64,000 bases of DNA, from positions 1 through 64,000 of the forward strand of contig JAFGLU010000049.1 of NCBI GenBank assembly GCA_016927865.1, given 5' to 3'. Shown here piece after piece: positions 1 to 64,000 of this stretch (its first letter is position 1; the number at the start of each line of letters is the position of its first letter). Below the pieces are notes generated by a model. It saw nothing but the letters and a program-made list of their open reading frames with translations, was not told the DNA's origin and ran no database searches. Source of the stretch: Anaerolineaceae bacterium. Its GTDB lineage: Bacteria; Chloroflexota; Anaerolineae; Anaerolineales; Anaerolineaceae. The translations under genes were made by a program, and so were the position numbers.

Positions 1-202
1 AAATTTGTTTGCGTCACAAACAAGATTATCACGTTTTGAACCCATTACCACCCTTTTTGTCCAGACCAGTTAGCGGAAACTAAAGTTAAACAATAACTTA
101 GGAACTGGATGGATGCGTCCTCGCGATTGTGTCCTCAAAACAAGTGACAATCCCGCAAAGAATCGGTAAAATGAACGTAACAGCAGACAAAAAGGTTGAG
201 AC
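1..202. other. Left-edge intergenic region
   Basis: No gene is seen before position 203. Positions 5-23 form a short inverted repeat (TTGTTTG, 5-nt spacer, CAAACAA) that could be an operator or the end of a terminator cut by the window edge. The rest shows no clear promoter. Confidence 0.4.
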
Positions 203-811
203 ATGAAAATATTCTTTGTGCGGCATGGCGAGAGCGAAGCCAACTTGCTGCGAGTCATCTCGAACCGCGGGCGCATCCACGGCTTGACCAACACGGGCAT
301 CGAACAGGCTCGCCAATTGGCCGGCCACTTTCGGGATTTCCCTGACCTGCGCATCTTCTCCAGCCCGCTGCTGCGCGCCATCCAAACCGCCCAACTCCTG
401 GCCGGAGAACTAAAAACCGCCATAACCATCATCGACGCCCTGCGCGAATATGACTGCGGCGACCTGGAAGGCCAAAGCGACCAGGCCGCCTGGGATGCCC
501 ACGCCGCGCTGCGCGAAGCCTGGCTGGTCCGCCGCGAATGGCATCTGCGCCGTCCGGGCGGCGAAAACTTCTTCGATATCCGCGACCGTTTTGTGCCATT
601 TCTCCATAAACTGCTGGATGAAGACGACCCTCGCCCCATTCTCATGGTTGGTCATGGAGGCACTTACATGTGTATCCTGCCGCTGGTATTGAATAACATC
701 AATTTCGAAGAAATCTACAGCCTACCCTTCCCCAACACAGGCTATGTGTTAGCCGAATCGACCCCTGAGGGTCTGGTGTGCAAGGAATGGTGCGGGATCA
801 CAAAAGACTAG
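203..811 (+). CDS. Histidine phosphatase family protein (phosphoglycerate mutase-like)
   Basis: This 202-residue protein opens with FFVRHGESEAN, the phosphohistidine motif of the histidine phosphatase superfamily (RHG at residues 7-9, His8 the nucleophile). The second catalytic His lies in MVGHGGTY near residue 151, and an acidic YDCGDLEG segment follows the usual position of the catalytic Glu. Family members remove phosphate from sugar phosphates, nucleotides or cobalamin precursors, and the substrate cannot be told from sequence. The start has an AAGGTTGAG ribosome-binding site. The gene stands alone: a 23-bp perfect hairpin follows it. No signal peptide is visible, so it should be cytoplasmic. 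Confidence 0.85.
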   Translation: MKIFFVRHGESEANLLRVISNRGRIHGLTNTGIEQARQLAGHFRDFPDLRIFSSPLLRAIQTAQLLAGELKTAITIIDALREYDCGDLEGQSDQAAWDAHAALREAWLVRREWHLRRPGGENFFDIRDRFVPFLHKLLDEDDPRPILMVGHGGTYMCILPLVLNNINFEEIYSLPFPNTGYVLAESTPEGLVCKEWCGITKD

Positions 812-875
812 ACATCTTCGCTTATAATTATCTCAAAGGTATTTCCCCCACATTTCTATCTGTAAACAGAAACTG

Positions 876-973
876 CTCAGAGGGTGGGAGAAGACCCTGA
901 ATTTTAGATGTATTTGGGGTACAAAGCGCCCCAAATACATCTAAAATTCAGTCCTCTTCCACCTCTGACTGAG
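876..973. repeat. Long hairpin repeat, family 1 copy 1
   Basis: The arms at 897-919 and 929-951 are perfectly complementary over 23 bp with a 9-nt loop. An imperfect outer stem extends the element to about 876-973. The left arm shares the series GGTGG, AGAAG, CCTGAATTT and TGTA with the hairpin at 14973. It sits between two same-strand genes and lacks a strong T-run, so it may be a mobile palindrome rather than a plain terminator. Confidence 0.75.
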
Positions 974-1009
974 TAGGAACTAAATATATTGATGTATAAG
1001 GAGAGAACT

Positions 1010-2173
1010 ATGCCAAGCACCGTCTATTTTGGTTCTGCCCACCAGGCCAAGCTGGTCGCCGAAGAAACCCTGCCCGCCAAGCTCGACCTGATTCTGGAAC
1101 AACTGCACCTGCGCGACCGCGTCAAGGGCGAGTTGGTGGTGTTGAAGATGCACACCGGCAGCAACATCGGCTACTCCACCATTCACCCGGTCTTCATCCG
1201 CAAGGTTGTCCAGGCCATTAAAGACGGTGGCGGCGAGCCGATGGTCGCTGATATCGACTGGGATGTGCAGCATTCCTACGCCCGTGGCTATTCTCCCGAA
1301 GTGCTGGGCTGCCCCATCTTCCCCATCGCCGGCCCCTCCGATAAGTATTACTATGCGCATAAACATCCCTACAAAGGCATTGAGGACTGGAAGCTGGGCG
1401 GCCTGATCCAGGATGCTACCTTCCTGGTCAACTTTTCCCACGCCAAAGGCCACCCCACCTGCGGCTACGGTGGGGCTGTCAAGAACCTGGCCCTGGGCTG
1501 CATGTCCGGCCCCACCCGCAGCGCCATGCACGACACCATGCACTACGATCAATATTGGTTCCCTGCTAAATGCCCCGATGCCGCCGTTCGCCAGCAGATC
1601 ATTGACTCTTGCCCCTTCGGCGCCATCGTCCAAGACAAACGCCAGGCCGACGGCTTGCATTTGCACATTGAAGGCTGCAACCAATGCGGGCGCTGCCTCA
1701 AGGTGGCCCCCGCGGGCAGCCTCAAGATCGACCCGGTCAACTTCCACACCTTCCAGGAAGCCTGCGCCATCAGCACCAGCATCAGCATGGGCACCTTTGC
1801 CAAAGAAAAGGCCACCCACATTTGCCTGGCCACCTTCATGACCCCCGTATGCGACTGCTTCGGCTTCACCAGCATGCCCATTCTCCCTGATGTGGGCATC
1901 TTCGGCTCCGATGACATCGTGGCCCTCGACCAGGCCGTGCTGGATGCCATTGGCAAGCACCCCCTGATCGAAGAAAACATCCCCACCTCGATGGAAGTCC
2001 ACACCCGCCAGGGCCACCCCCTGAGCTGGCTGCACGGCCCGCTCAAGGACCCCTATAAGGTGACAGAATACTGCGAAGCGCTGGGGCTCGGCACCCGACA
2101 GTATGAATTGGTGGACGTTCTGCCCGTGGAGGGGTTCACTCGCACCGAGGTCACCTACATTTCCGCCAGCTAG
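1010..2173 (+). CDS. DUF362 domain protein with Cys cluster
   Basis: The 387-residue product belongs to the DUF362 family of Fe-S-associated proteins of unknown function. The N-terminal two thirds carry DUF362-type segments (residues about 50-200, including NFSHAKGHPTCGYGGAVKNL). A ferredoxin-like cluster CNQCGRC follows at residues 223-229, but the expected fourth Cys-Pro is replaced by Ala-Pro. Later cysteines in the CDCFGF segment may complete a site. The start at 1010 is preferred over upstream TTG/ATG codons because AAGGAGAG lies 5-10 nt before it. A Nif3-like gene starts 9 nt after the stop, so the two are probably one operon. A second DUF362 protein without this cluster is at 39048-40292. 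Confidence 0.8.
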   Translation: MPSTVYFGSAHQAKLVAEETLPAKLDLILEQLHLRDRVKGELVVLKMHTGSNIGYSTIHPVFIRKVVQAIKDGGGEPMVADIDWDVQHSYARGYSPEVLGCPIFPIAGPSDKYYYAHKHPYKGIEDWKLGGLIQDATFLVNFSHAKGHPTCGYGGAVKNLALGCMSGPTRSAMHDTMHYDQYWFPAKCPDAAVRQQIIDSCPFGAIVQDKRQADGLHLHIEGCNQCGRCLKVAPAGSLKIDPVNFHTFQEACAISTSISMGTFAKEKATHICLATFMTPVCDCFGFTSMPILPDVGIFGSDDIVALDQAVLDAIGKHPLIEENIPTSMEVHTRQGHPLSWLHGPLKDPYKVTEYCEALGLGTRQYELVDVLPVEGFTRTEVTYISAS

Positions 2174-2182
2174 GAGGCAAGC

Positions 2183-2971
2183 GTGTCTCTCACCATCCAG
2201 CAAGTCATTGATACCATTCTGGCCGGCATGACTAAGCCGCCGGAAGCCGAAACCGTGGACGGATTCAAGTCCGGCGATCCCAGCCAACCCGTCAAGGGTG
2301 TGGTCACTACCTTCATTGCCACCCCGGAAGTCATCCGCAAAGCCGCCGCGGCGGGCGCCAACCTGATCATCACCCACGAGCCCACCTATTACACCCACAT
2401 CGATCAGACCGATTGGCTGGCCGAAAACGAGCAGTACCACGCCAAAAAAGCGTTGATCGAAGAGCTGGGCATGACCATCTGGCGCTTCCACGATGGCTGG
2501 CACCGCACCCAACCCGACGGAATTCTGACCGGCATGGTGGCCCAACTGGGCTGGCAGGCCTACCAGGAACCCGACGACCCGTGGATTTTCAACATCCCCG
2601 CCAGCACCCTGCTGGAGACCGCCCGGCACTTCCAGGACAAGCTGAATGCCTCCAACCTGCGTTATCTGGGCCCCGATGATTTGCCTTGCCGGCGTGTGGC
2701 CTTCCTGCCTGGCGCCATCTGGGAAAAGTGGCAGATCAACGCCCTCAGCAAAGCCGACGTTCTGGCGGCGGGCGAAGCCAACGAATGGTCGGTGGCAGAA
2801 TTTGCTCGCGATTCGCAATCCCTGGGCAAGCCCAAAGGCTTGATCCTGATCGGGCATGTGTCCAGCGAGGAAGGCGGCATGGAATATCTGGGCGAATGGC
2901 TGCAGGAGCGCATCCCCGGTCTGCCGGTCACGCATATCCCCGCCGGGGCTCCGCCGATTAAGAAGCTGTAA
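2183..2971 (+). CDS. Nif3-like dinuclear metal center protein
   Basis: The 262-residue sequence matches the Nif3/NGG1p-interacting-factor-3 family. It has an N-terminal segment KGVVTTFIATPEVIRKAAAA followed by ANLIITHEPTYY, where the His of THEP is a typical metal ligand. A C-terminal GHVSSEEGGMEYLGEW segment supplies the usual second His/Glu set. Family members form toroidal hexamers with a dinuclear metal site. GTP cyclohydrolase or other hydrolase roles have been proposed, but the biochemical job is not settled. The start is GTG at 2183 with a strong AGGAGG site. It lies directly behind the DUF362 gene and is probably co-transcribed with it. Confidence 0.8.
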   Translation: MSLTIQQVIDTILAGMTKPPEAETVDGFKSGDPSQPVKGVVTTFIATPEVIRKAAAAGANLIITHEPTYYTHIDQTDWLAENEQYHAKKALIEELGMTIWRFHDGWHRTQPDGILTGMVAQLGWQAYQEPDDPWIFNIPASTLLETARHFQDKLNASNLRYLGPDDLPCRRVAFLPGAIWEKWQINALSKADVLAAGEANEWSVAEFARDSQSLGKPKGLILIGHVSSEEGGMEYLGEWLQERIPGLPVTHIPAGAPPIKKL

Positions 2972-3241
2972 TTTTCCGGTAGGGGGCGGGTCTCCCGACC
3001 CGCGAAATGATTTTTGAGACACATTTATGTAGGGGGCAATTCATGAATTGCCCCCTACCCGGTACAGCCGTTACTCGGACATGATGATCATACCTTCGGT
3101 AGGGGCGAGGCGGAATCACGGATCCAATATACCGCGGCGCCTTGTAGCCTCGCCCCGGGCAAGGATTCGAACGGGCGAGGCTCACACATCCAGGCAGCAG
3201 GGTTGTCGAATCTCGCCTAGCCCCTACCACAACTACCCGGC
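2972..3241. repeat. Intergenic region with short GTAGGGG hairpins (family 3)
   Basis: This convergent gap holds three copies of a GTAGGGG-type start. The first, near 2980-3003, has the stem GCGGGTC/GACCCGC. The second, 3031-3058, is a near-perfect palindrome (GGGGGCAATT/AATTGCCCCC). The third begins near 3099 and pairs imperfectly with GCCTCGCCCC near 3150. These short hairpins resemble REP-like repeats; one or more may also end transcription from the two convergent genes. Confidence 0.55.
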
Positions 3242-4732
3242 CTACGCGCCGATATTAGTGTCGTCCTCGCCATCTGGTCCGGGCGCGGTGACCGCGCCGC
3301 TACCGAGCCCGTTTTGTTCGTCCAGATCTTCTTCGAGCAGCGTGCCCTCCTCGATCTGCTCCGTCCCATTCACCAAACCCAGGACTCCCTCGGGCAAAGC
3401 GGGGGCTTCTTCTTCCTCTTCCCCGCCATTGGCCGCGGCGGGCGTATGCGGGCGCACAAAACGCCACAACAAAATCGCCCCAATCAAGCGTCCGATGCCC
3501 GAAACCAGGAAGATGGTGGCAAAACCGAACGTCTCCACCACCACGCCGCCCAGGGCCGCCCCCACCGCCAGCGACAGCGCCACCGAAATTTGGAACAGCG
3601 CCACATAGCGCGGCCTGCCATCCGCCGGGCTGATTTCTAGCAGGAAGTTGAACGCCGCCAACCCTTGCCCTGCCCAAAAGACTCCCGCGAGAATTTGCAC
3701 AAACCAGGGGTCCCACGGGCGAAACGTGTAAATCCACAGTACCGGCACAATGGGGATCAAGAAATGGGTGAGCAGCATCACCTTGCGCGCCCCCCATTGG
3801 TCGTTGAGCCAGCCAAAGAAGCGCAGCGCCGGCAGCCCGGCCAGGCTGGCAATGATGTTCAGCACGCCCACGATCTCCGGGGTGGCTTTGAGCACTTCCA
3901 CCTGGTATACGCTGAAGAACGGCCCGGCGATGTTCAAGGAAAGGCTCCACACCATCATCGCCACGCAGAACATGAGGAAGTTGCGATCGCCGCGCAGCGC
4001 CTGGAGCAAAGCCTTGGGCGAATAGGCCGACAGCGCCGCCCCCGTGGCTTGACGTGGCTCTTCGTGCAGCCGGGAGAAGGAATACGAGGCCCCCGCGCCA
4101 AACAAAAAGGCCATCATATAGCCGATCTGATAACCCAGGAGTCCGCCAACGCGCGTGATGATCGAGCCCCCCAGGTAAGTCACGCCGATGTTGGCGACGC
4201 CCATAGCCGAATTGCGCGTGCCAAAGTATCGCCCGCGCCATTGCAACGGGACAATATCGGCGGTCAGCGCGGTCCAGGCCGGGTTGCTCAGGTTGGTAAA
4301 CCCGTCCATGACGATCTTCATCCCAATGGCCACCGCCACCATGGCCGGGCCCTGGACAAAGAAGGGCAGAATGGCCAGGCACAACAGCGCCAGGCGAGCC
4401 ACCCCGCCGCCGCTGGCCACCACCAGCCATTTGCGGCTGGGCATCCGCTCGGCCAAAATAGCGCCCGGAATCAACAACACCACCGCCATCAGGCTGGCCA
4501 GCGAGGTCATCAGGCCAATCTGGCCTTTGGTCGCCCCCAGCGCCAGGACAAAAAGCGTCAAATAGGTGAGGTTGATGGCTTCCTGCGAAGAGGCCAGGAT
4601 ACCGTCGGCAAAGTACCAGCGCAAATTGCGCTGCGCTTGATCGGGCAGTTGCGCCGACCAGGCCCCGCCCGCGCTGGTATGCGCCGCCACCCGGCGCAAT
4701 CGTTCCCATAAGATCGACAAGGATTGCCGCAT
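3242..4732 (-). CDS. MFS transporter
   Basis: The protein of 496 residues has about twelve hydrophobic segments in the 6+6 pattern of the major facilitator superfamily, and a cytoplasmic loop after TM2 with LAERMPSRKW, resembling the family A-motif region. The substrate is not evident. The C-terminal 60 residues are acidic and glutamate-rich (EEEEEE-like runs) and look disordered. The start at 4732 is preferred because the longer reading frame would overlap most of the upstream c-di-AMP receptor gene. The two genes are 8 nt apart and probably co-transcribed, hinting at second-messenger control of transport (inference). Confidence 0.8.
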   Translation of the reverse strand: MRQSLSILWERLRRVAAHTSAGGAWSAQLPDQAQRNLRWYFADGILASSQEAINLTYLTLFVLALGATKGQIGLMTSLASLMAVVLLIPGAILAERMPSRKWLVVASGGGVARLALLCLAILPFFVQGPAMVAVAIGMKIVMDGFTNLSNPAWTALTADIVPLQWRGRYFGTRNSAMGVANIGVTYLGGSIITRVGGLLGYQIGYMMAFLFGAGASYSFSRLHEEPRQATGAALSAYSPKALLQALRGDRNFLMFCVAMMVWSLSLNIAGPFFSVYQVEVLKATPEIVGVLNIIASLAGLPALRFFGWLNDQWGARKVMLLTHFLIPIVPVLWIYTFRPWDPWFVQILAGVFWAGQGLAAFNFLLEISPADGRPRYVALFQISVALSLAVGAALGGVVVETFGFATIFLVSGIGRLIGAILLWRFVRPHTPAAANGGEEEEEAPALPEGVLGLVNGTEQIEEGTLLEEDLDEQNGLGSGAVTAPGPDGEDDTNIGA

Positions 4733-4740
4733 AGGGGGGG

Positions 4741-5085
4741 TTAGAAGACCTCGTAATATTCGATGGGTAAACTGTAGATCAACGCGCTGCCCACCTGGGC
4801 CTCGATCAACATGGGCGGCAGGCCCTCTGGCATGACAAACTGGCCCTGTGAGGGAATATACTGAGGGCGAGGTTTGCAGGCTTTCGCTACCAGGGCTTTC
4901 AATGCATCGTAACGAGCGGAATCGGTGCCCAGCAACAGGCACACCGTCCCGGTTTGCATCAAACCACCAGCCTGCACCAGGGTAAAGCGGAATCCCTGCT
5001 TCACCAGCAGCCTGCCCAAGGCTTTGGCCTGGTCATCCGCGACCATTACCATCACCAGTCGATTGATCGTTTCGCCCGCTTCCAT
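4741..5085 (-). CDS. Cyclic-di-AMP receptor (DUF970/DarA-like)
   Basis: The 114-residue protein matches the PII-like DUF970 family (DarA/PstA). It has an N-terminal strand INRLVMVMVADDQ, a helix KALGRLLVKQGFR, and a glycine loop QAGGLMQTGTVCLLLG like the family c-di-AMP-binding loop. Known members bind cyclic di-AMP as trimers in the cytoplasm; their targets are mostly unknown. The start at 5085 has the ribosome-binding site GAGGGA. An ATG 21 nt upstream is possible but less well placed. The MFS transporter gene follows within 8 nt and may encode the regulated partner. No c-di-AMP cyclase lies in this window. Confidence 0.82.
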   Translation of the reverse strand: MEAGETINRLVMVMVADDQAKALGRLLVKQGFRFTLVQAGGLMQTGTVCLLLGTDSARYDALKALVAKACKPRPQYIPSQGQFVMPEGLPPMLIEAQVGSALIYSLPIEYYEVF

Positions 5086-5153
5086 CGTCTTCCCTCGTCC
5101 AAGCATGTTCCGCCCCGTTCACCAGGGCACCCCCGCATTATATCACCTTGTCA

Positions 5154-5255
5154 TCTGCTCCCTCTCCCTTTGAGGGACAGGGTTGAGGTGTAGGTGAAAT
5201 CAAAGCCGCCCCTTCTGCTCCCTCTCCCTTCCAGGGAGAGGGCTGGGGTGAGGGT
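5154..5255. repeat. Tandem REP-like element
   Basis: TCTGCTCCCTCTCCCTT occurs at 5154-5170 and again at 5214-5230, exactly 60 bp apart. Each copy is followed by a complementary GAGGGA or GGGAGAGGG segment and a GGTTGAGG/GGGGTGAGG tail. This gives two short hairpins typical of REP-like intergenic repeats. A related sequence lies at 17001-17040. Confidence 0.6.
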
Positions 5256-5270
5256 AAGTTGCGCCCAGAT

Positions 5271-5356
5271 GTCGGATTTCGGACGGGCGCCGCTCGCAAA
5301 AAAACGCTTCACCGTCCCTTCCGCATGCCGCCTCGGCCGTCCTCAATCCGACCTAC
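5271..5356. repeat. Palindromic element, family 2, partial copy C
   Basis: This is the right half of the element seen complete at 7144-7289 and 17024-17173. It begins with GTCGGATTTCGG, the inner-hairpin arm, and ends with the terminal repeat CCTCAATCCGACCTAC at 5341-5356. The left half is missing, so the copy looks truncated, with the tandem REP-like repeat abutting it. Confidence 0.5.
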
Positions 5357-5444
5357 TTCCCGCTCATCTAAATCATGTATAATAGATTCTTACTGTATTC
5401 TGTCCACAATTCTGATCCCATCCACATCCTGGAGAAAACCGCAC

Positions 5445-6083
5445 ATGGCCAAAAGACTGGTTCTTGTCGCCGGAAACATCGGTTCGGGGAAAACCTCCCT
5501 GACCGAACGGATTGGAGAACGCCTGGGTTGGCACACCGCCTACGAATCGGTCGGCGACAACCCCTACCTGGCTCGCTTCTACGAAGACATGCGCGCCTGG
5601 TCCTTTCACCTGCAAGTCTTCTTCCTCGGGCATCGCGCCCAACAGCACATGGACATGTGGAACGACCCCCGCTCGGCCATCATCGACCGCTCCATCTACG
5701 AAGACGCCTACATCTTTGCCCGCGCGCTCAACCACATGGGCAACCTCAGCGAAACCGATTACCAATCCTACCGCCGGGTGTTCGACCTGGTGGTGCGCAG
5801 CCTGCCCGCCCCCTCCTTGCTGGTTTATCTCAAAGCCCCCGTGCCCGTGCTCATGGAGCGCATCCGCAAGCGCGCCCGCAACATGGAAACCGGCATCTCC
5901 GCCGATTACCTTGAACTGCTGGACAGCTTCTATGATGAATGGCTGGGCGCCTTTGACCTTTGCCCGGTCCTCACCCTGCGCACCGACGACCTGGATTTCG
6001 TCCACCGCGCCCGCCACCTCAAGCTGGTTGTTGACCGCATCCAGGAAAAGCTCTCCGGCAAAGAAGAAATGATCCTGGAGTAG
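5445..6083 (+). CDS. Deoxynucleoside kinase
   Basis: The 212-residue product carries a P-loop VAGNIGSGKTSL at residues 7-18, ESVGDNPYLARFY (the family Glu and substrate loop), DRSIYED near residues 82-88 (the DRS signature with catalytic-site Arg), and a lid segment RIRKRARNMETGI. These mark the deoxyadenosine/deoxyguanosine kinase family, which phosphorylates salvaged deoxynucleosides with ATP. The specific base is not predictable. The start at 5445 (GGAGAAAACC site upstream) gives the usual family length; the open frame extends 62 codons upstream into a repeat and is not coding. A secreted protein gene starts 2 nt after the stop. Confidence 0.88.
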   Translation: MAKRLVLVAGNIGSGKTSLTERIGERLGWHTAYESVGDNPYLARFYEDMRAWSFHLQVFFLGHRAQQHMDMWNDPRSAIIDRSIYEDAYIFARALNHMGNLSETDYQSYRRVFDLVVRSLPAPSLLVYLKAPVPVLMERIRKRARNMETGISADYLELLDSFYDEWLGAFDLCPVLTLRTDDLDFVHRARHLKLVVDRIQEKLSGKEEMILE

Positions 6084-6085
6084 GC

Positions 6086-7111
6086 ATGAAAAAACGCGCT
6101 GCCGTTCCGCTGCTCTCTGCCCTGCTGCTCACCGCCGGAGTCCTGGGCGCGCAAACCCGCGGAATCTTGCCCGTCTACGGGCAAACCGGGACGCTCGTCC
6201 CCTGGGCTTACCTGCCGCTGGTCGCCCGCGGCGAGCCCGGACCCAGCCTGTCCGGCTGCCCCATGTTTCCCGCCGACAACATCTGGAACCACCGGGTAGA
6301 CACGCTGCCCGTTCATGCCCGCTCCGACGAGTACGTCGCCAGCATCGGGACCAGTGACCACCTGCACCCTGACTTCGGCTCCGGCGAATGGAACGGCGCG
6401 CCCATCGGCATTCCCTACGTGGTGGTGCCCGGCACGCAGCCCAAATTCTATGTTGACTTTGACTACGACGACGAAAGCGACCCTGGCCCCTACCCCATTC
6501 CGCCCAATCCGCCCATCGAGGGCGGCTATGACCGGCATATTCTGATGGTCGACAAAGACAACTGCAAGCTGTATGAATTATTCGCTGCGTACTATGATCC
6601 CGCCGATGGCTGGCAAGCCGGTTCGGGAGCCATCTTCGATCTGCACTCCAACCTGCTGCGCCCCGATGAGTGGACCTCGGCGGACGCCGCCGGGCTGCCC
6701 ATCCTGCCGGGCTTGGTGCGCTACGATGAGGTGGCCTCCGGGGTCATCCGTCACGCCATCCGCTTCACCGCTTTCCCCACCCAGGGTGATTATGTCTGGC
6801 CCGCCCGGCATGAAGCCTCCAGCGTCACCGACCTCAACGTGCCGCCCATGGGCCAGCGCTTCCGCCTCAAAGCGTCCTTCAACATCAGCGGCTACCCCGC
6901 CGAAGTGCGCGTCATCCTGCAAGCCTTCAAGGATTACGGCATCATCCTGGCCGACAACGGCTCGAACTGGTACATCAGCGGCGTGCCCGACGAGCGCTGG
7001 GACAACGAAATCTTGGTCGACGCGTTTCACGGCATCGACGGCATCAATTTTGAAGCCGTCGACTCCAGCGGGTTGATGATCGATCCCGACTCGGGCCAGG
7101 CCAGGCCGTAG
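6086..7111 (+). CDS. Conserved secreted protein, function unknown
   Basis: The protein has 341 residues with a signal peptide at about residues 1-22 (KKR, then a Leu/Ala-rich core). Shortly after comes AYLPLVARG, a short LPLVxR motif also seen at the very C terminus of the beta-helix protein ending at 35952. The body has conserved-looking segments, NGAPIGIPYVVV, YDRHILMVDKDNCKLYELF and KDYGIILADNGSNW, but I do not recognise a named domain. It starts 2 nt after the deoxynucleoside kinase stop, though a functional link is unlikely. It is followed by a complete family 2 palindromic element. Location is probably extracellular or on the cell surface. Confidence 0.65.
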   Translation: MKKRAAVPLLSALLLTAGVLGAQTRGILPVYGQTGTLVPWAYLPLVARGEPGPSLSGCPMFPADNIWNHRVDTLPVHARSDEYVASIGTSDHLHPDFGSGEWNGAPIGIPYVVVPGTQPKFYVDFDYDDESDPGPYPIPPNPPIEGGYDRHILMVDKDNCKLYELFAAYYDPADGWQAGSGAIFDLHSNLLRPDEWTSADAAGLPILPGLVRYDEVASGVIRHAIRFTAFPTQGDYVWPARHEASSVTDLNVPPMGQRFRLKASFNISGYPAEVRVILQAFKDYGIILADNGSNWYISGVPDERWDNEILVDAFHGIDGINFEAVDSSGLMIDPDSGQARP

Positions 7112-7143
7112 TTGACGAGCTTGACACAAATTGGCGATTCCAT

Positions 7144-7289
7144 TGTAGGCCGGGTTGAGGGGCTTTCGTCCGATAATCTACCCATTCATCAACTGCCCCA
7201 AAACCCGACAAAAAACCGTAATGTCGGGTTTCGGGGCAATTGACTGGCAAATTAATCGTCTTACAATCGGCCCCTCAACCCGACCTACA
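7144..7289. repeat. Palindromic element, family 2, complete copy A
   Basis: The ends form near-perfect terminal inverted repeats, 7144-7163 and 7270-7289, matching at 19 of 20 positions. Between them lies a second hairpin at 7189-7243 with arms around CCCGACA and TGTCGGG. The same nested layout appears at 17024-17173 and in part at 5271-5356. No reading frame lies inside, so it is MITE-like or REP-like. It may also act as terminator between convergent genes. Confidence 0.65.
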
Positions 7290-7303
7290 AAATACTACCC
7301 AAC

Positions 7304-8350
7304 TCACTCCCCCCGCAACTTGTAATGCACCACGCTCTGCTCGCGCAGGCGCTGGGCGGCTGTCTCGGGGGTCAGGTCGCGCTGCGGCATGCCCAACATC
7401 TCAAAGCCCACCATGAACTTGCGCACCGTGGCCGAGCGCAGCAGCGGCGGGTAGTAATGGGCGTGGAAGTGCTGCCCCGGATAGGCCTTGCCGTCTGTGG
7501 GCGCCTGGTGGAAGCCCATCGAATACGAGAAGGGCGTCTCGAACAGGTTGTCGTAGCGCACGGTCAGCTTTTGCAGGATGTCCGCTAGACCGCTCACCTG
7601 CCCGGCGGTTAGATCGGGCAGCGAGCCGCAGTGCTGGTTGGCCACCAGCAAAATCTCAAACGGCCACACCGCCCAGAAAGGCACCAGGGCCGTAAAATGC
7701 TCGTTCTCCACCACCACCCGCTCGCCCAGCTTGCGCTCTTCGGCCACATAATCGCACAGCAGGCACGAACCGTGCTCGCGCAGGTATTCGCCCTGGCGAG
7801 CCAGCTCGGCGGCAGGCTCGTTGGGGATGTGCCCAATGGCCCACACCTGGCTGTGCGGGTGCGGGTTGGAGGCCCCCATCATGGCCCCGTTGTTTTCAAA
7901 GATTTGCACATAATTCACGAAGTCTTTAGCCCCCAACTCCACCGTCTGCTCCGTCCAGGTGCGCACCACCGCCTCCACGTCCGCCGGTCCCATCAACGGC
8001 AGCGAGAGGTCGTGACGCGGCGAGAAGCAAATCACCCGGCAAATGCCCGCCTCTTCCTCCGCCACCAGCAGCGGGCTGCCCATGCCCGTCGCCTCACCGC
8101 CCTCTTCGGGCAGCAGCAGCGCGGCAAAGTCGTTGTCGAACACGAAAGTTTCCGTGTAAGGCGGGTTCATCACCCCCACCGAGCGCTGGTTGCCGGGGCA
8201 CAGGTAGCAGGTCGGGTCGTAATGCGGCAGCTTGGCCGGGGGAATCTTTTCCACCTGTCCCAGCCAGGGGCGGCGCGCACGGTGCGGCGACACCAGCACC
8301 CATTGTCCGGTCAGCAAGTTCAAACGACGGTGAGGGCGATCAAAATTCAT
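7304..8350 (-). CDS. galT: Galactose-1-phosphate uridylyltransferase
   Basis: The 348-residue product has the GalT signature HPHSQVW with the catalytic HxH histidines, plus the zinc ligand pairs CYLCPGN and CLLCDY. GalT exchanges UMP between UDP-glucose and galactose-1-phosphate in the Leloir pathway. The start at 8350 ([13 protein letters not shown]) follows an AAAGGATC site; the 54-codon extension upstream is not supported. The length fits the family. No galK or galE is adjacent, but a beta-galactosidase gene at 44593-47694 could supply galactose. Cytoplasmic. Confidence 0.9.
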
Positions 8351-8827
8351 GGCGCTCGATCCTTTCGATGGGGAAGGAATGGATTGATGGGTATTATAAT
8401 GCCGATTCCTGGAGTGTCTTTTGCTGCCTTCAGGAATTAACGTAGGAAAAACCGCATTTGGTGTGTAAGCGCGGTTTCTGCCACGGCAATTCCGAGAAAG
8501 GTACTTTTTCAAAAAAATTCCATCTTGAAATGCGCCAGAAACGCGCTATTATTTATTAAGTAGATAAACATATCTAATTATAGCAACTTTGTTTTACTCT
8601 GATGTTATTCTGGACGCGATGAACCAGGGTTGAAATTGGTCGCACACCTGTAATACCCGATCAACGCTTACACTATCCCACCATAGCCAATTCAGGAAAC
8701 ACCTTGGGGAGCCAATTGCGAAACCGGCCAGATGGTCGGTTCTTATTTTTTAACCCCGGAGGTGATGCCTATGTCATTTGACGGAAGGGGAAAAATAATC
8801 TTTGCCTGTTTTGAAAAGGAGCAAGTG
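8351..8827. other. Divergent intergenic region
   Basis: About 480 bases separate galT (minus) from the secreted protein gene (plus). The middle, about 8500-8620, is AT-rich and could hold promoters for both. A reading frame runs in from 8732, but its early codons have no ribosome-binding site. I see no RNA gene or repeat here. Confidence 0.4.
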
Positions 8828-10072
8828 ATGTCTCGAAAATGGTTGACAGCGGTTTGTATTGCTGTATTGATCAGCCTGTTCAGTGGCGGGACCGCCCTGG
8901 CTGATCAAGATCCGCCGGATTGGGAAATCGCGTTTGATCCAGCTCCCTATATGCCGGGAGACTACTATCTGATCGCTGCCGTTGAGGAATTCAACAACGA
9001 GTTGTTCCTGATTGCCGGGGATCCATCCTGGTTCCGCTTCATCGACCCGGAAATTATCACTGCCGGGCAGATCTTCCACTCGCCCGATGGAGTCATCTGG
9101 GAGCCTGCCAGCGAGCTCGGTTTCGGCCTGCCGCCGGTAGAAGACCCATACTGTGGAACCAATTATTACGACTTTTCCCTGGACATGGAAGTCTTCAATG
9201 GCAGTCTGTATGCAACCGCCGTTGATTCGTGCTATGCCCTCTCAGGGCTGATCCTCCGCATGAATAAAATGGGCGTATGGGAGCCAGTACTATTCTCTAC
9301 CGACCTGTTCGAACCTTGGGGAGATCCGGCAGCCCCCTATATTGCGCAGTTACATAAATTAACCGTATATAATGAAATGCTTTATGTCAACGTGGATTAC
9401 TCCGACCCCGAGACAGGATTTCCGGCCTCAGCGGTCCTCCGGTCTAGCACGGGTGATCCAGGCACATGGGAAGAAGTTGCGATTTTCCCAGGTTGGTATT
9501 CTCCCGGCTCATTCCATGTTTTCCAGGGCGCCTTGTATATCAACAGCATTACCAACCTTCAGCTCCCAGATTGGATGGAATTGCCCGAGCAAATTTGGCG
9601 CACCTTCGACGGGGTCAACTGGGAAGTAGTCGTCCCCAACGGGTTTGGCAACTCGATTTATGATAGTATGGGAGGGTTCGCCGACTACAAAGGCTACTTG
9701 TATGTTGGGGCGACTACCTATGAAGTGGGTCCCAATCAACTGGATCCCGGCGGTCAAATCTGGCGCAGTTCGGACGGCACAAACTGGGAACTGGTCATGG
9801 CAGGCGGCTTTGGCAACCCGGAGAACATAAAGGTTGACGGCCTGCTGGTCTATCAAGGCGACCTATGCGCCTACACCCTTAATCCATATGAAGGCGGATC
9901 GCTGTTCTGCTCCAAGGATGCCCAGACCTGGCTGCCGGCCAGTGAACCCGGCTGGGGCAACCCAAGCTACTATACCACCCACCTTAGCTCGTCCCAAGTC
10001 GTCTTCAAGGACGATCTCTATCTGGGCATGTTTTCATCCCAGGGAACGCTGGTGAAGTTAGACCATCCATAA
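8828..10072 (+). CDS. Secreted protein with beta-propeller-like repeats
   Basis: The start at 8828 follows AAAAGGAGC, giving a 414-residue protein with a signal peptide (about residues 1-25, ending TALA-DQ). The mature part contains at least four spaced copies of a motif like S-x-DG-x-x-W-E-x-V followed by G-F/W-G-N, for example TFDGVNWEVVVPNGFGN, SSDGTNWELVMAGGFGN and SKDAQTWLPASEPGWGN. This spacing resembles sialidase/BNR-type or similar propeller blades, but the Asp-box is not canonical and no enzyme residues can be assigned. It is probably an extracellular binding or structural protein. A 14-bp stem hairpin follows at 10125-10162. Confidence 0.65.
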   Translation: MSRKWLTAVCIAVLISLFSGGTALADQDPPDWEIAFDPAPYMPGDYYLIAAVEEFNNELFLIAGDPSWFRFIDPEIITAGQIFHSPDGVIWEPASELGFGLPPVEDPYCGTNYYDFSLDMEVFNGSLYATAVDSCYALSGLILRMNKMGVWEPVLFSTDLFEPWGDPAAPYIAQLHKLTVYNEMLYVNVDYSDPETGFPASAVLRSSTGDPGTWEEVAIFPGWYSPGSFHVFQGALYINSITNLQLPDWMELPEQIWRTFDGVNWEVVVPNGFGNSIYDSMGGFADYKGYLYVGATTYEVGPNQLDPGGQIWRSSDGTNWELVMAGGFGNPENIKVDGLLVYQGDLCAYTLNPYEGGSLFCSKDAQTWLPASEPGWGNPSYYTTHLSSSQVVFKDDLYLGMFSSQGTLVKLDHP

Positions 10073-10124
10073 ACAACATCTACTCACTTAAGCTCTGCCC
10101 CTTCATCGAAAAACCGTCCATAAG

Positions 10125-10162
10125 AACAGCGGGAAGCGTCCGTACAATCGCTTCCCGCTGTT
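10125..10162 (+). terminator. Hairpin terminator
   Basis: A perfect 14-bp stem (AACAGCGGGAAGCG and its complement) with a 10-nt loop lies 52 nt after the secreted protein stop. The T-run after it is weak. Confidence 0.6.
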
Positions 10163-10516
10163 GCCCTTCATGGCCTGTGGGGGCAAGGCTCGCCCACACA
10201 CAAGCTCTCCCCGCCGATTTGGCATGCTAGCGAGAGTCTGGGAGAGGAACCGAAAGTCTGCGACAATCTCTTGATCGGGCGCAGCTCGACCCCAGTTGAT
10301 TCTCATGTCTTATCCCACCGCTGCGCCCCTACAAGAAATTCAGGCAATAATTTCTTTTCCTCATTCGCGCCAATTCGCGTTCACCCTGGCAAAGCCAGGG
10401 CTTTTCGCGGAAAAATTCCTCTCCCCATGACAACACCCTTTGCGCGATATAATCATTTTGCAACTTTTTACGCATTCCTCCGTAAATGGTTATAGACAGA
10501 TTAAGAGGAGCGATTG
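10163..10516. other. Intergenic region before the sigma factor operon
   Basis: This region holds a CCCTGGC/GCCAGGG hairpin at 10384-10400 followed by CTTTT. It also has a CCTCATTCGCG-type repeat near 10360-10385, similar to one at 55558-55592. A TATAAT hexamer at 10448-10453 could be the -10 box for the sigma factor operon; a convincing -35 is not seen. Confidence 0.4.
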
Positions 10517-11107
10517 GTGATCAACCTCGATGCGGCCGTGCTCCGGCAGGCCATCCAAGGCGACGAAGAAGCTTTTACCAGGATTGTAGAGACCTACCAG
10601 AGACCGGTCTTCAATCTGTGTTACCGCATGTTGGGGCAGGCCCAAGAAGCGGAAGACGCAGCCCAAGAGACCTTCTGGCGGGCCTATCAACACCTGCGCC
10701 GCTACGACCAGCAGCGGCCCTTCGCCACCTGGCTACTCTCCATCGCCGCGCATTACTGCATTGACCAGCAGCGCAAACGCCGTTTGCCCACCCTGGCGCT
10801 GGAACTCATGCCCGACGAGGATGCGCCTGATCCCGCTCCCAACCCCGAAAGGGTCTTCGCCCAACTCGAGGAAAAAGGCCAGCTCCAGTCACTGCTGGCG
10901 CGCCTTGGACCTCAAGACCGGGCCGCAATTATCTTACGTTATTGGTACGAGTTCTCGGAAGACGAGATTGCCAAAACTTTGCAGCTCACCGTCAGTGCCG
11001 TCAAATCCAGACTGCACCGCGCGCGCAAAGAACTGGCCCTCTCCTGGGAATCTCAATCCACCGCTTCACTCGCGGAAAGGAGAAAAAATGAGTCACCAGC
11101 CCTTTGA
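10517..11107 (+). CDS. ECF-family RNA polymerase sigma factor
   Basis: The 196-residue protein has sigma region 2 (FNLCYRMLGQAQEAEDAAQE, residues about 34-53, then FATWLLSIAAHYCIDQ) and region 4 (LGPQDRAAIILRYWYEFS then SAVKSRLHRARKEL near residues 130-175). This is the RpoE-like extracytoplasmic function group. The start is GTG at 10517 after AAGAGGAG; TTG at 10514 is an alternative. The anti-sigma gene begins 20 nt before its end, so the two are translationally coupled. It probably transcribes its own operon, including the two envelope proteins downstream (inference). Confidence 0.9.
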   Translation: MINLDAAVLRQAIQGDEEAFTRIVETYQRPVFNLCYRMLGQAQEAEDAAQETFWRAYQHLRRYDQQRPFATWLLSIAAHYCIDQQRKRRLPTLALELMPDEDAPDPAPNPERVFAQLEEKGQLQSLLARLGPQDRAAIILRYWYEFSEDEIAKTLQLTVSAVKSRLHRARKELALSWESQSTASLAERRKNESPAL

Positions 11108-11627
11108 AACCTGGCTCCTTGAAGACCGGCGGAGCCTGTCAGAGGAAGAGCAGCAGAACCTGCAGCAGCACCTCGAGCGCTGCTCAGACTGCCGCCGCCT
11201 CGAGGCAAAGTGGCAGGAGGTCCGCCTGGAGATGCGCGCCGCGCCGATGGTCGCGCCCAGACCCGGATTCTCTCGCCGGTTCCAGGCCGGAATGGCCGAA
11301 CGCCGCGTGCGCGAACAGCGCAGGCAAGCCTGGAGGGTGTTCATCGCCTTCGGCAGCAGCGCAGCCGCTGTCTTTGCCGGATTCATGATCTATGCCTTCT
11401 TTTTCTCCACCACAGCCGAGTGGGTTCAATCCGTCGTCACCTTGCTTTCCACAACGGTCGGCGCCGCTGAAACCACCCGCAGCCTGGTCTCCACCTGGAT
11501 GCAGTTCACGCCCTTCTCGCTGAACCTCACCGTGTGGATCACCGTCGGCGTCACATTCTGCTTCCTGGTATTGCTTTGGGTCTTTGCCATCTGGCGAACT
11601 TCACTGGTAGGGGTGATCAACAAATGA
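11088..11627 (+). CDS. Zinc-finger anti-sigma factor, membrane-bound
   Basis: The start at 11088 has the site GGAAAGGAG and lies within the last 20 nt of the sigma gene, in another frame. The 179-residue product begins with a zf-HC2 type domain with LQQHLERCSDC (HxxxCxxC, residues about 24-34), which binds zinc and holds the sigma factor. Two hydrophobic segments follow, near residues 85-107 and 148-170, giving a membrane anchor with an external loop of about 40 residues that may sense the signal. Its stop overlaps the next start (ATGA). Confidence 0.85.
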   Translation: MSHQPFETWLLEDRRSLSEEEQQNLQQHLERCSDCRRLEAKWQEVRLEMRAAPMVAPRPGFSRRFQAGMAERRVREQRRQAWRVFIAFGSSAAAVFAGFMIYAFFFSTTAEWVQSVVTLLSTTVGAAETTRSLVSTWMQFTPFSLNLTVWITVGVTFCFLVLLWVFAIWRTSLVGVINK

Positions 11628-12616
11628 AACGCCTGACTTCACTTACAATTGTTTTGACCGCTTTCCTGGCGCTGGTCTTATTGGCGGGGTGTTCCCCCTC
11701 CTATATGTCGCGCGATGGGTTGGTGGTCGGCCAGAGCTTCCGCCTCGAATCCGGCGAAACGCTCAATCAAGATCTGACCGTCGCAGGCGGTTCCGCAGTG
11801 TTGGAAGAAGGCTCCACGCTCAACGGTAACATTGCCGTCATGGGCGGCTCGCTTTCCATCAACGGCGTTGTCAACGGCGACGTCTCTGCGATGGGCGGCG
11901 TGGTCACATTGGGCTCCAAAGCCGTCATTCATGGAAACGTCGCTACCGTGGGGGCCAACCTCAGCCGGGCCAGCGGCGCCCTGATCGACGGCGAAGTTTC
12001 AGGCGAAGTTGGGGACTTTACCCTCCCCGATGTTGTCACACCGGCTGTAGACGCAGGCCGCTGGGTAGCCAACTTCTTCTGGCGCATCTTCCAGGCCTTC
12101 GCGGTTGCTGCCCTGGCGGTGCTGGTATCGCTGTTTGCCCAGCGCCCCATGGAACGCGCCGGTGATACGCTAACATCCCAGCCCATCCTGGCCGGCGGCC
12201 TGGGCCTGCTCACCCTCATCGTCCTACCCGTCCTCTTCGCGGTGCTGGCAATCACCATCATCCTCGCCCCGGTTACCCTGTTGGGTCTGCTCGGACTGGG
12301 TATCGCCCTGGTGTTTGGCTGGCTGGTTGCAGGCGCCGTGGTGGGCGAGCGCATCGGGCGAATGTTGAATCAAACCTGGAGCGCACCGCTGTGTGCCGGA
12401 ATTGGCACCCTGGCCCTCGCTCTGGTAACCGCCCTTCTCAGTGGTATCGTCTGCATCGGCTGGATCTTGCCCTTCCTGATCTCCGTTGTAGGCCTGGGTT
12501 CGGTCATCCTCACCCGCTTTGGCACGCAGGCTTATCCGCCCCCTGTCCAGGCCGCGCCGGCCTCCGTTCAGGTCATCGACGTGGAACCACCCCATTCCGA
12601 CCAGGGCCTAGAATGA
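11624..12616 (+). CDS. Bactofilin-like polymer-forming membrane lipoprotein
   Basis: The 330-residue protein overlaps the anti-sigma stop by 4 nt. It starts with a lipoprotein signal (LVLLAGCSPS, lipidated Cys near residue 22). Residues about 35-125 are a beta-helical polymer-forming repeat of the bactofilin/DUF583 kind, with repeated G-x-V/I segments such as STLNGNIAVMGG and GVVNGDVSAMGGVV. The second half has four or more hydrophobic segments, including LAGGLGLLTLIVLPVLFAVL, so it is an integral membrane protein. Such proteins occur near envelope-stress regulators. The coupling to the sigma/anti-sigma pair suggests it is part of the response or the sensing device. Confidence 0.75.
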   Translation: MKRLTSLTIVLTAFLALVLLAGCSPSYMSRDGLVVGQSFRLESGETLNQDLTVAGGSAVLEEGSTLNGNIAVMGGSLSINGVVNGDVSAMGGVVTLGSKAVIHGNVATVGANLSRASGALIDGEVSGEVGDFTLPDVVTPAVDAGRWVANFFWRIFQAFAVAALAVLVSLFAQRPMERAGDTLTSQPILAGGLGLLTLIVLPVLFAVLAITIILAPVTLLGLLGLGIALVFGWLVAGAVVGERIGRMLNQTWSAPLCAGIGTLALALVTALLSGIVCIGWILPFLISVVGLGSVILTRFGTQAYPPPVQAAPASVQVIDVEPPHSDQGLE

Positions 12617-12715
12617 AACTTGCATCGCAACTGCTCAGCCAGAGGTCAAGTTTGGGAACTTACCTCAACCTCTAGGCAGCTACCTTGCATCAAAGAAATT
12701 GAAAGAGAGTAACGT

Positions 12716-13564
12716 ATGAAACGAATTCTTTTGGTAATCTCAATATTTGTCATGGTATCCCTGGCCTGCTCGGTCACCATCAACATGCCCAAGGAGGAAG
12801 AAACCGGCCCCGCCGAGATCGTCGAAATCAACGAAGCTGCCCCTGCCGAGTCTCCCGCCGAGTTGATCATCAACATGGGCGCTGGCGAACTGAACATCCA
12901 GGGCGGCGCGCAGAACCTGGTCGAAGGCACGGTGGAGTATAACGTCGTTGCCTGGAAACCTGAAATCGACCGTGACGGCAGCGAGATTCGCATCAGCCAG
13001 GGTGACATGAAAAATTTCACCTTCGGCAAAGCCGGCAACTTGATCAACCGCTGGGATCTGCGCCTGGGCACCATGCCTCTCGACCTGACCATCGAAGCCG
13101 GAGCCTATGAGAGCGATCTGGATCTGACCGGCCTGTCGCTAACCGGTCTGCGCATCACAGATGGCGCCAGTTCCAACAGTGTGGTCTTCACTGCGCCAAA
13201 CCCTGTGCGAATGGACCGCTTCACCTACGAAACCGGCGCATCTTCCATCAAGCTGGAAGGTCTGGGATATGCCAACTTTGACGAGATGAACTTCCAGGGC
13301 GGCGCAGGAAATTACACCCTCGACTTCTCCGGCGCCTTGCAGGACGACGCCCGCGTGTACATCGACGGCGGCCTGGGCAACTTCACCATCATCGTCCCGC
13401 CCACCACCGCGGCGCGCATCATCGTGGATGGCGGCCTGAAAAATGTCTCGCCCCAGGGAACCTGGAACGTCCGCAATGGTGAATATCGCACCGATGGCGA
13501 AGGCCCCCTCCTGCGCATCGAAGTCAATATCGGCGTCGGCAACCTGACCCTCATCAGCGAGTAA
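12716..13564 (+). CDS. Lipoprotein with toast-rack-like domain
   Basis: The 282-residue protein has a lipoprotein signal (VSLACS, Cys near residue 18) and then repeated beta-rich segments: AELIINMGAGELNIQGG, LDLTIEAGAYESDLDL, FTYETGASSIKLEG, VYIDGGLGNFTIIVP and VNIGVGNLTLISE. This repeating GxGxhxh pattern matches the toast-rack/DUF4097-type beta-solenoid domains found next to LiaF-like and PspC envelope-stress proteins. It lies 99 nt after the previous gene and is followed by a strong terminator, so it is probably the last gene of the sigma operon. Exact role unknown. Confidence 0.7.
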   Translation: MKRILLVISIFVMVSLACSVTINMPKEEETGPAEIVEINEAAPAESPAELIINMGAGELNIQGGAQNLVEGTVEYNVVAWKPEIDRDGSEIRISQGDMKNFTFGKAGNLINRWDLRLGTMPLDLTIEAGAYESDLDLTGLSLTGLRITDGASSNSVVFTAPNPVRMDRFTYETGASSIKLEGLGYANFDEMNFQGGAGNYTLDFSGALQDDARVYIDGGLGNFTIIVPPTTAARIIVDGGLKNVSPQGTWNVRNGEYRTDGEGPLLRIEVNIGVGNLTLISE

Positions 13565-13586
13565 ATTCGCTCAACTCCCTGTCTCT

Positions 13587-13623
13587 AAAAAGCTTGCAGC
13601 GCGAGATTGCTGCAAGCTTTTTT
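13587..13623 (+). terminator. Rho-independent terminator
   Basis: AAAAAGCTTGCAGC pairs with GCTGCAAGCTTTTT and is followed by further T residues. This is a classic intrinsic terminator 23 nt after the toast-rack lipoprotein gene. Confidence 0.9.
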
Positions 13624-13640
13624 ATTACAACTCCACTCCT

Positions 13641-13664
13641 GTAGGCGGGGTATCCTTACCCCGC
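13641..13664. repeat. Short GTAGG hairpin (family 3)
   Basis: GTAG is followed by GCGGGGTA, a TCCT loop and TACCCCGC. It is the same kind of short hairpin as those at 2980-3058. Confidence 0.45.
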
Positions 13665-13691
13665 ATCTTCCTCGAACTCCATCCGCGAGAG

Positions 13692-13697
13692 TATAAT
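13692..13697 (+). promoter_or_regulatory. -10 box, near-leaderless start
   Basis: TATAAT stands 10 nt before the ATG of the anion transporter, with no ribosome-binding site between, so transcription would begin within a few bases of the start codon. A weak TTCCTC -35 lies 18 nt upstream. Confidence 0.5.
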
Positions 13698-13707
13698 ACC
13701 CCTTCGT

Positions 13708-14937
13708 ATGACCCTCACCAGTTGGATCACTCTGGCAATCGTCCTGGTCACTTATCTTGGCATTGCCGCCGGGCGCTGGCCGCTGCTCAAAGCCAACCGC
13801 GCCACCCTCACCCTCATCGGCGTAGGGCTGCTGCTCGTCACCGGTTCGCTGCATTTTGAAGACCTCGGCTCTTATCTCGACCTGGACACACTCATCCTGC
13901 TCTTCGCCATGATGGTCATCAACGCCAACCTGCAAATTTCGGGCTTCTTCCGCATCGCCGGCAGCAGCCTGCTCAAGCTCACTCGCAGCCCCAAAACCTT
14001 CCTGGCCGTCGAGATCCTTCTGGCGGGCGTTCTCAGCGCCCTCTTCCTCAACGACACCATCTGCCTGATGCTCACCCCCCTGGTACTGAGCATTTTGCTC
14101 TCTCTGGGGCGCAACCCCATTCCCTACCTCATCGCCCTGGCTACCGCCTCCAATATTGGCTCCACCGCCACCCTCACGGGCAACCCCCAAAACATGATCA
14201 TCGGCACGGCTTCGGGTATCTCCTATCTCGAATTTGCCGCCAATCTCACCCCCATCGCCCTGCTGGGCCTGGGCGGCATCTGGCTGGTGCTGGTGTGGTT
14301 CTACCCGTCCGAGTTTCGCGGCAGCCGCTTCCCCGAGATGGAACCGGCGCGGATCACCTTTGTGCGCCCGCTGCTGACCAAAAGTCTCGCCGTCACCGGG
14401 CTGATGCTGGTGGCTTTTTTGGCGGGCGTGCCGGTAGCCCTGGCGGCACTGCTAGCAGCCTGCGCTTTGCTCTTCACCCGCCGCGTCGAGGCCGAAAAGG
14501 TTCTCGCCGAAGTGGATTGGAGCCTGCTGGTGTTCTTTGCCGCCCTGTTCATCCTCACTGGCTCGCTGGAGGCCAACGGCATCACCCAGGCGCTCTTCGC
14601 CCATCTAGATATTGGCAGCCAGGCCAACGTTTTTAACCTCTCCGCCGTCACCGTGGTGCTCAGCAACCTGGTATCCAACGTTCCGGCGGTGCTGCTCCTG
14701 CGCCCTGTGGCCGCCGCCCTGACCAACCCCACCGCGGGCTGGCTCACGCTGGCAGCCGCCTCCACGCTAGCCGGCAACCTCACCCTACTCGGCTCGGTCG
14801 CCAACCTCATCGTTGCCGAATCGGCTGCCCGGCGGCAGGTGCATTTGGATTTCTGGGAATACACCAAGGCCGGAGCCTTGATTACCCTGATTTCTCTGGT
14901 GTTGGGTGTGGCCTGGCTGGGCTGGGTGGTTTGGTAG
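13708..14937 (+). CDS. Anion transporter (ArsB/NhaD, CitMHS-like superfamily)
   Basis: The 409-residue polytopic protein has about eleven hydrophobic segments. Signature stretches are LDTLILLFAMMVINANLQ, LFLNDTICLMLTPLVL (a typical hairpin motif of the ion transporter superfamily) and IGSTATLTGNPQNMIIG, with a mirrored NLVSNVPAVLLL in the second half. These features mark the ArsB/CitMHS/NhaD ion transporter superfamily, which includes YbiR-like anion transporters. The ion is unknown. The start lies just 10 nt after a TATAAT box. A large hairpin repeat separates it from the convergent nadD. Confidence 0.8.
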   Translation: MTLTSWITLAIVLVTYLGIAAGRWPLLKANRATLTLIGVGLLLVTGSLHFEDLGSYLDLDTLILLFAMMVINANLQISGFFRIAGSSLLKLTRSPKTFLAVEILLAGVLSALFLNDTICLMLTPLVLSILLSLGRNPIPYLIALATASNIGSTATLTGNPQNMIIGTASGISYLEFAANLTPIALLGLGGIWLVLVWFYPSEFRGSRFPEMEPARITFVRPLLTKSLAVTGLMLVAFLAGVPVALAALLAACALLFTRRVEAEKVLAEVDWSLLVFFAALFILTGSLEANGITQALFAHLDIGSQANVFNLSAVTVVLSNLVSNVPAVLLLRPVAAALTNPTAGWLTLAAASTLAGNLTLLGSVANLIVAESAARRQVHLDFWEYTKAGALITLISLVLGVAWLGWVVW

Positions 14938-14972
14938 CTTCTCGGCTGCCACTCAACCTGAGGTGGAAGAAG

Positions 14973-15029
14973 CCTGAATTTGAGGTGTAAGTGGGGTGCT
15001 TCGCACCCCACTTACACCTCAAATTCAGG
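14973..15029. repeat. Long hairpin repeat, family 1 copy 2
   Basis: Two perfectly complementary 27-nt arms (14973-14999 and 15003-15029) are joined by a TTC loop. The core reads GGGGTGC-TTC-GCACCCC. The left arm and the preceding GGTGGAAGAAG are related to the copy at 876-973. It lies between convergent genes and may end transcription of either. Confidence 0.8.
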
Positions 15030-15037
15030 AACTTTCC

Positions 15038-15664
15038 CTATCCTCTACTTAGTGACGTCTCGCGGTACCAACCATTTTGTTCAATCAACTCGTGCACCCG
15101 CTCAGGCAAGAAGTAAGCGTAGTGTTTGCCGTTGCGTAAACGCTCGCGGATGTCGCTGGAGGCAATCTCAATCAGCGGCGAATCGACGAAACGTGTCTTG
15201 GCCATAATTCCCGGCAGGATCGACTCCAGGCGGGCCATGTCCACCTCGTCGCCGGGGCGGCGCATGACTCCTAATTCATTCACTTGCGCCAACAGCCCCT
15301 GCGGATCATACCACAGCGGCAAATCGCGCAACGAATCCCCGCCTAGCAGGTAAACTAGCTCTGCGTTGGGAAACTCCTCAGCCAGCAAGCGCAGGGTGTC
15401 CACCGCGTATTGCGGCCCGGGACGGTCCACGTCTACCCGCGAGATGCTGAAACGCGGCTCGCTCGTCAGAGCAGCCTCCAGCAGCGGCAGGCGCACTGCC
15501 AGCGGGCTAATGGCCCGCCCAAACTTGTGCGGCGGGTCGGGAGTAATGACCCACAGCACCCGTTCCAGGCGCAACTGATCAGCCGCCTCGGCTGCCAAAA
15601 TCAAGTGGCCCAGGTGTGGTGGGTCAAAGGTCCCGCCAAAAACCCCCAACCTCAATCTTGCCAC
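15038..15664 (-). CDS. nadD: Nicotinate-nucleotide adenylyltransferase
   Basis: The 208-residue protein has the nucleotidyltransferase signature GVFGGTFDPPHLGHL (residues about 7-21, with the HxGH motif), WVITPDPPHK, and the C-terminal SSDIRERL (ISSTxIR-type) motif. NadD adenylates nicotinate mononucleotide in NAD synthesis. Its start overlaps the end of obgE by 13 nt, an arrangement commonly seen for obgE-nadD. The next gene of the classic cluster, rsfS, is instead far away at 55678. Confidence 0.93.
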   Translation of the reverse strand: MARLRLGVFGGTFDPPHLGHLILAAEAADQLRLERVLWVITPDPPHKFGRAISPLAVRLPLLEAALTSEPRFSISRVDVDRPGPQYAVDTLRLLAEEFPNAELVYLLGGDSLRDLPLWYDPQGLLAQVNELGVMRRPGDEVDMARLESILPGIMAKTRFVDSPLIEIASSDIRERLRNGKHYAYFLPERVHELIEQNGWYRETSLSRG

Positions 15665-16911
15665 TCCAACTCGTTGTCGCCGATGAAGACCATATCCCCT
15701 TCTTGGATACCTGCTTCGCGCAAAGCCTTCTCTACACCCAGCGCATGAATCATACGCTGGAAGCGCCGCACTGGGGCGTCGAACTCCCAGTAGGTCATGG
15801 AAGCAGCCCGCTCCAGGGCTTTGCTATGCACGCGCCAGCCATCCGAGGTCCGCTCAATGGTGAATGCGTTGGGGTCTTCCGCAGGCCGGTACACCGGCAT
15901 CGATTCGGGCGCCTCCAGTTCGGGCGCGGTTTGCATCAGCTCGGCTACCTTCCACAACAGCGGTTTCACTTCGGTGCGAGCGTAGGCCGAAATCGTATAC
16001 AAGGTATGCCCGCGCTTCTCAAACTGTTTACGTAGCTTGGTCACTTTCTCTTGCACTTCCGGCAAGTCAATCTTATTCAACACCACCAACTGGGGCTTGT
16101 GCGCCAATTGCTCATCGAACAAGGCCAGCTCGCTATTGATCTGCGAGAAATCGGCCAGCGGGTCTTCCGAAAGCCCGTCGAGCATGTGAATCAGCACACG
16201 GCAACGCTGTACGTGGCGCAGGAAGGTGTGACCCAACCCCACCCCATGACTGGCGCCTTCCACCAGACCGGGGATGTCCGCCAGCACCAGGGTGGTGTCC
16301 ATGTCCAGCTCGGCCACGCCCAGGTTGGGCTCCAGCGTGGTGAAGGGATAATCGGCAATCTTGGGGTCGGCGTTGGTCACCGCTGCCAGCAGGCTGGACT
16401 TGCCCGCGTTGGGCATGCCCACAATCCCTACATCCGCGATCAACTTCAGTTCCAGGCGTAGGCGGCGTTCTTCTCCTGGCTCGCCCTTTTCACCCATCGA
16501 GGGCACCTGGTTGCTGGGTGTGGCGAAATGCTGGTTGCCGCGTCCGCCCCGACCGCCTTTGGCCGCCACCAGGCGCTGCCCTTTTTCCACCAGGTCGCCC
16601 AGCAGCTCGCCCGTCTTTTCATCGTAAATCAGCGTCCCCGGCGGCACCGGAATGACCAGGTCGCTTGCGTACTTGCCGGACATATTGTTGGGGCCGCCCC
16701 GCTTGCCATCATCGGCAGCGTAGCGGTCTTTATAACGGAACGCCGAAAGCGTGTTCAGCGTAGGCAGCACCTCAAAAATCACGCTGCCTCCGCGCCCCCC
16801 ATCGCCCCCGTCCGGCCCGCCGCGAGGCACGTACTTCTCGCGATGAAAATGCACCATCCCGTCTCCGCCGTTGCCGGCTTTCACTCGTATCTTCGCTCGA
16901 TCGACGAACAT
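15652..16911 (-). CDS. obgE: Obg family GTPase
   Basis: The 419-residue protein contains the glycine-rich Obg fold (GNGGDGMVHFHREKYVPRGG near residues 14-33), a G domain with P-loop GMPNAGKSSLL, switch and DIPGLVEGAS segments, NKID, and a C-terminal OCT domain (residues about 340-419) ending MVFIGDNELEWQD. Obg binds the 50S subunit and links GTP/ppGpp levels to ribosome maturation. The start has an AAGGTGG site. It forms an operon with nadD. Confidence 0.95.
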   Translation of the reverse strand: MFVDRAKIRVKAGNGGDGMVHFHREKYVPRGGPDGGDGGRGGSVIFEVLPTLNTLSAFRYKDRYAADDGKRGGPNNMSGKYASDLVIPVPPGTLIYDEKTGELLGDLVEKGQRLVAAKGGRGGRGNQHFATPSNQVPSMGEKGEPGEERRLRLELKLIADVGIVGMPNAGKSSLLAAVTNADPKIADYPFTTLEPNLGVAELDMDTTLVLADIPGLVEGASHGVGLGHTFLRHVQRCRVLIHMLDGLSEDPLADFSQINSELALFDEQLAHKPQLVVLNKIDLPEVQEKVTKLRKQFEKRGHTLYTISAYARTEVKPLLWKVAELMQTAPELEAPESMPVYRPAEDPNAFTIERTSDGWRVHSKALERAASMTYWEFDAPVRRFQRMIHALGVEKALREAGIQEGDMVFIGDNELEWQD

Positions 16912-17253
16912 AAACCACCTTACGGAAGCTGTAAGCTATTAGCCATCAGCTTTAATACCAAGAATTCACTGATTTGATTATAACATTCCTCGGCTCTAAC
17001 TCACTCTCCCACCGGAAGAGGGAGTAGGATTGAGGGCGGAAAAAGGTATGCAGAAGATTCAGCGAATCTTATTCCATGCGGCAACTGCCCGAAATCCGAC
17101 AGCTTTTCAAAACGTCGGATTTCGCTTGTTTCAGGGCAGTGAAAGACAAATGAAATTCCGCTCAATCCGACACAACTAAAAACCAAACTTTCGACAACTT
17201 CGCCCGGTCACCGATTGGCGACCGGGCGAAAAATTACACCAACATCGCGATTC
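16912..17253. other. Intergenic region with repeats
   Basis: This 340-base gap between two minus-strand genes holds a REP-like segment at about 17001-17040, the complete family 2 element at 17024-17173, and a 9-bp GC hairpin CGCCCGGTC/GACCGGGCG at 17201-17228 just past the stop of the following gene. The region upstream of obgE shows no clear promoter. Confidence 0.5.
17024..17173. repeat. Palindromic element, family 2, copy B
   Basis: The outer ends GTAGGATTGAGGGCGG (17024-17039) and CCGCTCAATCCGACAC (17158-17173) are inverted repeats with some mismatches. The inner hairpin pairs GAAATCCGAC with GTCGGATTTC. The order of blocks matches copy A at 7144-7289, including GCAACTGCCC before the inner arm and GGGCA after it. 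Confidence 0.6.
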
Positions 17254-18573
17254 CTACTTGCCGAACTTCGCCTTGAGGATTTCCTCCAAAGTCGGCTGGC
17301 CAATCTCTTGCAGCTCGTAGCGCACGCGCTGCATCGGCTTGCGCACCTTCAGCACCCGGGTCAGGTCGATGGGCGTGGCGCTAATCACCAGGTCCACGTC
17401 GGCCTTGTTGATCGTCTCTTCCAGGTCGCGGGTCTGCGCTTCACCATAGCCCATCGCCGGAAGGATCGGCCCGGTGGACGGATACTTGCGGTAAGTGTCG
17501 GCAATCGTGCCCACCGCGTAAGGCCGCGGGTCCACGATCTCGGCGGCGCCAAAGCGGCGCGCAGCCACCCAGCCCGCCCCATAGGCCATTTCGCCGTGGG
17601 TCAGGGTAGGGCCATCTTCAATCACCAAAACGCGCTTGCCGCGAATGGCTGCCGGGTCTTCGACGAACAACGGGGAGGCGCCTTCAATGATCAACGCGTT
17701 GGGATTAGCCGCATACAGGTTCTCGCGCACCTTAATCACGTCATCGGGCGAAGCCGTATCGACCTTGTTGATCACAAACACATCCGCCGAGCGGATATTG
17801 GTCTCGCCGGGGTGGTAAGACATCTCGTGCCCGGCGCGGTGCGGGTCGGCCACCACGATCGACAAATCGGGCTTGTAGAACGAGAAGTCGTTGTTGCCGC
17901 CATCCCACAAGACGATATCCACTTCTTGTTCGGCCTGGCGCAGGATCTTTTCGTAATCCACGCCCGCGTACACAATCACGCCATTATCCAGGTGCGGTTC
18001 GTACTCCTCGCGCTCCTCAATCGTGCATTCGTGCTTATCCAGGTCTTCATAGGAAGCATAGCGCTGCACGGTTTGTTTAACCAGGTCGCCGTAAGGCATG
18101 GGATGGCGAATGGCGGCAACGGTGTAGCCCATCTCGCGCAGAATCAGCGAGACGCGACGGGTGGTCTGGCTCTTGCCCGAGCCCGTGCGCACAGCGCAAA
18201 CCGACACAACCGGCTTGCTCGATTTCAACTGGGTGGTGTTGCTACCCATCAACCTGAAATCTGCACCGGCAGCCAAAACGATTGAGGCCTTGTGCATCAC
18301 CACTTCGTGAGGCACATCGCTGTAAGCAAAAACGACCTGGTCAACCTTCAAATCCCTAATCAACTTAACCAAATCGCTCTCCGCATAGATCGGGATGCCT
18401 TCTGGATAAAGCGACCCTGCCAGCGCCGCCGGATACTGGCGGCCATCAATGTTTGGGATCTGAGTCGCGGTAAAAGCCACGACACGATATTCCTGGTTGT
18501 CGCGGAAAAAGACATTGAAATTGTGGAAGTCTCGTCCCGCAGCACCCATGATGATCGTTCGAATTGGGGTCAT
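17254..18573 (-). CDS. Cyclic 2,3-diphosphoglycerate synthetase-like GTPase
   Basis: The 439-residue protein starts with a Rossmann-like MTPIRTIIMGAAGRDFHNFN, then a P-loop VRTGSGKSQTTRR near residues 130-142 and later NKVDTAS, a GTPase-like specificity motif. This architecture is that of the cyclic 2,3-diphosphoglycerate synthetase family first known from methanogens. Bacterial relatives are often annotated simply as GTPases, and their substrate is unproven. The start has an AAGGAG site. It is flanked by argS upstream and an intergenic repeat downstream. Confidence 0.75.
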   Translation of the reverse strand: MTPIRTIIMGAAGRDFHNFNVFFRDNQEYRVVAFTATQIPNIDGRQYPAALAGSLYPEGIPIYAESDLVKLIRDLKVDQVVFAYSDVPHEVVMHKASIVLAAGADFRLMGSNTTQLKSSKPVVSVCAVRTGSGKSQTTRRVSLILREMGYTVAAIRHPMPYGDLVKQTVQRYASYEDLDKHECTIEEREEYEPHLDNGVIVYAGVDYEKILRQAEQEVDIVLWDGGNNDFSFYKPDLSIVVADPHRAGHEMSYHPGETNIRSADVFVINKVDTASPDDVIKVRENLYAANPNALIIEGASPLFVEDPAAIRGKRVLVIEDGPTLTHGEMAYGAGWVAARRFGAAEIVDPRPYAVGTIADTYRKYPSTGPILPAMGYGEAQTRDLEETINKADVDLVISATPIDLTRVLKVRKPMQRVRYELQEIGQPTLEEILKAKFGK

Positions 18574-18661
18574 ACCATACGCTCCTTATAACAGATGAAC
18601 AGGTTGGTTTCCGCCTTTAGCTGGGAAGTCTCCCAACTGCTAGCGGAATAGGCTTAGATTT

Positions 18662-20431
18662 TCACATCGCTTCTGGGGCTGTGATGCCCAATAAAGCCAG
18701 ACTATTGGCCAGGGCCTGTTTAGCAGCCGCAACCAACCGCAGGCGGCTGCTGCGCACAGGCTCTTCCACCTGTAGCACGGGACACTCGTTATAGAATGAC
18801 GTAAACGTTTGCGCAATATCGTAAGCGATATTGGCGATCTGCAGCGGTTTTAACTCCGCGGCGGCGCGCTGCACTTCATTGGGGAAGCGCGAAATCAAAT
18901 CGACCAGTTGCATCTCCGACGTTGCCATCTCATAATCGAAGGCCCGGCTGGCCGGGACCACCCCGCCCGCCTTGCGCAGAATGCTGTTGGCCCGCACGTG
19001 CGCGTACTGGATGTACGGCGCGGCCTGCCCGTTGAAGTCCAGGGCAGATTTCCAGTCGAAGGTCACCATCTTGGCATTTTCGCGAGCCAGCATGGGGTAC
19101 TTGATGGCCCCAATGCCCACCGCGCGCGCTACGGCTTGTTTCTGCTCGCTGTCCAGATCGGGGTTTTTCTCTTCCACCACAGCCAGCGCGCGCTCGGTCG
19201 CCTCGCGGATCAAGTCTTCCAGCAGAACAACGTTTCCGTCTCTGGAGGCCAAAATCACATTCCCCGGCAAAGTAACCAGTTCATAGACCACATGCTGGCA
19301 GCGCTGCGCCCATTCATAACCCGCCAATTCCAGCGTCTTGAATACCTGCTGGAAATGCAGCGATTGGCGAACATCCACCACATAGAAAGACTGGACCATG
19401 TCGGGATAATCAATAAATTTTTGCTTGGCCAGGGCTAAATCTTCGGTCGCATAGAGTGCCGTGCTATCTGAACGCAGCACCACCATCACACGGTATTTGT
19501 CCTTCGTCAGGCCCAACTGCTCGTCGATCTTAACAATCACCGGGCCGTCGTTGGCGCGTTCGTCCTGGGCAATGCCCTTCTCGATCAACTCATTGACAAT
19601 TTCTTTGCCGGGCTTTTCTTCTTCACTGTTGAAGTAATAGCGGTCAAAGTGGATGTCCAGTTCATTGTACATCTGGGTAAAACCGTCCAACGACCACTGG
19701 CGGGTTTCTTTCCACAGTTCAACCACCTCGGGGTCGCGCTGATCCCAGCGCCCGTAAAGAGCCCGAACCTCGGCTTCAAACTCGGGGGTTTCAGCCAGGC
19801 GGTCGTTGGCCTCGGCGTACAGGCTGCCCATCCAGCGCGTGATGTCATTTTCCGGCTTCTCGCCCACGTGGTGCTTCATATAATTCCACAGCCACTTGAT
19901 CACATGCAGACCCATGTCACCGGGGTAATTGGCTCGCACCACGTCGTAACCAGACGCCTCAAGGATGTTGCACAGCGCATCGCCCAAAATGGCGCTGCGC
20001 AGATGGCCCACGTGAAAGGCTTTGTGTGTGTTCGGCTGCGAAAACTCAACCATCACGCGCTCGCCGCGCCGTGCGCCACCGCCAAAATCCTTGCCCTGCT
20101 CCAGCACAGCATCAACCACCCGTTGAGCATAACCGGCGGTGGAGAAATACAGGTTTAGATAGCCTTTGACAGCTTCCACGCGCTCGAAACCCGCCGGCGT
20201 TCCCAGGTACGCAGCTATGCGTTCAGCCAGTTCATTGGCCTTCTCGGACACGTTCACCTTCTGCCCTGCTTCTCGTGCCGCCTGCGAAGCTAGCTGGAAA
20301 AAGGAGGTGGAAGTGCCCCAATGGCCGTTAAACGGAATCCAGCCCCAGGTTAGTTTGGGCTCGGGCAGGCCGTTTTCCTTGCAGAAAGCAAGGATCTGCT
20401 GCTCAACCTGTTGTTGCTCGGTTTCGAACAT
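18662..20431 (-). CDS. argS: Arginyl-tRNA synthetase
   Basis: The 589-residue class I synthetase has an N-terminal Arg-tRNA-binding domain (residues 1-about 110), the HIGH motif as HVGH in FSQPNTHKAFHVGHLRSAI, and a C-terminal DALR anticodon-binding domain. The KMSK loop is degenerate: the region reads ILASRDGNVVLLEDLI, lacking the Lys-Met-Ser. Departures from KMSK are known among arginyl-tRNA synthetases. The start at 20431 (MFETEQQQ) follows GGAGA; the longer frame runs back through a terminator. It charges tRNA-Arg in the cytoplasm. Confidence 0.93.
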   Translation of the reverse strand: MFETEQQQVEQQILAFCKENGLPEPKLTWGWIPFNGHWGTSTSFFQLASQAAREAGQKVNVSEKANELAERIAAYLGTPAGFERVEAVKGYLNLYFSTAGYAQRVVDAVLEQGKDFGGGARRGERVMVEFSQPNTHKAFHVGHLRSAILGDALCNILEASGYDVVRANYPGDMGLHVIKWLWNYMKHHVGEKPENDITRWMGSLYAEANDRLAETPEFEAEVRALYGRWDQRDPEVVELWKETRQWSLDGFTQMYNELDIHFDRYYFNSEEEKPGKEIVNELIEKGIAQDERANDGPVIVKIDEQLGLTKDKYRVMVVLRSDSTALYATEDLALAKQKFIDYPDMVQSFYVVDVRQSLHFQQVFKTLELAGYEWAQRCQHVVYELVTLPGNVILASRDGNVVLLEDLIREATERALAVVEEKNPDLDSEQKQAVARAVGIGAIKYPMLARENAKMVTFDWKSALDFNGQAAPYIQYAHVRANSILRKAGGVVPASRAFDYEMATSEMQLVDLISRFPNEVQRAAAELKPLQIANIAYDIAQTFTSFYNECPVLQVEEPVRSSRLRLVAAAKQALANSLALLGITAPEAM

Positions 20432-20445
20432 GATTGGTTCTCCAA

Positions 20446-20475
20446 CAAAAAAAGCGGGAGACACCGCTCCCGCTT
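20446..20475 (-). terminator. Terminator between rpsT and argS
   Basis: Read on the minus strand, AGCGGGAG, a short loop and CTCCCGCT are followed by a run of T residues. It lies 89 nt after rpsT and 15 nt before argS. It ends the rpsT message or acts as an attenuator in the argS leader. I looked for the conserved T-box sequence upstream and did not find it. Confidence 0.8.
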
Positions 20476-20563
20476 GAGTTCCCAGTGATGGGATTCCGCG
20501 CCCATTTTGGGCGCTTGTAGCGACAAAGCTCACCCGGAGCGATCTCCGGGGATCGAACAAAAA

Positions 20564-20830
20564 TTACTTTGCCAAAGCTGCAAGGCGCTTCATCAGGCGG
20601 CTCTTGCGGCGAGCGGCGTTGTTCTTGTGAAGAATTCCTTTGGTCACAGCGCGATCCAGCGAGCTAATCGCCGCCATCACGGCTTCCTTCGATTCTTCCG
20701 CGGCGCCTGTCGCCAATACAACCCGGGCCTTCGACACACTTGAACGCATGCTACCCCGTTCGACACGATTTCGAACACGTCGCTTTTCGTTCTGCTTATT
20801 ACGCTTGATTTGAGACTTAATGTTAGCCAA
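20564..20830 (-). CDS. rpsT: Ribosomal protein S20
   Basis: The 88-residue protein is very basic with the S20 pattern (ANIKSQIKRNKQNEKRR at the start and KNNAARRKSRLMKRL at the end). S20 binds 16S rRNA in the 30S subunit. The start is TTG at 20830 with the site GGAGGA placed 6-7 nt before it; this gives the standard family length, while the longer frame does not. Confidence 0.94.
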   Translation of the reverse strand: MANIKSQIKRNKQNEKRRVRNRVERGSMRSSVSKARVVLATGAAEESKEAVMAAISSLDRAVTKGILHKNNAARRKSRLMKRLAALAK

Positions 20831-21063
20831 AGTTCTTCCTCCAACGAAGTTACACAATTGCAGGGGTGGATTTTACCCGACAGACGCGTTTTTGTCCAGT
20901 GTTTGAATTGCCAAATTGGTAAAACGCTGCACAAAGGTTGACCATTTCTTGATGGGTCAAAAGCAAAACGCCGCCCCTAGCTGTGCTACAATAAATTCAA
21001 AGACCATACTAAGGTCTAAACAACCTATGAAACATTCCCACCTCGAAAGGAGATTCATCAATT

Positions 21064-21843
21064 ATGGAAGGCTTTTTTGCACTCGGCGCATGCATCCTGG
21101 TCACGCTGGCTATCATCGTTTTCACCCTCGCTGTGCGGGCCATCCGCCTCATCTACCAGTATGAGCGCGGCGTTGTGTTCAACCTGGGCAAATTCCAAGG
21201 AGTCCGCGAACCTGGCCTGACCTTCATTATCCCCTTCATCCAAAACATGCGCAAAGTGGACATGCGCATCAAAACCGCCGACATCCCCCGCCAGGAAGTG
21301 ATGACCAAGGATAACATCCCCATGCTGGTCAACGCGGTGGTGTACTTTAAGGTCATCGACCCTGAGACCGTCATCATCAAAATTGAAGACCATGTCTTCG
21401 CCATTCGCCAATACACCCAGGCCGCCCTGCGCGATGTGATCGGCAACAGCGAAATGGACTTTGTCCTCACCGAGCGCGAGAAAATTGCCAACAGCATCAA
21501 AGAAATTGTGGATGCCGAAACCAGCGCCTGGGGTGTCGACGTAGAATCAATCAAGATTCAGGAAGTGGAACTGCCCGCCGAGATGAAGCGCGCCATGGCC
21601 AAGCAGGCCGAAGCCGAGCGCGAGCGCCGTGCCATGATCATCAACTCGCAAGGTGAGCTCTCGGCCTCCGAGAATCTGGCCCAGGCCGCCGAAACACTGG
21701 CTCGCAGCAGCGGCGCATTGCACTTGCGCACCCTCCAGACCATCCGCGACATTGCCGCCGACCCCTCGGAGAAGATCATCCTCTTCATCCCATCCGATCT
21801 TGCCGGATTGGCGAACCAGGTAGTTGCCAAGCGCTCCGAATAA
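21064..21843 (+). CDS. SPFH/band 7 (stomatin-like) membrane protein
   Basis: The 259-residue protein has one N-terminal hydrophobic segment (residues about 5-25) and then the SPFH domain: YERGVVFNLGKFQGVREPGL, IKTADIPRQEVMTKDNIPM, a helix with AALRDVIG, and an Ala/Glu-rich coiled coil around residues 175-220. Prokaryotic stomatins form membrane-bound oligomers in ordered lipid domains and often pair with NfeD, which is absent here. It is spaced 9 nt from an OMPDC-fold enzyme gene and probably co-transcribed. The exact role is unknown. Confidence 0.88.
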   Translation: MEGFFALGACILVTLAIIVFTLAVRAIRLIYQYERGVVFNLGKFQGVREPGLTFIIPFIQNMRKVDMRIKTADIPRQEVMTKDNIPMLVNAVVYFKVIDPETVIIKIEDHVFAIRQYTQAALRDVIGNSEMDFVLTEREKIANSIKEIVDAETSAWGVDVESIKIQEVELPAEMKRAMAKQAEAERERRAMIINSQGELSASENLAQAAETLARSSGALHLRTLQTIRDIAADPSEKIILFIPSDLAGLANQVVAKRSE

Positions 21844-21852
21844 GGAGCCGAG

Positions 21853-22518
21853 ATGCTTGACTATAAAACCCGTTACCTGCAAATCGCCTTCAATGACGAT
21901 CTGGCCACGGCCATTCGCCTGCTGCCAAGGATTCCGCAAAGCCCGCGCATCCTCATCGAGGCGGGCACGCCCTTCTTCAAACGCGAAGGTATAGCCGGCT
22001 TGCGCACCTTGCGACGGCTATGGAAAGGCCCCCTGGTGGCGGACCTCAAAACCAGCGACGGCGGCGCAAGCGAGGTGGAGATGGCTGCCTCTGGCGGCGC
22101 TACTGCCATCACCGCCCTGGGCAGTTCCCCCACTGAAACGCTCGATCTGTTCATTGCCGCTTGCCGGCAGCATCAAATGGCTGCCATGATTGACATGCTG
22201 GGAGTCAGCGATCCGCTGGAAGTGCTGCGGCCCTTGCGCATTCCGCCGGATGTGGTGGTGCTGCACCGCGGGCGCGACGAAGAGCTCACCGCCGGCAAGA
22301 TCATCCAATACCGGCACGTCAATCGCATCCGCAGCAAGTTTGACGTCATCATTTCCGCCGCCGGCGGCGTGGACTTGCGCGAGGCGCGCAGCGCCATCTT
22401 CAACGGGGCCAACATTGTCGTCGTCAACATCGTCAAACCTGGCGACATGTGGAATGGCATCTCCAGCGATCAGCCCGTTGGCCAAATCGCCCAGCAATTC
22501 CTCGATACCATTGAGTAA
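21853..22518 (+). CDS. OMPDC/HUMPS-fold protein (hexulose-6-phosphate synthase-like)
   Basis: The 221-residue protein has the orotidine-monophosphate-decarboxylase superfamily barrel motifs: IAFND, LIEAGTPFF, VADLKTSDGGA (the D-x-K-x-x-D active site), LHRGRDEE (H-x-G-x-D as in 3-hexulose-6-phosphate synthase) and ISAAGGVD. HPS condenses formaldehyde with ribulose-5-phosphate; related enzymes act on other sugar phosphates. No hexulose isomerase (PHI) gene is nearby, so the actual substrate is uncertain. The start follows AAGGAG. A strong bidirectional terminator follows. Confidence 0.75.
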   Translation: MLDYKTRYLQIAFNDDLATAIRLLPRIPQSPRILIEAGTPFFKREGIAGLRTLRRLWKGPLVADLKTSDGGASEVEMAASGGATAITALGSSPTETLDLFIAACRQHQMAAMIDMLGVSDPLEVLRPLRIPPDVVVLHRGRDEELTAGKIIQYRHVNRIRSKFDVIISAAGGVDLREARSAIFNGANIVVVNIVKPGDMWNGISSDQPVGQIAQQFLDTIE

Positions 22519-22527
22519 CCCGTCTTG

Positions 22528-22583
22528 AAAATAAGGGGATCAAAAAACACCGCTGTGGCGGTGTTTTTTGATCCCCTTATTTT
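22528..22583. terminator. Bidirectional 26-bp terminator hairpin
   Basis: A perfect 26-bp stem with TGTG loop lies between convergent genes. Runs of A and T inside and at the base make it a terminator on both strands. Its right arm includes the TAA stop of the minus-strand hydrolase gene (22577-22579). Confidence 0.85.
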
Positions 22584-23590
22584 ATCCCTTTCCAGAAGGC
22601 ATCCATCACTTCGGCAGTGTCTGCCGTGCGCTCATAGTGCGGCATACCCTGAGAGGGTACCAGGCGCACCGCCTGCCAGGCTGGGTTGTGCAGCAGCAGT
22701 TCTTCCAATGCGCCAAAAGTTGTATACGCATCCCGGTCATAGATAGCCAGTGTCGGAGTCTTGATTTTTTCATAAACCAGGCTGCGCACCTGAGGCGTGA
22801 ATAGTTTACCGCTCAAAAAGTACAGCGGAGCGTGTTCGGCGCCTGGCTGGTGCGCACTGGCATAAGCATATTCCACGAACCCCGGCGGAACAGCCCCGCT
22901 GAAGCTCTTGCGCAAGAAGAAATTAATACTGGAATGGCTGGCAACCAGGTCAAAAAGCGGCCTACCCCACAATCCCGCGGAGAGAATGGGATGCAGTACA
23001 TCGCTCGCCCCGGTTTGCTTCGCAATCTGCGATCCGTTGGCACGCACAGTTGGGTTCATCCCGGTTGGCGAAATCAGAGTCAACGAGTGAAACAGCTCGG
23101 GGTGAGCCAAAGCTGCCAGCGTTGCAAATTCGGCGCCCAATGACAGAGCCACAACGTCTGCGGGCTCGCCAACCTGGCTGGTCAAAAAATCCACCAGCGC
23201 GTCCACAAACACCTGGGCCGAATAAACCCGCGAAGAGCGTTCCGAAAACCCATACCCCGGCCAATCCAGTGCATAGACCGCCCGCTTAGAGCGGTAATGC
23301 TCGAACAGCGGACCCATCTCATAAGCACTGGCGGCAGCATTAATGCTGTGCAAGACAACCAGCGGCCTGCCGCCCGCCCGCTGATCCACATAGTAGCTGA
23401 GTTGTCCGGCGGTTTTGCTAAGGAACTCCTTGCGTTCTGCCGCTATCGCATCGGGTAGGAGTTGATGATGGTCTACGGCGAATTTGCTGTAGAGGATCCA
23501 CCCACCGGCTGCGACCGCCGCCAGACTGGTGAGCGCCCCTAAGCCCAACCCGCCATTTCTTGCAGCTTGTAGTTTACGCTTTGCTGCCAT
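22577..23590 (-). CDS. Alpha/beta hydrolase
   Basis: The 337-residue protein has an N-terminal hydrophobic anchor (residues about 14-34) and an alpha/beta hydrolase fold: LVVLHSINAA (oxyanion loop), ALDWPGYGFSER, the nucleophile elbow VVALSLGAEF (first Gly replaced by Ala), a probable Asp in YDRDAYT and His in QGMPHYE. The fold covers esterases, lipases, dehalogenases and peroxidases, so the substrate is unknown. The start has an AGGAGG site. It is probably membrane-tethered. Confidence 0.82.
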   Translation of the reverse strand: MAAKRKLQAARNGGLGLGALTSLAAVAAGGWILYSKFAVDHHQLLPDAIAAERKEFLSKTAGQLSYYVDQRAGGRPLVVLHSINAAASAYEMGPLFEHYRSKRAVYALDWPGYGFSERSSRVYSAQVFVDALVDFLTSQVGEPADVVALSLGAEFATLAALAHPELFHSLTLISPTGMNPTVRANGSQIAKQTGASDVLHPILSAGLWGRPLFDLVASHSSINFFLRKSFSGAVPPGFVEYAYASAHQPGAEHAPLYFLSGKLFTPQVRSLVYEKIKTPTLAIYDRDAYTTFGALEELLLHNPAWQAVRLVPSQGMPHYERTADTAEVMDAFWKGIK

Positions 23591-23924
23591 CGTCTTACCT
23601 CCTGCTGAAAAACCAATATCGACAACCCATTGTCCAGGGAATGAAGGAAGTTTCTAAAATTGAAGTGCATGCACATCAATTTCAGGGACATTCTATCTCC
23701 GGCAGAGTAATTACAATTGTATGGAGATTCAGGTAAATGTCATACCATCAACGGCTCGATTATACCGCCGATCTTCGCGTTGAAACTGCCACTTCTCTCG
23801 ATTCACGATGGATTGTAAGTTTCGGAAGGAGGGCCACTCCCAACTTCTTTTGGCAACTTACTGTTCATTGAACTCACAAAATATTGAGAAAAGTGATACA
23901 CTGCCCCTGGAGCCTTCCACGAAA
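23591..23924. other. Divergent intergenic region
   Basis: This 330-base gap separates divergent genes. It has an imperfect inverted repeat near 23655-23690 (ATTGAAGTGCATGCACATCAATTT), a candidate operator. An open frame from 23808 has no ribosome-binding site and is not called. Confidence 0.4.
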
Positions 23925-24515
23925 ATGTCAACCTATCGACCTTCCCCACGCCACCTGTTGCTGTTGGCAGCGGCTCTTGCCGGGCTCTACGGTCTGGGGT
24001 TGCTATCATTACAGCCGCCGCGATCCGCGCTGGCAGCCGGCTTGCAGGCCACCGATGGCTATCCACCCCCTTATGAAATCACGCCCATTGAGGGCTACCC
24101 AGAACCCAGCGATCCATACCCCACCGATAGCTACCCGGGGCCGGTCGCCGCCACCAGCACCCCTGGCCCTACCAACACGTCGCTTCCACCTGGCCAGCCC
24201 AGCCCAACGATCGGGCTGATGACGGCAACCGCTTCTCCCACCATCCAGGGGTCTCCGTCACCATCTGTCACACCTGGGCGCGACTTGTATGCCACCGAAA
24301 ACGCCGAGATGGGCGGCGCATTAGTCACCCCGCCCCCACTCCAAACCCTGACCCCAACCCTCGCAACCGTCGAGCCCGCCCCAACCGCGGTCGATGAGCC
24401 GGACGGGTTTCAACTCGATTCTCAGTTCTTCCTAATCGGCCTGCTCGTGCCGCTAGGAGTCATCCTCCTGGGCGGCATTCTCTATAAATTACTCAACACA
24501 TCCGAGTTTCGCTAA
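23925..24515 (+). CDS. Pro/Thr/Ser-rich membrane-anchored surface protein
   Basis: The start at 23925 gives 196 residues. An N-terminal hydrophobic segment (residues about 11-30) is followed by a region of about 110 residues dominated by Pro, Thr, Ser and Gly. It includes repeated GYP/SYP units (DGYPPPYE, EGYPEPSDPYPTDSYPGP) and PTxSP runs. A C-terminal hydrophobic helix near residues 167-188 precedes KLLNTSEFR. This suggests an extracellular stalk anchored at the C terminus. I do not recognise a family. Confidence 0.6.
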   Translation: MSTYRPSPRHLLLLAAALAGLYGLGLLSLQPPRSALAAGLQATDGYPPPYEITPIEGYPEPSDPYPTDSYPGPVAATSTPGPTNTSLPPGQPSPTIGLMTATASPTIQGSPSPSVTPGRDLYATENAEMGGALVTPPPLQTLTPTLATVEPAPTAVDEPDGFQLDSQFFLIGLLVPLGVILLGGILYKLLNTSEFR

Positions 24516-24681
24516 AATCGACCCGACGGGAGTCGATGGTGTAGGGCCCACCCCCGCATTCCCAAATGCGGCTCTCACGCCAATTCCCAAAGCCCCAAAA
24601 AATGCCTGTTGCATCCCCACCCCCAAACAAGGTATAATCTGTCCACTTTACCCGTTCCAATACCCTATAGTGAGGTGAGCT

Positions 24682-24861
24682 ATGTCCGGTGAAAATTGCG
24701 CTTGTGGTGGCAGCTGCGGTTGCGGCGGTCACGACCACGCTGAAGAAGTCCTCTTGACCCGCGAAGAGTATATCCTGCGCCTGGAGCAATATCTGAAGGA
24801 TCTGCGCGCAGAAATTGTCTCGGTGGAGCAGGAACTGACCGAACTACGCCAGACCGCATAA
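24682..24861 (+). CDS. Small Cys/His-rich coiled-coil protein
   Basis: This 59-residue gene begins at ATG 24682 after AGGTGAG and ends TAA at 24861. The N terminus has CACGGSCGCGGHDH (residues 6-19): four Cys in C-x-C pairs and two His, a likely metal-binding head. Residues 27-57 form an amphipathic helix (LRLEQYLKDLRAEIVSVEQE) with Leu/Ile spacing typical of a coiled coil. A 25-bp perfect terminator hairpin follows within 17 nt, supporting a real transcription unit. No named family is assigned with confidence. Confidence 0.7.
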   Translation: MSGENCACGGSCGCGGHDHAEEVLLTREEYILRLEQYLKDLRAEIVSVEQELTELRQTA

Positions 24862-24877
24862 TGATGCCGTCCAGGCG

Positions 24878-24929
24878 TTAAAAAGCAAATCAATGCGGCG
24901 CGAACGCGCCGCATTGATTTGCTTTTTAA
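24878..24929. terminator. Bidirectional 25-bp hairpin terminator
   Basis: Two perfect 25-nt arms begin and end with TTAAAAAGC/GCTTTTTAA, with GCGGCGCG at the tip. It terminates the small Cys-rich gene. Confidence 0.85.
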
Positions 24930-25012
24930 GACAAATTGCGGCTCTCTAGGAGTTACCGTAGTAGGTACCGAATTTGAGGTGTTCGTGGTTTCGGAAACCT
25001 TATTTTTATTGA

Positions 25013-25018
25013 TACAAT
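25013..25018 (+). promoter_or_regulatory. -10 box, leaderless start of the HD-GYP gene
   Basis: TACAAT ends 7 nt before the ATG at 25026, and no ribosome-binding site lies between. Transcription would start at or next to the start codon. A family 1-like half arm (GAATTTGAGGTGT) lies just upstream. Confidence 0.5.
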
Positions 25019-25025
25019 TATCCAG

Positions 25026-28000
25026 ATGAAGGTTCAATATCGGCTCTTAATCCTTTGGCTGCTTTTGGGGATTCTATTCCTGGCAGGATTTTTTGCATTG
25101 CAGCGCAGCCAGATCAATCGCATGGAGGCGCTCGTCGCCCAACGCCGCCAGGAACTTGAGCTGCTCTTCAGCCGCATCCTCGAGCTTGAAGGACAATCCC
25201 AATCCACCCTCACCTTCGACTATACCTATTGGGATGAGCTGGTCGATTTCGTCTCCACCGTCGATTCCCACTGGGCCGACACGGTTCTCAACGCCTCACT
25301 GACCAACTACAACGTCCACGCCATCTGGGTCTACGACCTGGAGGCGAAGCTGGTGAACCTATCCACTTCGGCCCCCGGCCAGGTCAACGGCCCGCTGCCC
25401 CTCAGCGATGACCAAATCATCGCTCTATTCGCCAACACCCCCTATTCCCGCTTCAGTTATATGCTGCCAGATGGTACCGCCGTTGAAGTTCACGGAGCCA
25501 CCATCCACCCCAGCAGCGATGTGGCCCACGCCACCGCCCCCCGCGGCTACTTCTTTACCGGTCGCTTGTGGAACCAGGATCGGCTGAATGCGCTAGCCAA
25601 TTTGAGCGGCGCTAACCTGAAGATTGTGCCGACCGACCAGATTGACCGCCAGGATTCCATCCCCACAGTGGAAAACGATATCGTAATTTTTTACAGCCTG
25701 CTGGGTTTGAATGATGAAACCATCGGTTATGTGGAAGCGCGCTTCCCCAACAGCTTCTTCCAGGGTTACACACAGGCCCAGCAGCGCGACTTCACCGCCT
25801 ATCTGGTGTTTGTGGCGGTGTTCTTCCTGGCCTCGTTTATTGCGATGCTGTTTTGGATGGCGCTGCCGCTGAACCATCTCTCTACGAGCCTGGCAAAGAA
25901 TTCTCCTCAAGCTCTTCAGCCCCTTCTCAGCAACCACAGCGAATTTGGGCACATTGCACGGCTGATTAAAGAATTTTTCGGACAAAAAACGCAACTGCAA
26001 GAGGATTTGCGCCAGCATACCCTGACAGCATCTGCCTTGCAACTCTCGGAAGAACGCTACCGCACCATCTCCGAGTTGATCTCCGATGCCGCATTCTCCT
26101 TCCGGGTTACACCCGACCTGAGTATTATCCCCGAATGGGGCACCGAAGGTATTGCCCGTATCAGCGGTTACGACTTCGCCGAGATGACCACCCCAGAGCA
26201 CTTCATGGCAGCCATCCACCCTGAAGATTTACACATCTTGCAAGAACAAAGCGTTGAGATGTTAGAGGGCAAACCGGTCGAATTTGAAATTCGCATCTTT
26301 GGCAAAGATGGCGGCTTAATATGGTTGCGCGAAAACCTCTCTCCCGTCCTGGGAGAGGATGGCAAGCTGGTCCAGGTGGTTGGCGCTGCGCAGGACATCA
26401 CCAAGCGCAAACAGGCCGAAGAAGCCTTTCACACCCTGGTCAACCGCTCTCCCCAAGGCCTGACCATCATCCAAGAAGGTGAGGTGCTTTTCGTCAACCC
26501 TGCCATGATCGAAATGACCGGCTATACCCATGAAGATTTGGTGGGGCTCAAGATCGAGCAAATCATGCAGAGCGTGCTGCCCGAATCTAACCTGACAGCC
26601 AAAGATTTTTTCTATGCCACCGGAGATACCAATCCATTGGTACGAAAAGAAGTGAAATACCGCCATCGCGACGGATCTTCGCGTTGGGTAGAAGCCTCCA
26701 TCATCCCCATCACATTCCAATCCAAACCCGCCTTCCAGATCAGTTGCATCGATATTACGGGGCGGCGTCTGGCGCAGCAAGCTTTGGAAGATCAGCAAAA
26801 TTATTCCTCCAAGCTACTGGATATGATTCATTCGCTGGTCATCCTCCTCGACGGGGTCGGACGCATCGTCAGCTTTAACCCTGCCACCGAACGCCTCCTG
26901 GCCAAAACAGGGGATGACATCCACCAGCGCAACTTCTGGGAATTGTTCAAGCTCCCGCCCCACTCACCGCTTTCTGAAGAGAACTTCGCCCAACTGGTAG
27001 ATGAACAGCGCGCAATCCGCGACCTGGATCTGCTCGTCAAAATCGACGAGCGCCCCTTGTGGCTCTCCTGGTCCATCAGTTACCTGGGTGACCACAATAA
27101 CAACCTCAATTTCATCGTCCTGTTTGGTGTAGATATCACCGAACGAAAACTGCGCGAACGCCAACAAAGCGCTATCGCTTCCATCGCCACCGTCCTGCGC
27201 AGTCGCGCTTCTCGCTCCCAGGTGCTAGAAACCGTGTTGCGCGAGATCCGCGAACTGGCCCAAGTCGAAACCTCCGGCATCGGCTTCCGAACGGCCGACC
27301 AGCAGTACCTGTTCGTCGAAGCCGTCGCCGGTTTGTATTCTGAACAGATGAGCGGTCGCTACCTTCCTATTAAAGGCACCATCAGCGAGCATGTCCTCCA
27401 AACCGGCCGTCCCCACCTGAGCCACAATCTGCAAGAAGAGTCACCCGCCACCATCGCCAACGTTCGCGGCATGAATGTGCAGTCCATCCTCTGGTACCCA
27501 CTCAGCGTTGATTTAGCCAACCTGGGCATCCTCATCCTGAGCGATTCCGGCCTTATCCAGCCGGATTGGCTTACCGTCCTTCAGCCAGTGGCCGAAATTG
27601 CTGCCAGCGCCATCCACCGCACCACCCTTAGTGACGAAACTCAGCGCCGCCTGCAGCACCTGACTGCCCTGCACACCATTAACATTGCCATCGGCGCCAG
27701 CCTGGACCTGCGCATGACCCTGCACGTCCTGGCCAACCAGATCACCACCCAGTTGGGAGTCGATGCGGTCGATATTCTCATGCTCAATCCCCATAATCGC
27801 ACGCTGGAATACGCCGCGGGGCACGGTTTTCATTCCAAAGAAATTGAAAAAGTGCGCATGTGGGTGGGCGAGGGTCAGGCCGGGGGCGTTGCCCTCGAAC
27901 GCCGCAGCCGCCGCCTTTATGATCCAGATGGCATCGAAGGCTATTTTGTCCGTGCCAGGCACCTGGAAGGCGAAGGTTTTATCGCCTACCACGCCGTCCC

Positions 28001-28745
28001 GCTGGTAGTCAAAGGCGAAGTCAAAGGAGTCATCGAGACCTTCCACCGCCCGCCTTACATGGAAACAGGTGGCTGGCAAGAACTGCTCGAATCACTGGCC
28101 CTCGAAACCGCCATTGCCATCGACAACGCCGAGTTGGTCGAAAAACTACAGCGCGGCAACCTGGAATTGCAAGTAGCTTACGACGCCACCATTGAAGGCT
28201 GGGCGCGCGCCTTGGAGCTGCGCGACCAGGAAACCGAGGGTCACACCCGCCGCGTGGCTTTCATGACCGTGCGCATGTCCCAGGCAATGGGCATTCTGGG
28301 CAACCAGCTCATGCACATTCGTCGCGGCGCCCTGCTGCACGATATTGGCAAGATGGGCATCCCCGACAGCATCCTGCTCAAGCCGGGCAAGCTTGACGAG
28401 GCCGAATGGGAAATCATGCGCCAGCACCCCCGCCTGGCACACGAAATGCTGGTCGTCATCCCCTTCTTGCGCCCCGCATTGGACATTCCTCTCTCCCATC
28501 ACGAGCGCTGGGACGGTCAAGGCTACCCGCAAGGACTGAGCGGCGAGCAAATTCCGCTCGCCGCCCGAATCTTCACCGTGATTGATGTGTGGGATGCGCT
28601 CTCCAATCCCCGGGTCTATCGTCCCTATGCGCTGCCCGAAGAAGAGATCCTGACGTATCTCCGAGAAAACGCAGGCAGCCGCTTTGACCCCCAGGTGGTT
28701 GACACCTTCTTAAAGCTTTACCCAATTCTTTCCCGCATCGAATAA
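25026..28745 (+). CDS. CHASE4-PAS-GAF-HD-GYP sensor phosphodiesterase
   Basis: The 1239-residue protein has TM1 (residues about 6-25), an extracellular CHASE4-type sensor (LTFDYTYWDELVDFV near residue 58), TM2 (about 254-280), three PAS/PAC units (about 340-460, 465-585, 595-705, each ending in a DIT-R/K-like motif), two GAF domains (about 715-860 and 880-1035) and a C-terminal HD-GYP domain. The HD-GYP motifs are intact: LLHDIGKMGIPDS near residue 1103 and HHERWDGQGYP further on. It should cleave cyclic di-GMP in the cytoplasm in response to external and internal cues. Transcription appears leaderless. A 32-bp hairpin ends the gene. Confidence 0.9.
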   Translation: MKVQYRLLILWLLLGILFLAGFFALQRSQINRMEALVAQRRQELELLFSRILELEGQSQSTLTFDYTYWDELVDFVSTVDSHWADTVLNASLTNYNVHAIWVYDLEAKLVNLSTSAPGQVNGPLPLSDDQIIALFANTPYSRFSYMLPDGTAVEVHGATIHPSSDVAHATAPRGYFFTGRLWNQDRLNALANLSGANLKIVPTDQIDRQDSIPTVENDIVIFYSLLGLNDETIGYVEARFPNSFFQGYTQAQQRDFTAYLVFVAVFFLASFIAMLFWMALPLNHLSTSLAKNSPQALQPLLSNHSEFGHIARLIKEFFGQKTQLQEDLRQHTLTASALQLSEERYRTISELISDAAFSFRVTPDLSIIPEWGTEGIARISGYDFAEMTTPEHFMAAIHPEDLHILQEQSVEMLEGKPVEFEIRIFGKDGGLIWLRENLSPVLGEDGKLVQVVGAAQDITKRKQAEEAFHTLVNRSPQGLTIIQEGEVLFVNPAMIEMTGYTHEDLVGLKIEQIMQSVLPESNLTAKDFFYATGDTNPLVRKEVKYRHRDGSSRWVEASIIPITFQSKPAFQISCIDITGRRLAQQALEDQQNYSSKLLDMIHSLVILLDGVGRIVSFNPATERLLAKTGDDIHQRNFWELFKLPPHSPLSEENFAQLVDEQRAIRDLDLLVKIDERPLWLSWSISYLGDHNNNLNFIVLFGVDITERKLRERQQSAIASIATVLRSRASRSQVLETVLREIRELAQVETSGIGFRTADQQYLFVEAVAGLYSEQMSGRYLPIKGTISEHVLQTGRPHLSHNLQEESPATIANVRGMNVQSILWYPLSVDLANLGILILSDSGLIQPDWLTVLQPVAEIAASAIHRTTLSDETQRRLQHLTALHTINIAIGASLDLRMTLHVLANQITTQLGVDAVDILMLNPHNRTLEYAAGHGFHSKEIEKVRMWVGEGQAGGVALERRSRRLYDPDGIEGYFVRARHLEGEGFIAYHAVPLVVKGEVKGVIETFHRPPYMETGGWQELLESLALETAIAIDNAELVEKLQRGNLELQVAYDATIEGWARALELRDQETEGHTRRVAFMTVRMSQAMGILGNQLMHIRRGALLHDIGKMGIPDSILLKPGKLDEAEWEIMRQHPRLAHEMLVVIPFLRPALDIPLSHHERWDGQGYPQGLSGEQIPLAARIFTVIDVWDALSNPRVYRPYALPEEEILTYLRENAGSRFDPQVVDTFLKLYPILSRIE

Positions 28746-28752
28746 GCGATTC

Positions 28753-28819
28753 AAAAAAACCGAATTTGAGACATGTATGGGTGCGAAGCACCCATACATG
28801 TCTCAAATTCGGTTTTTTT
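28753..28819. terminator. Family 1 hairpin acting as terminator (copy 3)
   Basis: Two 32-nt perfect arms (28753-28784 and 28788-28819) enclose a GAA loop in the core GGGTGC-GAA-GCACCC. The right arm ends in a run of T residues. The arms share AATTTGAG with copy 2. It lies between convergent genes and can terminate both. Confidence 0.8.
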
Positions 28820-28830
28820 TTGAAGTCAGC

Positions 28831-29055
28831 CTAGAAGAATGGTAGATAAACGCTTTCTGTCAGCAGCAAGCAGAAAGCCGAGAGCACGCAGGACATTAGA
28901 AACAACAAAATAGCAATCACAAAGCGCTGCACCGGGGTCATCCCCAAAAAGGGCTGCGGGGCGCGTTTGCGCGGAAGTGGCTGGCCCACCATCTCTTCTT
29001 CAATGGGTTCCGGTTCTTCTTCAAACGTGGCTGAATTGCGTAAATCATCAAGCAT
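28831..29055 (-). CDS. Small single-pass membrane protein
   Basis: The 74-residue protein has an acidic N terminus (TFEEEPEPIEEE), a Pro/Arg-rich linker and one hydrophobic helix (residues about 45-66, FVIAILLFLMSCVLSAFCLL). Its ATG lies 2 nt after the birA stop with the site GGGAGGT inside the end of birA, so it is the second gene of the birA transcript. No family is recognised; its role is unknown. Confidence 0.7.
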   Translation of the reverse strand: MLDDLRNSATFEEEPEPIEEEMVGQPLPRKRAPQPFLGMTPVQRFVIAILLFLMSCVLSAFCLLLTESVYLPFF

Positions 29056-29057
29056 AG

Positions 29058-29849
29058 TTACCTCCCATTTCCTGCGGGGCGTAAATGGACATCTCCCGCC
29101 AATACGGTTTCTACGTTTCCATCACTCCGGCACAGCCTCAAGCCGCCTGCCGAATCGACTTCCATCACTTCTCCATTTATATTATATCCTGGCATGACAA
29201 TTTGTACGGCTTGTCCGCGAAAAGCCAGCCGCCGGTTCCAGGCATCCAAGAATTCCACGCTGCCCAAAGCCGGGCGCCAGAAAAAAAGCCGTTCCATGAT
29301 CCGCTCCAGCACATCCTGGCGCTCCACCGTTCGTCCCGCAGCCGCCTCGATGCAAATGGCAGGAAACAACAGCGCTTCTTGCAGGGGTACAGAGGATGGT
29401 GCAACATTCACGCCAATGCCCAGCACCACCGTCTGCAAGTGGCTGCCGCTCCAGGCAGCTTCGGACAGGATGCCGCAGGCTTTCTTCCCTCCTAACAACA
29501 CATCATTGGGCCACTTGATTTGCGGCTTCAAGCCCCAGCCCTGCTCCAGTGCTTCGGCCACCGCAACCGCTCCCAGCCCCGCGAAGAGCCCTGCCTGGGC
29601 GGCTTCGGCTGGAGTAGGCCGCAGGATCAAACTCATTGCCAGCGCCGACCCGGGTGAAGTCACCCACTGGCGGTCCAGGCGCCCGCGCCCACGGGTCTGA
29701 GTGTCCGCGACCACCAGGGAACCATCGGCAGCGCCCTGCTCAGCCCAGGCCAGCGCATCATCATTGGTTGAGCCCGTTTCCTCCAGGAAGCGGAATCCAA
29801 TGATGCCCAATTTCTTCAATCGGTCAGCGTCTGCCGGAACATTAAACAT
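29058..29849 (-). CDS. birA: Biotin--[acetyl-CoA-carboxylase] ligase (short form)
   Basis: The 263-residue protein contains the biotin ligase catalytic core: GSTNDDAL, TRGRGRLDRQW (the biotinyl-AMP binding GRGRxxR motif), KWPNDVLL and GIGVNV, plus a small C-terminal domain. It lacks the N-terminal helix-turn-helix of E. coli BirA, so it is a class I enzyme without repressor function. The start at 29849 is preferred over 29873 because TACAAT on the minus strand ends 6 nt before it, indicating a leaderless message. It diverges from selD. Confidence 0.9.
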   Translation of the reverse strand: MFNVPADADRLKKLGIIGFRFLEETGSTNDDALAWAEQGAADGSLVVADTQTRGRGRLDRQWVTSPGSALAMSLILRPTPAEAAQAGLFAGLGAVAVAEALEQGWGLKPQIKWPNDVLLGGKKACGILSEAAWSGSHLQTVVLGIGVNVAPSSVPLQEALLFPAICIEAAAGRTVERQDVLERIMERLFFWRPALGSVEFLDAWNRRLAFRGQAVQIVMPGYNINGEVMEVDSAGGLRLCRSDGNVETVLAGDVHLRPAGNGR

Positions 29850-29855
29850 AGAACC

Positions 29856-29861
29856 ATTGTA
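29856..29861 (-). promoter_or_regulatory. -10 box of birA (leaderless)
   Basis: On the minus strand TACAAT is followed by GGTTCT and the ATG at 29849, a 6-nt gap. A TTGGGC-like -35 lies 16 nt upstream of the box. Confidence 0.55.
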
Positions 29862-29898
29862 CACGATTTTCAAAGACGCCCAAGAAAACGCCTCTGGG

Positions 29899-29927
29899 TT
29901 GCCGGAAACATCAATGCAGACTACAAT
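29899..29927 (+). promoter_or_regulatory. selD promoter (leaderless)
   Basis: TTGCCG at 29899-29904 and TACAAT at 29922-29927 are 17 nt apart, a good sigma-70 type promoter. Six bases separate the -10 box from the selD ATG, so the message should begin at the start codon. Confidence 0.65.
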
Positions 29928-29933
29928 TTAGCT

Positions 29934-31013
29934 ATGAACGACACCGCACCCTCAGGTAAGCAAATCCGTCTCACCAGCTTGTCCAGTTGCGCCGGCTGAG
30001 CGTCCAAACTCAGCGCGGAAACGCTGGCGCAGGTTCTGCGCCCACTCAATGGGATTTTTGACAGCCGGGACTACCCCGATCTGCTGGTCGGCCTCGACCA
30101 GCCGGATGATGCTGCTATTTGGAAGCTTTCCGATGACCGCGCTCTGGTCGTGACCACCGACTTCTTCACACCTGTGGTCGACGACGCCTACGACTACGGC
30201 TCCATCGCCGCTGCCAACAGCCTGTCCGACGTCTACGCGATGGGCGGGCAGCCCTTCCTGGCCCTCAACATCGCTGCACTGCCGCCCCAGCTCCCCACCG
30301 AAGTCATGGCCAACATCCTGCGTGGCGGCGCAGAAAAGACCCGCGAAGCTGGCGTGGTCGTCGCCGGAGGGCACACCATTCAGGACAAGGAGCCTAAATT
30401 TGGGTTGGTGGTGATCGGTTTCGTCGACCCGCGCCGCGCCATGACCAAAAGCGGCGCGCGCCCCGGCGACCGCCTGGTAATTACCAAGCCCCTCGGCGGT
30501 GGCGTGACCACCACCGCCCTCAAGCAGCAACTGACCACGCCCGATGAGTTGAACGAAGTCGTGGGCTGGATGAAGCGCCTCAACCGCGATGCCGGGCTGC
30601 TGGCCAGCCGCTTCGAGTTGCGCGGCGCTACCGACATCACCGGCTACAGTCTGCTGGGCCACGCCTTTGAATTGGCCTCCGCTTCCGGCGTAGGATTGGA
30701 GTTCTGCTTTGATCAAATTCCGCTGCTCTCGGGCGCGCTGAAATACGCCCGAGAATGGACTTTCCCCGGCGGAGCCAGCGACAATGCCCTCTTTTTTGAA
30801 CAATACATCACTTTTGACCCTGCCATCGAAGATTACGAACGCATGCTGCTCTTCGACCCCCAAACCAGCGGCGGGCTGCTCCTGAGCGTTCCCGAAGAAA
30901 AACTACCCGCCTTCCTGGCCGCCGCGGACGAAATATCCCAACCCGCCTGGGAAGTGGGCCGCGTGGTCAACGGTCAGGACATTCGGGTGGTGCGCACATG
31001 TGGAACAGCCTGA
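29934..31013 (+). CDS. selD: Selenide, water dikinase, with selenocysteine at in-frame TGA
   Basis: Reading from ATG 29934 through TGA at 29997-29999 gives a 359-residue SelD. The TGA falls in SSCAG-Sec-ASK at residue 22, exactly where SelD has its catalytic Cys or Sec followed three residues later by Lys (here Lys25). The downstream frame matches SelD throughout (GLDQPDDAAIW, TTDFFTPVVDDAYDYGSIAA, NSLSDVYAMGG, GGHTIQDKEPKFG). SelD makes selenophosphate from selenide and ATP. A hairpin at 30026-30042 is a candidate bacterial SECIS. The next gene overlaps by 16 nt. Simple ORF calling would lose the first 72 residues. No other selenocysteine genes are in the window. Confidence 0.9.
30026..30042 (+). 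promoter_or_regulatory. Candidate bacterial SECIS element
   Basis: GGCGCAG-GTT-CTGCGCC forms a 7-bp stem with a 3-nt loop beginning with G, 33 nt after the TGA codon. Bacterial SECIS elements are short hairpins just after the UGA, with a G early in the apical loop; both position and loop agree. A competing CAGCG/CGCTG hairpin lies slightly upstream. This is a structural inference. Confidence 0.6.
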
Positions 31014-31639
31014 TTCCTGCCTGGCAAGCCTGCCTGGAAGAAGCCTGGGCGGCTTGCTGTTCCGGATCGCTCCCCATCGGCGCAGTCATCACCAATGCCG
31101 ACGGGCAGATTGTTTCCAGGGGGCGCAACCGCTGGCACGAAACTCAGGGTTCGCCCGGCACGGTGTTCGGCTCGCGCCTGGCCCACGCCGAACTCAACGC
31201 CCTGCTGGCCTTTGATTTCAACGGTCAGGACCGCTTTGAATGCTCGTTATACAGCACCACCGAGCCCTGCCCATTGTGTATGGGCGCACTGTACATGTCC
31301 GGGATGCGTTCCGTCTCTTTTGCGGCCCGCGACCCCTACGCCGGGAGCACTAACCTGCTTGGTACAACCCCCTATATGAGCCGCAAACCCGTGGTGGTCA
31401 ATGGCCCCCTCGATCGTGACCTCGAAATTCTGATCAACGGCCTATATGTGGGCAGTGAAATGCTGCGCGGGCCAGTGCCCAACCACCCCAGCATCGACAT
31501 GCTGCGCGAAGCCCAACCCTGCGCTGTTAACCTGGGCAGCCGCCTGGCGGGCACCGGATTGCTGCGTCAGTGGATGGAGGATTGCATTCCCGTCCAGCTT
31601 CTCGTAGAGCGGGCCCTGCTGCTGGCCAATGGCTGCTGA
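30998..31639 (+). CDS. Nucleoside deaminase (CDA superfamily)
   Basis: The 213-residue protein has the zinc-binding deaminase motifs HAELNAL (His and catalytic Glu, residues about 66-72) and TTEPCPLCMGAL (PCxxC, about 90-101). This is the fold of cytidine/guanine/tRNA-adenosine deaminases. A C-terminal extension of about 70 residues is unusual for the tRNA or guanine enzymes, so the substrate is uncertain. It overlaps the end of selD by 16 nt and precedes a methyltransferase, so the three are probably one operon. Confidence 0.82.
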   Translation: MWNSLIPAWQACLEEAWAACCSGSLPIGAVITNADGQIVSRGRNRWHETQGSPGTVFGSRLAHAELNALLAFDFNGQDRFECSLYSTTEPCPLCMGALYMSGMRSVSFAARDPYAGSTNLLGTTPYMSRKPVVVNGPLDRDLEILINGLYVGSEMLRGPVPNHPSIDMLREAQPCAVNLGSRLAGTGLLRQWMEDCIPVQLLVERALLLANGC

Positions 31640-31665
31640 TTGACCGGGTAGAAAGGTTAATCCCC

Positions 31666-32430
31666 TTGCAAGCTTATAATCCCGCATTCGCCAAAGTCTA
31701 CAACCTGCGCTGGGGCGGGTTCGCCGCCGAGGTGGCCCCCCATCTGCGTGATTTCTATGTCGCTACCTCGCTGGGGCAATCCGGCTGCCGCGAGGTGCTC
31801 GACCTGTGCTGCGGCGCCGGCGCCGGTGCACTGCCTTTCCTTGAACATGGCTACCATGTTACCGGCCTGGACCTCTCACCCGCCATGCTGGAATATGCCC
31901 GCCGAAACGCCGCCGGGTACGTCGAATTAGGCGCGGCGCGCTTCGTTCAAGGCGACGCCGCCGACTATACCCTCGACCAGCCGGTCGGACTGGCCTTTTC
32001 GCTGTACGATGCGCTCAATCACCTGCCGGACCGGGATGCGCTGCGCCGCTGCTTTGAATGCACCTACCGCGCCGTGCTGCCCGGCGGCTATTTCATCTTC
32101 GACCTCAACACCCGCCGCGGATTGCGCCGCTGGGCGGGCGTTCAGACCCAGGAAGATGACGAGCTGTTCCTCCTCACTCGCGGTGTCTATAGCGAAGAAG
32201 ACCGCCGGGCCTATACCCAGATCACCGGTTTTTTGCGCCGCGACGACGGTGCCTATGAGCGCTTCGAGCAAAACGCCTACAACCTGATTTTGGACATGGA
32301 CTGGGTGCGCGATGCGCTGCTGGAAAGCGGCTGGAACACTGTTCACTGCGCGGTCATGCCAAAACTGGATGTTCCGCTGGAGGATCCTGAAAAGGTGAAC
32401 CGGGTGTACTTCGTTGCCCAGCGAGAGTAA
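31666..32430 (+). CDS. Class I SAM-dependent methyltransferase
   Basis: The protein of about 254 residues has motif I VLDLCCGAGAGALPFLEHG, LDLSPAMLEYARRN, an acidic ligand in VQGDAADY, and a post-motif FSLYDALNHLPD. These fit the class I methyltransferase fold of the small-molecule type, close to proteins annotated as class I SAM methyltransferases of unknown target. The start is uncertain: TTG at 31666 with GAAAGG nine bases upstream is the best choice, since the upstream in-frame part is a shadow of the deaminase gene. Last gene of the selD operon. Confidence 0.78.
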   Translation: MQAYNPAFAKVYNLRWGGFAAEVAPHLRDFYVATSLGQSGCREVLDLCCGAGAGALPFLEHGYHVTGLDLSPAMLEYARRNAAGYVELGAARFVQGDAADYTLDQPVGLAFSLYDALNHLPDRDALRRCFECTYRAVLPGGYFIFDLNTRRGLRRWAGVQTQEDDELFLLTRGVYSEEDRRAYTQITGFLRRDDGAYERFEQNAYNLILDMDWVRDALLESGWNTVHCAVMPKLDVPLEDPEKVNRVYFVAQRE

Positions 32431-32517
32431 TCTGACGGTTGTCTGCACAATTGAGTTACAGCTCTATTACAGAAATCTAACCGGCGAAAAACGGTCCTCA
32501 AACTCGGTAGAATGAAA

Positions 32518-32537
32518 GCACGCGGAACGCCGCGTGC
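32518..32537 (+). terminator. Hairpin upstream of the beta-helix gene
   Basis: GCACGCGG, an AACG loop and CCGCGTGC form a perfect 8-bp stem followed by TTATTCGTTTTT. It probably terminates the selD operon; it ends 28 nt before the next start. Confidence 0.7.
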
Positions 32538-32565
32538 TTATTCGTTTTTCACCCTAGGAGGAACT

Positions 32566-35500
32566 GTGAACAAGGCTTTACAAGTGATAATCATCTGTCT
32601 TGTGTGTTTACTCATCACTGGATTTCTAGCAACACCTGTTTCCGCGCAAGCAGGTGTTTTGTTTGTCAGCCCCAGCGGTGACGACGCCAACAACTGCCTG
32701 ACCGAAGCTACAGCCTGCCTCACGGTCAACGCCGCCATTGGCAAAGCTGCCGAAGGCGATACCATCAATGTTCTGCCCGGTACGTATCAAATCCTCGCTT
32801 CCACAGACAGGATTTTACTCAACAAAGCCAACATCACGATCAGCGGCGCAGGAGCCGGCAGCACCATATTTGAAACTCAATTCGCTGCCAGCTATGTCTT
32901 CTATGTGACTGCGAATGGTGTGACATTAAACAACCTCGAAATCCATAAGCTGGATAAGGCTGGCAATCAGAATCTGGTCTACGTTCAAGCGGATAGCTTC
33001 ACTCTTTCGAACAGCCTACTCTACGGAGATTATGTGTTTGGAGATCCAGAAGTTAGCCGCGGCATGGAAGTTGCCTACGGGTCTGATACCATGACCATCA
33101 CTGGCAACACTTTCCACCATCTCCGCCAGCCGGGCTATCTTAACGGCAGCCTGGCGGCTCCTACCACCGGTACAATTGCCAACAACCTGGTCTATGCGAC
33201 CAGAGGTTGGGTGATAGCCGGTGCCAATATGGCCTTCTCCGGTAACACCTGGACTTCAGGCGGAGAAGTCAACGTCTTTGATGTAGCCATTCTCTCAGAC
33301 ACTCCCGCTGCCTACTACACCAACCTGATTGCCGTCAGCGAAGCCAACAACGACTCTGTGATCGAAGATCAGCGTGTTTCTCCTGCATTACTCACCGTCG
33401 TGTACGTCGATGACAGCGCCTTGCCCGGCGGCAATGGCGGTCCCAGCGCTCCTTACCAAGCCATTCAAACGGCAGTCTCACGGGCCATGCCCGGCGGGAA
33501 AATTCTGGTTGCCGCCGGCCAATACCTGGAGGAAGTGAATGTCAATAAAGTTGGTGTGCGTCTGATCGGCAGCGGATACCAAACGACCGTCCTCATGGGC
33601 CGCAAAGATGCCGGTGGAGCCAATACTCTGACCATCGGCGCCAATAATGTAACCGTCACCGGCTTTACCGTGACCCGTGATGGCAACAATCCCACCGATT
33701 GGGGAACAAATGTCAAAACCCAGGGTGTCATTTTTAGCCAGGGCACGACCGGCAGCACACTGCGTGACTGCCTGATCACTGGCAACCGCAACGGCGTCTA
33801 TCTGAACAACACCCAAAACAACACCATCACCAACAACATCATCGACTTCAATCGCACCGGCATGCAGCTCGCGAACAACGTTACCGGAACGGTCATTACC
33901 CAAAACCAGATCACCAACAACTGGACACTAGGCATTCTCCTCAATTTTGACACCGGCTCTCTTTATACCACCTCGATGACCATCTCCAACAATGCCATCG
34001 ACGGTAACTGGTACTCGGGGATTGAATCGCGTTGGCAGTTCAGCAGAATTACGAATGCTTCCGGCAACTGGTTCGGCACGACCAACCCAGTCAAAACCGG
34101 TGTTAATTCTGCCGAACCTGGGTACGCCGACCTGATCCCCACCCTCTATGGTGGTTCAAGTGTTCCGCCCACCGCTTCGCCCGATATTAGCGGTACCTAT
34201 GCGAGCAAAGTTGACTATACCCCCTGGTTGGGCCTGGGCACCGACACCGACTCCGTTGCAATGGGCTTCCAAGGCGATTTCTCAAACCTGTGGGTGGATG
34301 ACAATAGCACCCAATCCGGTACAGCCGGGCGGGTTCACGAAGCCGTAAATTCGGTCACTTCCGGCGGAACGGTGCAGGTATTGCCCGGCATTTTCGAAGA
34401 ACAGGTCACCATCACCCAACCGCTCACTTTAATCGGATCTGGCGTTGGGCAGACCATCCTTCACGCGCCACCAATCGAATCGCGCACCACCCGCACAGTT
34501 GCCTTTTCCGGTTACAGTCGCTCCTTTGACTACGTGATTGGCGCATTCAGCGCCGACCCTGTCACCATCACAGATATTACCGTGGACGGACTTAAACGCG
34601 GCGCAAATACCTGTATCGCGGGTGTTCGTGCTGCGGGCATCGCCATGATAAACTCCTCCGGATTAGTGGAAGATGTTCGCATCCTCAACACCTCGCAACC
34701 TCAAAATGCCATCGGCTGCCAGGATGGCTCCTGGCAGAGCCTGCTGGCAGCATCAGCAGTCGCCGACGGGCTCAATACAGTGACGGGGCGCAATCTGGAT
34801 GTAGAAACCTTCCAGAAGAACGGCCTTACTGCCTGGAGTGACGGTGTGGGCGGGCTGCAAGTAACATTCGAAAATTGCACCATTGCCAGTAATCCTACCG
34901 GCTTAACCGCCCAAAACGGCATCCAGCTATCCTTCGGCGCGGGCGGTACGTTGCGTGGAAACACCATCAGCGGAGTGTATTATTTAGGGGATTACTGGAC
35001 TGCCTCGGGCATCCTGGTATACAACGCATCCGCTGCACTGGTTGAACAGAATACTCTCATCAACAACCAGTCCAACATTGTGGTGCAGGACGGCCCCGCG
35101 ACCATTGACAGCAACACCATCACTGCCAGCCTCCCTGCCGGGGTTATGAATGCTTACTCCGGTATTATGGTTGTTGACCCACCCGGCTTTGTTCCCAGCC
35201 CATCTGAGACTAATACCATCATCGAACTTTTGCCTGCCCCGATTGGCATTATGGCCCTCACGCCTATTCAAGTTATTGTCTCAGACAATGACATTTACGG
35301 CGGGAACGACTCGGGCGCTTTTGCTGGTATCGAGGCCTATTCCGGTTACGGCACCTTTGATGTGAGTGTGTTGGCAACCGGCAACGACATCAGCGGCTGG
35401 CAAAACGGCATCTACGCGGGCGAGTGCGCCTCGGACTGCGAGGAAAGCATGATCACATCCTTCGTCGCGCACCACAACCGCATCGTCGGCAATATTACCG

Positions 35501-35952
35501 GAGCAACCGGAGAAATGACCACTACCATCAATGTGGAAAACAACTGGTGGGGCTGCAATGAAGGTCCCGGCGAAACCGGCTGCGATCCGGTGACTGGCAA
35601 CGCTGACTTTGACCCCTGGCTGGTTCTCACCTTACAAGCCGAACCCTTGCCGATCACTTCCGGCCAGATGGTGACCCTGACAGCCTCTCTCAACACGAAC
35701 TCTGCTGGAGCAGACACCTCCACCGCCGGGTATGTTCCAGATGGCTACCCGGTAGCTTTCACTGTAGACACAGGCACAGTTTCAGTCACACCGGTTAATA
35801 TGATGGGCGGCAACGCTTCAACCCAGTGGACACTTCCCACTGCAACTCAACCTACGGCCATTTCGGTCACCGCTACATATGACAATGGCATCGCCATCTT
35901 CCAAACGCTTTTGAACAGCTTCGCCATCTGGCTGCCCTTGATCTTCCGCTAA
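32566..35952 (+). CDS. Giant secreted right-handed beta-helix protein
   Basis: The start is GTG at 32566 after CTAGGAGG. The 1128-residue protein has a signal peptide (about 1-28, ending VSAQA). It contains three tandem pectin-lyase-fold modules beginning near residues 31, 278 and 574. Each opens with an hFV/hWVDD segment and a stretch like GDTINVLPGTYQ or GTVQVLPGIFEEQVTI, then LIGSG-like turns, and continues in Asn-rich coils (NNTITNNIIDFNRTG). A late NNWWGCNEGPGE segment and a final beta-rich domain (about 1030-1115) follow. It ends WLPLIFR, an LPLxxR tail. It is probably a surface or extracellular polysaccharide-binding protein; lyase residues are not evident. Confidence 0.8.
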   Translation: MNKALQVIIICLVCLLITGFLATPVSAQAGVLFVSPSGDDANNCLTEATACLTVNAAIGKAAEGDTINVLPGTYQILASTDRILLNKANITISGAGAGSTIFETQFAASYVFYVTANGVTLNNLEIHKLDKAGNQNLVYVQADSFTLSNSLLYGDYVFGDPEVSRGMEVAYGSDTMTITGNTFHHLRQPGYLNGSLAAPTTGTIANNLVYATRGWVIAGANMAFSGNTWTSGGEVNVFDVAILSDTPAAYYTNLIAVSEANNDSVIEDQRVSPALLTVVYVDDSALPGGNGGPSAPYQAIQTAVSRAMPGGKILVAAGQYLEEVNVNKVGVRLIGSGYQTTVLMGRKDAGGANTLTIGANNVTVTGFTVTRDGNNPTDWGTNVKTQGVIFSQGTTGSTLRDCLITGNRNGVYLNNTQNNTITNNIIDFNRTGMQLANNVTGTVITQNQITNNWTLGILLNFDTGSLYTTSMTISNNAIDGNWYSGIESRWQFSRITNASGNWFGTTNPVKTGVNSAEPGYADLIPTLYGGSSVPPTASPDISGTYASKVDYTPWLGLGTDTDSVAMGFQGDFSNLWVDDNSTQSGTAGRVHEAVNSVTSGGTVQVLPGIFEEQVTITQPLTLIGSGVGQTILHAPPIESRTTRTVAFSGYSRSFDYVIGAFSADPVTITDITVDGLKRGANTCIAGVRAAGIAMINSSGLVEDVRILNTSQPQNAIGCQDGSWQSLLAASAVADGLNTVTGRNLDVETFQKNGLTAWSDGVGGLQVTFENCTIASNPTGLTAQNGIQLSFGAGGTLRGNTISGVYYLGDYWTASGILVYNASAALVEQNTLINNQSNIVVQDGPATIDSNTITASLPAGVMNAYSGIMVVDPPGFVPSPSETNTIIELLPAPIGIMALTPIQVIVSDNDIYGGNDSGAFAGIEAYSGYGTFDVSVLATGNDISGWQNGIYAGECASDCEESMITSFVAHHNRIVGNITGATGEMTTTINVENNWWGCNEGPGETGCDPVTGNADFDPWLVLTLQAEPLPITSGQMVTLTASLNTNSAGADTSTAGYVPDGYPVAFTVDTGTVSVTPVNMMGGNASTQWTLPTATQPTAISVTATYDNGIAIFQTLLNSFAIWLPLIFR

Positions 35953-35992
35953 TCCAAACTGCTTCCCCTTGACCGGGGACGCTCAACCCAAA

Positions 35993-36030
35993 GACAGGCA
36001 ACCACACTGCGGTTGCCTGTCCTTTCTTTT
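35993..36030 (+). terminator. Rho-independent terminator
   Basis: GACAGGCAACC, a 7-nt loop and GGTTGCCTGTC are followed by CTTTCTTTTTC. It ends the beta-helix gene. Confidence 0.85.
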
Positions 36031-36040
36031 TCAACCCTGC

Positions 36041-36046
36041 TACAAT
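36041..36046 (+). promoter_or_regulatory. -10 box, leaderless start of ggt
   Basis: TACAAT is followed by 6 nt and the ATG at 36053, with no ribosome-binding site between. No good -35 is seen because the terminator occupies that space. Confidence 0.5.
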
Positions 36047-36052
36047 ATCCCC

Positions 36053-37687
36053 ATGAAACCTATCGAACTCGAATTCACCTCGCGCCGCTCGCCGGTGCTT
36101 GGCCGCGCGGGCATGGTGACGGCTTCCCAACCGTTGGCTGTGGCCGCCGGACTGAAGGCGCTGCAAATGGGCGGCAACGCCGCCGATGCCGCCGTGGCCA
36201 CTGCCGCCGCCCTCAACGTCACCGAACCCACCAGCACCGGCCTGGGCGGTGATGCCTTTGCCCTGTACTATGAGGCCAAAACCCGCCAGGTCTATGCCCT
36301 CAACGGCTCGGGCCGTGCCCCCGCCGCCCTCACCCTCGAGCGCCTCAATCGTGAAGGGTTGGACCGCGAACTGCCCCGCTTCCACCCTTACACTGTCACC
36401 GTGCCGGGGGCCTGCGCCGCCTGGTGCGACCTGGTGGAACGTTTTGGCAAGCTGCCCCTCGTCAAAACCCTGGCCCCCGCCATCGAGCTGGCCCACGAAG
36501 GCTTCCCCGTGGCCCCGCTCACCGCGGCCAGTTGGCGCAGCGGCGCGGCCCTCCAATTGCGCACAGCCGTCAACGGCATTGAAATGACCCTCGACGGGCG
36601 CGCCCCGGCTACCGGAGAGGTCTTCCGCAATGAGGGTCTGGCCCAAACCCTCACCCTCATCGCCTTTGAGGGCAAAGAAGTCTACTACCGCGGCCCCATT
36701 GCCAATTCGATCGTTGCGGTGCTGCGTGAAGCCGGCGGCTGCATGGAACTGGACGACCTCGCCGCGCACACCTCCACCTGGGTCGAGCCCATCAGCACCA
36801 CTTATCGCGGGCTGCGCTTTTGGGAGTGCCCGCCCAACGGGCAGGGCCTGGCAGCGCTGCTGGCCCTCAACCTGCTGGAGGGCTTCGACCTGGCCTCGCT
36901 TCCGGCTCTTTCCACCCAGCGCCTGCACTGGATGATTGAAGCCATGCGCCTGGCCTTTGCCGATGCCCGCCGCTATGTAGCCGACCCCCACTTTGCCCCC
37001 GCCCCCCTGGCAGAACTGCTCTCCAAAGAGTACGCCGAACAGCGCCGCAAGCTCATCGACCCACGGCGCGCCAACCCTCAAATTCGGCACGGCGTGCCCT
37101 TTGCCTCCTCCGATACGGTCTACTTCAGTGTGGTGGATGGAGAAGGCAACGCGTGCTCTTTCATCAACAGTAATTATATGGGCTTTGGCACGGGCATCGT
37201 GCCGCGCGGCAGGGGCTTCACCCTGCAAAATCGCGGGCACAACTTCTCGCTCGACCCCCAACACCCCAACGCCCTGGCCCCCGGCAAACGCCCCTATCAC
37301 ACCATCATCCCCTCCCTGGTCACCCGCGAGGAAGATGGCAGCCTGTTCGCCAGCTATGGCGTCATGGGCGGCTTCATGCAGCCGCAGGGCCACATGCAAG
37401 TTGCCGTGGCCCTGGCAGATGATCAGCTCGACCCGCAATCTGCGGTTGACCGGCCCCGCTTCTGCATCGAGCCCGACGAGCCTCACAGCCAGGTCGCCCT
37501 GGAGCTGGGCATCCCGGTCGAGACGATGGCGGCGCTGGCGAGCATGGGGCACCGCGTACAGCCCACCGGCGGCATGAACCGCCAGTTGTTCGGGCGCGGC
37601 GCGGTCATCTTCCGCGACCCGCTAACAGGTGTTTTGTGGGGCGGCAGCGATCCCCGCGGAGATGGCTGCGCAATGGCTTTGGGTTAA
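36053..37687 (+). CDS. ggt: Gamma-glutamyltransferase family protein
   Basis: The 544-residue protein has the Ntn-hydrolase gamma-glutamyltranspeptidase layout: GMVTASQPLAV, GGNAADAAVATAAALNV, GLGGDAFALYY and NGSGRAP in the large subunit. The autoprocessing site is SSDTVYFSVVDGEGNA, where the Thr aligns with the nucleophile at the start of the small subunit. GTGIVP and GGFMQPQGHMQV follow. Such enzymes cleave glutathione and other gamma-glutamyl compounds. Unusually, no signal peptide is present, so it may act in the cytoplasm. The stop overlaps the convergent CBS gene by 4 nt. Confidence 0.88.
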   Translation: MKPIELEFTSRRSPVLGRAGMVTASQPLAVAAGLKALQMGGNAADAAVATAAALNVTEPTSTGLGGDAFALYYEAKTRQVYALNGSGRAPAALTLERLNREGLDRELPRFHPYTVTVPGACAAWCDLVERFGKLPLVKTLAPAIELAHEGFPVAPLTAASWRSGAALQLRTAVNGIEMTLDGRAPATGEVFRNEGLAQTLTLIAFEGKEVYYRGPIANSIVAVLREAGGCMELDDLAAHTSTWVEPISTTYRGLRFWECPPNGQGLAALLALNLLEGFDLASLPALSTQRLHWMIEAMRLAFADARRYVADPHFAPAPLAELLSKEYAEQRRKLIDPRRANPQIRHGVPFASSDTVYFSVVDGEGNACSFINSNYMGFGTGIVPRGRGFTLQNRGHNFSLDPQHPNALAPGKRPYHTIIPSLVTREEDGSLFASYGVMGGFMQPQGHMQVAVALADDQLDPQSAVDRPRFCIEPDEPHSQVALELGIPVETMAALASMGHRVQPTGGMNRQLFGRGAVIFRDPLTGVLWGGSDPRGDGCAMALG

Positions 37688-38103
37688 GAGGTTAGCTTCT
37701 TAATCGTCTGCCGCTGGCGGAAAATGATGTTTTTCACGACATCACCGATTGAGATCATCCCCAGCACATCCTCACCATCCACCACTGGAACGTGGCGGAT
37801 ATGCCGGTTGGTCATAATCTCCATCGCTTCTTCAACCGTCTGTTCCGGGTGAATGGTGTAGACGGTACTACTCATAATTTCTTTTACCAGTGTATCGTGT
37901 GAGGTTTTCCCAACTAAGATGACCTTGCGAGCATAATCCCGTTCGGAAAGGATGCCAACCATGCGGTCGCCTTCCATCACCAGAAGGGCGCCGACACCCT
38001 TATCTGCCATCATCCGCAAAGCATCAAATACGGTTGCGTTGGGGGAAATCGACCACAGGTCGTACCCCTTAACTTCGAGCAAATGACGTGCAGTGCTGAG
38101 CAT
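37684..38103 (-). CDS. CBS-domain protein
   Basis: The 139-residue protein is a tandem CBS (Bateman) module. CBS1 spans about 8-62 (ATVFDALRMMADKGVGALLV, RMVGILSERDYARKVI) and CBS2 about 72-130 (QTVEEAMEIMTNRHIRHVPVV, VLGMISIGDVVK). Stand-alone CBS pairs sense adenylates such as AMP or ATP and act on partner proteins. The start at 38103 follows GAAGGAGGC; the longer frame is unlikely. It is convergent with ggt and divergent from hpt. The partner is unknown. Confidence 0.9.
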   Translation of the reverse strand: MLSTARHLLEVKGYDLWSISPNATVFDALRMMADKGVGALLVMEGDRMVGILSERDYARKVILVGKTSHDTLVKEIMSSTVYTIHPEQTVEEAMEIMTNRHIRHVPVVDGEDVLGMISIGDVVKNIIFRQRQTIKKLTS

Positions 38104-38407
38104 GTTGCCTCCTTCGTCAAAAAACAGCCAAAAATGATCGTATTTCATCATCAGTATACCGCAAGACGCCTCTCAATAACAATCCGGCTGGCGGATCTAA
38201 GGGGATGAAATCTTCGCTCCAAAAAGGCGATTAAACTTACAGATTCATTGCCCTTTGGATTAACCCCTACTCTCTTGAAAAGATATGTGATAAAGTTTGA
38301 TCTTGTTTATCGCAACTCGAGGCTTTAGCGGGGTGTCTCCCACCTCTGACTCGCAGCAGTTACAAACATGGATAATCAATGCCCTCGAAGAAAGGAAGCA
38401 AAACTTT
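38104..38407. other. Divergent intergenic region (CBS / hpt)
   Basis: About 300 bases hold the promoters of two divergent genes. No hairpin or repeat stands out. A frame from 38297 runs into hpt, but the first well-placed start is at 38408. Confidence 0.4.
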
Positions 38408-38980
38408 ATGGGCCTGCCTACCGATTTTCGTTATGACTTTATTGCCAAGGTTCTGATCACCCCCGAGCAGATCGAACAGCGCGTCACCAAGCTGGGGCTG
38501 GAAATCACCGAAGATTACCAGGACTCCGACCACCTGATGCTCTTGGGCTTGCTGCGCGGCAGTGTCATGTTCATCACCGATCTCATGCGCCGCATCCACC
38601 GCCCCTTGACCATGGATTTCATGGCCATATCCTCCTACTCCGGCAGCGAATCCAGCGGCTTTGTGCGCATTGACCACGACCACAAAGCCAGCATTGCCGG
38701 CTGGGATGTCATCCTGGTGGATGATATCATCGACTCGGGCCACACCATCCACACCGTCAGCAAGCTGCTCATGGACCGCAACCCGCGCAGCCTCAAGATC
38801 TGCGCCCTGTTGGACAAGCCCTCGCGCCATAAGCGTCACATCACCATCGATTACTGCGGTTTTTCCATTCCCGACGAGTTTGTGGTGGGTTACGGACTGG
38901 ACATTGACGAGAAAGGCCGCAACCTGCCCTACATTGCTGCAGTTGATCTGGAGCGCTATAAAGCCGGTAACCGAGCCTAA
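38408..38980 (+). CDS. hpt: Hypoxanthine phosphoribosyltransferase
   Basis: The 190-residue protein carries the PRPP-binding motif VILVDDIIDSGHTI (residues about 103-116), an early LLGLLRGSVMF (PPi loop) and a flexible-loop ISSYSGSESSG. Hpt salvages hypoxanthine and guanine to IMP and GMP. ATG 38408 (MGLPTDFRYDF) follows GAAAGGAAG at a slightly long distance. Length is normal for the family. A 24-bp hairpin terminator follows. Confidence 0.9.
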   Translation: MGLPTDFRYDFIAKVLITPEQIEQRVTKLGLEITEDYQDSDHLMLLGLLRGSVMFITDLMRRIHRPLTMDFMAISSYSGSESSGFVRIDHDHKASIAGWDVILVDDIIDSGHTIHTVSKLLMDRNPRSLKICALLDKPSRHKRHITIDYCGFSIPDEFVVGYGLDIDEKGRNLPYIAAVDLERYKAGNRA

Positions 38981-38990
38981 AACGAAGCTA

Positions 38991-39040
38991 ACAAAAAACA
39001 ACCCTGACAATGCGAACGCATTGTCAGGGTTGTTTTTTGT
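38991..39040. terminator. Bidirectional 24-bp terminator hairpin
   Basis: Two perfect 24-nt arms start with ACAAAAAACAACCCTG and end with the complementary TTTTTTGT, around an AA-containing tip. It serves convergent hpt and the DUF362 gene. Confidence 0.88.
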
Positions 39041-39047
39041 TTTGTTC

Positions 39048-40292
39048 CTACAACCCCTTCTCCGCGATCATCTTCAGCGTACGCTCATAAACTTCAAAGC
39101 GCTCGCCTTCCAGCTCATCCTCGGTGACCTTCTTGAAGAACATGGCCTGCTCGGGGTGCGCTCCGGCCAAATCCCGGCGGCTCACACGGAAATAACCGTC
39201 TTCCGAGGCCATCTTCACCTCGTTCATTTGCAACAAGATGTACTGCCCAGCGTATTTATCCAGCAGTTCTTTGCGATGATCCCGGTAATACAAGCCCTGG
39301 TGCGCCATCGTCTTCAACCAGCTCACCACCATCTCCTGCGAATCGGTGATGTTGGGGAAAAAGTGCCCAATGGGGGCTTGCGCCTCGCTCTCAAAATCGA
39401 TTTGATCCAGGTCCACTGTGCCAAAGCCGCTTTCCGCGGCAATGCGCAGCGCGTTGCGGTCGCGGTAATACGGCGGAGTCAGCCAATCCGCTGTCGGGTC
39501 GTGGCCCATCAAATGCGCCCCGCAGGCATCGGTGGCAATCACCTGGTCGCCCGCTACAAGCGTATTGCAAATGCGCGGGTGGTCGCCCGGCCCCCACTCT
39601 CCGCCCGCCTGGGTCACCATGCCGTCCAGAATGTTCAGCGCCGGGTTGTAAATCCGGCCTAAATCCGCGAGCATATAGGGCATGCGCACCAGGTGGTGAT
39701 AATACATGCGCGGTCGCCCGGCAGCGCTTTGTGGCATCAGCCCGAACAGGTTTTTCAAGCACAGGGTAATGCCCATGAAATTATGGTTTTTGATCTTTTG
39801 TACGTTCACCAATTCGTCGGCTTCCAAAAAGGGGACCGGCACGGGGTAGCACTTGAACATCTGCCCGCCGCCGAGCACGGTTCGCCACTCCACCGGCTCG
39901 TCCTGGCATTCGATGAAAGGCACGTCGAATTCGCGAAGCGCCGGGGCTGCCTGCGTTCCCGAGCCGTCTTTGACTCCGGCCCAGTAGCTTTCCACGCCGA
40001 TGTCGATGCACACCAGATCCGCCGTGGTACGCTCGCGCAGCAGGCGCAGCACGGCTTTCATTAACTGCACGCTCACCAATTGCTGGAGGTGTCCCTCATG
40101 CGTCATCAGGCGCTTCACCGTCCAATCTTGATTGAACTTGATGGCAATTCGGCGCGCCTTGCGCAGCTTTTCCCACGAGCGTTCCAACGGGTCGGTCGCC
40201 CGCCGCAGTGCCGTGTAGATTTCCTCATCACTGGAACGGTAATCGCAATGGACGGCTCGCACTCGATAAGATACTACGGGTGAATCTGCCAT
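39048..40292 (-). CDS. DUF362 domain protein
   Basis: This 414-residue DUF362 protein has the typical segments IAIKFNQDW, LVNVQKIKNHNFMGITLCLKN, LFGLMPQSAAG, NILDGMVTQAGGEWGPGD and VAGDQVIATDACGAHLMG. Unlike the DUF362 protein at 1010-2173 it has no ferredoxin cluster. DUF362 proteins are often linked to Fe-S or one-electron chemistry, but their function is unknown. The start follows AGAGGTAG. It lies alone, convergent with hpt and divergent from nirS. Confidence 0.8.
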   Translation of the reverse strand: MADSPVVSYRVRAVHCDYRSSDEEIYTALRRATDPLERSWEKLRKARRIAIKFNQDWTVKRLMTHEGHLQQLVSVQLMKAVLRLLRERTTADLVCIDIGVESYWAGVKDGSGTQAAPALREFDVPFIECQDEPVEWRTVLGGGQMFKCYPVPVPFLEADELVNVQKIKNHNFMGITLCLKNLFGLMPQSAAGRPRMYYHHLVRMPYMLADLGRIYNPALNILDGMVTQAGGEWGPGDHPRICNTLVAGDQVIATDACGAHLMGHDPTADWLTPPYYRDRNALRIAAESGFGTVDLDQIDFESEAQAPIGHFFPNITDSQEMVVSWLKTMAHQGLYYRDHRKELLDKYAGQYILLQMNEVKMASEDGYFRVSRRDLAGAHPEQAMFFKKVTEDELEGERFEVYERTLKMIAEKGL

Positions 40293-40440
40293 ACTTCTAC
40301 CTCTTAATCCAACCTACTCACAAATATGCGCCTTGCGGAACCATCGCTCAGCCGCGTGTTAAGCATAACATCATCGAGTATCCATCAGAACCGAAAAAAT
40401 GTAAAGGTATTTGTCCGCCGATTTGTCCTGGCGCAAAGAC

Positions 40441-40467
40441 GTAATTTGATCTGAATTATAAAATTAC
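40441..40467 (+). promoter_or_regulatory. Palindrome upstream of nirS, possible Fnr/Dnr-type site
   Basis: GTAATTT and AAATTAC are spaced by 13 nt, and the centre contains TTGAT-CTGA-ATTAT, half of which matches the TTGAT-N4-ATCAA site of Crp/Fnr-family regulators. It ends 84 nt before the nirS start. This could be an oxygen- or NO-responsive operator; the right half-site is degenerate. Confidence 0.35.
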
Positions 40468-40550
40468 ACTACGACTTATTGTGAAGTAGAAGTGACTCTG
40501 AACTTCCTTCAGCCTCTGGCATCAAGCTAATCCCCTTTCAGGAGAGAAGA

Positions 40551-42578
40551 ATGAAAAAGATCTTGTGGGTTCTGCTCGTATCGATCGCCCTGATTGCCCT
40601 CGGCGGCTGCAACGGCAGCAAAGGCTCTGCCCCTTATGAGCCGGTTAATGACCCGGCCCTGGCTGCCCAGGCCTTCCAGAAAGGCGGCTGCACGGCCTGC
40701 CACACCATCCCGGGTGTGCCGGGCGCGGTGGGGACTATTGGCCCCGACCTGACCGAAATCGGTAATCTGGCTGAAGAGCGCCTGGCCAGCGGCGAGTATA
40801 CCGGCAAGGCCAAGACCGCCGACGAATACATCCTCGAAGCCCTCACCGACCCTGACAAGTTCATCTCACCGGTCTGCCCAAACGGCCCTTGCCAGGCCGG
40901 CCTGATGTCTGCTGAACTGGTCGAGGAATATAGCGACCAGGAACTGAACGCTGCTGTCACCTACCTGCTAGCCCTGCGCGGCGGAGAAGTGCCCGTGGTC
41001 GCCGTCCCCGAGGGAGAGATGCCAACCGGCCCCGCCCCCGAGCTGACCGACGAAGAGTTCACCTGGGCCAAGCAGACCTACTTTGAGCGCTGCGCCGGCT
41101 GCCACGGCACACTGCGCAAAGGCGCCACCGGCCCCGGTTTGACGCCCGACTTGACCCTGCCAAAAGGCACCGCCGGCCTCTCAGCCATCATCTTCAACGG
41201 CACCACCCGCGGCATGCCCGATTGGGGCAAACAGGGCTTCATGACCGAGGAACAGACCGAGATCATGGCCAAGTTCCTCCAAATTGAGCCGCCCACCCCG
41301 CCCGAAATGTCTCTGGAACAAATGAAAGAGACCTGGAAGGTCTTGGTTCCAACCGCCGACCGCCCCACCACGCCCCAGACCACTCGCGATTGGGAGAACT
41401 ACTTTGTGGTCACCCTGCGCGATGCCGGGCAGGTGGCCATCATTGACGGGGACACGCACGAAATTGTCAATACGGTCAACAGCGGCTACGCGGTGCACAT
41501 TACGCGCATGTCCGCCACCGGCCGTTATGCCTACGTCATCGGCCGGGACGGCAAGCTGGCCCTCATCGACCTGTGGATGGAAAAACCGGACAAAGTCGCC
41601 GAGGTGCAGTTGTGCTATGATGCCCGCTCCGTCGAAGTGAGCAAGTACGAAGGCCCAGAGGGTAATTTCATCGATAAATATGCCATCGTGGGTTGCTATT
41701 GGCCGCCTCATTTCGCCATATTGGACGGGCAAACCCTGGAACCTTTCAAGGTCGTCAGCACCCGCAGTTACACCTTCAATGCCGAGGAATACCACCCCGA
41801 ACCGCGTGTCGCCAGCATTCTGGCTTCTCACTACAAGCCGGAGTGGATTGTTAACATCAAAGAAACCGGGTTGATATGGATTGTCAACTACGTCGATCCG
41901 AACAACCCGACCATCAAGATGATCGAGGCCTCCCTCTTCCTCCATGATGGGGGTTTGGATTCGACGAAGCGCTACTTCCTGGTGGCCGCTAACCAATCCA
42001 ACCAAGTTGCGGTGGTCGACACAATGGAAGGCAAGCTGGAGGCCGTGGTCGATACACCTGCCATTCCTCACCCAGGGCGCGGGGCCAACTGGATTGACCC
42101 AGAGTTCGGCCCGGTATGGAGCTCCGCCCACCTAGGTGACCCGGCCATCGTCTCCATCGGCACCGACCCCGATGACCACCCCGACGAAGCCTGGAAGGCA
42201 GTGCGCGTCACGCCGCTCCCCGGCGCGGGCAGCCTGTTCATCAAGACTCACCCCAATAGCAAGTGGATTTGGGTAGATATGACCCTCAACCCCGATCCGG
42301 TCCTGGCGCGCTCCATCTGCGTGGTAGCCAAGGATAATCCCACCGAAGTGTACAAGTGCTGGGAAGCGGCCACCTATGGCCGGGCGGTGCACTTCGAATA
42401 TAACCGCCAGGGCACGCAAATCTGGGTCAGTATTTGGGGCGAAGCCGACAAGCCTGGCGAGCGCGGCGAGATCGTGATTTATGACGACGCCACCCTGGAA
42501 GAGTTAGCCCGTATCCCCGATCTAGTCACCCCCACCGGCAAGTTCAACGTGTACAACACCATCTACGACATTTACTAA
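40551..42578 (+). CDS. nirS: Cytochrome cd1 nitrite reductase with extra cytochrome c domain
   Basis: The 675-residue lipoprotein (LGGC, Cys20) has two heme c sites, CTACH at 47-51 and CAGCH at 181-185, and a C-terminal d1 propeller from about residue 270. The d1 part matches NirS: MSATGRYAYVIGRDGKLALI, HPEPRVASILASHYKPEW, FLHDGGLDSTKRYF, PHPGRGANWIDP, SLFIKTHPNS and the end TPTGKFNVYNT. The two active-site histidines correspond to His427 and His465. NirS reduces nitrite to nitric oxide in the periplasm or outside face. Classical NirS has one heme c domain, so the first domain is extra. No heme d1 synthesis genes are in the window. The start follows CAGGAGAG. Confidence 0.88.
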   Translation: MKKILWVLLVSIALIALGGCNGSKGSAPYEPVNDPALAAQAFQKGGCTACHTIPGVPGAVGTIGPDLTEIGNLAEERLASGEYTGKAKTADEYILEALTDPDKFISPVCPNGPCQAGLMSAELVEEYSDQELNAAVTYLLALRGGEVPVVAVPEGEMPTGPAPELTDEEFTWAKQTYFERCAGCHGTLRKGATGPGLTPDLTLPKGTAGLSAIIFNGTTRGMPDWGKQGFMTEEQTEIMAKFLQIEPPTPPEMSLEQMKETWKVLVPTADRPTTPQTTRDWENYFVVTLRDAGQVAIIDGDTHEIVNTVNSGYAVHITRMSATGRYAYVIGRDGKLALIDLWMEKPDKVAEVQLCYDARSVEVSKYEGPEGNFIDKYAIVGCYWPPHFAILDGQTLEPFKVVSTRSYTFNAEEYHPEPRVASILASHYKPEWIVNIKETGLIWIVNYVDPNNPTIKMIEASLFLHDGGLDSTKRYFLVAANQSNQVAVVDTMEGKLEAVVDTPAIPHPGRGANWIDPEFGPVWSSAHLGDPAIVSIGTDPDDHPDEAWKAVRVTPLPGAGSLFIKTHPNSKWIWVDMTLNPDPVLARSICVVAKDNPTEVYKCWEAATYGRAVHFEYNRQGTQIWVSIWGEADKPGERGEIVIYDDATLEELARIPDLVTPTGKFNVYNTIYDIY

Positions 42579-42592
42579 ACTACTGTAGAAAC

Positions 42593-42637
42593 AAGAAATC
42601 AACAGGGCTGTCCGGCGGACAGCCCTGTTGATTTCTT
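42593..42637. terminator. Terminator hairpin after nirS
   Basis: AAGAAATCAACAGGGCTGTCC pairs perfectly over 21 bp with its complement around a short GGC-containing tip, ending in TTTCTT. It lies between convergent nirS and the NnrS-like gene. Confidence 0.8.
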
Positions 42638-42689
42638 CCGCAATCTCTCTCGCCGCTCTGCGGAACTCCCTTTTCCTTCCAGTTCCCCC

Positions 42690-43751
42690 CTATTTCTTTC
42701 CTCTCACCAATGAGACCACCGTCATCCCCAGGAACAAAACAATCGCTAGCGAATTGATCATCCCGCCCCACTTGCGCAGCAGAACATCGTTCGCCAGGTT
42801 GCCAATCAGCCGCACCACCAAAGATGCGTGCAGCAGCGCCAGGTGGATATAAAACCAGCGCGAGAAGACAATCTGCGTTTGCAGCAGCGCCGGGAAAATG
42901 ATCGGCGCGTGCCCAAAAGTCATCGAGATCACGAACCCAACAAACACCGCGTGAATAGCCGCATCATACAAGGGCCCGGCCACTAGGCGTCCAAAAACCA
43001 GGTTGACTACACCCGCCACGCCCATCCAGACAAAGCCCAAGAACAAACACCACGCGATATAGCGCGTGAGGGGCAGGCGGTGGCGCAGGTTGCGGATGGC
43101 AATGTCATAGCGCAGCGACCACACGGTCAGCAGCAGCATCCCCGCCCCGCTCACACGGGCTCCCCAACCCAAATCTACCACCGAAAGGATCACCCCGCCC
43201 AAAAAGATGCCCGCCGCAACTTTGAACAGCAGCAGCGCTCGCGGGGTGGGCCGCAGCACCCGGTTGAGTTCCAACCGTTCGCCTACGATGGTCAAAATGA
43301 GGAACGCTTGCCAGGCAAACACAATCTGGAAGATGGCCTTGCCCGACAACCACAGCACGTTGCCCGCAAACCAAACCACCACCCCCACCAGCATGGTCAC
43401 CGTGTAGATGTGCGTCTCACGCCGCACGATGACCGCCAGGATGGCAATCCCGCCCAGGCTGCCCAGCGTGAACAGCAGCGCCCCCAACGGTTGCCCTGGC
43501 AGCGCCAGCGATAGCATCCAGCCCAGCCCGGTCAACGCCGGTGGGGTGAACATCCAGCCGCGCTGCAGGGCAACTGCCCGTTCCAGCATCACCAGGGTGC
43601 CTAAAAAACCGGAAACCATCAACGGGCCATGCGCCAAAGCCAGGTTCATCGCCGGCAGCGACCATCCCATGCGCTGCAGCCCGGCCCACATTCCCAGGAT
43701 CAGGGCGAGCAAAGATACGGGAATTAAAGGAATATAGAAATTTTTCTTCAT
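42690..43751 (-). CDS. Twelve-helix membrane protein, NnrS-like
   Basis: The 353-residue protein has about twelve hydrophobic segments. Histidines sit at helix positions like those of NnrS, the heme- and copper-containing protein linked to nitric oxide tolerance: LALAHGPLMVSGFLG in helix 2, HAVFVGFVISMTFGHAPIIF in helix 10 and HLALLHAS in helix 11. Its position beside nirS fits a role in NO handling. The match is from pattern only and distant; another heme-binding membrane family is possible. The start follows GGGAG. Confidence 0.55.
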   Translation of the reverse strand: MKKNFYIPLIPVSLLALILGMWAGLQRMGWSLPAMNLALAHGPLMVSGFLGTLVMLERAVALQRGWMFTPPALTGLGWMLSLALPGQPLGALLFTLGSLGGIAILAVIVRRETHIYTVTMLVGVVVWFAGNVLWLSGKAIFQIVFAWQAFLILTIVGERLELNRVLRPTPRALLLFKVAAGIFLGGVILSVVDLGWGARVSGAGMLLLTVWSLRYDIAIRNLRHRLPLTRYIAWCLFLGFVWMGVAGVVNLVFGRLVAGPLYDAAIHAVFVGFVISMTFGHAPIIFPALLQTQIVFSRWFYIHLALLHASLVVRLIGNLANDVLLRKWGGMINSLAIVLFLGMTVVSLVRGKK

Positions 43752-43858
43752 GCTCCCATTCTACGAGTAGAGCCGACTTCGTGCTTTGCTCATCATCAAA
43801 GCCCCGAAATCCGTGAAATCCCAATTTCCGGTATAATTTCACCACTGGAGAATCCCCC

Positions 43859-44494
43859 ATGACCTTTATCCCTGAAGACCTGCTAAAAATCCTCCTGGCA
43901 GTGATTGTCGGTGCTGCCATCGGCCTGGAGCGCGAGTTTCGTGACAAACCCGCCGGATTCCGCACCATCATCTTCATCACCATCGGCGCCACCCTCTTCA
44001 CCATCTTCTCTCACAAGCTGGCCCCTGCCAGCGATCCCAATCGCATCGCCGCCAACATCGTCAGCGGCGTGGGCTTCTTGGGCGCTGGCGTCATTCTGCG
44101 CGAGCACGGCAAGGTGGTCGGGTTGACCACTGCCGCCACCATCTGGCTGGCTGCCGCCCTGGGCATGGGCATCGGCGGCGGGCAGTACATCCTCTCCTTT
44201 AGCGCCACCGCCGTCATCTCGTTGGTGTTGTGGGTTTTTCCTTATATCGAGCGGCGCATTGATGCCGCCCGTGAAGAACATTGCTACCAGGTTGTCTGTA
44301 ACCTGGATACAGAATTTCTGGCTCAATTGGATGAGATTTTTGAAAAAAGCGGCTTAATTATCCTGGATCATTCCAAGGTGCGCAAAGACCAGACCATCAC
44401 CTGCACCTGGACCACGCTCGGCTCGCATAAAGCGCACAACAAACTCACCGCCCTGCTGCTCAACGACCCAAAGATCACCGAATTGCAGTATTAA
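43859..44494 (+). CDS. MgtC/SapB family membrane protein
   Basis: The 211-residue protein has the MgtC domain in residues 1-140: VGAAIGLEREFRDKPAGFRT, IGATLFT, RIAANIVSGVGFLGAGVIL and GLTTAATIWLAAALG, with four to five helices. A C-terminal soluble ACT-like region of about 75 residues follows. MgtC proteins modulate ATP synthase or ion homeostasis, especially under magnesium limitation. A TATAAT box lies 19 nt before the ATG, and GGAGAATC may be the ribosome-binding site. Confidence 0.9.
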   Translation: MTFIPEDLLKILLAVIVGAAIGLEREFRDKPAGFRTIIFITIGATLFTIFSHKLAPASDPNRIAANIVSGVGFLGAGVILREHGKVVGLTTAATIWLAAALGMGIGGGQYILSFSATAVISLVLWVFPYIERRIDAAREEHCYQVVCNLDTEFLAQLDEIFEKSGLIILDHSKVRKDQTITCTWTTLGSHKAHNKLTALLLNDPKITELQY

Positions 44495-44502
44495 GTACCT
44501 AT

Positions 44503-44575
44503 CCTAAAATTCGGAAGGGAAGCGATTTTGATATCTTTGCGGGTGCGAAGCACCCCAAATACACCCTATTTTAGG
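44503..44575. repeat. Degenerate family 1 hairpin (copy 4)
   Basis: The core GGGTGCGAAGCACCC (44541-44555) and the outer ends CCTAAAAT/ATTTTAGG pair, but the parts between have diverged. The right side CCCCAAATACA matches copy 1 at 929-940. It lies between convergent genes. Confidence 0.6.
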
Positions 44576-44592
44576 GACTTTTGGGCAGCTAG

Positions 44593-47718
<3,126 letters not shown>

Positions 47719-47897
47719 TCAGAATTTGACCTTCTAAAATTATACCGGAAATCCCAGCTTCAGCGCTCAGTTCAAGCGGGGGTTAATTGAAATTAGCGTA
47801 GTCAAGACCTCATTCTTGAATATGAGGTCTTCATCAGGTCAACTCCCATTGGGCCAAAATTAATACTTGTAATATCCACATTATTGCGCTACGATAT

Positions 47898-47918
47898 ATA
47901 TGTCGGTCACTGACATAT
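47898..47918 (+). promoter_or_regulatory. Palindromic operator-like site upstream of padR
   Basis: ATATGTC, a 7-nt spacer and GACATAT form a perfect dyad, with an inner GTCA-C-TGAC palindrome. PadR regulators commonly bind ATGT-N-ACAT dyads, so autoregulation is likely. It lies 68 nt before the padR start. Confidence 0.5.
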
Positions 47919-47985
47919 CATCTATCATCCGAGGAATACATCACATCACCCGCCGCATTCCACGTCGTTCGGAAAAGGAACCGTA

Positions 47986-48336
47986 ATGAATATTCAACGC
48001 TCCGCTCCCCTACAAGAGCCCACCTTCTTCATCCTCCTCAGCCTGGCCTCGGGAATCAAGCATGGCTACGCCATCATGAAGGATGTCGCCGCGCTCAGCG
48101 AGGGCAAGGTGCGCATGGGCACGGGGACGCTGTACGGAGCGTTGAGCCGCCTGCTGGAGCAGGCCCTCATCGAACGCATCGACCTCCCCGAAGACAATGG
48201 TAATGACAGCGGCGGGCGCCTGCGCAAAGCGTACCGCCTGACCAGCGCCGGGCGGTCTTTACTGCAAGTGGAAACCGATCGAATGCGCTCCCTGGTGACA
48301 ACCGCCAGCCTGCGCCTGGAAGAGGGGAATATATGA
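47986..48336 (+). CDS. PadR family transcriptional regulator
   Basis: The 116-residue protein is a winged-helix PadR: PTFFILLSLASGIKHGYAIMKDV (helices 1-2), VRMGTGTLYGALSRLLEQALIE (recognition helix and wing) and YRLTSAGRSLLQVE, then a short C-terminal helix. PadR repressors usually sense small molecules and control an adjacent membrane protein. Here the next gene overlaps by 4 nt (ATGA), forming a two-gene unit. The start follows AAAGGAA. Confidence 0.9.
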   Translation: MNIQRSAPLQEPTFFILLSLASGIKHGYAIMKDVAALSEGKVRMGTGTLYGALSRLLEQALIERIDLPEDNGNDSGGRLRKAYRLTSAGRSLLQVETDRMRSLVTTASLRLEEGNI

Positions 48337-49826
48337 AGTTCGCTTTCATAATCTATCGTCTTCTTCTGCGGCTCTACCCCCCCGCTTTTCAAGCCCGTTT
48401 CTCCGGCGAGATGGAAGAGGTGTTTGCCGCAGCACTGGAAGAAGCGCGCCTGCGCGGCCGCCTGAACCCCACCGCAACACTCCTGAAAGAGCTGGCCGAC
48501 CTACCCGCCGGATTGGCCCACACCTATGCTTTCAGCATGAACAGCGCCCTCCAACCGCAGATGACACCTCAGCCCGCCGGGGGCGATTCGCTCGGCAGTC
48601 CAGGCAGCCCCACGCCACGCAGTTCTTGGCTAGAAGCTTTCCTGGGCGGGCTGCCCCAATTCCTGCTTGGGCTGGTGTCTGGCCTGCCGCTGCTGCTGGC
48701 TGCCGCCGGAATTGGCGGAGAAAACTCGGCCTTTGGGGTCGCGCTGGGCATTCTGGCCGCCTTAGCTGTCATGGGCAGCATCATTGCCTACTTCCATCTT
48801 GGCCGCCCACGCTGGGCAGCCGCCTGGTACCTTTACTGGTTTGTGCTGGTCATGTCCCTCATCATCGGCTTTTTTAATCGGGCTTTTCCACAACTGGAGC
48901 TAGACACAGTCGCCAATGGGCCCATCTTCCTGGCTTTGTGTTGTCTGACTCTGGCTTTTGTGCTCTATCACATCACCATCCGCGACCGGCTGCGCGGTTT
49001 GCTGGCTGCCGTCCCTGTCGTGGTGGGCCTGTGGATCATCAATCTTGAATTCGTCCCCGACGGCCCCGAAGGAATCAACTGGCTGGTCACTTCGCTGCTG
49101 GCCGGGCTGATCTGTATGGCCGTGCTGCGACTCAACCGCCCCGATCACGGGCTGATCCTGGTTGCCTGCATGGCCGCCCTGGTGGGGCTGCCCTACTCCT
49201 ACCTGGGCATCTACATGGGAGGGACCCTGCATTTCTCCGAGCCTGGCCCCAATCTGCGAGCCGTGCTCAGTTCCTTTGCCCCCCAGTTCGGCGTAACAGC
49301 CGCGCTGGCCATCGGCCCCCAACTTGCCGTAACCTTGCGTGAAACAGGTCGGCGCAGCGGCGCCGGCGGAAAACTTGCCTACCGTGCAGCCCTCCTGGGC
49401 TTGCTTCTATCCATGGCTGTTGCTGTACTGGTCCTCATCAGTTCCACCTCCGATCAAGGCAGGTACTTGGACGCTCGCTATCCCTTCTACCGGGCTGCGA
49501 TCCAAATCACATTTCTACTGGGTCTCCTCCTGTTTGCGCTGGGGTACTTCCTTCTGCTTTCTGCCGTACACCGAAGCCCGCGCCCGCTCCCCGGCGCCTG
49601 GGCAGAAGTGCTGCTTTTTGTGAGTGCTCTGTGTGTACCTTTCATGCTGAGTTTTTACCTTTACCCGATAGGCTTAACCCAAACCCTATTATTTGCTTGG
49701 GTTCCAGAGGTCATTTACTTTCCAGAAAGCACCTGGGATTTGATCTGCCGATATCTTCCCATCCTGTGGGTAGTTGTATCGGTAAGTACCGCGAACCTTT
49801 GGATGAAAAAGCTACGCAGCACCTAG
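48333..49826 (+). CDS. PadR-linked multi-pass membrane protein
   Basis: The 497-residue protein begins with YRLLLRLYPPAFQARFSGEMEEVF, the short amphipathic N terminus often found on PadR-associated membrane proteins (YPxxFRxxFxxEM pattern). About eleven hydrophobic segments follow from residue 105 onward. No enzyme motif is seen. It overlaps padR by 4 nt, so PadR probably controls it. The next gene, an exosortase, begins 7 nt after its stop, so it may belong to the same transcript. Confidence 0.65.
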   Translation: MKFAFIIYRLLLRLYPPAFQARFSGEMEEVFAAALEEARLRGRLNPTATLLKELADLPAGLAHTYAFSMNSALQPQMTPQPAGGDSLGSPGSPTPRSSWLEAFLGGLPQFLLGLVSGLPLLLAAAGIGGENSAFGVALGILAALAVMGSIIAYFHLGRPRWAAAWYLYWFVLVMSLIIGFFNRAFPQLELDTVANGPIFLALCCLTLAFVLYHITIRDRLRGLLAAVPVVVGLWIINLEFVPDGPEGINWLVTSLLAGLICMAVLRLNRPDHGLILVACMAALVGLPYSYLGIYMGGTLHFSEPGPNLRAVLSSFAPQFGVTAALAIGPQLAVTLRETGRRSGAGGKLAYRAALLGLLLSMAVAVLVLISSTSDQGRYLDARYPFYRAAIQITFLLGLLLFALGYFLLLSAVHRSPRPLPGAWAEVLLFVSALCVPFMLSFYLYPIGLTQTLLFAWVPEVIYFPESTWDLICRYLPILWVVVSVSTANLWMKKLRST

Positions 49827-49833
49827 GCCGCTG

Positions 49834-51315
49834 ATGCACACCAATCGTTGGGTTCCCTATCTCCTGCCTGCCGGCCCCATCCTGCTCCTCTCTGCGCTGT
49901 GGGTCTGGCTGTACCGCCCGGTGTTCGGCTACCTGGGCGTCATCTTCTCACGGCAGGAGTTCCGCACCAACCAGATCCTTCTGCTGGCGGTACTGGTATT
50001 AATTGCTGCCCGACTGCGCCGTTCTCCCATTTCCTTCCCCCGACCCGAAGATCTGCGCCCACGCCTGCACCCGCCAGCCCTGGCGCTCCTACTTGGCTGT
50101 TCGCTCCTCTACCTGCTCATGGAGCGCTTCTTCGATATCCGTTCGCTCTCCGCCGCCCTGTTCGGCCTGGCCACCTACGGGCTGTTGGGCTTGTGGCTGG
50201 AACCCCACCGCTGGCGCGAAGGCTTTCTAGCCGCCTTGCTCCTGGTGGGCGTGCTGCCCTTCGGCGAGCATCTTGAAACCTTTGTCGGCTACCCCATGCG
50301 CCGCGTCACCGCCCAGCTCGTCCGCGACGGCTTCGCCGCACTCGGCCACTCCTCCCTCGGCGTCGATACCATCCTGGTTTTTGAAAGCGGCGTCGCCAAG
50401 ATCGACCTGCCTTGCAGCGGCGTAAAAAGTCTGTGGACGGGGCTGCTCTTCCTGCTTTCCGCCGCCTGGATCGAACGCCAGCCCCTCAACCTGCGTTGGC
50501 TGTTGGCCGGAGTGCTGATGGTCGGGTTGCTTTTCTGCGCCAACCTGCTGCGCGTTGCTGCCCTCATCGGAACCGGGCAGGTGTTGAACTGGCCGCTGCT
50601 GGCCGAAATGCTGCATGTACCTCTGGGCGTGCTGGGTTTCGTAGGCGCCTGCGTGGGTGCGCTCGCCATCTTGCGGCTGCCCCACCCAGCTCGGGCCCAG
50701 CCTGCCCTGGCCCCGGCCCACGCCAGCCCACTCTGGCTGGCCCCCGCTCTGTGCGCCGTGGTGTTGGGCCTGACCCTCCTGTACACTCCTCGCCCAGTCC
50801 AAGGCGCTTCTGCTCCCTCGGGCTGGCAGTACCCCGCCGAGATGAACACCTCCCCCCAACCACTCAGTCCCGGTGAGATTGACTGGATTACCAGCGGCGG
50901 GGCAGACAGCGCCGACCGCCAGCGCTTTTCAATGGGCGATCTGAGCGGCTCGATGATCCTCATCCGCAGCCACTCCTGGCGCGGGCAGCACCGGCCCGAG
51001 CGCTGCTTTGAGGTGTATGGGCTGACGGTAGACAATAGCTATGCGCAGCTCATTTCCGGCGAGTTCCCCCTGCGGGTCGTCAAACTCTCCGAACGCTCCT
51101 CTGAGCGCAGCTATACCGCCGCTTACTGGTTTCAATCCGCTACCCAAACCACCGATGACTACGGCACGCGCATGTGGACTGACCTTGATCCGCAGCGCGA
51201 GGAATGGGTACTGGTAACCGTCTTATTCGATCAAAGTGTGGACCCGCAGGCTCAAGCCTCCCTTGGCTTCTTCTCCAGCCTGCGCGAGGTCATTCACAAA
51301 GGGATGGTGAAATGA
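49834..51315 (+). CDS. Exosortase (XrtO-like) with EpsI-like C-terminal domain
   Basis: The 493-residue protein has about nine membrane helices and the exosortase catalytic trio: Cys194 in DLPCSGVKSLWTG, Arg240 in ANLLRVAALIG and His261 in EMLHVPLGVLGF. The C-terminal 170 residues outside the membrane resemble EpsI domains (SHSWRGQHRPERCFEVYGL). Exosortases cut and attach proteins with PEP-CTERM tails. The layout with a large membrane VIT-VWA partner next door resembles the exosortase O group, from memory. Its stop overlaps the target gene start by ATGA. A short gap after the PadR-linked membrane gene suggests one operon. Confidence 0.8.
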   Translation: MHTNRWVPYLLPAGPILLLSALWVWLYRPVFGYLGVIFSRQEFRTNQILLLAVLVLIAARLRRSPISFPRPEDLRPRLHPPALALLLGCSLLYLLMERFFDIRSLSAALFGLATYGLLGLWLEPHRWREGFLAALLLVGVLPFGEHLETFVGYPMRRVTAQLVRDGFAALGHSSLGVDTILVFESGVAKIDLPCSGVKSLWTGLLFLLSAAWIERQPLNLRWLLAGVLMVGLLFCANLLRVAALIGTGQVLNWPLLAEMLHVPLGVLGFVGACVGALAILRLPHPARAQPALAPAHASPLWLAPALCAVVLGLTLLYTPRPVQGASAPSGWQYPAEMNTSPQPLSPGEIDWITSGGADSADRQRFSMGDLSGSMILIRSHSWRGQHRPERCFEVYGLTVDNSYAQLISGEFPLRVVKLSERSSERSYTAAYWFQSATQTTDDYGTRMWTDLDPQREEWVLVTVLFDQSVDPQAQASLGFFSSLREVIHKGMVK

Positions 51316-54167
51316 ACGCAACCCCCGCCAACAAGCTGCCCCTATCTGACAAACTGGGCGCAATTCTTTTCTGGTTCTGGAACATTCTCTTTCTAGCCTT
51401 CGTCCTGCTCGGATTCGCACCCGTCTTGCTGCCCGAACTCATTCTCTCGCTGCGCGCCGGGATCACACCGCTCATTTACTTCATCTATGCCGTTGTCATT
51501 GTACTCATCCCAGTAGCTTGCGTGGTATTAGCTCTGACCATCTTTCGCAACGATCCGGGCAAGCTCTTCGCCCTGGGCTACGTGGTCGAAGGGCCGTCCA
51601 TGCTGCTGCTCGCGCTCCTGCTCTTCCTGGTGCGCGAAACCACCCTCACCATTGCTATGCTGGCTCTCATCGCCGCTCTGGGCATGATCGCTTTCCTCTG
51701 GCAGCTCATCCGCCGGGTAAAAACCCCCGTTTGGGTCGCCTTGCAGGCCGTCGGGTTGACCTTCATGCTGGCGGTGGCCTTGTATGCTGCCGGGTGGGTG
51801 GCGTTTTATGCACCGCCTTTAGCTTCCATGATCTGGCAGCAAATCAGCGGGTTCTTCAGCTCTATTTCCTATCTCTTCGGCAACCTGCGCTACGAATGGC
51901 GCTTCATCCCCATGTCCATCTTGGGTATGTTGGTCCTGATCGTCACCGGCACTCTGGTTGTGCTCATGCCCATCGCCGTGCCCATTCTCACGGTGCGCGC
52001 CTGGCTCAACCGTGCCCGCGCCCTGGTGGGGCAAATCCGCTTCTCCAAGGCTGCCTTGATGATGCTCCTGCCGTTGGTTGTGTGGGGTGTCATCTTCGGA
52101 TTCAGCCTGCGCCAGCCTCAGGGCAAAGCCTTTGCGCTGCTTTCCACGCCGCCCGCCACCCCCGCTCATGCTCAATCCCTCCTGGACCAGCAAGAAACCA
52201 TCCGCGCCGGCCTGCTCAACGCCTACCTGAGCAACTTCCGCTACCTCTCGGCGGTTGGCGAGGTCAGTCATATACGCGACATCTACATGTTCACGCCATT
52301 GCTGAACCTGGAGCAGGAGAAAGCCCGCGCTGTGCAGCGGGCGTATGAAGCCTATATCCGGCCTCTGCTTTACGTCCCCGTCCATTCGGCATCCCCCGGC
52401 GAAGTTCGTGACACTTTCGCCTTCACCACCGAACCCAGCGAAGCCGCCCAACTCTACGAAGACTTCTTCGACCAGCCCATCACCGATGGCGAGCGCGAAG
52501 CGGTGGTGCGGGCCGTGCGCTCCACCTGGTCGGCCGATCAAGCCGAGGCTGCCTGGCGCGCTGTTGACGACCGCGAGGTGCGCCTCAACCGCCAGGAAGT
52601 CACCGTCAGCGAGCATGGCGATTGGGCCGAGATCGAGCTTTACGAGGTGTACCAAAACGTCACCAGCGAGCGCCAGGAAGTCATTTATTACTTCAGCCTG
52701 CCCGAATCCGCCGCGGTGACGGGCGTCTGGCTGGGCAATTCGCCCGACCGCTCGCTGCGATTCGCCTACCAGGTGGCGCCCCGCGGCGCAGCCCAGGCCT
52801 CCTACCGCAGCGAGTTAATTCGTAACGTGGACCCCGCCCTGATCGAGCAAATCGGCCCGCGCCAGTACCGCCTGCGCGTCTTTCCCATCGACCCGATGAA
52901 TATCTCCACCGTTTATGACGGCGCTAAAACCACACGCACAGTTCACGAAGGCCCCGAACTGCACCTGTGGCTGACCTATCGCACCCCCGCCATTGACGGC
53001 ACCTGGCCCCTGCCCCAACTGTCCGAAAAATACAATATCTTCTGGGACCGCGCATCCGATCGCAGCGTCGCCGGTAAAGCGGTGCGCGGAAACGAATCCG
53101 ACTGGCTCCCCGCGAGTGTTCCCACCTCCGGCATGGTCATCCAAAGCGAACATGAAATCTCTTTCGCCAACGGAACCACCGTCATCGCCCGCCCCGCAGA
53201 CCCCTCCACCCTGCCCCAGCCGTCAGCCAACCTGCGCCTGGCGGTTGTTCTGGACCGCTCGCGCAGCATGGCTTCCCAGGCCGGGCAGGTGGCCGACGCC
53301 CTGGCCCGCCTGAACGAGTTGTCTTCGGCCGGCGCGAACCTGGATGCGTACTTGACCTCATCCCCCTATCGCGGAGAAGCGCCCTCGCGCACCAAGCTCA
53401 CCGCCCTGGACTTTGAGCAAATCCAGTATTACGGTGGGCAGAACGCCGCCGAATTACTCATACAGTACCAAAAATTGAGCGGTGGCGAAACCTATGATGC
53501 CGTGCTGGTGCTCACCGACGGCACCGGCTATGAGCTGGGCGAGATCGGGCAAACGCCTCACAGCTTTTCCCAACCGGTCTGGATCATCCACCTAGGTGGA
53601 TTCCCCCTCGGGTATGACGATCCTACCATCGATGCGGTCCAGGCCAGCGGCGGCGGTGTGGCAGGCTCCGTGGACGAAGCCCTCACCCGCCTGGCAGTGC
53701 GCCTGAACAGCGCCGAGCTGGGTGGTCCCGGCTCTATCGTTGACCTTGCCGACGGTTACCTGTGGATCACCAGCCCCGCGCAAAGCACGGGCGCAGATGC
53801 CACCGATGGTTTCGCTGCCCTGGCAGCCCGCCGCGTCATTCTGGCCGAAGCGCAGCGCCAGCGCGGCGAATTAACCAACCTGGAGACACTGGACGCCCTA
53901 CACCAGATTGCCGTGGAGAACAGCGTGGTCACGCCTTACTCCTCCATGATCGTGCTGGTCACCCCGCAACAGCAGAGCCGCCTGGATAGCCTGGAAAAGG
54001 GCGCCGACCGCTTCGACCGCGAGTTGGAGGAACTGGGCGATACCCTGGGGGTCAATCCCAACGCGCCACCGCCCATTTCAGGCGTGCCCGAGCCGGAAGA
54101 GTGGCTGCTCATTGCCGTAGCCGGCCTGCTGCTGGTCTACGCCGTTGTCTCTCGCCGCTCGCATTGA
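51312..54167 (+). CDS. PEP-CTERM-like integral membrane protein with VIT and VWA domains
   Basis: The start at 51312 overlaps the exosortase stop. The 951-residue protein has about nine hydrophobic helices in residues 15-290, a linker, a VIT-type domain (about 424-530, EVTVSEHGDWAEIELYEVYQ) and a von Willebrand factor A domain from about 635 with the metal site DRSRS near residue 648. The C terminus reads VPEPEEWLLIAVAGLLLVYA then RRSH: a Pro-Glu-Pro, one hydrophobic helix and a basic end, the pattern of a PEP-CTERM sorting signal. It is thus the probable and perhaps only substrate of the adjacent exosortase. It may bind partners on the outside of the cell. Confidence 0.8.
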   Translation: MNATPANKLPLSDKLGAILFWFWNILFLAFVLLGFAPVLLPELILSLRAGITPLIYFIYAVVIVLIPVACVVLALTIFRNDPGKLFALGYVVEGPSMLLLALLLFLVRETTLTIAMLALIAALGMIAFLWQLIRRVKTPVWVALQAVGLTFMLAVALYAAGWVAFYAPPLASMIWQQISGFFSSISYLFGNLRYEWRFIPMSILGMLVLIVTGTLVVLMPIAVPILTVRAWLNRARALVGQIRFSKAALMMLLPLVVWGVIFGFSLRQPQGKAFALLSTPPATPAHAQSLLDQQETIRAGLLNAYLSNFRYLSAVGEVSHIRDIYMFTPLLNLEQEKARAVQRAYEAYIRPLLYVPVHSASPGEVRDTFAFTTEPSEAAQLYEDFFDQPITDGEREAVVRAVRSTWSADQAEAAWRAVDDREVRLNRQEVTVSEHGDWAEIELYEVYQNVTSERQEVIYYFSLPESAAVTGVWLGNSPDRSLRFAYQVAPRGAAQASYRSELIRNVDPALIEQIGPRQYRLRVFPIDPMNISTVYDGAKTTRTVHEGPELHLWLTYRTPAIDGTWPLPQLSEKYNIFWDRASDRSVAGKAVRGNESDWLPASVPTSGMVIQSEHEISFANGTTVIARPADPSTLPQPSANLRLAVVLDRSRSMASQAGQVADALARLNELSSAGANLDAYLTSSPYRGEAPSRTKLTALDFEQIQYYGGQNAAELLIQYQKLSGGETYDAVLVLTDGTGYELGEIGQTPHSFSQPVWIIHLGGFPLGYDDPTIDAVQASGGGVAGSVDEALTRLAVRLNSAELGGPGSIVDLADGYLWITSPAQSTGADATDGFAALAARRVILAEAQRQRGELTNLETLDALHQIAVENSVVTPYSSMIVLVTPQQQSRLDSLEKGADRFDRELEELGDTLGVNPNAPPPISGVPEPEEWLLIAVAGLLLVYAVVSRRSH

Positions 54168-54278
54168 TGCTTTTTGGAGTAACTACCGCCCGCCCTCAGC
54201 TTGACAGCCGAAAACCGCTTCTGTATACTGGAATTCGACGGATAGATATCCAATAGATTGGCAATTGAAGGAGGCGGA

Positions 54279-54833
54279 ATGTCCCGTGCCATCCAAAGGC
54301 TGATAGCCTTTGCGATCATCTCAAGCATATTGCTCACCGGCTGCGGGAGCCGGCCTGTCAGCATCAAAGGCCTGCACGCCGAAGCTGCTGAGCATGGCTG
54401 GCCCAGTACCCTCAACTTCAAACTGACCAATCCCACCTCCCAAAAAATTGTCCTCACCAACATCCAACTCGAGCCGCTCAAGCGTGCCATAGACCGGAAC
54501 GGCCGTGATGAAACCTTCATCTACTCCTACCGTCCTGAGATGCACCAATACGTCTCCACTACCGATCAGGGCATCAAAGACGAAATCCGTTTAGAAATCT
54601 ATGTGCAGCCAGGCCAAATCATCGACTTCCGGCGTGATGGGCAATTTTATGTCAACCTGATCTTCAACCCGCCCACCACTCCACCGGAAATTGAGCACCA
54701 GAGCGGGCTGCCGCGCGGACAACTCATGTCGGTTAAGTTCACTTACCGGGTTGTCCAGAAAGATGCCGATGACACGGGTCCCGAAGTTCGCAGTGACCCC
54801 ATTGACCTTGTACTTGAAGCCTACATAGACTAG
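54279..54833 (+). CDS. Putative lipoprotein, function unknown
   Basis: The start at 54279 has the strong site GAAGGAGGCGG. The 184-residue protein begins with a lipoprotein signal (ISSILLTGCGSRP, Cys near residue 23). The mature part has a beta-rich pattern (TLNFKLTNPTSQKIVLTNIQLEPL) resembling an immunoglobulin-like fold. No family is recognised. It lies 111 nt after the exosortase target gene and may be unrelated to it. Confidence 0.65.
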   Translation: MSRAIQRLIAFAIISSILLTGCGSRPVSIKGLHAEAAEHGWPSTLNFKLTNPTSQKIVLTNIQLEPLKRAIDRNGRDETFIYSYRPEMHQYVSTTDQGIKDEIRLEIYVQPGQIIDFRRDGQFYVNLIFNPPTTPPEIEHQSGLPRGQLMSVKFTYRVVQKDADDTGPEVRSDPIDLVLEAYID

Positions 54834-54858
54834 TTTTCACTCCCAGGCAGGCAAAATC

Positions 54859-55434
54859 ATGACTGCAATTCGCGCCTTCATCGCCATTGAGCTCCCTCAA
54901 GCGTTGCAAGCCCAACTCGGCCAGATCATCGCGCAGCTCCAGCAGCGCACTTCGCGCGCCGTACGCTGGGTATCGCCACAAAACATCCACCTGACTCTGA
55001 AGTTTCTGGGAAACGTCTCGCCGGCCAACCTCAACAGCCTGACCGGTGTGCTGGGCACAGAAGCCAAACGGCACAAGAGCCTACAAATCACCGTGGGCGG
55101 GCTGGGAGCCTTCCCCAACCGGCTCAGACCGCGGGTGGTTTGGGTGGGCGTCGCCGCCCCACCAACCTTGACCGAGCTGCAGCACGGCGTTGACCGCGAA
55201 ACCTCCCGCCTGGGTTATCCCAACGAGGATCGAGAATTTTCTCCCCATCTCACCCTGGGGCGCGTCTCACAACATGCTACGCCTCAAGAGGTCAAGAGCA
55301 TTGCCGAGGCACTTTCGGCTGTGCAGGTCGGTGAACTGGCAGTGGTCACCGTGCAGCACATCCAGCTCTTTCGCAGCGATTTGCAGCCCGGTGGAGCCAT
55401 CTACACGCCTTTGTTCAAAGCAGCGTTGGGGTAA
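54859..55434 (+). CDS. thpR: RNA 2',3'-cyclic phosphodiesterase
   Basis: The 191-residue protein belongs to the 2H phosphoesterase superfamily, with FIAIELP at the N terminus and the two signature motifs HLTLKFLG (residues about 43-50) and HLTLGRV (about 131-137). ThpR opens 2',3'-cyclic phosphate ends of RNA and may act in RNA ligation. It is 25 nt after the lipoprotein gene. Length is normal. Confidence 0.9.
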   Translation: MTAIRAFIAIELPQALQAQLGQIIAQLQQRTSRAVRWVSPQNIHLTLKFLGNVSPANLNSLTGVLGTEAKRHKSLQITVGGLGAFPNRLRPRVVWVGVAAPPTLTELQHGVDRETSRLGYPNEDREFSPHLTLGRVSQHATPQEVKSIAEALSAVQVGELAVVTVQHIQLFRSDLQPGGAIYTPLFKAALG

Positions 55435-55677
55435 GAAAGGCTATCAGCTATCAGCTATCAGTGAAAAGTATAACCTTTTCTCTTTCTCTCTCTTTTTCTT
55501 TCCTTCTCTCTCTGCGCTCCTTTGCGCGCTCTGCGCCTCTGCGGTTAATTTTTCTCATCTCCTCATTCGCGTCCATTAGCGACATTCGCGGATGAACTCC
55601 GTTCGTGTTTGTAAGAAACTCCCCTTTATGCTACAATCACTCTCGATTACCCGAATTTCAAAACACGAGGTGAAGCA
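55435..55677. other. Intergenic region with simple repeats
   Basis: GCTATCA occurs in a short tandem array at about 55440-55462, followed by a pyrimidine-rich tract (about 55475-55520). A CTCTGCGCCTCTGCGGTT and CCTCATTCGCG block, similar to 10355-10385, comes next. A TACAAT hexamer at about 55631-55636 may be the -10 box of rsfS. Confidence 0.45.
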
Positions 55678-56022
55678 CTGAACACTTTGGAAGTTGCACG
55701 CAGCATGGTCAACGTGCTCGAAGATAAAAAAGGCGAAAAAATCGTTCTCATCGACATCCAGGGGCTGGCCCCCTTCGCCGACTTCTTCATCATTTGTAAC
55801 GGTACCAGCGATCGTATGCTGGATAGTCTGGCAAAAGCACTGGTCGAAGGCGCCCACCAGCTATATAAGCTGAACACGAAAATCGAAGGCCGTCCTGAAG
55901 ACGGCTGGATGCTCGTCGACCTTGGCGACGTGGTCGTCCACCTCTTCTCTCCCGAACAGCGCGATTACTACCGCCTGGAACAGCTCTGGGAGAAAGGCAA
56001 AGTCCTGCTGCGTTTGGTGTAG
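55678..56022 (+). CDS. rsfS: Ribosome silencing factor
   Basis: The 114-residue protein matches RsfS/RsfA: NTLEVARSMVNVLEDKKGEKIVLIDIQG at the start, ADFFIICNGTSDR, EGRPEDGWMLVDLGDVVVHLF and a short C terminus. RsfS binds L14 on the 50S subunit and blocks subunit joining in poor nutrition. I place the start at CTG 55678 because GAGGTG lies 5 nt upstream and the resulting MNTLE matches the usual family N terminus; TTG at 55687 would leave a 14-nt gap from the site. It lies far from nadD/obgE, with which it often clusters. Confidence 0.88.
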   Translation: MNTLEVARSMVNVLEDKKGEKIVLIDIQGLAPFADFFIICNGTSDRMLDSLAKALVEGAHQLYKLNTKIEGRPEDGWMLVDLGDVVVHLFSPEQRDYYRLEQLWEKGKVLLRLV

Positions 56023-56048
56023 CCCCTTCCCTGCCGTAAGAATTAATC

Positions 56049-56086
56049 GAAACAGCCAGTCGAAGAGCTCTTCAACTGGCTGTTTC
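56049..56086. terminator. Hairpin between rsfS and ctaAB
   Basis: GAAACAGCCAGT pairs with ACTGGCTGTTTC, and the inner GAAGAG pairs with CTCTTC, giving a long nearly perfect stem. It terminates one or both convergent units. Confidence 0.7.
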
Positions 56087-56119
56087 CTCATGCATGTCTT
56101 TCCCCTGTTTCTCTGCCCC

Positions 56120-57940
56120 TTACACTAAGGCATCCACCATCAATGCCAGGAACAGAAAGGCCAGATACATGCTCGAATAGCGATACATCTTCCAGGCGGT
56201 TTTGTTGCCCCCCTGCTTAAACACCTTCCAGGCCGTGTGGATCAACCACCCGCCCAGAACCAACGCCGAAACCAGGTAAACACTGCCTGCCATCTTAAAG
56301 AGCGGCATGAGCAGGGTCAGCCCGACTAATTCAAACGTGTAAATCAACACCTGCTTGCGCGTCTCAACCTCCCCACGCACCACCGGCAGCATGGGCACCC
56401 CCCCGCGGGCATAATCACTGCGGCGCACCAGCGCCAGCGCCCAGAAGTGCGGCGGCGTCCAGAAGAAGACGATGGCAAACAGGAACAGCGCTGGAATATC
56501 CAAACTGCCGGTCACTGCTGCCCAGCCCACCAGCGGCGGAATGGCCCCCGCCCCGCCGCCAATCACAATGTTCTGCACGGTCAGGTGCTTGAGCCACACA
56601 CTGTACAGGAGCACGTAGTAGATCATCCCGGCCAGTGACAGTACCGCTGCCAGCAGGTTGACAAACCCCGCCAGCAGGAAGAACGCTGCCAAGCAAGCGG
56701 CCAACCCGTAAGCCAGCCCTTCGGCGGGTTTCAAACGCCCGCCCGGCAGAGGCCGGTTCTGCGTGCGCTGCATGGCCTTGTCAGTCTCCCGGTCGATGTA
56801 CTGGTTGAGCGCGCTGGCCCCGCCGGCTGCCAGAGCCCCGCCCAACATGGTCCAAAAGGTCAGCCCCGCGCTCGGAATCTCCTTGCCCGCCACCACCATG
56901 CCCGCGTAGGTAGTGACCAGCAGCAACACAACAATGATGGGCTTGTTGAGCAGAATGAAATCTTTGAAACGGGTGCGGAAATGCAGCGGTTCTGCAGCTT
57001 CCAAGGCCTCGTCTTCCGCGCTGCGTCCCACCCAGGCCGCCGCGCCCACCAGCACCGCCAACACGCCCCACAGCCCCGCCGACATGACCGAATGCAGCCC
57101 GACCAGGTCCGCCGGGAAGCCGCGCGCCATCTTCAACCCGCCGATGAGCACCTGCCCAGCCAGCAAGATAAACGCTCCCGAAGCCGCCGAGAGGATGACC
57201 GGTTGACTTCGCTGCGAGCGCCAGGCCCGCAAGAACAACGCCAACGATAACCCTCCTGCCACCGCGGTCAACAGGCGATGCCCAAAGGCCAGCCAACCCA
57301 ACGGCTGGGTGGGCAGCCCGCCCGAACACAACGGCCAGCCCGCGCAGGCCGACCCCGCGTTACTGGCGGTCACCCAGGCGCCGCTAATCATCAACATAAA
57401 CACCGCCAGCGCTGTGAGGACGCTTAGGCGCGCAAAAGGCGAGCGAGGTTGCAGCGGGGCAGCCGCGAGTTTGTCCCGTTGCAAATAGAAAGCGCTCACT
57501 GCGGCAATAACAACCAACGCCTGGGCCGGTAAAGACAGCAGCAGATGCCAGGTGGGCAAAGCCCCTTCTGCACCGCGCGCGACCAATCCCGCGCCTAAAA
57601 ACACCTGCACCACCATCAGCGCCGAGGCCAGCAACAAAGGCAGGCTCAGCCACTTCTGAGCCCGGTGGCGTAGTAACACCCATCCGGTGGCGGCCCATAC
57701 CAGCAGCGCGCTCAACCCGGCCAACGCCCGATGCAGCACCTGCACCCGCGCCTGCACCGGCTCAGGAATGCCCCACTGCCCGTAGCAGGTGGGCCAATCG
57801 GGGCAGGCTTGAGCGGCATCCTGCACGCGCACGGCCCCGCCCGCCGCCATCATCAGTAGAATCGTGATTGCCGCTGCCAGCAGCAAAAAGCGCAAGCGAT
57901 TAATGCGCGGTTGAGTTTCGTTTGAGTTGGTTGCGAACAT
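56120..57940 (-). CDS. ctaAB: Fused heme A synthase / heme O synthase (CtaA-CtaB)
   Basis: The 606-residue membrane protein joins two enzymes. Residues 1-about 300 are CtaA, heme A synthase, with conserved His in HRALAGL, WHLLLSL, GHRLLTA and LHSVMSA, and Cys pairs CPDWPTC and CAGWPLC. Residues about 310-606 are CtaB, protoheme IX farnesyltransferase, with NQYIDRETDKAMQRTQNRPL and DYARGGVPMLP. Together they turn heme B into heme O and then heme A for the oxidase encoded upstream in the operon. The start overlaps the end of surf1 by 41 nt. Confidence 0.93.
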   Translation of the reverse strand: MFATNSNETQPRINRLRFLLLAAAITILLMMAAGGAVRVQDAAQACPDWPTCYGQWGIPEPVQARVQVLHRALAGLSALLVWAATGWVLLRHRAQKWLSLPLLLASALMVVQVFLGAGLVARGAEGALPTWHLLLSLPAQALVVIAAVSAFYLQRDKLAAAPLQPRSPFARLSVLTALAVFMLMISGAWVTASNAGSACAGWPLCSGGLPTQPLGWLAFGHRLLTAVAGGLSLALFLRAWRSQRSQPVILSAASGAFILLAGQVLIGGLKMARGFPADLVGLHSVMSAGLWGVLAVLVGAAAWVGRSAEDEALEAAEPLHFRTRFKDFILLNKPIIVVLLLVTTYAGMVVAGKEIPSAGLTFWTMLGGALAAGGASALNQYIDRETDKAMQRTQNRPLPGGRLKPAEGLAYGLAACLAAFFLLAGFVNLLAAVLSLAGMIYYVLLYSVWLKHLTVQNIVIGGGAGAIPPLVGWAAVTGSLDIPALFLFAIVFFWTPPHFWALALVRRSDYARGGVPMLPVVRGEVETRKQVLIYTFELVGLTLLMPLFKMAGSVYLVSALVLGGWLIHTAWKVFKQGGNKTAWKMYRYSSMYLAFLFLALMVDALV

Positions 57941-58688
57941 AAAAAGGGTATCCCACTCCCAGCATTGATGCGAATAAGAACCATTGTACAGCGTAGCCCA
58001 TATGCGGGCCTTCGCTCAAATCCACTTCCGGCGCGCTGCGCTGTAAAAGCACAGCCCCCTCCACCGGCGCCGCCAGCAAGTATACCGGCAGCAGCTCCCC
58101 GCTCACCTGCAAAGCAATACGCTCCAGGTTGACAAAGTTCCAGGCTTCCAGGCGCGCCTGCCCGGGGGCCAATTCCGGGTCGGGCCGCCCTCCCCGGCGC
58201 GGTTCAGACTGCCCCGCCTGTATCCACCCACTCACCGTCACGGTGCCCGGTTCGGCGTATTTTGCCAGGCTCTGCCCGCCATCTTCCAACGGGATCCAGC
58301 CGCGGTTCACCAACACTACCGCCTGGCTGCCCTCTATGCGCAGCGGTGTCAGCACATGATAACCCGGCAGGTCATTCCACGCCTGGTTGCGCAGCAGCAC
58401 CTCTTCCTCTGGAACATATACACCTGTCACGGTTGCAGCACGGCCATCCATAACGGTCAAATCCGCTGTGGGCCAGGCCTGGTTAAGATCAAGCGCAGGC
58501 AGTGCCGCCATGCTCCGAACTTGCGCGTTCACCGCGCGGCGCTGTTCCAGCCGGTCCAACTGCCAGATGCCCAACCGAATCATCACCGCCACGGCCGCAA
58601 TCACCAGCAGCGTGGCAAAAACCCAGCGTGGAGTCAGCAGCAGACGCCAATCCAGGCTGCCTTCGGGCCGCAGCGCACGCGCCGTCAT
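57900..58688 (-). CDS. SURF1 family cytochrome oxidase assembly protein
   Basis: The 262-residue protein has the SURF1 two-helix plan: TM1 near residues 23-43 (VFATLLVIAAVAVMIRLGIWQ, then LDRLEQRR) and TM2 near 228-248. The signature segments are GVYVPEEEVLLRNQ, GYHVLTPL, VLVNRGWIPL, FVNLERI and HMGYAVQWFLFA. SURF1 helps insert heme A into oxidase subunit I. It overlaps the cupredoxin gene by 4 nt and ctaAB by 41 nt. Confidence 0.9.
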   Translation of the reverse strand: MTARALRPEGSLDWRLLLTPRWVFATLLVIAAVAVMIRLGIWQLDRLEQRRAVNAQVRSMAALPALDLNQAWPTADLTVMDGRAATVTGVYVPEEEVLLRNQAWNDLPGYHVLTPLRIEGSQAVVLVNRGWIPLEDGGQSLAKYAEPGTVTVSGWIQAGQSEPRRGGRPDPELAPGQARLEAWNFVNLERIALQVSGELLPVYLLAAPVEGAVLLQRSAPEVDLSEGPHMGYAVQWFLFASMLGVGYPFYVRNQLKRNSTAH

Positions 58689-59215
58689 TCTGTCCCTCCG
58701 GTCTGCGCGCTTTGCACAGCTTGCTGCTTTTTGATCGGGAAGATCAGAAAACTATACAGGGCAATCATCACCCAACTGGGCAGGCCAATCATCAAGGCGC
58801 CCGTCACGCGCATTCCCAGGGTCAGCCGCGGCAGCACCTGGATGCCCATCACCTGGTCCACCTGGAACGAGCAGGCATAGCTGTAATTATTGGCTGTGAT
58901 CAGCTCCAGCACCCCGCTGGACTGCGCCGGCACCCACACCGGTCCCAACTGGTGGCTGACCGTGTCCTGATTGCGCACGATCAGCAGGTCGCCCTCCACG
59001 AAGGTCATCGTCTCGGGCAGGCTCAAATTCTCTTCCCCGGCAGCCACCCGCTCGGCGGTGCCCTCCGGGATAACGATCTCTATCTGCCGGGCTTCGTCAC
59101 GCCGGTTGGGGTCCTTCATCGACTGGTAGCTGGTCTCGCTTATCAGCCAGCCCCCTACCACACCAATGATGAGAGAAATCCCAATCCGCAGCAGCACGGC
59201 TTTGGTCATGTTCAT
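58685..59215 (-). CDS. Membrane-anchored cupredoxin-like protein
   Basis: The 176-residue protein has an N-terminal TM helix (residues about 6-25), a soluble beta domain and a C-terminal TM helix (about 140-160). The domain has TVSHQLGPVWVPAQ and NNYSYACSFQVDQVMG, giving His, Cys and Met in the order of a type-1 copper/cupredoxin site, though a second His is not obvious. Its place between sco and surf1, with 4-nt overlaps on both sides, suggests a copper chaperone or electron carrier for the oxidase. The family is not named with certainty. Confidence 0.65.
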   Translation of the reverse strand: MNMTKAVLLRIGISLIIGVVGGWLISETSYQSMKDPNRRDEARQIEIVIPEGTAERVAAGEENLSLPETMTFVEGDLLIVRNQDTVSHQLGPVWVPAQSSGVLELITANNYSYACSFQVDQVMGIQVLPRLTLGMRVTGALMIGLPSWVMIALYSFLIFPIKKQQAVQSAQTGGTE

Positions 59216-59799
59216 CTCGATTCCCTCACCAAAAAACGCAGATCCGAGACCAAATCCGCCACCGGTGTACCAAACGCATAGGTGGCGCGCAGGTTACCCG
59301 CCCCGTCGACCACATAAATGCGCGTGGAATGATCCACCAGGTAGCCCGCCTTTGAACCCACCTCGCGGAGGATGCGCGTTACGCCGTAAGACGCCCACAC
59401 CGCTTGCAATTCCTCCTCGCTGCCGCTCAAGCCACGGATGCGCGGGTCGAAAGCCGCGGTATAAGCGCTCATGCGCTCGGGGGTGTCCCGCGCCGGGTCA
59501 ACCGTAATGAACAGCATCTGCACATCCCCGGCATCCTTGCCCAACCCCTCCAGCACCTGCTTGAACTCGCCCAGCGTCGCCGGGCAAATATCCGGGCAGG
59601 TGGTATACCCAAAAGCCAGCATCACCACCTTGCCTTGATCATCACTCAGGCGATACTCTCCTAAAGCAATCTCCGGCGCGGGCGCGGGCGGCACAATGGC
59701 CGATCCACGCAGCGTGTAAGGTTGGGCCAATACCAGCCCAACCGCCGCCGCGAAGAACAAAGCCGCTCCGCCCACCACCCACACCAGGATTCGCTTCAC
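59212..59799 (-). CDS. SCO1/SenC family copper chaperone
   Basis: The 195-residue protein has an N-terminal membrane anchor and a thioredoxin-like fold with the copper site TTCPDICP (CxxxC, near residues 72-76) and the distant His in YLVDHSTR. SCO proteins deliver copper to, or reduce, the CuA site of subunit II. The start is GTG at 59799 after AGAGGTAA; the longer frame overlaps the coxIII end. It overlaps the next gene by 4 nt. Confidence 0.92.
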   Translation of the reverse strand: MKRILVWVVGGAALFFAAAVGLVLAQPYTLRGSAIVPPAPAPEIALGEYRLSDDQGKVVMLAFGYTTCPDICPATLGEFKQVLEGLGKDAGDVQMLFITVDPARDTPERMSAYTAAFDPRIRGLSGSEEELQAVWASYGVTRILREVGSKAGYLVDHSTRIYVVDGAGNLRATYAFGTPVADLVSDLRFLVRESR

Positions 59800-59809
59800 T
59801 GTTACCTCT

Positions 59810-60385
59810 TTACGCCACCGTGCCAATCAAATACAGGGCCGGGTAGAAGAAAATCCACACCAGGTCCACGAAGTGCCAGTAATTGGCCGCCGCTTCCACC
59901 GCCCAGTGCTTCTCCGTGCTGTATTTTCCGCGCAGCCCGTTACGCAGCACCAGGGCCAGGAAGATCACCCCGGTCAGCACATGGAAGGCATGCATGCCGG
60001 TCATCATGTAAAACACCGCGCCAGCCGGACCGTCATCGGGGCCAAAGTGGGCAATCTGCCACTCCACGCCCACCACCCCCACCAAGAAGGCCACGCCCAG
60101 GATCAGGGTGATGGCGGTGCTGACGACAAAGCCCTTGCGGTTGCCCTGCGAAATCTGAACTTCGGCCCGGTTCATAAAGAAGCTCGACACCAGCAGCACC
60201 GACGTCACTATCAGGCCCACAAACTGATCCAACTCAGGGCGGGTACTGCCCAACAGGTAAAAGCGCGATACCAGCAGCCCGCCAAACACAAACGCGTCGG
60301 AGATGAAGAACAGCCACAAACCGATACGCGCGGTGCGCAGCTTGTCGGCATAACTGGAATGAGCGGTTGCAGCATGAGCGGTCAT
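59810..60385 (-). CDS. ctaE: Cytochrome c oxidase subunit III
   Basis: The 191-residue protein has five hydrophobic helices and the subunit III features RIGLWLFFISDAFVFGGLL, MTGMHAFHVLTGVIF and YWHFVDLVWIFFYP. It is the short, five-helix form common in Gram-positive-like and caa3-type oxidases. The start overlaps the subunit IV stop by one base (TAATG). Confidence 0.93.
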   Translation of the reverse strand: MTAHAATAHSSYADKLRTARIGLWLFFISDAFVFGGLLVSRFYLLGSTRPELDQFVGLIVTSVLLVSSFFMNRAEVQISQGNRKGFVVSTAITLILGVAFLVGVVGVEWQIAHFGPDDGPAGAVFYMMTGMHAFHVLTGVIFLALVLRNGLRGKYSTEKHWAVEAAANYWHFVDLVWIFFYPALYLIGTVA

Positions 60386-60582
60386 TAATGCCCTCCTTCA
60401 TCGCGGAATGCGCGCTTGACGTGCATAAAGAACCACAGCACCAACCATCCCTTGCCCAGGGCCAGAACCCACAGCAAAATCGCGGGCAGGTGCGTTATGG
60501 CTACCACATACTCGATCGCGGTCAGCACAGCCAATCCCGCAAAAACAATCAAACCTTGTTTCAATTCATCTTTTTTATTCAT
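60385..60582 (-). CDS. Cytochrome c oxidase subunit IV
   Basis: The 65-residue protein has two hydrophobic helices (residues about 9-28 and 33-52) and the WLVLWFFMHVKRAF ending typical of prokaryotic oxidase subunit IV. It has a small stabilising role in the membrane oxidase. It lies 13 nt after coxI and overlaps coxIII by one base. Confidence 0.85.
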   Translation of the reverse strand: MNKKDELKQGLIVFAGLAVLTAIEYVVAITHLPAILLWVLALGKGWLVLWFFMHVKRAFRDEGGH

Positions 60583-60595
60583 TGGCTTCCCCTCC

Positions 60596-62455
60596 TCAGT
60601 CCGCCGCCTGCGCAGCAGGCGCGACTGGTTGGTTCACTTCAACATATTTGGAGCCTTCCAGACCATAGTCATAAGGCTCGCCAACCACCACCACCGGAGT
60701 GTCGTAATTGTGCACCGGCATGGGCGAGGGCGCCAGCCACTCGGGCGAGCGAGACTCCCACAAGTTACCTTTGGCCGGTTCTCCCGCCCGCGCGCCGTGG
60801 TACAGGTTGATGAAGAACAGCAGCACCGCCACCGCCACCATATACCCGGCAATGGTGATGATCATGTGGGGCAGGTCAAAACCCAGGGCCGCGTCGTAGT
60901 CGGCAATGCGCCGGCGCATGCCCAACAGACCGATGCGCATCTGCCCAAACGAAGTCACCATAAAGCCGATATACAGAAGCCAGAAGTGCCACTTTCCCAG
61001 CTTCTCGCTCATTCGCCTACCGGTGATCTTGGGGAACCAGTAGTAAATGGCCGCGAACACCGGGAAGATATAACCGCCGAACATGGTGGCGTGGAAATGT
61101 CCAACAATGTAATAGCTGTCGGTGATGTGCAGGTCGGTGGACACCGTGCCTGCCATCGGCCCGGTGATGCCTCCCACCAGAAACACGCTGATGGCTCCCA
61201 GTAGGAAGTACATGGGCGTCTGCAAGCGCATTTTTCCCTGCCACATGGTTGCCGTCCAGCTAAAGAACTTGACCCCCGTGGGCACAGCCACTAGCAAGGT
61301 GCTGTACATGAACGGCACGCGCAGGTATTCTTCCATGCCCGCCGCGAACATGTGGTGCGCCCAAACCAGGAAGCCCACCAGGGCGATGCCCAACGAAGAC
61401 ATGGCGATCCAGCGGTAGCCGAACAAGGGTTTGCGCACGAACACCGGCAGCAGCTCGCTGATCACGCCCAGCCCCGGCAAGACAAAGATATACACCGCCG
61501 GGTGTGAGTAGAACCAGAACAGGTGCTGGTACAGGATGGGGTTGCCGCCGCCAGCCGGGTCGAAGAAGCTCATCCCCAGCAAGCGCTCGAACAAGGTCAT
61601 CTGGAAGGCCAAACCAATCAACTGTGTAGCGGTCAGCGCCATGATCGAGGTCGCCAGCACGCTCCAGGCCAGGATGGGCATGTTAAACATCGCCATGCCG
61701 GGGGTGCGCATTCGCACAATGGTGGCGATCAGGTTGAGCGCCCCCAGGATGGACGACCAGCCCACGAACCACACCCCCACAAAGAACAACTGGATGCCCA
61801 TCGGCCCGCGGATGCTCAGCGGGGCGTAGCCGGTCCAGCCGGTTTCAAAGCCGCCCAGCGCCAGGCTGGAAACCAGCACCAGCGACGCCGGCACCGCCAC
61901 CCAGAAGGAGAGAGCGTTCAGGCGCGGGAAAGCCATGTCTCGCGCGCCGATCAACAGCGGGATAACGTAGTTGGAGATGGCAGCGATGCCCATCAAGATC
62001 GAAGCGATCAGCACCATGCCGTGCAGCCCCACCAGCGAGTTGAACAACTGGAAGGAGAGGAACTGCCGCCCCGAAGCCGCCAGCTCGGTGCGGAAGATGA
62101 GCGCAAAGGTGCCGCCCAGCGCCAGCAGGACCATGGAGAGGATGCCATACTGCACGCCAATGACCTTGTGGTCAAAGCTCAAGCCCCAGTAGCGGCGTGC
62201 GCCCGGAGGGTCCTGAATTTCCTCGGGCTCATGCACTTCCTCGCCCAACACCATATGATACCAATCGCTAAAGGCCCCCAGGCCGATCAAGAAGCCCAGC
62301 ACACCAAACACCGCGCCCACCACATAAGCCGGCTCGGCGTTCAGGGGCCGCCCCAGCAGCGCCTGAATGCCCGCCACCAGACCAAAACCAATCGGCGTGC
62401 CGATCAGTTGGCCGATCACGCCGCGTACAATGTCGTAAGAGAATATCTTTTTCAT
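60596..62455 (-). CDS. ctaD: Cytochrome c oxidase subunit I, A2-type
   Basis: The 619-residue protein has an extra N-terminal segment and then the twelve-helix heme-copper core. Heme and copper ligands are present: LHGMVLI (low-spin heme His), FYSHPAVYIFVLPG (CuB His and the cross-linked Tyr), WAHHMFAAG (CuB His pair) and GHFHATMFG (heme a3 and a His). The Tyr-Ser in FYSHPAVY replaces the Glu of GHPEVY, which defines the A2 group of proton-pumping oxidases. The start at 62455 has the site GGAGG. It is the catalytic subunit for oxygen reduction. Confidence 0.94.
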   Translation of the reverse strand: MKKIFSYDIVRGVIGQLIGTPIGFGLVAGIQALLGRPLNAEPAYVVGAVFGVLGFLIGLGAFSDWYHMVLGEEVHEPEEIQDPPGARRYWGLSFDHKVIGVQYGILSMVLLALGGTFALIFRTELAASGRQFLSFQLFNSLVGLHGMVLIASILMGIAAISNYVIPLLIGARDMAFPRLNALSFWVAVPASLVLVSSLALGGFETGWTGYAPLSIRGPMGIQLFFVGVWFVGWSSILGALNLIATIVRMRTPGMAMFNMPILAWSVLATSIMALTATQLIGLAFQMTLFERLLGMSFFDPAGGGNPILYQHLFWFYSHPAVYIFVLPGLGVISELLPVFVRKPLFGYRWIAMSSLGIALVGFLVWAHHMFAAGMEEYLRVPFMYSTLLVAVPTGVKFFSWTATMWQGKMRLQTPMYFLLGAISVFLVGGITGPMAGTVSTDLHITDSYYIVGHFHATMFGGYIFPVFAAIYYWFPKITGRRMSEKLGKWHFWLLYIGFMVTSFGQMRIGLLGMRRRIADYDAALGFDLPHMIITIAGYMVAVAVLLFFINLYHGARAGEPAKGNLWESRSPEWLAPSPMPVHNYDTPVVVVGEPYDYGLEGSKYVEVNQPVAPAAQAAD

Positions 62456-62469
62456 AGTCAATCCTCCGG

Positions 62470-63882
62470 TTAGTCAACCGTCTGGATGAAAGCGATGATG
62501 TCCTGAATTTGCTCATCCGTCAGCAAATCGCCGTACGTGGCGGGCATCACATTGGGTGGATAGCCCTTATGGATCAGCTTGTTCGGGTCCAGGATCGATT
62601 CCAGCAGGTAAGCATCATCCACGGTCACGGTGCTGCCGTCTTCCAGCTCCACCTGGCTGCCATAAAGGCCCTTCCAGGTTGGCCCAACCAGCGACGCGCC
62701 GTCCAGGGTGTGGCAGGACGTGCAGTTGATCTCTGCCCACTTCTGCCCGCGCGCAGCCGGGTCAGCTTCCACGGCATTGACCTGCTCTGACAGCCACGTC
62801 TCAAACTCGGCCTGGCTCACCACCTGCACCGGGCTGTTCATGTAAGCATGTGCCCCGCCGCACAACTCCGCGCACATCACCTCATAATTACCCACCTTGT
62901 TAGGCGTCACCCGCAGTTGCTTAACCAGGTTCTCACCGGGCAATACGTCCTGCTTGACGCGGAATTCCGGCACCCAGAAGGAGTGAATCACATCCCGCGA
63001 GGTCAGGCTGAGCAGCGCCTGCTTGTTCACCGGCAAATATAGCGTGGTCGAAGTCACGCCGTAGTCTGGGTACTCGAACAGCCACGCCCACTGGTACCCC
63101 ACCACCCGCACGTTGAGGGGCTGAGCGGCTTCTTCGCGGATCTCGGCCAGGTTTTGCGCACCCCAATAAGAAAAACCCAGCACGGTGACCAACGGGATGA
63201 CCGTCCAGATCACTTCCAGGCGGGTATTTCCCGTAAAGTAAGCCCCTTCTTGCTTTTCGCCGGGCTTGCTGCGGAACACCACCGCGCTGTACACCACAAA
63301 GACCGTGATCAGCGAGAAAAGGAACGCAATAATAACAAAATGCGCGTTGAACAGCGTGTCAATGGTCACCGCCTGGGTGCTGGCCTGATCGGGCAGCAAC
63401 CCCACGGCGAAGAACAGCAGGCTGATCAACGCGGTTGACACGATCACCAACGTCCCCGCGATCAAAAAATGTTTCATGTTACCGCTCCTGGATTTGAGTT
63501 TGGCAGGGTTGTGCGCGGGCCGGGCAGGCACGCCCATCCAATCTTCGGCTTGGGCCGGGGTCAACGTGCGGCGGTCGTAAACGACCACTTCGCCGCTGGC
63601 CTGCAGGGAGACCAGCATGACCTGCATTGGACGGTCGCCCGCAATGAAATGGCTCAGGAATGCTTCGCGGTGAATGGTGCGATCGTCGTAATCGACGATG
63701 ACCAATTCGGGCTGCCAGCTTTCCAGCCGGGCCAGGGTTTCTTCCATGCTACCGGCCAGGTTGAAATCTACCGATTCCGCCCCCCACTTCTCGCCATACA
63801 CCTTCTGAAGCCCCTTCGCAAACAGTGGGTTTGCGGAAGCTATTAAAACTTTTTTTCTTGGTTCAATTTCCGCATCGCTCAT
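62470..63882 (-). CDS. ctaC: Cytochrome c oxidase subunit II fused to degenerate receiver domain and cytochrome c
   Basis: The 470-residue protein has three parts. Residues about 10-115 resemble a response-regulator receiver (KKVLIASANPLFAKGLQKVY, PELVIVDYDDRT) with an Asp at the phosphorylation position but without the usual acidic pair and Lys. From residue 136 (MKHFLIAG) come three hydrophobic helices and a CuA domain with Cys337, Cys341, His345 and Met348 in CAELCGGAHAYM. The C terminus has a heme c site CTSCH (387-391), making it caa3-type. An internal ATG at 63477 with AGGAG could also give an ordinary subunit II. The start at 63882 has GGAG upstream. It is the first gene of the oxidase operon. 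Confidence 0.88.
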   Translation of the reverse strand: MSDAEIEPRKKVLIASANPLFAKGLQKVYGEKWGAESVDFNLAGSMEETLARLESWQPELVIVDYDDRTIHREAFLSHFIAGDRPMQVMLVSLQASGEVVVYDRRTLTPAQAEDWMGVPARPAHNPAKLKSRSGNMKHFLIAGTLVIVSTALISLLFFAVGLLPDQASTQAVTIDTLFNAHFVIIAFLFSLITVFVVYSAVVFRSKPGEKQEGAYFTGNTRLEVIWTVIPLVTVLGFSYWGAQNLAEIREEAAQPLNVRVVGYQWAWLFEYPDYGVTSTTLYLPVNKQALLSLTSRDVIHSFWVPEFRVKQDVLPGENLVKQLRVTPNKVGNYEVMCAELCGGAHAYMNSPVQVVSQAEFETWLSEQVNAVEADPAARGQKWAEINCTSCHTLDGASLVGPTWKGLYGSQVELEDGSTVTVDDAYLLESILDPNKLIHKGYPPNVMPATYGDLLTDEQIQDIIAFIQTVD

Positions 63883-64000
63883 AATCGTTTGCTCCGGACA
63901 GCAAATATAAAGAGGATAGCCTCTATCCACTTATGAGTATACGAAAATGAGTACGCGCCGGCTATCCATCAAGCCGGCGCGTAAGGGTTAACTCAATTTT
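63883..64000. other. Right-edge region upstream of the oxidase operon
   Basis: GGATAG-CCT-CTATCC forms a small hairpin at 63914-63928, and TACGCGCCGGC pairs with GCCGGCGCGTA (63952-63983). On the minus strand TATACT near 63937-63942 is a possible -10 box for the operon. The larger hairpin may belong to a gene off the edge. Confidence 0.4.

Follow-up and report, generated by a model that had tools for sequence, protein, structure and literature searches.

What would a domain of the signalling type be doing in front of a core subunit of a respiratory oxidase? The question is raised by one long frame near the end of the window, the whole 64,000-nucleotide stretch of Anaerolineaceae DNA analyzed here, in which a pseudo-receiver domain (PsR), a linker and subunit II of a caa3-type oxidase (CoxB) follow one another. 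The frame comprises 470 codons from the ATG at 63882, or 486 from a GTG upstream. The initial annotation had described a receiver-like domain in frame ahead of a normal caa3 subunit II, and so it is: no stop separates the domains and CoxB is complete.

62470..63882, minus strand: long frame of PsR, linker and CoxB, 470 aa; open frame, with the same fusion in 37 loci
63535..63858, minus strand: PsR domain, residues ~9-116 (~115 residues), from PF00072 matches of homologues, the structural model and fold searches
63478..63534, minus strand: variable linker, residues 117-135, stop-free in frame and of low model confidence
62818..63117, minus strand: CuA (cupredoxin) domain of CoxB, residues ~256-355, PF00116
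62473..62766, minus strand: C-terminal cytochrome c domain with CxxCH, PF00034

Residues ~163-470 match PF02790, PF00116 and Cytochrom_C, and score 170.1 bits against the TIGR02866 CoxB model, above its cut-off of 147.7. The CuA and heme ligands (C337, C341, H300, H345 and M348; C387xxC390H391) are invariant in the alignment, and these features together identify an ordinary caa3 oxidase subunit II. An assembly frameshift or sequencing error is ruled out because the same in-frame fusion, sought in relatives as the initial annotation had proposed, recurs at 37 loci.

Is the added domain a receiver, and could it still work as one? Residues 1-135 searched alone against Pfam gave zero matches; among its homologues, 46 of 53 match PF00072 (Response_reg), the best at 4e-8, and a PsR profile compared with solved chains finds NarL proteins closest (E about 3e-7). 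Structure prediction yields a receiver fold (AlphaFold, mean pLDDT 81.5) with the topology β1-α1-β2-α2-β3-α3-β4-β5-α5, in which α4 is missing, and the matches returned by Foldseek and VIA are almost all receivers, with Z up to 11.3. The acidic pair is replaced by S16/A17 and the switch Lys position is absent, as had been noticed at the outset; the intact acidic pair and lysine of a phosphorylatable response regulator are thus lacking, and standard phosphotransfer, judged from these residues, cannot be performed by PsR. Two positions are retained, S92 and the Asp that opens the following motif.

63682..63693, minus strand: DYDD, residues 64-67, whose D64 corresponds in the alignments to NarL's phospho-acceptor Asp

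D64 is invariant in 53 sequences, which excludes an aspartate-less receiver (ALR); by the published definition, a receiver homologue without conserved catalytic residues (PMC12632262), the residue pattern makes PsR a pseudo-receiver but not an aspartate-less one. D66, D67, D103, R104, S16 and S92 are likewise invariant or nearly so, and the invariant residues group along the edge of the old active site. On the alignment, the pocket has been rebuilt around D64, D66, D67, D103 and R104, and the domain repurposed rather than decayed. The label "degenerate receiver" therefore captured the kinship of the domain and misjudged its state, since invariance extends to the phospho-acceptor Asp and to a newly formed group of pocket residues; degeneration by drift is ruled out by these residues together with a pooled pN/pS of about 0.12. 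As to ancestry, the genome of the window holds 68 receiver matches, and the only other one found by the PsR profile is the regulator encoded next door; the sequences suggest, without proving, that PsR arose from this neighboring NarL-type regulator. A viral or mobile origin was dropped, as a search of viral contigs found no relative.

Searches of related genomes found PsR across many Anaerolineales. It is fused in frame to CoxB at 37 loci, is a separate gene directly upstream of coxB at 17, some with a spacing of 1 nt or an overlap of 4 nt, and has no coxB after it at three (G013, G026, G177); Levilinea saccharolytica is among the bearers of a fused copy. Within the family of the window, PsR is fused or adjacent at 27 of 31 caa3-type coxB places; three of the exceptions lack PsR (G101, G164, G167) and in the fourth coxB lies on another contig fragment (G026). 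In the rest of the phylum only ordinary response regulators were matched, at about 26-40 bits, scores above 100 bits being confined to Anaerolineales; a wider spread was accordingly rejected. Relatives with two separate genes, which the initial annotation had named as counting against a fusion, do occur at the 17 loci; they do not refute it, because 37 others hold it in frame under selection. Pooled pN/pS is 0.12 for PsR, 0.11 for CoxB and 0.49 for the linker, so that by this sequence measure purifying selection on PsR is as strong as on CoxB. The fused linkers, 1332 codons in all, contain no stop in frame, while the two alternative frames contain 35 and 71. Because the zero partly follows from the definition of the fused class, sister pairs were tested too: not one of 159 substitutions created a stop, for which random substitution gives a joint probability of about 0.007. 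Insertions and deletions in the linker preserve the frame. On the CoxB tree, fused and separate states change about five times, with two large fused clades and several forks left open.

The fused frame offers a second place to begin translation.

63892..63895, minus strand: GGAG, probable Shine-Dalgarno (SD) of the long form, duplex energy -5.8
63485..63489, minus strand: AGGAG, internal SD before the coxB start
62470..63477, minus strand: short form, CoxB from the ATG at 63477, 335 aa; the same Met starts unfused CoxB
63403..63477, minus strand: N-terminal hydrophobic helix of CoxB, residues 136-160, from the model; present in unfused CoxB

Residue 136 opens an M(K/R)H motif identical to the beginning of coxB in unfused relatives. 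A second start at 63477 with its own ribosome-binding site had been proposed, and its AGGAG (63489-63485) has a counterpart at every fused locus: the internal SD is -6.6 kcal/mol or stronger in 37 of 37 (mean -9.25), against a mean of -3.7 at other internal ATGs, 18% of which have an SD. Since an SD and a start are conserved in this way inside a longer frame, translation very probably does begin here as well. For the long form, the best SD has a mean of -5.5; since the internal one is stronger at 31 of the 37 loci, the short form probably predominates. In the model a disordered linker leads into helix 136-160, which two transmembrane helices (169-202, 220-247) and then the CuA domain follow. 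Given that the CuA domain is periplasmic, these helices predict that PsR lies in the cytoplasm, where the initial annotation had put it with the help of an extra hydrophobic helix. That helix exists, and could be a signal peptide or a signal anchor, but it is no addition: it is CoxB's own, found in unfused relatives too.

Downstream, the window contains the rest of a cox operon.

60596..62446, minus strand: CoxA, the next operon gene, PF00115; conserved order
56120..60582, minus strand: operon remainder, namely Cox4-like, Cox3, SCO1, an unnamed 176-aa protein, SURF1-like and a CtaA-CtaB fusion

Typically the genes are arranged as cytochrome c, histidine kinase (GAF-HisKA_3), NarL-type regulator, PsR, CoxB, CoxA, Cox4, Cox3, SCO, the unnamed protein, SURF1 and CtaAB. 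The locus thus usually adjoins a NarX/NarL-like kinase-regulator pair, whose regulator has an intact DD/D/T/K set. Several features of the operon merit mention in their own right. CoxA carries an N-terminal extension of ~95 residues with extra hydrophobic segments ahead of its COX1 domain, and its starts in relatives look similar. The 176-aa membrane protein between SCO and SURF1 (58685-59215, minus strand) has no Pfam match, occurs in nearly all cox operons examined at 33-63% identity, and resembles a small cupredoxin in its middle. CtaA (COX15) and CtaB (UbiA) are fused in 606 aa (56120-57940, minus strand), joining the synthases of heme A and heme O in a single chain.

Between the regulator and PsR-coxB lies an inverted repeat, GGGTGAT-N6-ATCA(C/T)CC, found in conserved form at the majority of 54 loci spread over the order; here it is located just past the end of the window (C97:64007-64026, L027). 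In the genomes tested, exact GGGTGAT-N6-ATCACCC hardly occurs anywhere else, and the repeat is likely to be the operator of the cox operon. A terminator is not favored, as the sequence is conserved in distant genomes and no constant T-run follows it. NarL heptamers are not enriched upstream (19 found, 33 expected). In this genome a GC-rich hairpin resembling a terminator also lies in the gap that separates the regulator gene from PsR-coxB (63953-63982). Genus g8 has, in place of the inverted repeat, ATCACCC repeated in direct orientation at a distance of about 22 nt.

How might these parts work together? The reading that we tentatively prefer, with a confidence not quite reaching the halfway mark, is that PsR serves the caa3 oxidase from the cytoplasm, as an accessory or regulatory module. 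Subunit II would then be a two-part protein, a NarL-derived PsR being tethered on the cytoplasmic side through a flexible linker and the first CoxB helix. The two starts would give a long PsR-CoxB and, from the stronger ribosome-binding site, a short and ordinary CoxB, such that probably only part of the oxidase pool bears PsR. Through the rebuilt face of its pocket, PsR may bind the oxidase complex itself, factors that assemble it or some partner in the cytoplasm, in the manner of the orphan receiver Rv3143/MSMEG_2064, which binds and modulates mycobacterial complex I. In two genomes where PsR is found away from coxB, it sits beside SURF1 or CtaAB (G026, G177). The first suggestion, that PsR could couple the assembly or activity of the oxidase to a signal, gains plausibility from where PsR lies in the operon, from the two-component system next door and from the mycobacterial precedent. 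On the other side, tethering is dispensable, since PsR lacks a membrane anchor at the 17 loci where its gene is separate, and the link to the neighboring two-component system would fit a signalling role as well or better.

That link is the ground of the main rival, a genuine though doubtful possibility, which holds that a PsR descended from the neighboring NarL-type regulator and held at the membrane binds the kinase or the regulator, tuning the cox operon by the level or assembly of the oxidase. The kinase-regulator-PsR-CoxB order of most loci speaks for such feedback, as do the regulator's standing as the only other match to the PsR profile in this genome and the conserved inverted repeat ahead of PsR. 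Genomes without the pair beside PsR usually encode a regulator of 58-77% identity at another place (G002, G221, G296, G043, G231, G275). Receivers meet kinases through a face made up of α1 and the active-site loops, the very elements conserved in PsR, and interactions of this sort have been proposed for other pseudo-receivers. The exceptions weigh against feedback: G052 has only a 47% regulator, and genus g8 (L116, L117 and L119; G011, G170 and G166) retains PsR with an atypical regulator, its acidic pair altered to DN or DG, and no recognizable kinase beside PsR and the regulator. So, with a qualification, do the two loci in which PsR without an adjacent coxB stays by assembly genes, where the kinase and regulator are adjacent as well: L121 (G026) and L141 (G177) have the kinase-regulator-PsR set beside SURF1 or CtaAB. 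Feedback and the oxidase module are compatible, and the present data do not separate them firmly.

Either could operate on a processed protein. Just past the first helix lies a further conserved element.

63370..63384, minus strand: A-S-x-Q-A, residues 167-171, possible signal peptidase I site, from the alignment

Across the fused loci A167 and A171 are invariant and S168 and Q170 nearly so, a pattern that would suit cleavage by signal peptidase I. It is doubtful, yet worth considering, that the first helix of CoxB is removed as a signal peptide and that the long form is a precursor of mature CoxB plus a membrane-anchored PsR. The motif occurs in unfused CoxB as well, and bacterial CoxB usually has a cleaved signal peptide; the hydrophobic stretch is, however, long for one and may be an uncleaved anchor. 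Such a cut, if it occurs, would free PsR from CoxB and in that respect tells against the oxidase module.

An elaboration that we rate as unlikely closes the loop entirely: the dual starts would set a fixed fraction of PsR, which would report the assembly or redox state of the oxidase to the NarX/NarL-like pair, and the pair would control the same operon, so that the enzyme speaks to its gene through a disabled signalling domain. Less credible still is an incidental fusion of little consequence, in which PsR has a cytoplasmic job of its own and loss of a stop between two translationally coupled genes was tolerated with CoxB starting internally. The separate genes at 17 loci, some of them closely spaced or overlapping, the coxB start signal in all fused loci and the weakly constrained linker suit it. 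Against it, two large clades have diverged far without losing the open frame, the tree shows few changes of state, and linker indels and sister-pair substitutions leave intact a frame that neutral drift would often have broken.

A search of the literature for a receiver-CoxB fusion found no paper. The way in which pseudo-receivers exert their effects is still unsettled (PMC12632262), and a case in which one is covalently joined, across a bacterial order, to a known protein, a core subunit of an oxidase, limits the candidate partners and brings the question within reach of experiment. Like other bacterial pseudo-receivers, which have lost catalytic residues and often act by protein contacts (PMC12632262), PsR usually adjoins an intact kinase-regulator pair, as some of them do (CmrRST); unlike them, it is fused to a respiratory-chain core subunit, lacks α4 in the model and has no DNA-binding output. 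NarL (E. coli 1a04, M. tuberculosis 3eul) offers the closest solved sequences, with the same fold and phospho-Asp position, whereas PsR has S/A for the acidic pair and no switch Lys, α4 or HTH. With caa3 subunit II (TIGR02866) the protein shares two TM helices, the CuA site and the C-terminal cytochrome c, and differs in its dual start and added N-terminal domain, predicted to be cytoplasmic. A functional parallel is mycobacterial: a CheY-like protein is reported to bind NuoD (PMC9274095), and chain O of mycobacterial complex I (8e9g, 8e9i) is among the fold matches of PsR, with Z about 10. Rv3143/MSMEG_2064 is a stand-alone receiver recruited to a respiratory complex and encoded next to the genes of that complex (PMC9274095); for PsR, an association with the oxidase is suggested by the fusion and by linkage within the operon. 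The mycobacterial protein interacts as a separate chain with NuoD of complex I, whereas PsR, in a different phylum, is covalently joined to the CoxB subunit of a caa3 oxidase. If PsR does serve the oxidase, it would be a second case, after mycobacterial complex I, of a signalling domain recruited to a respiratory complex.
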